A stretch of DNA of 29,898 nucleotides, from positions 1 through 29,898 of the IMG/VR virus record IMGVR_UViG_3300018067_000023. One strand, written 5' to 3'. The notes under the pieces are model-generated. The model was not told where the DNA came from and did not search any database. It saw only the letters and a list, made by a program, of their open reading frames with translations. Position 1 is the first letter of the stretch, and every line of letters begins with the position of its first letter. The DNA is from a virus. Of this stretch, positions 1 through 29,898 are shown piece by piece. Both the position numbers and the translations under genes were made by a program.

Positions 1-927
1 AAACGAACAGGGGTTCCTCCTAGTGGCACGGTTATAGCAAATTTGCCTGAGGGAATGCGACCTGCAGACAAACTACAATTTGTTGGTTGTGCTGATAACA
101 ATACAATGGGAACGACAATTAATGTTGAAACAAATGGTGATATCATATTTGATGGAACGGGTTCTAATTCTGTAGACTTTGTTGATATGAACATGATTAT
201 ATTTCCAGCAGCAGATGTAGCACCAAACAGCGCATGGACAACAATTACACCTGTAGGAAATTGGAAGGATGTAGGATTAACCAACGCATCATGGCCAAGG
301 TTGGGTTATTGGGAAGATCAACTTGGCCGGGTTTGGTTGAGAGGATTGATTCAATACAACGGCAGTGTTCCGGCAGGTCAATTGGAGATGTTCAGACTTC
401 CAGCTCCATATTCTCCTGCTTACAGTACCCATCAAGTTATGCCTATGTCAAATACTGTTAAGAGAATAGCAACTATGCGTTTTGCTGCAGTAAATGATAA
501 AAATCCAGAAACTTCTGCGTGTACATTCTTCTATGATAGGAATCCAACTGGATCGGCATTTTCTCCTGCGATTAGTCAGATTCATATTTTACCAGTTGCA
601 GCAATTCCAGAATCTAATTGGCGCAGTCCGAATCTTTTGAATGATTGGTATAACTTTAATCCAGAAGTGTTTCCTTCTATAGGTGTATGGTCTGCACCGG
701 ATGGAATTCAACATATTCGTGGATTGGTTAGAGGTGGTACTGTTCCTCCTGTTGTTTTAAACAACTGGGGATCAGGAGACAAATGTGATGTTGATAGTTT
801 GCTTGCTCCGGTTGCAACCTCAGAAGTGTACGGTCGTGTAGAAATATCTCAACCTAATCTGCTTGTTCACGTAGGTTCAATCGGTTGGGTCAGTTTGGAT
901 GGACTTCATTATATGTTGGAGGCATAG
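1..927 (+). CDS. Tail / receptor-binding-type protein with tandem beta-rich repeats (5' partial)
   Basis: The reading frame is open from base 1, so the true start lies before the window; the TTG at 43 and later ATGs are internal. The 308 visible residues hold roughly two and a half copies of a module. In each, an aromatic-rich stretch (W-x-D-x-x-G-x-V-x-L-R-G in the complete copy) is followed by a Gly/Val/Pro turn and an L-P-x-(G/P)-x-x-P motif (LPEGMRP near the start, LPAPYSP in the next copy). The last copy ends in GWVSLDGLHYM. Modules of this kind occur near the C-termini of phage tail and receptor-binding proteins, so an exposed virion role is likely. That is a family-style inference, not a domain hit. 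It lies just upstream of the tail-completion and tape measure genes, an unusual place for an adhesin. It is followed after 5 nt by the next start, whose ribosome binding site lies inside this gene. Confidence 0.6.
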   Translation, partial: KRTGVPPSGTVIANLPEGMRPADKLQFVGCADNNTMGTTINVETNGDIIFDGTGSNSVDFVDMNMIIFPAADVAPNSAWTTITPVGNWKDVGLTNASWPRLGYWEDQLGRVWLRGLIQYNGSVPAGQLEMFRLPAPYSPAYSTHQVMPMSNTVKRIATMRFAAVNDKNPETSACTFFYDRNPTGSAFSPAISQIHILPVAAIPESNWRSPNLLNDWYNFNPEVFPSIGVWSAPDGIQHIRGLVRGGTVPPVVLNNWGSGDKCDVDSLLAPVATSEVYGRVEISQPNLLVHVGSIGWVSLDGLHYMLEA

Positions 928-932
928 TTGAC

Positions 933-1313
933 GTGGTATTTTCTGTCGAATCTCATGGCTCCTTCAATAAGACTCAATCTTTTTTAACCAATCTAGGAAA
1001 GATTGATATTACTAGAATTCTTAACAGCAAAGGTCAAGAAGGAGTGACTGCTTTAGAATCTGTTACTCCCCAAGAGACTGGTCTAGCTGCTGGTTCTTGG
1101 TATTATGAAGTAAGTAGTAGTTCAAACAGTTTTCAAATTGCTTGGTATAATTCAGATGTTGAGAACGGTTTTCCTGTAGTCATAATGCTTCAATACGGTT
1201 ATGGTACAGGAACAGGAGGCTATGTTCAAGGACGGGATTTTATAAATCCAGCAATTCAACCCATATTTGATCAGATCTCTGAAGATGTATGGAAGGCGGT
1301 GACCTCAGCATGA
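933..1313 (+). CDS. Probable tail-completion / HK97 gp10-like protein
   Basis: This 126-residue protein uses a GTG start at 933, preceded by GGAGGC at 918-923. An upstream in-frame TTG at 885 would overlap the previous gene and bypass that site. The middle reads GQEGVxAL, then TPQETGLAAGSW, and near the C-terminus are YGYGTGTGGYVQGRD and INPAIQPIF. This arrangement (short helical N-terminus, T-P-x-x-T-G-x-x-x-x-S-W motif, glycine-rich loop, C-terminal amphipathic helix) is what I associate with HK97 gp10-type tail-completion or head-tail joining proteins. The role would be finishing the tail end that meets the head. The stop codon overlaps the tape measure start in an ATGA, so the two are translationally coupled. 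No enzymatic motif is present. The family call rests on recalled motif similarity only. Confidence 0.6.
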   Translation: MVFSVESHGSFNKTQSFLTNLGKIDITRILNSKGQEGVTALESVTPQETGLAAGSWYYEVSSSSNSFQIAWYNSDVENGFPVVIMLQYGYGTGTGGYVQGRDFINPAIQPIFDQISEDVWKAVTSA

Positions 1314-4300
1314 GTAAGGTTGAAGAACGCGTAGTCGTAATGAAGTTTGACAATGCGCAATTCGAACGTGGAATTAAAGCTACGATGGATTCTCTCGCGG
1401 CTCTCAACAAAGGACTTCAGCTGCAGGGAGCCACCAAAGGTATAGATGATGTTAGTCAAGCAGCAAGTAAATTATCATTGCAACATATATCCGATAGTAT
1501 TGATAGTGTTGCCTCTAGATTTACGGCTATGACAGCTATCGCCATTACAGCATTTGCAACTATTGTTAATAAGGCTGTAGATGCTGGTATTAGGATGGCA
1601 AAATCTTTTAGCGTAGATCCTGTCGCTGCCGGTTTGAAGGAGTACGAAACAAATCTAAACTCAATTCAAACTATTCTGTCAAACACACAGTGGGAAAACA
1701 AAGGTTTAGATGATGTCAATGCGGCTCTTGGTGAACTGAACACGTATTCAGACCAAACCATCTATAACTTCAGTGAGATGGCTCGAAACATCGGTACGTT
1801 CACAGCTGCTGGTGTTGGTTTGGAAGCTTCGACTTCGGCAATCAAGGGTATTGCAAATCTCGCTGCAGTTTCAGGTTCAAATGCACAACAAGCCTCTACT
1901 GCGATGTACCAGCTTTCTCAAGCTCTTGCTACGGGTAAAGTCAGTCTTATGGACTGGAACTCTGTCGTAAATGCTGGTATGGGTGGTAAGGTTTTCCAGG
2001 ATGCTATAAAGGAGACTGCTCGGGTTCATGGCGTAGCAATCGATGATATAATCGCTGACTCCGGTTCCTTTCGAGACTCCCTTCAAGAAGGATGGCTTAC
2101 TTCAGACATCCTTACTGAGACCCTTAGCAAGTTTACTGGTGACCTTAATGAACAACAGCTCAAGACCATGGGCTACAATGACGAGCAAATCGCCGGCATC
2201 CTCAAGATGGGTCAGACGGCTAAGGATGCGGCCACCAAGGTAAAGACTTTTGGTCAGTTGGTAGGTACCCTCCAAGAGGCAGCAGGGTCCGGATGGGCTA
2301 AGACCTGGGAACTCCTTATAGGCGACTTTGACGAGGCCAAAGAACTTTGGACCAACGTCAACAATGTCGTCGGTGGTTTCATCACCCGTTCTGCTGAAGC
2401 ACGCAACAAGGTTTTGGGTGACTGGAAAGAGCTGGGGGGACGCACCGTCCTCATCGAAGGCATCGGTAATGTTTTCAAAGCTCTTGGTCAAGTCATCGCT
2501 CCAATCAAGGAAGCATTTAGAGACATCTTTCCAGCGCAGACCGGTCAGAGTCTTTATGACTTGACGGTTAAGTTCCGAGACTTCACAGAAAAGCTCAAAA
2601 TAGGAAGTGAAACGGCCGAGAAAATTGGCCGCACTTTCAAAGGTGTGTTCGCTATCTTTGGTATCGGTTGGATGGTCATCAAAGAATTGGCTGGAACACT
2701 CTTTGGTTTGTTCGGAACTGTAACTGAAGGTAGTGGAAGTTTCCTAGATATCACTGCGAAAGTTGGAGACTTCCTTGTTAGGGTTCATGATGCAATTAAG
2801 AGTGGTGAAGGACTTCATAGCTTCTTTGAAGGTCTTGGAAAAGTCGTTGCTATACCGATTCAAGCTATAAAAGAGCTTTGGCAGTGGATAAAGGCACTCT
2901 TTGACGGTATCGAGGGTGCTAAGACCGGCGGGCTTGATCGAATTTCTGATCGATTTGGCCAATTAACTGAAGTCGGATCGGCTCTAGGCAAGGTTTGGGA
3001 CAAGGTTTCTGGATTCTTTAAGAGTGCCTATCAGGCAATTTCTCCCTTGGTTGATATTATCGGAGAATTCTTCTCCCAATTCGGAAGTAGTCTTGCTGAT
3101 GCATTCAGTGGAGATAACTTCAGTCTTGCTCTAGATGCTTTGAATACAGGTCTTTTAGCTGGAGCATTGCTTCTGCTTAAGAAATTCGTCACAAATGGAT
3201 TCAAATTTGATGTTGGTGGCGGTTTCTTTGGGTCAATTAAGAAGTCTTTTGAAGGCCTTACTGGTGTCTTTTCAGCGATGCAGATGCAACTTAAAGCTGA
3301 TGCCCTGCTCAAAATCGGCGGCGCTATAGCTTTGATTACTTTGTCGGTCGTAGCTCTATCTCTGATTGATTCGGATAAGCTGACAAAAGCTATTACTGCT
3401 CTGTCTGTACTCTTTGTGCAGTTGTTGGCAGCAATGACGATAATGGAGAAGGTCTCTTCATCTAAAGGCTTTGCCAAGATGCCTGTCGTTGCGGCTGCTC
3501 TTATTCTGTTTGCAATTGCTATTGATTTGCTTACTATCGCCGTAGGCAAATTGGCTAAACTTGACTGGGATGAACTAGCCAAGGGTTTGATTGGTGTTAC
3601 TATTCTAATCGGACTTCTTATTGTTGCTACTAAGGAAATGGATAAGAACGCTAGCGGAATGATTCGTTCTTCTGTTGCTCTTATCCTTCTTGCAGTAGCA
3701 ATCAATATTCTTGTGATGGCGGTTGATAAACTGGGCGATATGGACTGGGACAAGCTCGTCAAGGGCCTCGTCGGGGTCGGTGCTCTTCTTCTTGAGCTTG
3801 GGTTATTTACTCGATTCTCACAAGCCGATAAAGGTGGAATTTCTTCCGGAGCAGGATTGCTCCTATTGGCTGCAGGTATTTATATTCTGGCTATGGCTAT
3901 GGAGAAGATTGCTGATCTTTCTTGGGAAGATATAGCAAAGGGTTTGGTTGTTACAGCTATTGGTCTTGGTGCTATGGCTGGAGCACTCAAACTGATACCT
4001 CCAGGATCTGTTCTATCTGCTGCTGCTATATTAATAACCGCTGCAGCTCTTGAAATCATTGCAGATGTAATGGATAAGATGGGTGATTATGACTGGGAGA
4101 AGATTGCTAGAGGACTAGTTGCCATGGCCGGTTCTTTGACGGCTATAAGTATAGCTTTGGGTCTTCTTCCACCGGGCTCTGTTCTGTCTGCTGCCGCCAT
4201 ATTTATCGCAGCTGCAGCTCTTGAAATCGTTGCAGATGTAATGGATAAGATGGGCGATATGGATTGGGATGAGATCTCACGAGGTCTTGTTGCCATGGCC

Positions 4301-5731
4301 GGTGCTCTTGGTATTATTGCTATTAGTTTGATGTTGATGACGGGTACTTTGTCCGGTTCTGCGGCTCTTTTGGTTGCCGCTGCAGCTTTGGCTGTTTTGA
4401 CCCCAGTTCTTACTACTCTGGGCGATATGAAGTGGACTGAGATTCTACTGGGCCTTGGCGCTTTGGCTGGTCTATTCATAGTATTGGGCGTTGCTGGTGC
4501 TCTTCTTACTCCGGTTATTCCTACTCTGATAGGTCTTGGAATTGCCATTGCGCTTTTGGGTGTCGGTATGGTGCTTGCCGGTGCTGGTATATTGATGTTC
4601 TCGATTGGATTCAGCGCACTTGCAGCGGCACTTGATGCCGGAGTAGATACCATTATTGATGCCGTCAAGGCACTTCTTGAACTAATTCCTTTCGCTATGG
4701 AGCAATTGGGACTAGGCATTATAGCATTTGCTGAGGTTATATCTACTGGTGGTCCGGCACTAACCAAGGCATTTGTGACTGTGTTGGAATCATTGTTGGA
4801 TGCTGTCGTCAAGATAACGCCGCAGATCCTTAGTACCTTGCAGACATTGCTTGATCAATTCTTAGCATTCCTTGTTGAGAATGTGCCCAAGCTTGTCGCT
4901 GCTGGTGCAAATTTGATTACCAAGCTTCTGGAGGGTATGGCTGAGAAATTACCAGGAATCATCACTGCAGCTACGGATCTCATTGTGGCATTCCTTAAGG
5001 GTATTGGCGATAACCTTCCACGAATCATCCAATCTGGTGTTGATCTTATTCTTAAGTTTATTGAAGGCTTGTCTACTGCAATTGATAATAATTCGGATGA
5101 GTTGGGTGAAGCCGGTGCAGATCTAGCTCTTTCTATGATTAGTGGTTTGGCTAGTGGTCTTTGGGCTGGAGCCAGTAGGGTTAGAGATGCTGCCATAGGA
5201 GTGGCTAAAGATGCATTCAATGCTGCTATGGATTGGTTGCTTCCTGGTTCTCCTTCACGGAGATTTGCGCAAATTGGTGAATGTGCCAGTGCAGGTTTCG
5301 CTGTTGGGCTCGAGTCATTGACTCCTAAAGTAGCTGAATCCGCAGAGAATGTCGGTAAAGAGGCTATATTTGCTTTGCAGAAATCTATATCAGGAATTGA
5401 TGAACTTATAAAGAGCAGTAATATGGATTTGCAGCCTGTTATTACTCCTGTTCTAGATTTGTCAAATGTACGTAAGGGAGCAATACAAGCCAATTCAATC
5501 TTGGCTGCAAAACCTATGATTGTAGATACGACATATGCCGTGGCTAGAAGTGTCTCTGCGGGAGCGAAAGCACCAACCACTCTGCAAGCTACTTTGCAGG
5601 CTTCTGTTGCACCTACTGAAGTATTTTCGTTCAAACAATATAACACATCGCCTAAAGCCCTTTCTCCTGCAGAGATTTATCGCCAAACTAAGAATCAGTT
5701 GTCTGTCGCGAGAGGAGCTCTGAAGACTTAA
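1310..5731 (+). CDS. Tape measure protein
   Basis: At 1,473 residues this is the longest protein in the window. It sets tail length during assembly and normally leaves the tail tube on DNA injection; tape measures scale at about 1.5 angstrom per residue, implying a tail near 220 nm. The start at 1310 (MSKVEERVVVMKFDNAQFE) overlaps the preceding stop as ATGA and has GGAAGGCGGTGA just upstream; an ATG at 1289 is possible but less well placed. The first 350 residues are helical and Ala/Ser/Gly-rich. Residues of about 660-1115 are very hydrophobic and contain six repeats of 56-60 residues, marked by D-x-x-W or S-W followed by K-G-L or R-G-L. Near residue 1312 is PGSPSRRFAQIG followed by a glycine-rich stretch, a C-terminal signature common in tape measures. 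I see no lytic transglycosylase or peptidase motif. Base composition is patchy, with a GC-richer stretch near 2100-2500. Confidence 0.93.
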   Translation: MSKVEERVVVMKFDNAQFERGIKATMDSLAALNKGLQLQGATKGIDDVSQAASKLSLQHISDSIDSVASRFTAMTAIAITAFATIVNKAVDAGIRMAKSFSVDPVAAGLKEYETNLNSIQTILSNTQWENKGLDDVNAALGELNTYSDQTIYNFSEMARNIGTFTAAGVGLEASTSAIKGIANLAAVSGSNAQQASTAMYQLSQALATGKVSLMDWNSVVNAGMGGKVFQDAIKETARVHGVAIDDIIADSGSFRDSLQEGWLTSDILTETLSKFTGDLNEQQLKTMGYNDEQIAGILKMGQTAKDAATKVKTFGQLVGTLQEAAGSGWAKTWELLIGDFDEAKELWTNVNNVVGGFITRSAEARNKVLGDWKELGGRTVLIEGIGNVFKALGQVIAPIKEAFRDIFPAQTGQSLYDLTVKFRDFTEKLKIGSETAEKIGRTFKGVFAIFGIGWMVIKELAGTLFGLFGTVTEGSGSFLDITAKVGDFLVRVHDAIKSGEGLHSFFEGLGKVVAIPIQAIKELWQWIKALFDGIEGAKTGGLDRISDRFGQLTEVGSALGKVWDKVSGFFKSAYQAISPLVDIIGEFFSQFGSSLADAFSGDNFSLALDALNTGLLAGALLLLKKFVTNGFKFDVGGGFFGSIKKSFEGLTGVFSAMQMQLKADALLKIGGAIALITLSVVALSLIDSDKLTKAITALSVLFVQLLAAMTIMEKVSSSKGFAKMPVVAAALILFAIAIDLLTIAVGKLAKLDWDELAKGLIGVTILIGLLIVATKEMDKNASGMIRSSVALILLAVAINILVMAVDKLGDMDWDKLVKGLVGVGALLLELGLFTRFSQADKGGISSGAGLLLLAAGIYILAMAMEKIADLSWEDIAKGLVVTAIGLGAMAGALKLIPPGSVLSAAAILITAAALEIIADVMDKMGDYDWEKIARGLVAMAGSLTAISIALGLLPPGSVLSAAAIFIAAAALEIVADVMDKMGDMDWDEISRGLVAMAGALGIIAISLMLMTGTLSGSAALLVAAAALAVLTPVLTTLGDMKWTEILLGLGALAGLFIVLGVAGALLTPVIPTLIGLGIAIALLGVGMVLAGAGILMFSIGFSALAAALDAGVDTIIDAVKALLELIPFAMEQLGLGIIAFAEVISTGGPALTKAFVTVLESLLDAVVKITPQILSTLQTLLDQFLAFLVENVPKLVAAGANLITKLLEGMAEKLPGIITAATDLIVAFLKGIGDNLPRIIQSGVDLILKFIEGLSTAIDNNSDELGEAGADLALSMISGLASGLWAGASRVRDAAIGVAKDAFNAAMDWLLPGSPSRRFAQIGECASAGFAVGLESLTPKVAESAENVGKEAIFALQKSISGIDELIKSSNMDLQPVITPVLDLSNVRKGAIQANSILAAKPMIVDTTYAVARSVSAGAKAPTTLQATLQASVAPTEVFSFKQYNTSPKALSPAEIYRQTKNQLSVARGALKT

Positions 5732-6570
5732 TGTTGACAAGAGTTGAAGTTTATACTCTTCAGGGTTCTCAACTCAATTTAGAACTCCGATATCCTACGG
5801 ACGGGATTGCCCTGGCTGAGATCGAAGGACTTGATCCGGTCAAGGCAATTCTTGTATCTTCTAGTTTCGCTCAAATGGATGGACAACAGTACCATACAAG
5901 CAGACGAGACTTTCGTAACATCAAACTGAAATTTGTTCTCGATCCGGATTATATTAACACCTCGGTTCGAGACGTTCGTACAAGATTGTATGAATATTTT
6001 ATGCCGAAACAATCCGTTCGTCTACGTTTTTTTATGAGTGACGGTCTAACCGTAGATATTAACGGAAGAGTAGAAACGTTTGAAACTCTATTTTTTAGTA
6101 AAGAACCCGAAGTCTATGTATCGATCGTTTGCTTTGATCCCGACTTCTTCATCCCAACCCCGATCGTTTTGAATGATTCAACTGTACATACAACCAATGA
6201 GATACCTATAACATATTCAGGAACGGTTGAAACTGGTTTTGTGTTTGAACTATACATCGATCGTACTGTTCATGAGCTTTCGCTATATTTACGTTCTCCT
6301 GACGGATTAGTCAATTCTATGGATATTTCGGGCGACAAGGGTGGCAATAACGGATTTTTGGCTGGAGACACGTTGACGATTAGTACCATTGTGGGAGCTA
6401 AATCTATAACGCTCCTCAGATCTAATGCGACGTCTTCGTTTCTGTATGGTTTAAGTGCACAGTCAGCTTGGTTAGAACTTGTTCCGGGTACAAATTATTT
6501 CAGAGCTCATATTTCAGGAGCATCAATCCCATACGCAATAACATACACTACAAAGTATGGGGGTTTGTGA
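5731..6570 (+). CDS. Distal tail (Dit)-like tail protein
   Basis: This 279-residue protein starts at an ATG overlapping the tape measure stop by one base (TAATG), with AGAGGAG at 5711-5717 as ribosome binding site. Position directly after the tape measure, length and N-terminal style fit the siphovirus distal tail family: a short beta start, a central GLDPVKAILVSSSFAQMDGQ region, then R-R-D-F-R-N-I-K-L-K-F. That family forms the hub between tail tube and tip or baseplate. The second half (from about residue 150) is beta-rich and probably a galectin-like or carbohydrate-module-like domain, as in Dit proteins. No catalytic residues are evident. The stop overlaps the next start (TGATG), continuing a coupled tail operon. 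Function is inferred from position plus weak motif resemblance. Confidence 0.72.
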   Translation: MLTRVEVYTLQGSQLNLELRYPTDGIALAEIEGLDPVKAILVSSSFAQMDGQQYHTSRRDFRNIKLKFVLDPDYINTSVRDVRTRLYEYFMPKQSVRLRFFMSDGLTVDINGRVETFETLFFSKEPEVYVSIVCFDPDFFIPTPIVLNDSTVHTTNEIPITYSGTVETGFVFELYIDRTVHELSLYLRSPDGLVNSMDISGDKGGNNGFLAGDTLTISTIVGAKSITLLRSNATSSFLYGLSAQSAWLELVPGTNYFRAHISGASIPYAITYTTKYGGL

Positions 6571-7736
6571 TGGAAGTTTATGTCTTGGATGATCGGTTTC
6601 GAAGAGAAACTGTTGTTGATAAGTTTGAATCACTCATCTGGACAGAACGTCTATCTGCTTGGGGAGATTTCCAATTAATTTTGTATTCTAACTCCTCGAA
6701 TCGTAAACTGTTCCAAATAGGTAAACGATTGGCTATGAACGAATCATATCGTGTGATGGTTATTGAGACGGTTGAAGATAAAACCGATTCTGAAGGTAAA
6801 TCCAATCTTATCGTCAAAGGTCGTTCCCTCGAGGCAATTCTTGATGATCGATTGGCTGCTGCTGATATTTCAGTTACGCCTGAACCTGGCCGATGGATTT
6901 TAATTGGCACAGCAACAGAGATTGCTAGAAAAGTCTTTCATGATATTTGTATTGAAGGAATTCTTTCTACAGATGATATCCTTCCCATCATTGAAGGAAG
7001 CATATTCCCACAAAGTACCGTTTCAGAGCCTACTGAGATTCTTACAATATTTGCTGAACCGAGAAGTGTTTACTTAGGAATAAAAGATCTGTGTGAAATT
7101 TATAATATGGGTTTCCGTATTCTTAGAGATTTAGATACATCGAACCTATATTTTGATGTGTACATGGGAAATGATAGAACAAGCCGACAGAGTGTCCATC
7201 CTGCTGTTATATTTAGTCCAGATCTCGAAAATTTGAAAAATACGACCGAATTTAAAACAATTGAGAATTACAAAAATGTAGCTTATGTCTATGGTCCTAC
7301 AGCAACAGCAATATACATCCCAGTTAATGTCGATCCTGATATTTCTGGATTTGATAGAAAGATTCTCTATGTTCGAGCAGATGATATCGATGATCCAGAT
7401 CCTGAGGTTGCCGAACTTCTGCTTCTTTTTCGTGGACGAGGTCAATTAGGTAATTTTCAAGTATTTGCCGGATATGACGGGGAATTGAGTCGTAACATCG
7501 AGTATAAGTACGATATTGATTATTTTTTGGGTGATCTCGTTGAGATGCAGAGCTTGGATGGTTCCATATCTATCCTACAAGTTACTGAACAAATATTTGT
7601 ATCTGATGCAGAAGGAGAACGGACATATCCAACTCTAAGTCTCAATCAATTCATCATGCAAGGTACCTGGTTGGCTTGGGATTATGATGAAGAATGGTCC
7701 GACATGACCGATGAAGAATGGGAAGATGTGCCTTAG
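6570..7736 (+). CDS. Siphovirus ReqiPepy6 Gp37-like minor tail protein
   Basis: This 388-residue protein starts at ATG 6570, overlapping the previous stop by one base, with a GGGGG tract at 6559-6563 upstream. Its N-terminus (MEVYVLDDRFRRETVVDKFES, then IWTERLSAWGDFQL) and RSLEAILDDR near residue 90 match the family named after gp37 of Rhodococcus phage ReqiPepy6. That family sits where tail-tip hub or tail-associated proteins are found in siphoviruses, so a baseplate or tail-tip role is expected. The C-terminus is strikingly acidic and tryptophan-rich (WDYDEEWSDMTDEEWEDVP) and probably forms a short exposed tail or contact surface. No peptidase or muralytic motif was seen. Context is tape measure, Dit-like protein, then this gene, the normal siphovirus tail order. 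Confidence 0.78.
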   Translation: MEVYVLDDRFRRETVVDKFESLIWTERLSAWGDFQLILYSNSSNRKLFQIGKRLAMNESYRVMVIETVEDKTDSEGKSNLIVKGRSLEAILDDRLAAADISVTPEPGRWILIGTATEIARKVFHDICIEGILSTDDILPIIEGSIFPQSTVSEPTEILTIFAEPRSVYLGIKDLCEIYNMGFRILRDLDTSNLYFDVYMGNDRTSRQSVHPAVIFSPDLENLKNTTEFKTIENYKNVAYVYGPTATAIYIPVNVDPDISGFDRKILYVRADDIDDPDPEVAELLLLFRGRGQLGNFQVFAGYDGELSRNIEYKYDIDYFLGDLVEMQSLDGSISILQVTEQIFVSDAEGERTYPTLSLNQFIMQGTWLAWDYDEEWSDMTDEEWEDVP

Positions 7737-7751
7737 CGAAGGAGGTGTGAA

Positions 7752-7985
7752 ATGGCCGTTGGTGATGATGCAGTAGAAGCTGGATATCCCATTGTCCCTG
7801 ATTCGGGAGAAGAGGGGCGAGTTCGCTGGGGAGCACGTGAAATTAATCGTACTCGAGATTTTATTGCTCAGTTACTTATTCCAAAAGGAAAAGCAGGATA
7901 TCGATCAGCATCTGGAATTAGTTCAGGGAGTACTGATCCCACTGGTGGTAGTAATGGCGATATCTACTTCAAAATTGTGGAGTAG
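7752..7985 (+). CDS. Small tail-module protein, function unknown
   Basis: A 77-residue protein with one of the best ribosome binding sites of the window, AAGGAGGTG at 7738-7746, seven bases before the ATG. It contains SGEEGRVRWGAREINRTRDFI in mid-sequence and a Gly/Ser-rich C-terminal half. There is no membrane segment or cysteine. The charged helix followed by a flexible Gly/Ser tail suggests a short connector that trimerises or docks onto the neighbouring fibre-type protein, but this is only inference. It sits between the Gp37-like protein and the FN3 protein, separated from each by fewer than 20 bases. An alternative overlapping frame at 7792-7995 has no good start and looks like a shadow. 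Confidence 0.65.
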   Translation: MAVGDDAVEAGYPIVPDSGEEGRVRWGAREINRTRDFIAQLLIPKGKAGYRSASGISSGSTDPTGGSNGDIYFKIVE

Positions 7986-7987
7986 AT

Positions 7988-8986
7988 ATGGTTGATTATA
8001 CAAAAACCCTTGGTGAGTGGGGCACTTCAGTAATGATGCTTCGAGATACTGGTACAATTGCTGAATTCTGGCTTAAATCTGGGCCTTTAACCAGATGTTA
8101 TAACATTCCGTGGGGATATACTGCTAATGGCACGACGAATCATAATTTAAGGTTTGATTATCCTGTACCTGAGGTTTGGCGTCGTATAGGAATGCTTAAC
8201 ATTGTTGGTTCTCAAAATGTTAATTTCTGGATAGGTGAAACATACACCAGAGGATTTGATGGACCAGCAAGTCTTAGCGGTTATTTTCAAAGATCAACAG
8301 TACCACCAAAACCAATAAATCTGAGAGTTATCAATATAACGAATACTACCTGTAGCACTCAATTCTCGAGTGGAGGTAGTGGTGGGGCTACAGTTGATCA
8401 ATGGCAGATGACCTATAACACCAACTCAGTTGGTGGACGACCTGAATGGACCTACTTCTCGAATGGTACAAACAATCTAACAGGATTGACACCAGGACAA
8501 GCATATTGGTTCTGGGCTCGAGGACATAATGTTCACGGGTGGGGTCCTTGGGCTGGACCTTTCGGTTGGACACAACTGAGGGTACCTTTTCCTCCATCAG
8601 CAGCTATTATATCTGACGTCACACAAGATACTGCAACAGCATCTTGGACACCCAATGGAACTGGTGGATCTCCTATTACTAATTATGAGTTGCATTATCG
8701 AACAACCTTACAGGACGAAGATAATACAACAATTCTCTCTGGTAATCCACCTAAGAATTTGATTAGGTTAACACCAGGAGTTCCTTATCATTTCTGGACG
8801 AGAGCACAAAACATCTATGGTTGGAGTGCTTTTACGGGTCCTGTCACTGTAAAAATGATTGCTGGAGCTTTAATCAAGGAAGAAGCCGTATACAAGGCTG
8901 CAGTTCCTTATATTAAGGTTGATGATGTCTGGAAACTGGCCCGTCCGTGGATTAAATCAAACAAAGACTGGAAAGAATCACAGTAG
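7988..8986 (+). CDS. Minor tail protein with fibronectin type III domains
   Basis: A 332-residue protein starting two bases after the previous stop, with GTGGAG as ribosome binding site. The first 95 residues form a beta-rich head. Residues of about 100-190 and 195-285 look like two fibronectin type III domains: proline entry (PPKPINLRV; PFPPSAAII), a central tryptophan, and the typical L-T-P-G-x-x-Y-x-F-W-x-R-(G/A)-x-N closing strands, seen twice. The end carries paired V-W-K motifs (VDDVWKLARPWIKSN) that recur at the C-termini of actinophage tail proteins. FN3 domains on tails are thought to bind carbohydrate or protein on the cell surface. It is the last gene of the contiguous tail block and is followed directly by the holin. 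Confidence 0.85.
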   Translation: MVDYTKTLGEWGTSVMMLRDTGTIAEFWLKSGPLTRCYNIPWGYTANGTTNHNLRFDYPVPEVWRRIGMLNIVGSQNVNFWIGETYTRGFDGPASLSGYFQRSTVPPKPINLRVINITNTTCSTQFSSGGSGGATVDQWQMTYNTNSVGGRPEWTYFSNGTNNLTGLTPGQAYWFWARGHNVHGWGPWAGPFGWTQLRVPFPPSAAIISDVTQDTATASWTPNGTGGSPITNYELHYRTTLQDEDNTTILSGNPPKNLIRLTPGVPYHFWTRAQNIYGWSAFTGPVTVKMIAGALIKEEAVYKAAVPYIKVDDVWKLARPWIKSNKDWKESQ

Positions 8987-8994
8987 GAGAGAAC

Positions 8995-9321
8995 ATGAGT
9001 GATAAAACGTATAATTTTCTCAAGTTTTTGGCGATCGTAGTTCTTCCTGGTCTTGGAACGTTATATTTTGTCATTGCTCAGATCTGGGATCTGTCAAATG
9101 GGCAACAGGTAATCGGTACAATTGCTGCTATAAACGTATTTTTAGGAGCAATCCTTGAGTTCTCTAGTCATTCTTATTATAAGAGTGATGATCGCTTTGA
9201 TGGGAGTCTGGATGTCGTACAGAAAGACCCCCTTACACAGACATATTCGCTCAATTTGAACTCCGATCCGCAAGATCTGATTGGTAAGAACGAAGTCATA
9301 TTCAAGGTAAATCCTCAATAG
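8995..9321 (+). CDS. Holin, r1t type
   Basis: A 108-residue membrane protein behind AGGAGAGAAC. The N-terminus contains YNFLKFLAIVVLPGLGTLYF (first membrane segment), then QIWDLSNGQQVIGTIAAINV, then a second hydrophobic stretch with FLGAILEFSS. This order of a PxLGTLYF helix, a short W-containing loop and a second helix is the hallmark of the Lactococcus phage r1t holin family common in phages of Gram-positive bacteria. The C-terminal tail of about 50 residues is polar and longer than in the smallest members. The holin forms membrane lesions at the end of infection that let the endolysin reach the wall. The endolysin here is 11 kb away (20694-21470) and not adjacent. The gene ends the tail/lysis transcript; a phage promoter follows at once at 9325. 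Confidence 0.85.
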   Translation: MSDKTYNFLKFLAIVVLPGLGTLYFVIAQIWDLSNGQQVIGTIAAINVFLGAILEFSSHSYYKSDDRFDGSLDVVQKDPLTQTYSLNLNSDPQDLIGKNEVIFKVNPQ

Positions 9322-9324
9322 GTT

Positions 9325-9350
9325 TTCGCGGGCTATACAGGGCCTATAAT
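9325..9350 (+). promoter_or_regulatory. Phage promoter P1 (TTCGCG-14-TATAAT)
   Basis: TTCGCG at 9325-9330 and TATAAT at 9345-9350 are separated by exactly 14 bases and followed by GAGACCC. It sits between the holin and a 94-residue membrane protein whose ATG is at 9374, preceded by GAGAGGAA. It matches six other strong sites in the window in both elements and spacing, including the GAGA just after the -10. No recognisable TTGACA lies 17 bases upstream of the -10. Confidence 0.82.
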
Positions 9351-9373
9351 GAGACCCTATTGAGAGGAACAAC

Positions 9374-9658
9374 ATGCTTATTCGAAGAACTGAGCACGAA
9401 ACAGGACTTGAGAAGGCCATTAACGACATTCTAGTTCAAATGTCCACTACATCACCAGATAACAAAGAGTATTCTGCAATGTGTGACCAGCTGGTTAAGC
9501 TATATGAGCTGAAGAAGATTGATCTTCCTCCGCAAGTAAGCCCAGATACGCTGGTGATCGTTGCAGGAAACCTCCTTGGAATCTTGCTGATTGTGAACTA
9601 TGAGAAGATGGAGATTCTGACCTCGAAAGCCCTAAGTTTGGTGCTGAGACTACGGTAA
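9374..9658 (+). CDS. Small membrane protein, promoter-terminator module 1
   Basis: A 94-residue protein of unknown function. The first 50 residues are charged and helical (N-terminal RRTEHETGLEKAINDIL), followed by one clear membrane segment, TLVIVAGNLLGILLIVNY, and a short basic, leucine-rich end. It is expressed as its own unit: promoter P1, a leader GAGACCCTATTGAGAGGAAC that carries the ribosome binding site, the ORF and a strong terminator at 9689-9733. The leader is nearly identical to that of the 11706 gene. I do not recognise the family. The topology and independent transcription resemble phage moron-type genes acting at the host membrane, but no sequence feature proves a role. Confidence 0.75.
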   Translation: MLIRRTEHETGLEKAINDILVQMSTTSPDNKEYSAMCDQLVKLYELKKIDLPPQVSPDTLVIVAGNLLGILLIVNYEKMEILTSKALSLVLRLR

Positions 9659-9688
9659 CAGTTGACCATTAACAGGCGAGACGGAAGA

Positions 9689-9733
9689 GGCGTGTAGAAA
9701 GTAAGTAAAATCTATACGCCTTTTCTTTTTTTC
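9689..9733 (+). terminator. Intrinsic terminator of module 1
   Basis: GGCGTGTAGA at 9689-9698 pairs with TCTATACGCC at 9711-9720 (ten pairs, one G-U), with a 12-base loop, followed by TTTTCTTTTTTTC. It closes the transcript from P1 and isolates it from the small-RNA units downstream. Confidence 0.88.
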
Positions 9734-9778
9734 ATCTCAAAAATTCCCCGGGGGTAGATCCTGAAAAACTATTTTTTA

Positions 9779-9804
9779 CTCGCGAAAATTACATAGCCTA
9801 TAAT
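9779..9804 (+). promoter_or_regulatory. Phage promoter P2 (CTCGCG-14-TATAAT)
   Basis: CTCGCG at 9779-9784, 14 bases, TATAAT at 9799-9804, then GAGAAGAG. The spacer contains ACATAGCC, shared almost exactly with P3 and P4. No open reading frame with a ribosome binding site follows before the terminator at 9894-9933, so the product should be a short RNA. Confidence 0.82.
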
Positions 9805-9810
9805 GAGAAG

Positions 9811-9933
9811 AGCTCCGAAAGGAGATTGAGACACTAATGTCCAGGTTCGAGTCCTGGCCAATGTGCTGTCACGGAATGAACAGACAGTTAACGAGTGAAT
9901 TTTAGTTGGATTCACTACCTCTTCTCTTTTTTT
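9811..9933 (+). ncRNA. Structured small RNA unit A with a tRNA T-arm mimic
   Basis: About 120 bases between promoter P2 and a U-tract, without a plausible ORF. Four hairpins can be read directly. CTCC(9813-9816)-GAAA-GGAG is a GNRA-capped stem. CCAGG(9841-9845)-TTCGAGT-CCTGG(9853-9857) has the exact stem length and loop consensus of a tRNA T-arm. CTGTC(9866-9870) pairs with GACAG(9883-9887). AGTGAAT(9894-9900) pairs with ATTCACT(9910-9916) as terminator. In addition GAGAAGAG right after the -10 (9805-9812) is fully complementary to CTCTTCTC (9919-9926) beside the U-run. The 5' end is set by the usual distance from the -10 and could be a few bases earlier. Not a tRNA: there is no anticodon arm or matching acceptor strand. 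Confidence 0.7.
9894..9933 (+). terminator. Terminator of small RNA A
   Basis: Seven-pair stem AGTGAAT / ATTCACT (9894-9900 with 9910-9916), then ACCTCTTCTC and seven T at 9927-9933. The ten bases between hairpin and T-run are longer than usual. Pairing of CTCTTCTC with the promoter-proximal GAGAAGAG would place a stem right next to the T-run. Confidence 0.7.
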
Positions 9934-9938
9934 GTTTT

Positions 9939-9964
9939 TTCGCAAAAACTACATAGCATATAAT
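9939..9964 (+). promoter_or_regulatory. Phage promoter P3 (TTCGCA-14-TATAAT)
   Basis: TTCGCA at 9939-9944, 14 bases including ACATAGCA, TATAAT at 9959-9964, then GAGAAGAG. It starts only five bases after the T-run of small RNA A, so the units are directly abutting. Confidence 0.82.
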
Positions 9965-9970
9965 GAGAAG

Positions 9971-10100
9971 AGAAATCGCCATACCAAATAAGGACGATTG
10001 AAAAGCCGGTAACCCCGTAATAGATTTATGATAGCCAGTATTCGAAAGAATACGTAGCAGAACACAAATGGATTCGGCTAAAACTCTTCTTCTATTTTTT
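9971..10100 (+). ncRNA. Structured small RNA unit B
   Basis: About 130 non-coding bases from promoter P3 to a T-run at 10095-10100. Visible pairings: AATCG(9974-9978)/CGATT(9995-9999); AGCCG(10004-10008)/CGGCT(10075-10079), which encloses the perfect GNRA-type hairpin GTATTC-GAAA-GAATAC at 10038-10053; and a closing helix of AGAAGAG near the promoter (9966-9972) with CTCTTCT (10084-10090). The layout resembles a multi-branched RNA closed by its ends. There is no ORF with a ribosome binding site. The function is unknown; candidates are an antisense or decoy RNA acting on host or phage transcripts. Confidence 0.68.
10084..10100 (+). terminator. Terminator tail of small RNA B
   Basis: CTCTTCTTCTA then TTTTTT. 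There is no local hairpin immediately before the T-run. The likely stems are AGCCG/CGGCT, ending at 10079, or the closing helix with the promoter-proximal AGAAGAG. Termination here therefore depends on the long-range fold and is less certain than at the neighbouring sites. Confidence 0.5.
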
Positions 10101-10124
10101 CGCGAGAAATACATGGCCTATAAT
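10099..10124 (+). promoter_or_regulatory. Phage promoter P4 (TTCGCG-14-TATAAT)
   Basis: TTCGCG at 10099-10104, which uses the end of the previous T-run, 14 bases including ACATGGCC, TATAAT at 10119-10124, then GAGAAGAA. Confidence 0.82.
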
Positions 10125-10130
10125 GAGAAG

Positions 10131-10177
10131 AATGCTCCTAGAGCGACCATCAATCCAGATGGTTCTTCTTTTTTTTT
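10131..10177 (+). ncRNA. Short structured RNA unit C
   Basis: Only about 50 bases separate promoter P4 from a long T-run. ACCATC(10146-10151)/GATGGT(10158-10163) is a perfect terminator hairpin followed by TCTTCTTTTTTTTT. The sequence after the -10, AGAAGAA, is complementary to TTCTTCT at 10163-10169; relative to units A and B both partners changed together (G to A and C to T), which argues that the pairing matters. No ORF fits. It may be a stable short RNA, or a promoter that is attenuated and allows some read-through into the membrane-protein genes from 10205. Confidence 0.62.
10146..10177 (+). terminator. Intrinsic terminator of RNA C
   Basis: Six-pair GC-balanced stem ACCATC / GATGGT with a six-base loop, followed by TCTTCT and nine T ending at 10177. 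Confidence 0.82.
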
Positions 10178-10204
10178 GTCCATTCCAAATGTGAGGAGAT
10201 CCGA

Positions 10205-10318
10205 ATGAATTCTAAAGAGTATGGATTTTTAAATTTTCTAGGTGATGTGTTTATGATCTGCCTTACCTGTGGTTTTTGGTTGGTCTGGATATTCGTCAGG
10301 GAGATGCGGCGCCGATGA
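10205..10318 (+). CDS. Very small membrane protein (37 residues)
   Basis: An ATG at 10205 follows the strong ribosome binding site GAGGAGA at 10192-10199. The frame gives 37 residues: a short polar N-terminus (MNSKEYGFLNFLGD), one hydrophobic segment (FMICLTCGFWLVWIFV) and the very basic end REMRRR. The positive-inside rule would put the C-terminus in the cytoplasm. The TGA overlaps the next ATG as ATGA, so it is coupled to the DUF6353-like gene, itself a membrane protein. The excellent start signal and coupling argue that it is real despite its size. Function unknown. Confidence 0.72.
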   Translation: MNSKEYGFLNFLGDVFMICLTCGFWLVWIFVREMRRR

Positions 10319-11091
10319 TTTCAACTGATTTTTCCTCCAGGATTCAAAAATTTATCTCAGACAACGCACCTACAATTCTGACTACTGTGGGTGTTACAGG
10401 AACTTTGGTAACGGCATATCTTGCTGGGAAAGCGTCATTCCGTGCAGCTGAGCTCATTGCTAGAGAAGAGGAGATTCTCCAACGTTCCCCATTTGATCGA
10501 CCCGTTTTTAAGCTACAGGATAAGATTAAGCTTGTTTGGACTCTTTATATTCCGGCGGCCACAACGAGTGTTACGACGATTGTCAGTATCATTGCTGCTA
10601 ACCGGGTTAGTGATAAACGCGCGGCTGCGATGGCTGCGGCATTCACTATATCCGATCGCGCTTTTACTGAATACAAAGAAAAAGTGTTTGATAGACTTGG
10701 TAAGGGTAAGGAACAGAACATTCGAGACGAGATTGCACAAGATCGTGTCAATAAAGATCCTCCGCACGAGAGCTCAGTCATCATTACAGGGTCAGGGGAG
10801 GTTCTTTGCTACGAGTTATTTACAGGAAGATACTTCAAAAGTACCATGGAAAACATAAAGAAAGCGCAAAACGATATAAATCATCGGATTCTGACTGGTT
10901 CTTCAGCCTCTTTAAGTGAATTCTACAATTTGATGGATCTTCCAACAACAGCACAGTCTGATGAAGTGGGATGGAACTTAGACAGATTGCTCGAATTGAG
11001 ATTCTCATCGGTTCTTACTGATGATGGCAGACCCTGTCTCTCAATCGACTACAGCGTTGTCCCAATCAGAAGTTATTGGAAGATTGGGTAG
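10315..11091 (+). CDS. DUF6353-like membrane protein, paralogue 1
   Basis: A 258-residue protein; ATG at 10315 overlaps the upstream stop. It has a membrane segment near residues 15-37 (TILTTVGVTGTLVTAYLAG) and a second near 75-97, separated by a charged stretch. It then shows KRAAAMAAAFTISDRAFTEY, followed by a soluble C-terminal domain with LSEFYNLMDLP and DEVGWNLDRL. The same plan is present in the gene at 13789 (KR, Ala-rich helix, DR-x-F-x-E-Y, FLNDVYDMLG, GWIRDG), so the two are paralogues. I associate this plan with the phage-restricted family DUF6353; its function is not known. Two membrane helices with a large cytoplasmic domain suggest a membrane-anchored early function rather than a virion part, but that is inference. 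Confidence 0.7.
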   Translation: MISTDFSSRIQKFISDNAPTILTTVGVTGTLVTAYLAGKASFRAAELIAREEEILQRSPFDRPVFKLQDKIKLVWTLYIPAATTSVTTIVSIIAANRVSDKRAAAMAAAFTISDRAFTEYKEKVFDRLGKGKEQNIRDEIAQDRVNKDPPHESSVIITGSGEVLCYELFTGRYFKSTMENIKKAQNDINHRILTGSSASLSEFYNLMDLPTTAQSDEVGWNLDRLLELRFSSVLTDDGRPCLSIDYSVVPIRSYWKIG

Positions 11092-11096
11092 GTTTC

Positions 11097-11381
11097 ATGA
11101 TCGACTACGAGGCGATGATTGTCAGATTGGCCGAGGCGCAGATAGAACGTAAGCGAGTGCAGAGGCTGCTGGAAGCAGGTTGGAACGTTGTACATTTCGC
11201 GAACTATGAGAAAGTAAAAGATTGGATGAAGGCGAAGGAGGATCACCAGTGGGTCGAAGACTGGTCCCGACGACAACTCCGATATGCGAGCGAACAGACC
11301 ATTCTCGGCCAAATCGAGTTGCATGTACATCGGTATCCTGACTGCCCGGACTGCACCCTTAGTGAAGGATTGGATAAGTAA
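11097..11381 (+). CDS. Small soluble protein with a CPDC motif, unknown
   Basis: A 94-residue protein starting at ATG 11097, five bases after the previous stop, with GGGTAGG as weak ribosome binding site; an in-frame TTG at 11076 is an inferior alternative. It is mostly helical and highly charged in the middle (AEAQIERKRVQRLLEAG; WMKAKEDHQWVEDWSRRQLR). It ends in HVHRYPDCPDCTLSEG: the C-x-x-C with a nearby histidine pair could bind a metal ion or form a disulfide. I do not recognise the family. It lies in the same tight gene string as the DUF6353-like protein. Confidence 0.6.
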   Translation: MIDYEAMIVRLAEAQIERKRVQRLLEAGWNVVHFANYEKVKDWMKAKEDHQWVEDWSRRQLRYASEQTILGQIELHVHRYPDCPDCTLSEGLDK

Positions 11382-11386
11382 TAATT

Positions 11387-11653
11387 ATGAGTAAGCTTGT
11401 TGATCGTGTTAGGACGTATAAAGTTGCCAATGATGTCACTGATCATGTCGAACAGCATAAGACGCTATATTCTAGCCTTGCAACAGGCGTTGGGTTTGCA
11501 ATAATTACATATGTTATAATGAGAGCCAGACCACAACTTGGCAATTTTGTCATCGGCGACACTACCAACGGTGCTATTGTATGCATTATTGGAGAAAAGG
11601 CCGTGTTGTCAAATGTGTCTTTCGTTTCTCCGCAAGGAGTCCCGTCGGCGTAG
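11387..11653 (+). CDS. Small membrane-anchored protein, unknown
   Basis: An 88-residue protein starting at 11387 with no good ribosome binding site, suggesting coupling to the gene that ends five bases earlier. The N-terminal 25 residues are polar and helical, then comes one membrane segment (SLATGVGFAIITYVIM), then a short beta-type domain with GNFVIGDTTNGAIVCIIG. Function unknown. It is directly followed by promoter P5, whose TTCGCG begins two bases after the stop codon. Confidence 0.55.
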   Translation: MSKLVDRVRTYKVANDVTDHVEQHKTLYSSLATGVGFAIITYVIMRARPQLGNFVIGDTTNGAIVCIIGEKAVLSNVSFVSPQGVPSA

Positions 11654-11654
11654 C

Positions 11655-11680
11655 TTCGCGAAATATACAACCCTTATGAT
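11655..11680 (+). promoter_or_regulatory. Phage promoter P5 (TTCGCG-14-TATGAT)
   Basis: TTCGCG at 11655-11660, 14 bases, TATGAT at 11675-11680, then GAGACCCCTATTGAGAGGAA, which supplies the ribosome binding site of the next gene. The -10 variant TATGAT and the flank ACAACCCT are shared with P6. Confidence 0.8.
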
Positions 11681-11705
11681 GAGACCCCTATTGAGAGGAA
11701 AAACC

Positions 11706-11912
11706 ATGTCCGAGTCCGAAACGATTCAAACCCCTGAGACCATCTACGTTATCGAGAAGAGAACCCCTCTGCTGACGCCTAGGCTCAAGAAGATTGTCAT
11801 CATCACCGCAAGTGTGTTGACAGTCCTTATTGGAGCCAAGGTCATCTGCAGTCAGGTTGAACAACTTGATGGCGATCCGGCCCCAGAGATCGAATCCAAA
11901 GATAAGGCCTGA
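11706..11912 (+). CDS. Small membrane protein, promoter-terminator module 2
   Basis: A 68-residue protein starting at ATG 11706 behind GAGAGGAAAAA. The N-terminus is acidic and threonine-rich (SESETIQTPETIYVIEKR), a basic patch (RLKK) precedes one membrane helix (IVIITASVLTVLIGAKVI), and the C-terminal tail is acidic. Unit structure is promoter P5, ORF, terminator at 11936-11971, as in modules 1, 3 and 4. No family recognised. Likely made early and placed in the host membrane; this is inferred only from topology and its private promoter. Confidence 0.7.
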   Translation: MSESETIQTPETIYVIEKRTPLLTPRLKKIVIITASVLTVLIGAKVICSQVEQLDGDPAPEIESKDKA

Positions 11913-11935
11913 TTTCCTAAAAAGGAATCAAAGAT

Positions 11936-11971
11936 CTAAGCCCTATGCTAACACATAGGGTTTAGGTTTTT
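11936..11971 (+). terminator. Intrinsic terminator of module 2
   Basis: CTAAGCCCTATG at 11936-11947 pairs over twelve positions (one G-U) with CATAGGGTTTAG at 11954-11965, six-base loop, then G and five T. A smaller hairpin with TTTCCT / AGGAAT lies just before it, at about 11912-11930. Confidence 0.88.
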
Positions 11972-11994
11972 CTCTTCTACTGCAAAGGATTGGG

Positions 11995-12522
11995 ATGTTC
12001 AAGAAAACGATCACATATCGAGATCTTGAAGGAACGCCGATCACAGAGGATTTCTATTTTCATCTGTCAAAGGCAGAAATTGCGGAAATGGAGCTCAGTC
12101 GAAAGGGTGGGTTGTCTGAGTTCTTGAAGAAAATTGTGGCTTCGGAAGACGGAAAAGCCATTATTGAGACTTTCAAGGAAATTGTAGTCAAATCTTACGG
12201 TATTCGAAGCACGGATAATAAACGATTCATCAAGTCTAAGGAACTCTCGGACGAATTTCTACAGACTGATGCATATTCGGAGCTTTTTATCGAGTTGGTG
12301 ACAGATGCGGAATCGAGTGCGGCGTTTATACGAGGAATTGTCCCCATTGATCTGGCCGCTGGTCTTGATGGCAGCTCTCTCAATATTCCTCCTGTTCGTG
12401 CTGTAGAGGACGTCAGTCTTCCCACTTTGACTACAGATGATGAGCGTAAGCATCTTGAGACCCGTTTGGCTGAATTGAATAAGAATTATATTTCTTCAGA
12501 AGAGAGTAAGAACGAAGTATAA
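11995..12522 (+). CDS. Probable tail assembly chaperone
   Basis: A 175-residue protein starting at ATG 11995 with AAAGGA six bases upstream. The sequence follows a pattern I associate with siphovirus tail assembly chaperones: a beta start (KKTITYRDLEG), DFYFHLSKAEI, a GGL motif, a long helix (IIETFKEIVVKSYG), then RFIKSKELSDEF, QTDAYSELFIEL and an Ala-rich helix AAFIRGIVP. These proteins bind the tape measure protein during tail assembly and are usually encoded immediately upstream of it, often with a programmed frameshift. Here the gene is 6.3 kb downstream of the tape measure stop among small membrane-protein genes, and I see no slippery heptamer or extended second frame. The C-terminal 50 residues are charged and probably disordered. 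Confidence 0.68.
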   Translation: MFKKTITYRDLEGTPITEDFYFHLSKAEIAEMELSRKGGLSEFLKKIVASEDGKAIIETFKEIVVKSYGIRSTDNKRFIKSKELSDEFLQTDAYSELFIELVTDAESSAAFIRGIVPIDLAAGLDGSSLNIPPVRAVEDVSLPTLTTDDERKHLETRLAELNKNYISSEESKNEV

Positions 12523-12634
12523 ATTTGCGACTGGGAGTTGGCAGGGCAGCTTAGGGTCTCGCGCCCAACGAGTTGCTAACTTTAAACGACAACTCATTTC
12601 CTGACCGGACACAGGAAAACAAACTGCGCCCTCC
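12523..12634 (+). other. Non-coding interval with three potential stem-loops
   Basis: No ORF with a start signal lies here. Visible inverted repeats: GTTGG(12537-12541)/CCAAC(12565-12569); GAGTTG(12570-12575)/CAACTC(12590-12595); and TTTCCTG(12597-12603)/CAGGAAA(12612-12618). None is followed by a T-run, so these are not ordinary terminators. They could be an RNA structure at the end of the chaperone transcript or an unrecognised small RNA. Promoter P6 follows. Confidence 0.45.
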
Positions 12635-12660
12635 ATCGCGAGTTTTACAACCCTTATGAT
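12635..12660 (+). promoter_or_regulatory. Phage promoter P6 (ATCGCG-14-TATGAT)
   Basis: ATCGCG at 12635-12640, 14 bases ending in ACAACCCT, TATGAT at 12655-12660, then GAGACCCCTA. The 20 bases from ACAACCC through GAGACC are identical to P5. Confidence 0.8.
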
Positions 12661-12686
12661 GAGACCCCTACCCGAAAGGAAATGTC

Positions 12687-12941
12687 ATGTCCAAGACACT
12701 TATCGCCAAACGAATTGTATCATTCATCGTTGGTGCTGGTGCTGCCAAGATTATCTCTGGCATTGTAACTCATAACACTAATCCCGAAAATATTTACGAC
12801 TCCGTAACTATCGTCGCAGGCTCAATGGTTATGGGTGCAGTGCTAGCTGAACATTGCAAGCAGTACACAGACAAATCGATTGATGAGATCATCGCTATTT
12901 GGCAAGGTGAGAAGAACATTTTTCATATCCATCACGCGTAA
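12687..12941 (+). CDS. Small membrane protein, promoter-terminator module 3
   Basis: An 84-residue protein starting at ATG 12687 after GAAAGGA. It has two hydrophobic segments, RIVSFIVGAGAAKIISGIV and VTIVAGSMVMGAVLAEH, separated by a short Asn/Asp-rich loop, and a polar C-terminus ending in HIHHA. Glycine and small residues in both segments suggest helix packing or oligomerisation. It is transcribed alone between P6 and the terminator at 12950-12985. Family unknown to me; proteins of this type recur in actinophages without an assigned role. Confidence 0.72.
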   Translation: MSKTLIAKRIVSFIVGAGAAKIISGIVTHNTNPENIYDSVTIVAGSMVMGAVLAEHCKQYTDKSIDEIIAIWQGEKNIFHIHHA

Positions 12942-12949
12942 TTTCTCAG

Positions 12950-12985
12950 CCTATACTCCACCAGGAGTATGGGTTTTTCTTTTTT
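12950..12985 (+). terminator. Intrinsic terminator of module 3
   Basis: CCTATACTCC at 12950-12959 pairs over ten positions with GGAGTATGGG at 12964-12973, four-base loop, followed by TTTTTCTTTTTT. Confidence 0.9.
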
Positions 12986-12996
12986 GAAGGATGATG

Positions 12997-13647
12997 ATGG
13001 AAGATTATCCCAGTAATTCTGCTCGTGCGACACGACCAGACTTGAAACAGCCCGAGACTGAACCGAAGAAAATTGATAAGGTTGTTTCCGGAGAAGTCGT
13101 ACGCCGTAAGAAGCCTTTAAATAAGCGATTCCGGGAAATCTTTGTTGGACAAGATGCTAAAACAGCATGGGGCTTCGTTTTATTCGACGTTCTTATTCCG
13201 GCAGCCAAAGACACGATGGCGGATGCTGTGAGTCAAGGCGTTGAACGGATGTTATTTGGTGATGCCCGATCTAATCCTCGGAGATCAGGAGGGTATCGGC
13301 CACCATACAGCGTAACACCGACTCAATCGACATACACTCGTTATTCGACTGGATCATCGTACGCAAAACGAGACGAAAAGGTTCTGAGTAGACGAGCTAG
13401 AGCTACTCACAACTTCGACGAGATCATTCTTCCGACTAGAGTCGAAGCCGAAGAGGTTCTAGAACGTCTCTATGATCTTCTTTCAAGATATGAACAAACA
13501 ACAGTATCCGATCTTTATGATCTTCTTGGTGTGACTGGAAACTACACTGATGAGAAATGGGGTTGGACAGAACTCACGGGTTCTGGTATTGATCGAGTTA
13601 GAGAAGGATATTTGCTTGATCTACCGAAACCGGAACCCTTGCGATAA
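12997..13647 (+). CDS. Conserved phage protein of unknown function
   Basis: A 216-residue soluble protein. Three consecutive ATGs (12991, 12994, 12997) follow GAAGG at 12986-12990; only the last leaves normal spacing, so I chose 12997. The first 130 residues are basic and disordered-looking, rich in Arg, Pro, Ser, Thr and Tyr, with a hydrophobic patch AWGFVLFDVLIP near residue 60. Residues of about 140-210 form the conserved core, with F-D-E-I-I-L-P-T-R, a helix EAEEVLERLYDLLSRY, TVSDLYDLLG and DEKWGWTEL. I have seen this core repeatedly in actinophage genomes without a function. The stop overlaps the next start (TAATG). A virion-associated or scaffolding role is possible but unsupported. Confidence 0.62.
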   Translation: MEDYPSNSARATRPDLKQPETEPKKIDKVVSGEVVRRKKPLNKRFREIFVGQDAKTAWGFVLFDVLIPAAKDTMADAVSQGVERMLFGDARSNPRRSGGYRPPYSVTPTQSTYTRYSTGSSYAKRDEKVLSRRARATHNFDEIILPTRVEAEEVLERLYDLLSRYEQTTVSDLYDLLGVTGNYTDEKWGWTELTGSGIDRVREGYLLDLPKPEPLR

Positions 13648-13784
13648 TGGCTAGTGCAGTGCAGATGCGAGATGCAATTATTGTTGCATATCCAAGTAAG
13701 CGATGGGCTGAAAAAGTAAAGAGAATGCCCGACAACCAGGTCATCGCCGTATATATGCGGCTAAAACTACAAGGAAAGGTTTAG
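13647..13784 (+). CDS. Conserved very small protein (45 residues)
   Basis: The ATG at 13647 overlaps the previous stop by one base. The 45-residue product contains MRDAIIVAYPSKRWAEKV, then RMPDNQVIAVYMRLK. This Y-P-x-x-R-W-x-x-K-V-x-x-M-x-D-x-Q-V-x-A-x-Y pattern is recurrent in actinophages, always as a tiny orphan between larger genes. It is basic and probably a single helical hairpin, possibly nucleic-acid binding. Coupling to the upstream gene and the conserved pattern support it as real although it is short. The next gene's ribosome binding site AAGGAAAGG lies in its last codons. Confidence 0.66.
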   Translation: MASAVQMRDAIIVAYPSKRWAEKVKRMPDNQVIAVYMRLKLQGKV

Positions 13785-13788
13785 TACT

Positions 13789-14676
13789 ATGAAATGCGTG
13801 CCAGATGGAGCAATGAGAATCATCAGTCGTTCGGTTCTGCAAGGACAGAAGCATTCTCCTAGGATCCTGTTCGTAACGGGAATTGTCGGTGTAGTTGCGA
13901 CTACAGTCGTTGCTTGTCGTGCAACTCTGAAGCTGGAGGAAGTTCTTGTCTCGGCTCAGACGGATCTCGATAATGTAAGAGAGTTGCAACACAAGAAGTA
14001 TTCGGAACAGGATCGAGAGCAGGACACGGCTTACGTTTATATTCGTAGTGCAGTTAAGGTTGTCAAGCTTTATCTGCCTGCTGTTTGTCTCGGTGCATTC
14101 TCCATCGGTTGTCTTGTAGGTGCTAACAATATCCTTACAAAGCGAAATGTTGCTTTGACTGCTGCATATGCTGCCATTGATCGAAGTTTCAGCGAATATA
14201 GAGATAGGGTCGTTACAGAGCTAGGCGAAGACAAAGATCGGGAATTTCGATATGGAGTTCGCGAAGAAGAGAAGACTATTGTCGATGACAACGGAAAGAA
14301 GTCTAAGGACGTCGTCAAGAGGGTAGGCTTCGGCCCAACGTCGGGTTATGCGAGATTCTTTGATGAATATTCTCGACACTGGGATCGGCACCCAGATTAC
14401 AACTCTATGTTCATCCAATGCCAGCAGAATTATGCGAATGATCTTCTACGTTCGAGAGGACACGTGTTTTTAAATGATGTCTATGACATGCTCGGTTTTG
14501 AAAGGACGACGCCGGGTTCTGTTGTTGGCTGGATTCGTGATGGTGACGGCGATGGTTATATTGATTTCGGAGTCTATAATCACGGAAATCCCAGGGCCAG
14601 AGATTTCGTAAATGCTCGAGAGGGGTCTGTTCTTCTCGATTTTAATGTTGACGGCGTCATCTACGATAAAATCTAG
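13789..14676 (+). CDS. DUF6353-like membrane protein, paralogue 2
   Basis: A 295-residue protein starting at ATG 13789, nine bases after AAGGAAAGG. Membrane segments lie near residues 25-43 (ILFVTGIVGVVATTVVAC) and 90-112 (VVKLYLPAVCLGAFSIGC), followed by TKRNVALTAAYAAIDRSFSEY and a soluble C-terminal domain containing FLNDVYDMLGFE, GWIRDGDGDG and FVNAREGSVLLDFNVDG. The central segment repeats the KR, Ala-rich helix, D-R-x-F-x-E-Y plan of the gene at 10315. Compared with that copy it carries a longer charged insert and an Asp/Gly-rich loop. The family's function is unknown; membrane anchoring with a cytoplasmic domain is the visible feature. It is the first gene of the string leading into the DNA polymerase. 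Confidence 0.7.
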   Translation: MKCVPDGAMRIISRSVLQGQKHSPRILFVTGIVGVVATTVVACRATLKLEEVLVSAQTDLDNVRELQHKKYSEQDREQDTAYVYIRSAVKVVKLYLPAVCLGAFSIGCLVGANNILTKRNVALTAAYAAIDRSFSEYRDRVVTELGEDKDREFRYGVREEEKTIVDDNGKKSKDVVKRVGFGPTSGYARFFDEYSRHWDRHPDYNSMFIQCQQNYANDLLRSRGHVFLNDVYDMLGFERTTPGSVVGWIRDGDGDGYIDFGVYNHGNPRARDFVNAREGSVLLDFNVDGVIYDKI

Positions 14677-14684
14677 GAGACCTC

Positions 14685-15317
14685 ATGGACGAGTTCTGGA
14701 AATTTATTACTCGCAAACCGATTCTCGTTGTGGGGGTTTCAACAATCGCATTTGTTGGAGGAGTTGTTATCGGCTACAAGACTGCTGATAAGCGTCTCCG
14801 ACAGTATTATGCCGATGCCGCGAACGAAGAAATTATTGCTGCAAAAGAGCACTACAATTCATCATTCCACGTAGAGACGCCCTTGGAAAGAAGAATGCGC
14901 GAAGGAAAAGAAGTATGGGAGGAGCAGCAAAAGCAATGGGCTGATGCTGCTGAAGAAGGAACTCAAGTGGAGGAAGTCGTGGTCGTTGTGTTCAATTACG
15001 AGGAGGAGATGAAGACACGTAGTTCAAATCATCCTTATATTGTCTCGGAAGATGAGTATTCAGAAGACAGTGAAGATCGTGTCTGTTGGACATTTTACGA
15101 AGGCTCAGACACTCTGGCTGACGATAAAGATGAACCGATTGATCTCGAGGATTATGCTGGACGAGCAAACTTGAGATTTGGATACGGGTCTAATGACCCA
15201 AATGTTGTCTTCATCCGTAATGAAAAGTATGATTTGTGGGCGGAGATCACCAAGATGCCCCAAACGTGGGAAGAGATGCAAGAGAATGACAATTCATATG
15301 TCGGTGGAGACTACTAA
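14685..15317 (+). CDS. Conserved phage protein with N-terminal membrane anchor
   Basis: A 210-residue protein behind AGGAGACC. Residues 11-32 form one membrane helix (ILVVGVSTIAFVGGVVIGY), followed by a long charged, probably coiled region (LERRMREGKEVWEEQQKQ) and a stretch of five valines. The C-terminal domain starts near residue 115 with S-S-N-H-P-Y-I-V-S-E-D-E-Y, then an acidic middle, then LRFGYGSNDPNVVFIRN. The HPYxxSEDE and RFG-x-GS-x-DP-x-VV-x-(I/V)-RN motifs recur in actinophage proteins of unknown function, usually next to the gene that follows here. No enzyme motif. Likely a membrane-tethered complex partner of its neighbours; inference only. Confidence 0.62.
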   Translation: MDEFWKFITRKPILVVGVSTIAFVGGVVIGYKTADKRLRQYYADAANEEIIAAKEHYNSSFHVETPLERRMREGKEVWEEQQKQWADAAEEGTQVEEVVVVVFNYEEEMKTRSSNHPYIVSEDEYSEDSEDRVCWTFYEGSDTLADDKDEPIDLEDYAGRANLRFGYGSNDPNVVFIRNEKYDLWAEITKMPQTWEEMQENDNSYVGGDY

Positions 15318-15855
15318 CAAAGTTGAGCCGCTCGATGAGCTATATCTCACATGGCTCTACTCCAAAGCGGCTTCTCCGAAGTTGAGAAATCCATCTAAAA
15401 CATATTGGACTCTCTTTAATCATATGTATAAGAAAGAGTTTGTATGGTTTGTTCCTAATGATGATAATCGTGTGGGTGATGGAGTATATCTCAGACACGA
15501 ATTTCTCGAGTCTGTCAATCGAGAGTCTGAAGATTCATGGATGGGTCTCGGTTGTTCATTTCTCGAAATGGTTGTAGCGTTGTCTTATAGGTGTGCATTC
15601 GACACGAATCACGAACCAAGGTCTTGGTTCTGGAAACTGTTAGAACACCTTGATCTTGAGAAGTATAACGACAACGTTCTATATCCATATGAAGAGATTG
15701 ATGCCATCCTAGACAGAGTTATTTGGAGGACATATGATCGTGATGGGAAAGGCGGTCTATTTCCACTGAATAATCCTCGACGAGATCAGCGCAATGTTGA
15801 AATCTGGTATCAAATGAACGCTTATTTCATCGAGCATGAAGAAGAATATATTTGA
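15298..15855 (+). CDS. Conserved phage protein, unknown
   Basis: A 185-residue protein. The ATG at 15298 overlaps the upstream gene by 20 bases; the frame continues further upstream but that part is the shadow of the previous gene. Motifs: LDELYLTWLYSKAASPKLRNP, T-Y-W-x-L-F, EFVWFVPNDDNRVGDG, LRHEFLE, GLGCSFLEMVVALSYR, and near the end VIWRTYDRDGKGGLFPL followed by DQRNVEIWYQMNAY. It is all-helical in appearance, with many aromatic residues. This combination is very widespread in actinophages next to replication or structural genes, but I know of no assigned function. The product overlaps the start region of the polymerase fusion, suggesting coordinated translation. Confidence 0.68.
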   Translation: MSVETTNKVEPLDELYLTWLYSKAASPKLRNPSKTYWTLFNHMYKKEFVWFVPNDDNRVGDGVYLRHEFLESVNRESEDSWMGLGCSFLEMVVALSYRCAFDTNHEPRSWFWKLLEHLDLEKYNDNVLYPYEEIDAILDRVIWRTYDRDGKGGLFPLNNPRRDQRNVEIWYQMNAYFIEHEEEYI

Positions 15856-15868
15856 AAGTAGGATGCCG

Positions 15869-18800
15869 ATGGATTTTTACAAAATCCGAATCAAAGAAGG
15901 GAAGAACCGCGTTTACGAAGTATATCCCGAGTTTAGTGTACATCGATCCACAGACCTTATGGTTCGTGGGGGCGATTTTTATGCTGTTTGGGATGAAGAA
16001 ATTGGTCTTTGGTCTACGGACGAATACGATGTTGCCCGTCTTGTAGATGCGGATTTGAACCGGTTCATCCTAGAGGCTGAGCGTAAAAATCCAGGGATGT
16101 ACGAAGCCAAATATCTCGAGGACAGCGATAATGGTAGATGGTCCAAGTATCGTAAAACCCTCAAGGAGATCAAAGACAACAATCATCAGTTGGATACCAC
16201 TTTAACATTTTCCAACACTGAAGTGAAGAAGACGGATTATATTAGCCGACGACTGCCATATGCTTTGGAACCAGGATCTTGTGTTGCATGGGATGAGCTT
16301 GTCGGTACTTTGTATGAACCTTCAGAACGAGAGAAGATCGAGTGGGCCATAGGGTCGATTGTTTCTGGAGACTCAACTAAGATTCAGAAATTTTTCGTAT
16401 TCTATGGCCCTACCGGTAGTGGTAAGTCCACTATAATCAACATCATTGAATCGCTATTTCAAGGCTATACCTCTACTTTTGATGCGAAAGCTCTTGGTTC
16501 TTCAAATGGGTCTTTTGCCACAGAAGCATTCAGTGAAAATCCGATGGTGGCTATTCAGCACGACGGTGATCTTTCACGTCTGAGCGACAATACGAAGCTC
16601 AATTCAATCGTTGCCCACGAGGTTATGCGTTTCAATGAGAAATACAAGCGTACCTATGATGCCAAATCAAACGCTTTGGTTTTCATGGGTACTAATCAGC
16701 CGGTTAAGATCACAGATTCCAAATCTGGATTGATTCGTAGGTTGATTGATATTCATCCTAGCGGTAGAAAAATTCCGAACAATCACTACAACGCTTTGAT
16801 GTCGAGGATTGAATTCGAGCTTGGAGCAATTGCTCAATACTGTCTTGAAGTATATCTCACATTGGGTAAAAACCATTACAATGCTTATCGCCCACTTGAG
16901 ATGATGTATCAAACCGATGCATTCTTCAACTTCATCGAATCGTACTACGATATATTTAAAGCTGATGACGGGGCTGCTCTTAAACCTGCTTTTGCTCTGT
17001 ATAAGGAATTCTGCGTTGATGCCGGGGTTGAATTCAAACTCCCTATGATGAAATTCAGAGAAGAGCTCAGGAGTTATTTCGATGAATTCCATGAGCGTAT
17101 CGTGATTGACGGAGTTTCTTACCGGAGTTATTTCTCTGGATTCAATGCAAATAAATTCAAAGCCCCTCGTGGGGATGATGTATATTCTTTGGTGATCGAT
17201 GAGACAATTTCATTGTTCGACAATGAATTTATTGATCTTCCGGCACAAGAGGCTAAGGACGATGAATCTCCTCGTCATCGTTGGTCTAATGTAAAGACAA
17301 CTTTGTCTGAGATTGATACTTCTCAGTTACATTATGTCAAGGTTCCAGAGCAACATATTGTCATTGATTTTGATCTTAAGGGCAGGTCTGGAATCAAATC
17401 TTTGGAGAAGAACCTCGAAGCGGCCAGTGATTGGCCTCCTACCTATGCTGAGTTGAGCAAGAGTGGTCATGGGGTTCATCTTCACTATAATTACAGCGGT
17501 GACGTCTCAGAGTTAGCAAATGAATATTCTCCTGGAATAGAAGTAAAGGTTTTTCAGGGGAACGCCTCTTTGAGGAGAAAGCTCACCAAGTGTAATAGTG
17601 TACCAATCGCAACTCTCCGGACCGGGCTTCCACTCAAGGAGAAAAAGAAAGTGTTGGAATCAAGGGTTATCAAGAGTGAGAAAGGCCTTAGAGATCTGAT
17701 CGAAAGAAATCTGAGAAAAGAAATTCATCCAGGAACTAAACCTTCGATCGACTTCATCTATAAGATTCTTGAAGAGTCATATGAGTCAGGTATGACGTTC
17801 GACGTGACTGATATGCAACCTAAGATTGTAGCCTTCGCCAATAACTCTACGAATCAGCCCCTTTTAAGTCTCAAAGTTGTTCAAAGAATGAGATTCAAGT
17901 CAGAGAATTCTTCAAAGGAACCCAAGATGGATGGTCCTTTGGTTTTCTTCGACTGTGAAGTATATCCAAATCTGTTTGTTATTTGCTGGAAGAAATTTCA
18001 GGATGACACAGTTACAAGAATGATCAATCCTACATCTAGTGAAGTCGAGGCTTTATTTAGATTCAAGTTAGTGGGATTCAACAATAGAAGGTATGATAAC
18101 CACATCCTCTACGCGAGATTTATGGGGTATGATAATGAGACACTATTCAAACTCTCTCAGAAAATCATTAATAATAACGTCGGCGCCACTTTCGGCGAAG
18201 CTTATAATTTATCGTATGCTGACGTCTGGGATTTCAGCTCGAAGAAACAGGGTCTCAAGAAATGGGAAGTTGAACTTGGACACCCCTACATGGAGCTCGA
18301 TTTCCCCTGGGAAGAGCCCGTCGATCCGAGTGAATGGATCAGAGTAGAAGAGTATTGTGTCAACGATGTTCTTGCGACTGAGGCAACATTTATAGCGAGA
18401 GAGCAGGATTTTGTAGCTCGACAAATCCTGGCCGGTTTGAGCGGACTCTCTGTAAATGATCCTACTCAGAAGCACACAGCCAAGATTATATTCGGCAACG
18501 AACGTCGTCCACAAGATGCTTTTGTCTACACAGATCTCCGCGAAGATTTTCCTGGATATCATTTTGATCTTGGAGTATCCACATATCGTGGTGAAATTAC
18601 AGGCGAAGGTGGTTATGTGTATGCTGAACCAGGCATTTATCATAACGTAGCTGTACTGGATGTTGCTTCCATGCACCCCACAAGTATTGAGCAACTTAAT
18701 CTTTTTGGCCGATTTACTAAGAATTTTTCGGCTTTGAAGGACGCTCGGATTGCTATCAAGCATAAAGATTTTGATGCCGCTCGAAAGATGTTGGATGGGA

Positions 18801-19627
18801 AACTCATTCCATTTTTGGAAGGTATCGACAACTCAAATCTCGATAGGGCAGAAACACTGTCTCATGCACTGAAGATTGTAATCAATAGTGTATATGGTTA
18901 CACCTCTGCTAAGTACGATACCCTTTTCCGAGATACTCGGAACAAGGACAACATTGTTGCTAAGCGTGGTGCACTATTCATGATCGATCTAAAATATGCT
19001 GTACAAGAACAAGGTTTCATCGTAGCCCATATTAAGACGGATTCGATCAAGATTCCCGATGCGTCTCCGGAGATCATCGATTTCGTGATCAAATTTGGTC
19101 AGAAATACGGTTACGATTTCGAGCATGAGACTACGTACGACAGGTTCTGCCTTGTAAATGATGCTGTCTATGTGGCTAGGGAAGACGGCCAATGGCATGC
19201 TGTAGGAGCTCAATTCCAACATCCTTACGTATTCAAGAAGCTGTTCAGTCATGAGATAATTGGGTTCGATGATCAAATCGAGACAAAGCATGTAACTCAG
19301 GGTGCGATGTATCTCGACTTTGATGCTGTACAGAAGCCCATGTTCAACTATCAGGGCAGGCATTTTATCGGAAGCATTGGACAATTTCTACCAGTTACCC
19401 AGGAATCTGGCGGAGGAATTCTCCTTCGAGTCAAGGATGATAAAAGCTATGCTGTGACGGGTACGAAGGGTTATTTCTGGGTAGAAGCTAAGCTTGCGAA
19501 AACACTTGGATGCGAAGGTGTCGAGATAGATCAATCATATTATGACCGTCTTGTAGATGAGGCCATCGATACGATTAATAAGTTCGGCGATCCTGAAGGA
19601 TTTCTTGACGTAGAGTGGAGAAGATGA
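15869..19627 (+). CDS. SF3 helicase / primase-like / family B DNA polymerase fusion
   Basis: A 1,252-residue replication protein. I chose ATG 15869 (after AAGTAGG; it starts the MDFYKIR region); ATGs at 15836 and 15863 are alternatives. Helicase part: Walker A GPTGSGKST at 180-188, acidic HDGD at 231-234 as Walker B candidate, and SF3 motif C N276 in FMGTNQP, a D5/P4-type plan. Residues of about 480-600 look like an archaeo-eukaryotic primase remnant or domain: DFD at 500-502 and SGHGVHLHY with H537. Exonuclease: DCE at 695-697, NNRRYD for motif II, YCVND for motif III. Polymerase: motif A from D931 (DVASMHPTSI), motif B KIVINSVYG from K1002, motif C KTDS with D1058. Motif C has K where many B polymerases have D or Y. 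It unwinds, possibly primes, proofreads and copies phage DNA. The next gene overlaps as ATGA. Confidence 0.88.
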   Translation: MDFYKIRIKEGKNRVYEVYPEFSVHRSTDLMVRGGDFYAVWDEEIGLWSTDEYDVARLVDADLNRFILEAERKNPGMYEAKYLEDSDNGRWSKYRKTLKEIKDNNHQLDTTLTFSNTEVKKTDYISRRLPYALEPGSCVAWDELVGTLYEPSEREKIEWAIGSIVSGDSTKIQKFFVFYGPTGSGKSTIINIIESLFQGYTSTFDAKALGSSNGSFATEAFSENPMVAIQHDGDLSRLSDNTKLNSIVAHEVMRFNEKYKRTYDAKSNALVFMGTNQPVKITDSKSGLIRRLIDIHPSGRKIPNNHYNALMSRIEFELGAIAQYCLEVYLTLGKNHYNAYRPLEMMYQTDAFFNFIESYYDIFKADDGAALKPAFALYKEFCVDAGVEFKLPMMKFREELRSYFDEFHERIVIDGVSYRSYFSGFNANKFKAPRGDDVYSLVIDETISLFDNEFIDLPAQEAKDDESPRHRWSNVKTTLSEIDTSQLHYVKVPEQHIVIDFDLKGRSGIKSLEKNLEAASDWPPTYAELSKSGHGVHLHYNYSGDVSELANEYSPGIEVKVFQGNASLRRKLTKCNSVPIATLRTGLPLKEKKKVLESRVIKSEKGLRDLIERNLRKEIHPGTKPSIDFIYKILEESYESGMTFDVTDMQPKIVAFANNSTNQPLLSLKVVQRMRFKSENSSKEPKMDGPLVFFDCEVYPNLFVICWKKFQDDTVTRMINPTSSEVEALFRFKLVGFNNRRYDNHILYARFMGYDNETLFKLSQKIINNNVGATFGEAYNLSYADVWDFSSKKQGLKKWEVELGHPYMELDFPWEEPVDPSEWIRVEEYCVNDVLATEATFIAREQDFVARQILAGLSGLSVNDPTQKHTAKIIFGNERRPQDAFVYTDLREDFPGYHFDLGVSTYRGEITGEGGYVYAEPGIYHNVAVLDVASMHPTSIEQLNLFGRFTKNFSALKDARIAIKHKDFDAARKMLDGKLIPFLEGIDNSNLDRAETLSHALKIVINSVYGYTSAKYDTLFRDTRNKDNIVAKRGALFMIDLKYAVQEQGFIVAHIKTDSIKIPDASPEIIDFVIKFGQKYGYDFEHETTYDRFCLVNDAVYVAREDGQWHAVGAQFQHPYVFKKLFSHEIIGFDDQIETKHVTQGAMYLDFDAVQKPMFNYQGRHFIGSIGQFLPVTQESGGGILLRVKDDKSYAVTGTKGYFWVEAKLAKTLGCEGVEIDQSYYDRLVDEAIDTINKFGDPEGFLDVEWRR

Positions 19628-20100
19628 TGGCTCGTAATGACAATACCCTGGTCATTGAGAATGCTCGGATCATTTTTAGAAATTTTTCTGGTCGGGAAGG
19701 AATGTACAATCGGGAAGGAGACCGCAACTTCGGGGTTCTCTTAGATGAGCAGCTGGCAAAAGAGATGTCCGAAGATGGATGGAATGTTAAGTGGTTGAAG
19801 CCTCGCGAGGAGGGTGAACCTGAGCAGGCTTATATTCAGGTTTCAGTCAACTTCAAAGGCCGTCCTCCTCGAGTAGTTATGATTTCAAGCAGAGGACGAA
19901 CAAATCTCGGTGAGCATGAAGTCGAGCTTCTTGACTGGGCAGATATTTCGACCGCAGATCTCATTATGCGTCCTTACGAGTGGGCTGTTAATGATAAGCA
20001 TGGGATTAAGGCGTATCTTCAATCTATTTTCGTGACTATCGAAGAAGATGCACTTGAACTTAAATATGCTGAAATTGACGATGCCGCTGAACGGAGGTAA
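19627..20100 (+). CDS. Probable single-stranded DNA-binding protein
   Basis: A 157-residue protein. ATG 19627 overlaps the polymerase stop (TGA at 19625-19627) and lies six bases after GGAG; the ATG at 19624 is too close to it. The protein is beta-rich with TLVIENARIIFRNFSGREG, a basic/aromatic patch, REGDRNFGVLLDE, GWNVKWLKPRE, then a motif PYEWAVNDKHGIKAYLQS and an acidic tail (EEDALELKYAEIDDAAE). A compact beta barrel with exposed aromatics plus an acidic C-terminus, made directly after the replicative polymerase, is what a phage ssDNA-binding protein looks like. I have no domain hit, and the identification is by plan and position. Confidence 0.58.
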   Translation: MARNDNTLVIENARIIFRNFSGREGMYNREGDRNFGVLLDEQLAKEMSEDGWNVKWLKPREEGEPEQAYIQVSVNFKGRPPRVVMISSRGRTNLGEHEVELLDWADISTADLIMRPYEWAVNDKHGIKAYLQSIFVTIEEDALELKYAEIDDAAERR

Positions 20101-20122
20101 TGAGAGGAGGCGAAGTTGGCCG

Positions 20123-20413
20123 GTGTGGAAGAGATTGCTTGAACGATCAACCGGCGATATTCTAATTCTAATTGTGACATTGACGATTTGTGCCAGTGTT
20201 ATAGGTGCTGGCATAGCTGTTGCACTTAGATCTTTACTGGCTCCTGAAATTAATTCAGCTGGTGCCTGGGCACTGGTCTCAGACTCGATCAATACCCTCA
20301 TTGGTTTGTTGGCGGGATTCATCGCGGGTCGTACCGAAAGGGGTGGCCAAAGTGCGTCTGAAATTCAGCCCCCTCCAAGGGATTTTGATGATACTCCTTC
20401 TATTGATAATTAA
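20123..20413 (+). CDS. Small two-helix membrane protein, possible second holin or antiholin
   Basis: The coding frame shows a helix-rich protein of 96 residues from GTG 20123, which is preceded by AGGAGG at 20105-20110. An in-frame ATG at 20081 would add 14 residues but has no ribosome binding site and lies in the previous gene. Segment 1 is ILILIVTLTICASVIGAGIAV, segment 2 SINTLIGLLAGFIAG; the C-terminus is polar with Pro/Asp. Two helices, small size and location two genes before the endolysin fit a holin-like or lysis-timing protein, but membrane proteins of other roles look alike. The r1t-type holin at 8995 is a better holin candidate, so this may be its partner. Confidence 0.55.
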   Translation: MWKRLLERSTGDILILIVTLTICASVIGAGIAVALRSLLAPEINSAGAWALVSDSINTLIGLLAGFIAGRTERGGQSASEIQPPPRDFDDTPSIDN

Positions 20414-20454
20414 TTGTGCGGTCTCATTGATTACTGTGTTTTAAAGGAGGGACA

Positions 20455-20694
20455 ATGTCTCAGGAGGAAATACCGGGCCAAATGGTAATACCTGGTCTTG
20501 TGTCAACGATGTCTCTTCGCGCAAAGCTAAAAGATCCTGTAATTCTCAAGGACGCCATAAATGAATGGCTCCAAGACAAGAAAGGGAACCTCATGAGTGA
20601 GCAACCTCTGGCCGAACCCAATCCTGAGCGCAATCAGTGGCCCGATGAGCCAGAAGAAGGCGACGAGAACACCGTTACTGAAGAGGACAAATAA
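20455..20694 (+). CDS. Small acidic protein, unknown
   Basis: A 79-residue protein behind the strong site AAAGGAGGG. The first half (QMVIPGLVSTMSLRAKLKDPVILKDAINEWL split by short turns) is amphipathic and helical. The second half, from residue 45, is rich in Glu, Pro and Asn and probably disordered (EPNPERNQWPDEPEEGDE). The stop overlaps the endolysin start by one base (TAATG). I recognise no family. Its position suggests co-expression with the endolysin, but no lysis motif is seen. Confidence 0.58.
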   Translation: MSQEEIPGQMVIPGLVSTMSLRAKLKDPVILKDAINEWLQDKKGNLMSEQPLAEPNPERNQWPDEPEEGDENTVTEEDK

Positions 20695-21470
20695 TGGCAC
20701 ACTCAAGCTGGGGAGCTGGTTGGCCTAATTGTCAAACAAGTCGCATCAACAGAAGTTTCTATGTAGACACTAAGTGGGGACGGGTCACATTTCCCGGTGG
20801 CGTTCGTTCCGAGCTTTGTGAGCTGATTTCTCGTCTGGTCAAGGAATGCTCGAACCGAGGCTATCGGTTTGGGGTTGCGGGCAACGCAAGCTACGGATGT
20901 TGGGGATATTCGTGCCGAGCGATCGCAGGAACGAGTACTCCCAGTAATCACAGCTGGGGTATTGCTGTAGATATCAATGCTCCTCGAAACCCATATACTT
21001 CTCCGCTGAAGACCGACATGCCTAGTTGGATGCCGGACTTGTGGAACGCTTATGGTTTTCGCTGGGGCGGAGACTATCAAGGTCGTAAGGATGCTATGCA
21101 CTACGAGTTCATGGGCTCTGTGCAGGATGCTGCAACTAAGACCGCTCTAGCTCGTAGTAAGAATTTGGGAGGTGGCTCTACTCCGCCACCCGCGTTTCCT
21201 GCATTCCCATTCCCAGCTGGACACTGGATGGGAATCGAGTCGAAAAACCCCAAGAACCACTCTGGATATAAGGTAGCCGATCGTCCTGGTATTCAGAAAT
21301 ATCAGCAAAGGTTGAAGGATCGCGGATGGATCATCGTGCCCGACGGTAGGTTTGGTCGGCAAACCAGAGACGTGACTGTTAAATATCAGACACAGAAGAA
21401 GCTTAAGGTTGATGGTCTCGCCGGAGAGCAGACTTGGCGCTCAGTTTGGACTGCCCCGCTTACAAAGTAG
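20694..21470 (+). CDS. Endolysin: M15 peptidase with C-terminal peptidoglycan-binding domain
   Basis: A 258-residue lysis enzyme. Residues 1-150 form a zinc D-Ala-type peptidase of the M15/VanY class: S-N-H86-S-W-G-x-A-V-D93 and M-H136-Y-E138 supply the expected zinc ligands and catalytic glutamate. After a Gly/Ser/Pro linker (about 160-175), residues 190-255 look like a PG-binding-1 repeat: IQKYQQRLKDRG, DGRFGRQTRDVTVKYQ, then KVDGLAGEQTW. It would cleave peptide stems or cross-bridges of the wall after holin pores form. There is no signal peptide, so release depends on a holin. The start overlaps the upstream stop. The two-domain plan and length are normal for phages of Gram-positive hosts. 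Confidence 0.92.
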   Translation: MAHSSWGAGWPNCQTSRINRSFYVDTKWGRVTFPGGVRSELCELISRLVKECSNRGYRFGVAGNASYGCWGYSCRAIAGTSTPSNHSWGIAVDINAPRNPYTSPLKTDMPSWMPDLWNAYGFRWGGDYQGRKDAMHYEFMGSVQDAATKTALARSKNLGGGSTPPPAFPAFPFPAGHWMGIESKNPKNHSGYKVADRPGIQKYQQRLKDRGWIIVPDGRFGRQTRDVTVKYQTQKKLKVDGLAGEQTWRSVWTAPLTK

Positions 21471-21481
21471 AAGAGGACTCT

Positions 21482-21775
21482 ATGACGGTACAAGCCGAAC
21501 GATATGTTCGAAAACTGTTTTTCATCGATGCTGTTCGAGTCAACGAAGATAACATCAAAGACGTAGCTGGCTGGTGCCAGGGTGAGTTCAGAGAGCAGAA
21601 ACTGACTAAGGAGGGTGTTCCCACCAAGTTCATCAAGGTGTGGAATGTGAACCGTCCTTTGAATGAGCGACAAACCAAAGCGTTTATTGGTGACTGGATC
21701 TTGTCTGCGGGTCGCGGGTTTAAAGTCTATACAAACAAAGCGTTCGAGTTGAATTTTGATCGTGCAGAGGAGTAA
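21482..21775 (+). CDS. Conserved small protein, unknown
   Basis: A 97-residue protein starting at ATG 21482 after AGAAGAGGA; the frame runs on upstream but has no start signal there. It contains RKLFFIDAVRVNEDNIKDVAGWCQGEF, an internal KVWNVNRPLNERQTKAFIGDWIL and KVYTNKAFELNF. The K-x-F-x-x-D-A-V-x-V pattern followed by N-I-x-x-V-A-x-W-C is shared by small actinophage proteins placed behind lysis genes. I do not know their role. A compact alpha/beta fold is likely. Confidence 0.6.
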   Translation: MTVQAERYVRKLFFIDAVRVNEDNIKDVAGWCQGEFREQKLTKEGVPTKFIKVWNVNRPLNERQTKAFIGDWILSAGRGFKVYTNKAFELNFDRAEE

Positions 21776-21776
21776 C

Positions 21777-21914
21777 ATGGCAAACTCAGTCAAAGCACTC
21801 ATGGCGTTCTTTTCGACAGAGGAGAAGAAGGTCTCGCCCAAAGAGATGATGGTTTTCTGGATGTCTCTCTCGGAAGATGACAGGGAGTACTACCATAACG
21901 CAGCTTTGGACTGA
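21777..21914 (+). CDS. Very small conserved protein (45 residues)
   Basis: ATG 21777 follows one base after the previous stop, with GAGGAG upstream in the end of that gene. The 45-residue product reads MANSVKALMAFFSTEEKKV, then SPKEMMVFWMSLSEDDREYY, and ends in HNAALD. The pattern of P-K-E-M-x-x-F-W-x-S-L-S-x-(D/E)-(D/E)-(R/K)-E-Y-Y is recurrent in actinophages next to the gene before it, which supports translation despite the small size. Helical, acidic, unknown role. Confidence 0.62.
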   Translation: MANSVKALMAFFSTEEKKVSPKEMMVFWMSLSEDDREYYHNAALD

Positions 21915-21973
21915 TCGGCTGGGGTGAATTTGGTCGGTCCAGGGTAGGTCCCAGTCATCCCCCATGGGATCTA

Positions 21974-22023
21974 GAGAGTGGTGGAGGGTCCCGTACCCCC
22001 AACGTGGGCTCTTCACCACTCTC
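21974..22023. repeat. Long imperfect inverted repeat upstream of P7
   Basis: GAGAGTGGTG at 21974-21983 is the exact reverse complement of CACCACTCTC at 22014-22023, and pairing continues inward with about eight more pairs (including G-U, one bulge) to a loop near 21993-22005. There is no T-run, so it is not a standard terminator. It lies in the 183-base gap between the small gene ending at 21914 and the next gene, right before promoter P7. It could be an mRNA-stabilising or processing stem at the end of the lysis transcript, or a protein-binding site. Confidence 0.7.
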
Positions 22024-22036
22024 ACAAGTGGTATAA

Positions 22037-22062
22037 TTCGCACAATTTACATAGTATATAAT
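22037..22062 (+). promoter_or_regulatory. Phage promoter P7 (TTCGCA-14-TATAAT)
   Basis: TTCGCA at 22037-22042, 14 bases including ACATAGTA, TATAAT at 22057-22062, then GAGACCCC. It drives the 70-residue membrane protein at 22098. Confidence 0.82.
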
Positions 22063-22097
22063 GAGACCCCAAACCCAAATCTGAAAGGAATACCACC

Positions 22098-22310
22098 ATG
22101 ATTTCCAAGATCAAGAACTGGACCAAGGACCACCAAGAAGAGGTTAAAGTTTATAGCTTTTACTCTGCCTGCATCGTCGCAGTAGTTGCCATCGGCAGCT
22201 ATGTGAACAAGCAGGAGAGCAAAGCAATCGACCAAGCCCACGAACGAGGTGACCTTGTTGTCCGCTCTTATTCTGGCGACCTAGTAATCATCCCCAAAGA
22301 GCTGCGTTAA
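22098..22310 (+). CDS. Small membrane protein, promoter-terminator module 4
   Basis: A 70-residue protein starting at ATG 22098 with GAAAGGAA upstream. A basic N-terminus (MISKIKNWTKDHQEEVKVY) leads into one membrane helix (SFYSACIVAVVAIGSYV), followed by a polar tail with DLVVRSYSGDLVIIPKEL, which looks like a small beta hairpin. It is transcribed alone between P7 and the terminator at 22328-22359, the same design as modules 1-3. No family recognised. Confidence 0.72.
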   Translation: MISKIKNWTKDHQEEVKVYSFYSACIVAVVAIGSYVNKQESKAIDQAHERGDLVVRSYSGDLVIIPKELR

Positions 22311-22327
22311 GCACTCGACCTAAACTC

Positions 22328-22359
22328 CCCTTACAAGGAGTAAGGGTTTTTCTTTTTTT
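22328..22359 (+). terminator. Intrinsic terminator of module 4
   Basis: CCCTTA at 22328-22333 pairs with TAAGGG at 22341-22346, followed by TTTTTCTTTTTTT. A competing stem ACTCC(22324-22328)/GGAGT(22337-22341) overlaps it. The next gene starts 13 bases after the T-run. Confidence 0.8.
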
Positions 22360-22372
22360 CGAAAGGGAACCT

Positions 22373-22738
22373 ATGGCCGGAATTGATGTCCAACCACCAG
22401 TACTAGATCTTAGTTTCTATGCTGGAGACGGTTTCGAGTTCACGTTGAATTGCACTGATATCAATGGTGATCCCATAGATATCGTAGGAACATTCAATGC
22501 ACAGATAAAGCTGAATCGTACCGTTGATGAGATAGTCACCAGTTTTGCCATCAACGACGATGGGGCTTCACAGGGTGCTCTTATTTTGTTTTTGACCGGA
22601 GAACAAACACAAGAACTGATACCTTTGGGTAAGAGTAAGTTCTCTGGTGTCTGGGATTTGCAGTGGATGCCTGATGACTCATATCCTCGCACTATCGTGC
22701 AAGGAAGTGTGGGGTGTACGGTAGATGTCACTCGATGA
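22373..22738 (+). CDS. Beta-sandwich protein upstream of the collagen-like fibre
   Basis: A 121-residue beta-rich protein after GAAAGGGAA. It starts with a short proline stretch, then [23 protein letters not shown], followed by strands ending in [12 protein letters not shown] and [13 protein letters not shown]. The A-G-D-x-x-x-F-x-x-x-x-x-D-x-x-G-x-P-x-D pattern is what I associate with N-terminal adaptor domains of receptor-binding or baseplate proteins (BppU- or LtfC-like). Role: probably anchors or caps the collagen-like fibre encoded next, whose start overlaps this stop by 14 bases. No catalytic motif. The assignment is by fold style and context. Confidence 0.62.
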
Positions 22739-24422
22739 GATAGCAAACATATCAGTCAAAATTGAAGAACCAGTCAAGGTTAAAATCAAACCTCCCCCCA
22801 CAGTCGACATGGATATAGAGTCTGCTCCAAAAGTTATTTTGTTGGCTAACGGTGCAATTGGCAATCCAGGACCTCCAGGACCTCCAGGACTCACAGGCCC
22901 GCCTGGACCAACAGGACCGCAGGGAGCAGATTCAACTGTTCCAGGACCGATAGGACCTCCTGGACCAGAGGGTTTGCAGGGTGTACAAGGTCCAAAAGGA
23001 AACACAGGAAAAGATGGTGATCCTGGGCCTCAGGGCCCAGTAGGACTTATGGGACCCGTAGGACCCAAGGGTGCAACAGGCGATACAGGTGCCACAGGAG
23101 CTACAGGTGCAACAGGAGCTACAGGACCTAAAGGAGAAGATTCAACTGTTCCGGGTCCACAGGGACCAGTAGGACTCACAGGACCGCAAGGTCCGGCTGG
23201 GCAGTCTGCCAATCTGTTCTCCTACCGCGCGAATACCTCGACCACCATCGGCGACCCCGGCTCGGGCTACCTGCTCTGGAACGATATCGTCTCCCAGATG
23301 TCGGCCACCTCGATCTCGCTGAACGACCTTGACATGAACGGGCTCGGGGTGTCTGGCGGGGTGGCCACGATCCGAGTCGGCGACCAGATCACCCTGCAGA
23401 GGTTCTCCGACCCGACCCAGTTCCAGATCTGGACCATCAACTCCCCCGCGGTTGACCACGGAACCTACTGGACACTGCCATCGGTCTCTCTTGCCGGCGG
23501 CGGCTCCCAGATGGTCACCAACGCGCCGATGACGGTTTGGCTGACCCGGCCCGGTGCAACAGGCGCAACGGGTGCTACCGGTTCCCAGGGACCAATAGGA
23601 CTCACAGGACCGCAAGGTGAAACAGGAGCTCAAGGTGCAACGGGTGCTACCGGTTCCCAGGGCCCGAGCGGTACACCAGGAGAAAAGTGGTTCAGCGGCT
23701 TGGGAGCCCCAGCGGGCCCAGCCGGACTAATCGGCGACTGGTACATCAACCTGTCCAATGGCGACATGTACGAAAAGACCGGTTTATCAGCGTGGACTTT
23801 CCGCTTTAATACCATGGGACCGACTGGCGCAACAGGAGCTCAAGGGTCACAGGGTGCAACAGGTGCACAGGGACCAGTAGGACCACAGGGTGTAACAGGG
23901 CCCAACCTTATGCTGACTGCATCAGGGAAATGGGGTACAATCTCGGGTCCTAGAAATACGCTTCTTATAACTAATGCACGAGCATACTGGTGCCCGATAA
24001 CAATTACTCAAACCACCACCATACTTGCACTCGGAGTTGATATTACAATAGTCGGCTCGGCTGGCTCGATTATTCGACTCGGTATTGCTGCGGACAATGG
24101 TGCATTTATGCCATCAACACTTTTGCTGGACGCGGGGACCGTTCCTGGGACCAGTGCTGTGACGGCCCAAGTCAGTACGGTCGGATTTCCTCCACTCGCG
24201 CCTGGAGTTTACTGGTTAGGTTGTGCCGGACAAGGATCACCTGTAACACAACCCACTCTTCGTGCTTACAACAATGCCGCTACAGCTCTACCAACGGCCG
24301 CTATTTCAGCCAACCCGAATGGAGCTTTCTACCAGAGCACTGTTGCTGGTGCATTCGCGAGTCCCATTAATGCAGTAGACGGGGCTGTAAATAACTGGCC
24401 TCTTATTGGAGTCATGACTTAA
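22725..24422 (+). CDS. Collagen-like tail fibre protein
   Basis: A 565-residue fibre. Residues 1-45 form a beta-type attachment segment ([20 protein letters not shown]). Gly-X-Y collagen repeats fill about residues 46-158 (GPPGPPG, then many GPQGP and GATGATG units), 276-318, and 364-391, giving a trimeric rod. Between the first two, about residues 160-275, is a globular domain ([12 protein letters not shown] onward) with much higher GC and different codon choice. A short globular insert ([20 protein letters not shown]) interrupts the second rod. The last 170 residues form a beta-rich tip ([16 protein letters not shown] onward), likely the receptor-contact or trimerisation domain. Phage fibres with collagen rods carry adhesion tips. 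Start at ATG 22725 overlaps the preceding gene. Confidence 0.87.
23171..23618 (+). repeat. 22-base direct repeats bracketing the fibre insert
   Basis: Positions 23171-23192 and 23597-23618 are identical (starting AGGACTCACAGGACC). They are 426 bases apart, exactly 142 codons, and lie in collagen-coding sequence on either side of the GC-rich domain. Exchange between them would remove or swap the domain without a frameshift. Confidence 0.85.
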
Positions 24423-24439
24423 TTTTTTCAAGGAATGTG

Positions 24440-25636
24440 ATGGATGATTATTTAAAGAAACACCAACGAGATGCTTTGTGGAGGATGGGGAACGGAAAGA
24501 TTCTTTGGGGTGGGGTTGGTAGTGGTAAGACACGGGTGGCGCTATATTACTATCAACTTCATGAGCGGCCAAAAGATATCTATGTCTTCACCACTGCGAA
24601 GAAAAGGGATGCTCTGGATTGGGAGAGAGAAGCGGCACTGCTGGGGATTGGTAAGGAACGTGGAGCGACCGTAGCCGGAGTGCTAACTGTAGACAGCTGG
24701 AACAACATACAAAAGTATGTGGATATTGAGGGCGCGTTTGTCATCTTGGATGAGCAACGTGTCATAGGTAGTGGGACATGGTCAAAGTCGTTCCTCAAGA
24801 TCGTTAAAAAAAACAACTGGATCATGCTGAGTGCTACACCAGGTGATACTTGGTTGGACTATATTCCAGTGTTCGTTGCTAATGGATTCTATAAGAATCG
24901 GACAGAGTTTAAGAACGAACACGTAATCTATAACACATTCACCAAGTTTCCTAAGGTTGATCGTTATGTTGGTGAAGGAAAGCTACTCAGATTAAGGAAT
25001 ATGATTCTTGTGGATATGCCATATGAAAAAAAGACCACTAGAGTGTCTACGATCGTTCCAGTAAAGTACGACAAAAATCTCATCAACAAGGCTCGTAGGG
25101 ATCGTTGGAATATATATGAGCAAAAACCTATGAGAAATGTGATTGAGTTTTTCCTGGTTATGAGGAAGATAGTCAATTCTGATCCGTCTCGACTTCGTGC
25201 TATACAAGATTTGATTCAGGATCATCCTGCAATGATTATTTTCTACAACTTTGACTTCGAGCTGGAAATTCTAAGGCGCCTTGGGGAAGAGATAATTACA
25301 GCCGAATGGAATGGGCATAAGCATGATGCTTTACCTGACGGAGCACGATGGATTTATCTTGTGCAATATTCAGCTGGAGCAGAAGGATGGAATTGTACAA
25401 CCACAGATACTGTTGTTTTTTACTCTCTACCTTATTCATATCGACTATTTCATCAAGCCCATGGTCGGATTGATCGTCTCGACACCGGATACAAAATTTT
25501 GAAGTACTACATATTGAAATCAGAGTCTATGATAGATAGTCTGATATGGCAGGCTTTGAGTAAAAAGCAAAACTTTAACTACAAAAAGTGGATAAATGAT
25601 ACTACGTTCTCGAGTGGGAAGAGTTTAGACCTCTGA
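24440..25636 (+). CDS. SF2 DNA helicase (DEAD/DEAH-like, DEQR box)
   Basis: A 398-residue helicase. ATG 24440 follows AAGGAA by five bases; GTG 24437 is an alternative. Motif I is GGVGSGKT at 24-31, motif Ia region near FTTAKK, motif II is D104-E-Q-R, motif III is LSATPGDTW, and the C-terminal half has EGWN and HGRIDRLDT as motifs V and VI. This is the compact phage SF2 plan that remodels replication or recombination intermediates. DEQR in place of DEAH or DEAD is a lineage feature I have seen in actinophage helicases with the same [12 protein letters not shown] continuation. The neighbouring PD-(D/E)XK nucleases suggest a joint role in recombination or end processing. Confidence 0.88.
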
Positions 25637-25749
25637 TTCTGCCAAAAATGCCATTTATTTTGTAAAAAACTTTCTCAGAATGTTATAGTTAATATATATT
25701 ATAATAGATATTAAGTAGTGAATATTAAAAAACTCTTTGCCCAAATTAA
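25637..25749. other. AT-rich gap before the HNH gene
   Basis: This 113-base stretch is strongly AT-rich (10 G/C of 60 in 25681-25740). A TATAAT at 25700-25705 lacks the TTCGC element of the shared promoters. AATATATATTA at 25691-25701 recurs at 26269-26279 on the other side of the HNH gene. No ORF with a ribosome binding site. It probably arrived with the homing endonuclease. Confidence 0.5.
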
Positions 25750-26268
25750 ATGACAAAACGACATGTCAGTGGGGTGGATGTGGAGCGTTGGAAAGAAATT
25801 TATAATTTTCCAGGGTATTCCATCAGTTCTTTAGGAGCTGTTCGAAACGATCGTACGAATCGATTGTTGAAACCCTCACAAAATCGAGAAGGTTTTTTGT
25901 ATGTGGGTTTCTTTGTGGACCAAATGCAGTATAAAAGATCGATAAGCACGCTGGTAGCAGAAGCTTTTTTAGAAGAACCTATGAATGCATCGTTTGACAC
26001 TCCTATTCATCTAGATGGGGATCGTTCTAACAATAACGTGGATAATCTTATGTGGAGACCACGGTGGTTCGCAATTACGTATCGTCAGCAAATACAAAAG
26101 AAACCAAGGATCGTTCATTCAATTATCGAAATCGATACTGGCGAACGTTTTTCCTCCTCAATAGAGGCAGCCATGAGGTTTGGGTTGTTAGATTCGGACG
26201 TTGGATTATCAGCACACACCAATAAACCCTGTTGGCCTAGTAAACATCGTTTTATGCTTAATACATAA
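25750..26268 (+). CDS. HNH homing endonuclease with NUMOD4 domain
   Basis: A 172-residue mobile endonuclease. Residues 12-33 (ERWKEIYNFPGYSISSLG onward) are the NUMOD4 DNA-binding motif. An AP2/HNH-type core follows: VAEAFLEEP, then IHLDGDRSNNNVDNLMW with H87, D89 and N94-N99 as the H-N-H/zinc-site residues. The C-terminal part (IEIDTGERFSSSIEAA) resembles the NUMOD1 helix-turn-helix. Such genes cut a target in phages lacking them and copy themselves in. ATG 25750 has no good ribosome binding site; a GTG at 25774 would trim eight residues and still keep the NUMOD4. AT-rich flanks and position between helicase and nuclease genes indicate insertion. Confidence 0.9.
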   Translation: MTKRHVSGVDVERWKEIYNFPGYSISSLGAVRNDRTNRLLKPSQNREGFLYVGFFVDQMQYKRSISTLVAEAFLEEPMNASFDTPIHLDGDRSNNNVDNLMWRPRWFAITYRQQIQKKPRIVHSIIEIDTGERFSSSIEAAMRFGLLDSDVGLSAHTNKPCWPSKHRFMLNT

Positions 26269-26280
26269 AATATATATTAA

Positions 26281-26306
26281 GCTGTAAGAAATACATGGCA
26301 TATAAT
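26281..26306 (+). promoter_or_regulatory. Weaker phage promoter P8 (GCTGTA-14-TATAAT)
   Basis: TATAAT at 26301-26306 is preceded by ACATGGCA exactly as in P4, but the upstream hexamer is GCTGTA instead of TTCGCG. Spacing is again 14. The downstream GAGA is replaced by AGAA. A terminator-like element follows within 50 bases, then the VRR-NUC gene. Confidence 0.62.
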
Positions 26307-26311
26307 AGAAT

Positions 26312-26352
26312 AGGACGCATAAGGACTACCATGCAACGCCTTTTTGTTTTTT
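26312..26352 (+). terminator. Hairpin plus T-run directly behind P8 (short RNA or attenuator)
   Basis: GCAT(26317-26320)/ATGC(26331-26334) is flanked by AGG-A-CG(26312-26317) and CGCCT(26337-26341), which can extend the stem with a bulge, followed by TTTTTGTTTTTT. Transcripts from P8 would mostly stop after about 40-45 bases unless terminator read-through occurs. The VRR-NUC ribosome binding site GGAGG begins four bases later. Confidence 0.62.
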
Positions 26353-26364
26353 CATGGAGGCACA

Positions 26365-26679
26365 ATGAGAGAAGGCAACTATCAAACACAATTGATTAAG
26401 AAGTTGGAATACTTGTTTCCTGGTAGTCTTATTTTGAAGAATGATCCAAACTACATTCAAGGACTACCAGACCTTATTGTTTTGTATGATGATCAATGGG
26501 CAGCCTTGGAAGTGAAATCTAACCCGACACAGGTTCGACCCAATCAAAGATATTTTGTTGAAAGAATGGATGATATGTCTTTCGCGAGATTTATTTCTCC
26601 TGAGACTGAAGAGGAAGTTTTGAATGATCTTCAACAAGCATTCAATTCTCACAGGTCAACACGCGTTTCTAGGCGCTAG
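26365..26679 (+). CDS. VRR-NUC-type nuclease
   Basis: A 104-residue nuclease. ATG 26365 lies four bases after GGAGG; an in-frame ATG at 26344 precedes this site and is less likely. It has the compact VRR-NUC plan: an N-terminal helix with E3 and Q9, K25-N-D, G33-L-P-D36-L as the metal-binding motif, and L-E49-V-K51 as the PD-(D/E)XK catalytic pair, followed by R-P-N-Q near residue 57. Stand-alone phage VRR-NUC proteins process branched DNA and resemble Holliday-junction resolvases. The downstream exonuclease gene overlaps it by 56 bases, so both are made from one message. Confidence 0.88.
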   Translation: MREGNYQTQLIKKLEYLFPGSLILKNDPNYIQGLPDLIVLYDDQWAALEVKSNPTQVRPNQRYFVERMDDMSFARFISPETEEEVLNDLQQAFNSHRSTRVSRR

Positions 26680-27181
26680 TAAGTATCATTGGATTAACTA
26701 CGATCTCGAAAAGATGGAACGTGCTTATTATTCAATGCTTGCGACACAAAGAGGAACAGACCTTCACGATTTAGCTCATCAGCTTATTAAGCTTGGAGTT
26801 AAATTACCTCGCACCCGCAAGACTTTGAATATGTATGTGAATGATGCTCTTGGTTTTCGTTTGTCCCCGGAACAGATGTTATATTATTCTGAAAACTGTT
26901 TCGGTACGTCAGATGCTATAGGGTTTCGTGATAACAAACTTCGAGTTCATGATCTCAAAACAGGTAGAATGCCTGCATCTGAACATCAATTGGAAATCTA
27001 TGCCGCCTTGTTCTGTCTCGAATATCGAATGAAACCTTTTGATATTCAAATTGAACTTCGCATTTACCAACATGATGATATCCGTATCTATGAACCCGAT
27101 CCAGACATAATACTTCATATCATGGATAAAATTGTCATGTTTGACAAGCATATCAGTATACTCAGAGCGGAGGTACTATAA
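26624..27181 (+). CDS. Cas4/RecB-type PD-(D/E)XK exonuclease
   Basis: A 185-residue nuclease starting inside the VRR-NUC gene at ATG 26624, seven bases after GAGGAAG. The N-terminus (NKHSILTGQHAFLGASKYHW) precedes RGTDLHDLAHQ with H48, then GTSD97, VHD110-L-K112 and Q122-L-E-I-Y126. This H, D, D-x-K, Q-x-x-x-Y set is the RecB/Cas4-type active site. The four cysteines of Cas4 iron-sulfur proteins are absent (only two Cys), so it is a cluster-free form. It likely digests DNA ends in replication-linked recombination together with the helicase and VRR-NUC. The stop overlaps the next start by one base. Confidence 0.87.
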   Translation: MIFNKHSILTGQHAFLGASKYHWINYDLEKMERAYYSMLATQRGTDLHDLAHQLIKLGVKLPRTRKTLNMYVNDALGFRLSPEQMLYYSENCFGTSDAIGFRDNKLRVHDLKTGRMPASEHQLEIYAALFCLEYRMKPFDIQIELRIYQHDDIRIYEPDPDIILHIMDKIVMFDKHISILRAEVL

Positions 27182-29865
27182 TGCTGATTCAAGATCCTAA
27201 CTATTATTTGAAGCACTACGGTACTAAGCGTCACTCTGGTAGATATGCTTGGGGATCTGGTGGAGAGAACGAATCTGAAGGCGGAGACTCAAGTGCTTAT
27301 TCATGGTTGTTGGAACAGATCGATAAGTTTAAAAAGCAAGGCATGACTGAGACTGAGATTGCTGCTGGGTTGGGTATGTCTACTACTCAACTTCGCGCAC
27401 AGAAAACAATAGCAAAGAATGAACAGAAGCAAGCGACCATTGCTCAAGCTGAGAAACTTCGAGCAAAGGGATATTCTGCTTCAGCTATCGGTCGTAGCAT
27501 GAACTTGAATGAATCTTCCGTTCGTAGTCTTCTGGCACCAGGTCAAAAAGATAGACTCGATATTCTTCACACCACAGCAAACTTGATACAGGAACACGTC
27601 GATAAAGGAAAATATGTCGATGTTGGTTTTGGTGTTGAGAATATGCCTCAACTTGGAATATCCGATACAAAACTGAAGGCTGCTGTTTCTCTCCTTCAGG
27701 ATAAAGGCTATCAAGTTCATAAAGTTCAAATAGATCAACTTGGCACCGCCCCTGGAAAGAAAACAATCATTAAGGTTGTCACTCCTCCAGGAACGACATA
27801 CAAAGATGTTAAGACCAACATGAATAAGATTAGTCAGCTTAATGAATATTCTGATGATGGAGGACGTACTTATAGAGAGCATCAACCACCGCTATCAATT
27901 GATTCTAAGCGAATTGCAGTCAAATACGCTGAAGATGGTGGCTCTGATGCTGATGGTATGATTTATGTTCGTCCTGGCGTACAAGATATTTCATTAGGTA
28001 AATCTCGATACGCTCAAGTTCGCGTTTCTGTAGATGATACTCATTATCTAAAAGGTATGGCATTATATAAAGAAGACTTGCCTCCTGGGGTAGATCTTGA
28101 ATTTCATACCAATAAAAGTAATACTGGTAATAAGAAAGACGTAATGAAGCCGGTAACTGGTAATCCGGATGATCCTTTTGGAGCTTTGACCAAACCTCCT
28201 AGGACTGATCCTAAGACCGGCAAAGTTGTTTCGGCGATGAATATGGTTCATGAAGAAGGAGATTGGGATACTTGGTCTAGAAAGATGTCACCACAGGTTC
28301 TTTCAAAGCAGAGTGTATCCCTAGCTAAGAGTCAGCTTGATATGAATTATGAGAAAGAGAAAGCCGAATTTGATACGATTAATTCCCTTACGAATCCTGC
28401 TGTTCGTAAGCTTCTGTTGAACAAGTATGCAGAGAAAGCTGATGCCGCAGCGGTACATATGAAGGTTGCTGCTCTTCCAAGATCATCATACCACGCTATT
28501 CTTCCATTTAACAGTATGAAAGAGACTGAAATTTATGCTCCTAACTATAACAATGGAGAAAAAGTAGCTCTTATTCGTTACCCACACGGCGGAACGTTTG
28601 AGATTCCAGAACTGACAGTTAATAATAAAACACCAACAGTAAAATCAGTTATTGGTAATGCACCTGATGCTGTAGGAATCCACCCTAATGTAGCAAAACG
28701 CTTATCTGGTGCAGACTTCGATGGCGATTTTGTAATGGTGATTCCTAATAATAAAGGTCTTATTAAATCTACTCCTGCTTTAACTGCACTAAAAGATTTT
28801 GATCCTAAGTCTGCATATCCAAAGTATGAAGGAATGAAAGTAATTTCTCCTAGCGAGAAACAGAATCAGATGGGTAAAATTACCAACCTGATTGCAGATA
28901 TGACAATCAAAGGAGCAAAGCCCGATGAGCTAGCTCGAGCTGTTAAACATTCAATGGTTGTTATTGATTCGGAAAGGCACGAGCTAAACTATAAGGCTTC
29001 TGCTATAGACCATGGTATAGCCGCTCTTAAAACTAGGTATCAAGGCGGCCCTAATAAAGGATCAGCAACTCTTATTACCAGGGCTGGATCCAATGTATAC
29101 ACACCTCAACGCAAACCAAGGCGTATGAGTGAAGGCGGTCCTGTTGATCCTCGTACTGGAGAATTAATTTATACACCAACTGGGGCTACCCGAACAGATT
29201 CAAAAGGGCGTACCACTTTAATTAAGGAACCAGTAGCGAGACTAAAGTTAGAAAAGGATGCAAGGAATCTCTCATCCGGTACACGGATGGAGAGTACCTA
29301 TGCTGATTACTCCAACAAGATGAAGGCTTTGTCTAATCAGGCAAGGAAAGAAGCTTATAGCATTAAGGCCCCTACTCGTTCGGCTTCTGCAGCAGCTGTA
29401 TACAAGCATGAAGTGGCCTCTCTTAATAGTAAGCTGACCCTTGCAAATACCAACCCTCCTAGGGAAAGACAAGCCCAGCTGTTTGCCAATGCAGCAGTAG
29501 CGGCCAAGCGTGCAGCCAATCCTGGTATGAATTCGCAGACTCTTAAGAAGATTGAAGGTCAAGAGCTCGTTCGTGCCAGGCGTAGGACAGGTGCTAGCAA
29601 GACAGACATTCACATAACAGATAGAGAATGGGATGCTATTCAGTCTTTTGCTATTAGTGATAGTAGATTGAAGGCTATTCTAAACAACGCTAATCTAGAA
29701 AGAGTGCGTGACTTAGCTACACCTAAGAGTGATTTCAAGTACAAGATGACTTCCGCTAAGATTAATAGAGCTCGTGCAATGTCAGCCGCAGGCTATACTC
29801 AAGCTGAGATAGCTAGTGCTTTAGGTGTTTCATTGACCACACTCAAGGAGGGGTTGAAAGGATAA
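27181..29865 (+). CDS. YonO-like single-chain RNA polymerase candidate with HTH domains
   Basis: An 894-residue protein, about the length of Bacillus SPbeta YonO. Residues 500-516 read I-H-P-N-V, a short gap, then A-D512-F-D514-G-D516, followed by V-M-V-I-P. This copies the order of the bacterial beta-prime active site (LHPLV, then NADFDGD, then VHVP). K461-x-x-x-x-R466-Y-P-H lies about 45 residues earlier, where beta-prime has RAPTLH. These are the signs of the two-barrel polymerase superfamily, in which the three Asp bind magnesium. Helix-turn-helix-like segments occur at residues 48-76, 88-118 and the last 35 residues (AAGYTQAEIASALGVS). Residues 8-27 hold a phage linear motif, HYGTKRHSGRY. 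The start ATG overlaps the exonuclease stop. Expected role: phage-specific transcription or a primer/replication transcript; untested. Confidence 0.72.
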   Translation: MLIQDPNYYLKHYGTKRHSGRYAWGSGGENESEGGDSSAYSWLLEQIDKFKKQGMTETEIAAGLGMSTTQLRAQKTIAKNEQKQATIAQAEKLRAKGYSASAIGRSMNLNESSVRSLLAPGQKDRLDILHTTANLIQEHVDKGKYVDVGFGVENMPQLGISDTKLKAAVSLLQDKGYQVHKVQIDQLGTAPGKKTIIKVVTPPGTTYKDVKTNMNKISQLNEYSDDGGRTYREHQPPLSIDSKRIAVKYAEDGGSDADGMIYVRPGVQDISLGKSRYAQVRVSVDDTHYLKGMALYKEDLPPGVDLEFHTNKSNTGNKKDVMKPVTGNPDDPFGALTKPPRTDPKTGKVVSAMNMVHEEGDWDTWSRKMSPQVLSKQSVSLAKSQLDMNYEKEKAEFDTINSLTNPAVRKLLLNKYAEKADAAAVHMKVAALPRSSYHAILPFNSMKETEIYAPNYNNGEKVALIRYPHGGTFEIPELTVNNKTPTVKSVIGNAPDAVGIHPNVAKRLSGADFDGDFVMVIPNNKGLIKSTPALTALKDFDPKSAYPKYEGMKVISPSEKQNQMGKITNLIADMTIKGAKPDELARAVKHSMVVIDSERHELNYKASAIDHGIAALKTRYQGGPNKGSATLITRAGSNVYTPQRKPRRMSEGGPVDPRTGELIYTPTGATRTDSKGRTTLIKEPVARLKLEKDARNLSSGTRMESTYADYSNKMKALSNQARKEAYSIKAPTRSASAAAVYKHEVASLNSKLTLANTNPPRERQAQLFANAAVAAKRAANPGMNSQTLKKIEGQELVRARRRTGASKTDIHITDREWDAIQSFAISDSRLKAILNNANLERVRDLATPKSDFKYKMTSAKINRARAMSAAGYTQAEIASALGVSLTTLKEGLKG

Positions 29866-29898
29866 TGGCCGCCATGCTAACAACAGTCGACAATCCAT
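29865..29898 (+). CDS. Start of a conserved phage gene near the packaging genes (3' partial)
   Basis: ATG 29865 overlaps the previous stop by one base (TAATG) and follows the strong site AAGGAGGGG. Only 11 codons are in the window: MAAMLTTVDNP. The M-L-T-T-V-D-N-P start is one I associate with a small protein that precedes the terminase genes in many phages of Gram-positive bacteria, so the packaging and head genes may follow. This rests on eight residues and is therefore tentative. Confidence 0.5.
   Translation, partial: MAAMLTTVDNP

Follow-up and report, generated by a model that had tools for sequence, protein, structure and literature searches.

The probable RNA polymerase gene and its family

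The analysis was carried out on a viral stretch of 29,898 nucleotides (the window; positions 1-29,898 of IMG/VR record IMGVR_UViG_3300018067_000023). The final gene of this phage fragment (27181..29865, + strand; ATG at 27181, stop at 29865) encodes a protein of 894 amino acids, a predicted single-chain two-barrel RNA polymerase (RNAP). It shares an operon with a VRR-Nuc endonuclease as first gene (26365..26679, + strand; phrog_93, E 2e-15; ATG at 26365 with GGAGG) and a Cas4-like exonuclease as second gene (26624..27181, + strand; phrog_3953, E 1e-78), the stop of which overlaps the RNAP start. The same VRR-Nuc/exonuclease/RNAP gene order was also found in relatives. An Rfam scan of the window gave no matches.

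PHROG 4291 matched the protein over its full length (residues 8-893, E=0, 1196 bits), and the window protein is a member of this family with no difference of note. Full-length homologues such as Arthrobacter phage Circum gp98, Streptomyces phage RosaAsantewaa gp54 and Lactococcus phage 1706 gp75 share about 40-55% identity with it, stand in the same operon and are mostly located near the right genome end, like the window gene. The family comprises 250 phage records, most of them named 'HTH protein', and is labelled 'RNA-dependent RNA polymerase' in PHROGs and RefSeq; the record of Faecalibacterium phage oengus reads 'putative RNA polymerase'. The expectation of the earlier note that such proteins are annotated only by their HTH is thus correct for most deposited records but not for PHROGs, RefSeq and oengus, which already carry polymerase labels. 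The family itself is already known, catalogued by automatic annotation, and none of the literature that could be searched describes its promoter, activity or mechanism. The new part is the promoter-like cis-element associated with PHROG 4291 phages.

HTH-like segments, proposed earlier for both ends of the protein, were identified at both. The N-terminal helical segment (residues 39-119; 27295..27537, + strand) is delimited by model helices and by HTH-like profile matches at residues 44-119 and 73-116. The C-terminal HTH (residues 855-889; 29743..29847, + strand) is matched by Pfam HTH_23 at residues 867-888 (E 4.6e-6), with a score above the Pfam cut-off.

Catalytic motifs and predicted fold

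Translation of the open reading frame gave I-H-P-N-V-A-K-R-L-S-G-A-D-F-D-G-D-F-V-M-V-I-P at residues 500-522, with H-P...ADFDGD at 501-516, and R-Y-P-H (R-x-P-H) at 466-469. The earlier note had aligned this region with the beta-prime catalytic loop. HP and ADFDGD in that order and the upstream R-x-P-H are present and invariant in homologues, but the V-x-x-P spacing claimed after them is not there, the actual arrangement being V518-x-x-x-P522 or V520-x-P522. Compared with the beta-prime loop (ADFDGDQMAVHVP), the spacing after DFDGD is about one residue shorter. The ADFDGD metal-binding loop (residues 511-516; 28711..28728, + strand) contains the invariant D512, D514 and D516 of the DxDxD loop of the beta-prime-like barrel. 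R466, P468, H469 and D512-F-D-G-D516 were invariant in an alignment of 11 sequences; eight of these were tblastn hits in annotated phages, retrieved without motif presence as a criterion, and the motifs are therefore not due to chance. The same residues were 99-100% conserved in an alignment of 75 sequences, a figure biased by the use of DFDGD/HSMVVID patterns to fetch the loci. Lysines K291 and K323 (invariant) and K312 (99%) are conserved in the alignment and would be positioned at the active site. A catalytically dead protein that retains the polymerase fold and serves in virion structure or DNA binding would agree with the 'structural protein' labels in databases and with the HTH annotation; the invariance of the three catalytic aspartic acids, RxPH and the barrel lysines in homologues 40-60% identical makes this reading highly improbable.

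The AlphaFold2 model of the 894-amino-acid protein (pLDDT 83, pTM 0.72) was compared with known structures by fold search, and its residues 236-729 align with two-barrel RNAPs. QDE-1 was the top match (Z 17.2, 376 residues, rmsd 4.6; QDE-1 residues 681-1188), followed by plant RDR2 (Z 16.4), the phage non-virion RNAPs P74 gp62 (Z 13.9) and P23-45 gp64 (Z 12.8), and Pol II largest subunits (Z about 11); the largest subunits of Pol II and Pol III align at about residues 426-627 of the model. The earlier reading had been made to depend on double-psi barrels in a predicted structure, and the model does match two-barrel RNAPs over those 376 residues. The first barrel region (DPBB-B, beta-like) with K291/K312/K323 is placed at residues 237-334 (27889..28182, + strand), its approximate limits following the QDE-1, RDR2 and gp64 alignments that start at 236-239. 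The second (DPBB-A, beta-prime-like) is placed at residues 440-525 (28498..28755, + strand) from its R466-x-P468-H469 and ADFDGD motifs and the Pol II/III alignment. Residues 557-600 (MGKITNLIAD...HSMVVIDSERH; 28849..28980, + strand) are conserved and probably form bridge-helix-like helices, in register with YonO GxISNNITK in a statistically weak profile-profile comparison (hhalign).

Searches of PDB by single sequence and by profile returned only HTHs and helical repeats and no RNAP, so that the RNAP homology is visible by fold and motif only. The Pfam RdRP family PF05183 stayed below its curated cut-off (20.2 bits vs 23.8, E 2.7e-4, residues 503-601), and no hit to the T7-type RNAP domain PF00940 was obtained with an E-value limit of 1. 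This last result and the two-barrel fold match agree with the proposal of a polymerase outside the T7 type. Overall, the prediction of a single-chain two-barrel RNA polymerase is well supported by the invariant motifs, the fold matches and the HTH segments at both ends.

The family label in PHROGs and RefSeq, the eukaryotic RDRs as nearest solved folds and the position of the gene within a nuclease/recombination operon could speak for an RNA-dependent RNA polymerase, or for a primer-making replication polymerase rather than a transcriptase. We consider this improbable: the carriers are dsDNA tailed phages, QDE-1 has been solved with DNA templates (PDB entry titles), the window protein carries DNA-binding HTHs at both ends and linked promoter-like sites, and the similarly built cores of YonO and P23-45 gp64 belong to DNA-dependent enzymes (PMC5467207, PMC10770324). 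The widespread labels 'HTH DNA-binding protein' and 'RNA-dependent RNA polymerase' are to be corrected to probable DNA-dependent RNA polymerase.

Comparison with YonO of Bacillus phage SPbeta, to which the protein had been likened, revealed a single chain of similar length, as claimed, with a DxDGD loop, RxPH, a bridge-like GxxSN and a local profile match. The likeness is correct for the two-barrel class and not for the family: YonO belongs to PHROG 8308, which matched residues 445-573 only (E 9.9e-5) without full-length membership, and profile-profile hhalign against YonO was in register but statistically weak (P 0.014, probability 3%). A single-sequence hhalign run against YonO was spurious and was rejected. 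Unlike the window protein, YonO gave no HTH match and has an invariant C-terminal CxxC...CxxC (C799, C802, C816 and C819 in the YonO alignment); no invariant cysteine occurs among the 75 aligned sequences of the window family. The YonO model aligns with RDR/QDE-1 over nearly its whole length (Z 28.5, 609 residues), whereas for the window protein the match is limited to the core. The window protein is not a YonO family member. P23-45 gp64 and P74-26 gp62 (8f72, 8f5m) are phage single-chain two-barrel RNAPs with about 355 core residues aligned (Z 13-14), but they have about 593 amino acids and no sequence match to the window protein was found. QDE-1 and plant RDR2, whose structures resemble the catalytic core most closely, differ in being eukaryotic RNA-silencing polymerases with other outer domains. 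crAss gp66 (6vr4) and P23-45 gp96 were present among the matches listed for the YonO model and absent among the 50 listed for the window model, an absence that still allows for similarity.

Promoter-like sites in the window and in relatives

Nine window sites match TCGC-N6-TACA-N5-TATAATGAGA, as 30-bp sites with the blocks TCGC, TACA and TATAATGA. They score 25-44 with a matrix built from these same sites, the next best scores being 8.2 on the + strand and 2.9 on the - strand. Early promoter-like sites, all on the + strand, were found at 9326..9355 (score 37.7; 18 bp upstream of ATG 9374), at 9780..9809 (43.5), 9940..9969 (41.1) and 10100..10129 (43.8), these three at 160-bp spacing, and at 11496..11525 (32.6), 11656..11685 (38.7; 20 bp upstream of ATG 11706) and 12636..12665 (36.5; 21 bp upstream of ATG 12687). 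A further + strand site is located at 22038..22067 (37.9; 30 bp upstream of ATG 22098), and the VRR-Nuc/exonuclease/RNAP operon is preceded by one at 26282..26311 (+ strand, 25.5). Such sites, in relatives too, stand mostly 18-30 bp upstream of early genes, and about 0.9 kb upstream of the RNAP gene. A scan of the window for host sigma70 promoters found no excess (35 vs 34.5 in shuffles), and a hairpin in the operon leader in the window was weak (z -1.3).

The window matrix also detected the motif in relatives infecting Streptomyces, Arthrobacter, Lactococcus and clostridia and in oral phages, the carriers spanning hosts from two bacterial phyla (Actinobacteria and Firmicutes). Strand bias in relatives was strong (219 sites on + and 4 on -), with 108 against 2 in viral RNAP loci and 111 against 2 in genome (prophage) loci at threshold 12; the reversed-sequence control gave seven matches in 5.1 Mb. 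The exact pattern occurs in at least 120 IMG/VR stretches, compared with one for the reversed pattern. In three relatives, all 24 sites lie between genes or reach only 8-12 bp into the end of one, and none of them lies upstream of a structural gene; a coding repeat was rejected because the sites are intergenic. Operon-type sites in relatives are found about 2.44-2.53 kb upstream of the DFDGD codon. In a held-out test the operon site was recovered in 110 of 182 loci and in none on the opposite strand, about 40% of loci having no strong operon site by the window matrix.

A convincing RNAP was present in 29 of the 34 motif contigs of at least 34 kb; the remaining five appear to be fragments, and three of these stop a short way past the DNA polymerase gene. 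No sigma70 region 2 was found in the 29 contigs with motif and RNAP, while positive controls were detected, and a phage sigma factor as reader was rejected. Since RNAP (250 phage records), full-length DNA polymerase (252) and the Cas4-like exonuclease (250, with an organism breakdown identical to that of RNAP) share the same phage lineage, reading of the motif cannot be assigned to RNAP by co-occurrence.

This en bloc co-occurrence of motif and lineage leaves room for host RNAP, with sigma-A at TATAAT and a phage activator on TCGC-N6-TACA, to read the motif, the phage RNAP then acting on a different set of genes, perhaps late ones. In the viral set TATAAT leads the hexamers (44/102); it is the host -10 and is included in the actinobacterial form of the motif. 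The Firmicutes form often does without it, and in the genome set TTTTAT (43/114) exceeds TATAAT (23/114), while CGC and ACA are about 90-98% conserved. Matches to a -35 box around the motif are at chance level. The motif is kept across Streptomyces, Arthrobacter, oral, Lactococcus and clostridial phages, and it is nearly confined to the prophage in 12 lysogen genomes, with 23 of 24 matches on the contig and strand of the RNAP. A host promoter is disfavoured by the -35 result, the hexamer counts and the lysogen distribution, and we regard the reading by host RNAP as unlikely. It is favoured by YonO, which is reported to transcribe late genes (PMC5467207); the promoter-like sites here precede early-type genes.

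Proposed transcription mechanism and possible virion delivery

The shared promoter-like signal upstream of early genes is probably read by the phage RNAP. The reading we prefer, and hold to be likely, is a single-chain DNA-dependent RNAP of the two-barrel class, to which cellular RNAPs belong, that reads the phage's own promoters for early genes and for its own operon. Two double-psi beta barrels in the predicted fold would form one active site, in which the DFDGD loop may bind the catalytic metals and the invariant lysines of the first barrel may hold the NTP. Initiation would take place at TCGC-N6-TACA-N5-TATAATGAGA without a host sigma factor, the HTH ends being the most likely DNA readers at the promoter. 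Putative targets are a set of small early genes that follows the tail and lysis genes and, further, the VRR-Nuc/exonuclease/RNAP operon itself.

To our knowledge, few single-chain relatives of cellular RNAP have been characterised (YonO, the P23-45 RNAPs, crAss gp66 and the eukaryotic RDRs), and we know of little on how single-chain two-barrel RNAPs find their promoters. The paper describing YonO left its promoter sequence still undetermined (PMC5467207). A compact enzyme is combined here with a sharply defined, conserved candidate promoter in a lineage represented by about 250 sequenced phage records; for many of them the host is in culture. This makes it possible to test directly how a single-chain two-barrel RNAP recognises promoters.

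The homologue in Lactococcus phage 1706 (gp75/orf75) was deposited as 'structural protein', and ReqiPoco6 gp106 is likewise labelled 'structural protein' in the database. The 1706 deposit suggests, as far as database labels go, that the RNAP is delivered with the virion. If the label is right, the protein would resemble the virion RNAP of crAss-like phage phi14:2, gp66, which is single-chain, two-barrel and virion-carried but differs in its deposited chain of 2166 amino acids. Packaged RNAP copies would enter with the DNA, and early transcription could then begin without host RNAP. We propose only tentatively, at somewhat less than even chances, that across Actinobacteria and Firmicutes hosts this lineage uses a virion-delivered, sigma-free, HTH-equipped RNAP that reads CGC-N7-ACA-N4-CTnTnATgA and transcribes early genes and its own operon independently of host RNAP.

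A candidate packaging or docking signal is the invariant N-terminal tag H-x-G-x-x-R-x-S-G-R-Y-(P)-(W)-G-S-G (residues 10-27; 27208..27261, + strand). Among the other proteins of RNAP loci the tag was found in none except one short open frame, and all matches in a search of the phage collection belonged to the RNAP family. It is predicted to be disordered (model pLDDT about 35), and its mean conservation is 0.85 compared with 0.64 for the whole protein.

Predicted RNA polymerase: gene, family and fold

Analysis of the ORF at 27181-29865 (+) confirmed a real gene that starts with ATG, encodes 894 amino acids, shares one base with the stop codon of the gene before it and is the last complete gene of the 29.9-kb IMG/VR record. 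Its gene content marks the record as part of a tailed phage genome: tape measure, Dit, minor tail genes, holin and a block of small genes are followed by a 1263-aa DNA polymerase/primase (PHROG 4210), single-strand annealing protein, endolysin and collagen-like tail fibre, and at the end by helicase, HNH, VRR-Nuc, Cas4-like exonuclease and the predicted RNA polymerase (RNAP). The tail fibre (22725-24422) contains collagen-like Gly-X-Y repeats with many in-frame 9-nt units, and two paralogues of PHROG 2152 (unknown function; 10276-11091 and 13789-14676) lie on either side of the early block. A protein identical to the window RNAP is encoded by a 4078-bp contig from another metagenome (L001).

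The catalytic-loop motif described in the earlier note is present (I500-H-P...A511-D-F-D-G-D516...P522, with R466-Y-P-H469), and RxPH and ADFDGD are invariant among homologues chosen without regard to the motif. R599 (28975-28977), adjoining the conserved IDxEKH segment, is lysine in 99% of homologues. By profile match, PHROG 4291, labelled 'RNA-dependent RNA polymerase', covers the protein end to end. A tblastn search found the family in 250 phage records, all at <60% identity and 249 with query coverage of 80% or more; their hosts include Arthrobacter, Gordonia, Streptomyces, Lactococcus, Curtobacterium, Rhodococcus, Microbacterium and Faecalibacterium, and human-associated phages are also represented. 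IMG/VR contains more than 500 relatives. The genome collection has 138, and many of these lie on long contigs from Firmicutes chromosomes and hence probably belong to prophages. Most phage records name the protein 'helix-turn-helix DNA-binding domain protein', as the earlier note expected of proteins annotated only by their HTH, but some RefSeq records use RdRP and that of Faecalibacterium phage oengus 'putative RNA polymerase'. In view of these annotations and the PHROG label, the family is not new to databases.

An AlphaFold2 model built on 75 homologues gave pLDDT 83 and pTM 0.72, with values <50 only at residues 1-37 and two short loops. The best solved Foldseek matches were QDE-1, RDR2 and the P23-45/P74-26 non-virion RNAPs (E 1e-9 to 1e-4); the largest subunits of Pol II, Pol IV and bacterial RNAP came next. 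VIA-align superposed model residues 236-729 on QDE-1 with Z 17.2 over 376 residues (RDR2 16.4, gp62 13.9, gp64 12.8, Pol II 10.9), and the aligned ranges take in both barrel regions. PDB sequence searches with the window RNAP found no RNAP, and Pfam RdRP matched at 503-601 below its cut-off. The two-barrel RNAP fold class is thus established by prediction, and we infer the roles of K291, K312 and K323. HTHs are present at both ends; Arthrobacter phage Qui, which also has the RNAP, encodes a separate 95-aa HTH protein (A0A5B8WIH5) that resembles an HTH part of the model (Foldseek TMt 0.78, 26% identity).

For comparison, yonO of SPbeta was analysed along with its relatives. YonO belongs by profile match to PHROG 8308, to which the window RNAP has a local match (residues 445-573, E 1e-4); hhalign placed RxPH, DFDGD and then a GxxSN segment of the two proteins in register, at low probability. 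The YonO model (pLDDT 89) aligns with RDR2/QDE-1 over some 560-614 residues (Z 23-28), far more than the window RNAP does. Unlike the window RNAP with its terminal HTHs, YonO gave no HTH match, and its invariant C-terminal CxxC/CxxC is absent from the window RNAP family. The two are relatives inside the two-barrel class but separate families. The earlier note's observation is confirmed and its 'YonO-like' polymerase is right in class, but wrong in family and in being considered unrecognised. Several SPbeta-type yonO genes (among L376-L380, L387-L393 and L423) seem interrupted near residue 625, within a conserved segment, as the match ends there or the gene spans 0.3-1.2 kb beyond expectation; Rfam found no intron in these loci at gathering threshold.

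A conserved promoter-like element

The more interesting result is a conserved promoter-like element, which makes the RNAP family directly testable. Repeat analysis revealed a 30-bp motif in the non-coding gaps of the window, with nine sites, all on the + strand, reading TCGC-N6-TACA-N5-TATAATGAGA or near it. The nine-site matrix scored these at 25-44 and the next best at 8.2 (+) and 2.9 (-). The site at 11496 falls within a short ORF that belongs to no known family, and at 9764-10131 three sites occur in tandem units exactly 160 bp apart with little coding sequence between them. Independent repeat searches found the same element in all four annotated relatives examined, RosaAsantewaa (Streptomyces, 59% GC), D_HF4_2 (oral), 1706 (Lactococcus, 34% GC) and Circum (Arthrobacter).

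At threshold 12, viral loci around the RNAP had 108 sites on the + strand and 2 on the - strand by the window matrix, and genome loci had 111 and 2 (71 of 80 with a site). These counts contain duplicates because some loci overlap; the reversed-sequence control gave 7 sites in 5.1 Mb. With identical contexts removed, 102-103 (viral) and 114-116 (genome) sites were left at threshold 11. An exact search of all IMG/VR found the motif in at least 120 stretches and the backward-read pattern in 1. Among 34 source contigs of at least 34 kb, 29 have a convincing RNAP (30 before one 14-bit match was discounted). The other five look like fragments, since three stop 1.4-6 kb past the DNA polymerase gene and two lack both the RNAP and the DNA polymerase.

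All 24 sites in three annotated relatives fall between genes, save for overlaps of 8-12 bp with the end of the gene ahead of them, and most finish 18-30 bp upstream of an annotated start codon. Sites of relatives cluster directly behind the tail/lysis genes, with none in the structural block, and window sites are placed likewise. One further site lies upstream of the VRR-Nuc/exonuclease/RNAP operon at near-constant distance. When the region upstream of the RNAP in 182 non-redundant loci was scanned with a matrix of just the eight early sites, 110 loci scored >8 on the forward strand and none on the reverse strand, although these loci are related and the counts are not independent events; the median distance to the DFDGD codon is 2477 bp. 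In relatives this operon promoter is often directly followed by a hairpin and T run (L002:1282-1376, L003:4100-4194, L023:522-616 and others), and T5 occurs within 95 nt in 48 of the first 60 operon leaders, as if the operon were attenuated. The window leader folds only weakly.

Candidate readers of the element and possible virion delivery

Linkage and geometry suggest that the element is a promoter read by the RNAP. It is directional and precedes a short leader with a ribosome-binding site; furthermore, it is not an ordinary sigma-A promoter, is nearly confined to the prophage in the lysogen genomes examined, and no transcription enzyme other than the RNAP, which has HTHs at both ends, was found in the phage lineage. 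An ordinary sigma-A promoter was rejected, as the -35 match is at chance and TTTTAT is commoner than TATAAT as the -10-like hexamer in genome loci. Unlike this hexamer, CGC and ACA are conserved at about 90% or above. The actinobacterial form does contain TATAAT, so its reader could instead be host RNAP aided by an activator. Searching about 43 Mb from 12 lysogen genomes gave 24 matches to the Firmicute form, 23 of them on the contig and strand of the RNAP, most <25 kb from it and one about 50 kb away, and the reversed control gave no match. No sigma70 region 2 was found in the 29 contigs bearing both motif and RNAP. The RNAP, DNA polymerase and exonuclease travel together across the lineage, which means that the reader may be a shared protein other than the RNAP.

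Deposited labels suggest that the RNAP may be delivered with the virion. In its original GenBank entry, Lactococcus phage 1706 has orf75, the RNAP homologue, named as a 'structural protein', a label that few 1706 genes carry, and the ReqiPoco6 record repeats it. If the 1706 label is right, the RNAP would enter the cell along with the phage DNA, an arrangement suited to promoters placed on early genes. RNAP residues 10-27 are predicted to be disordered yet show above-average conservation (0.85 versus 0.64 overall), and are suggested as a candidate packaging tag.
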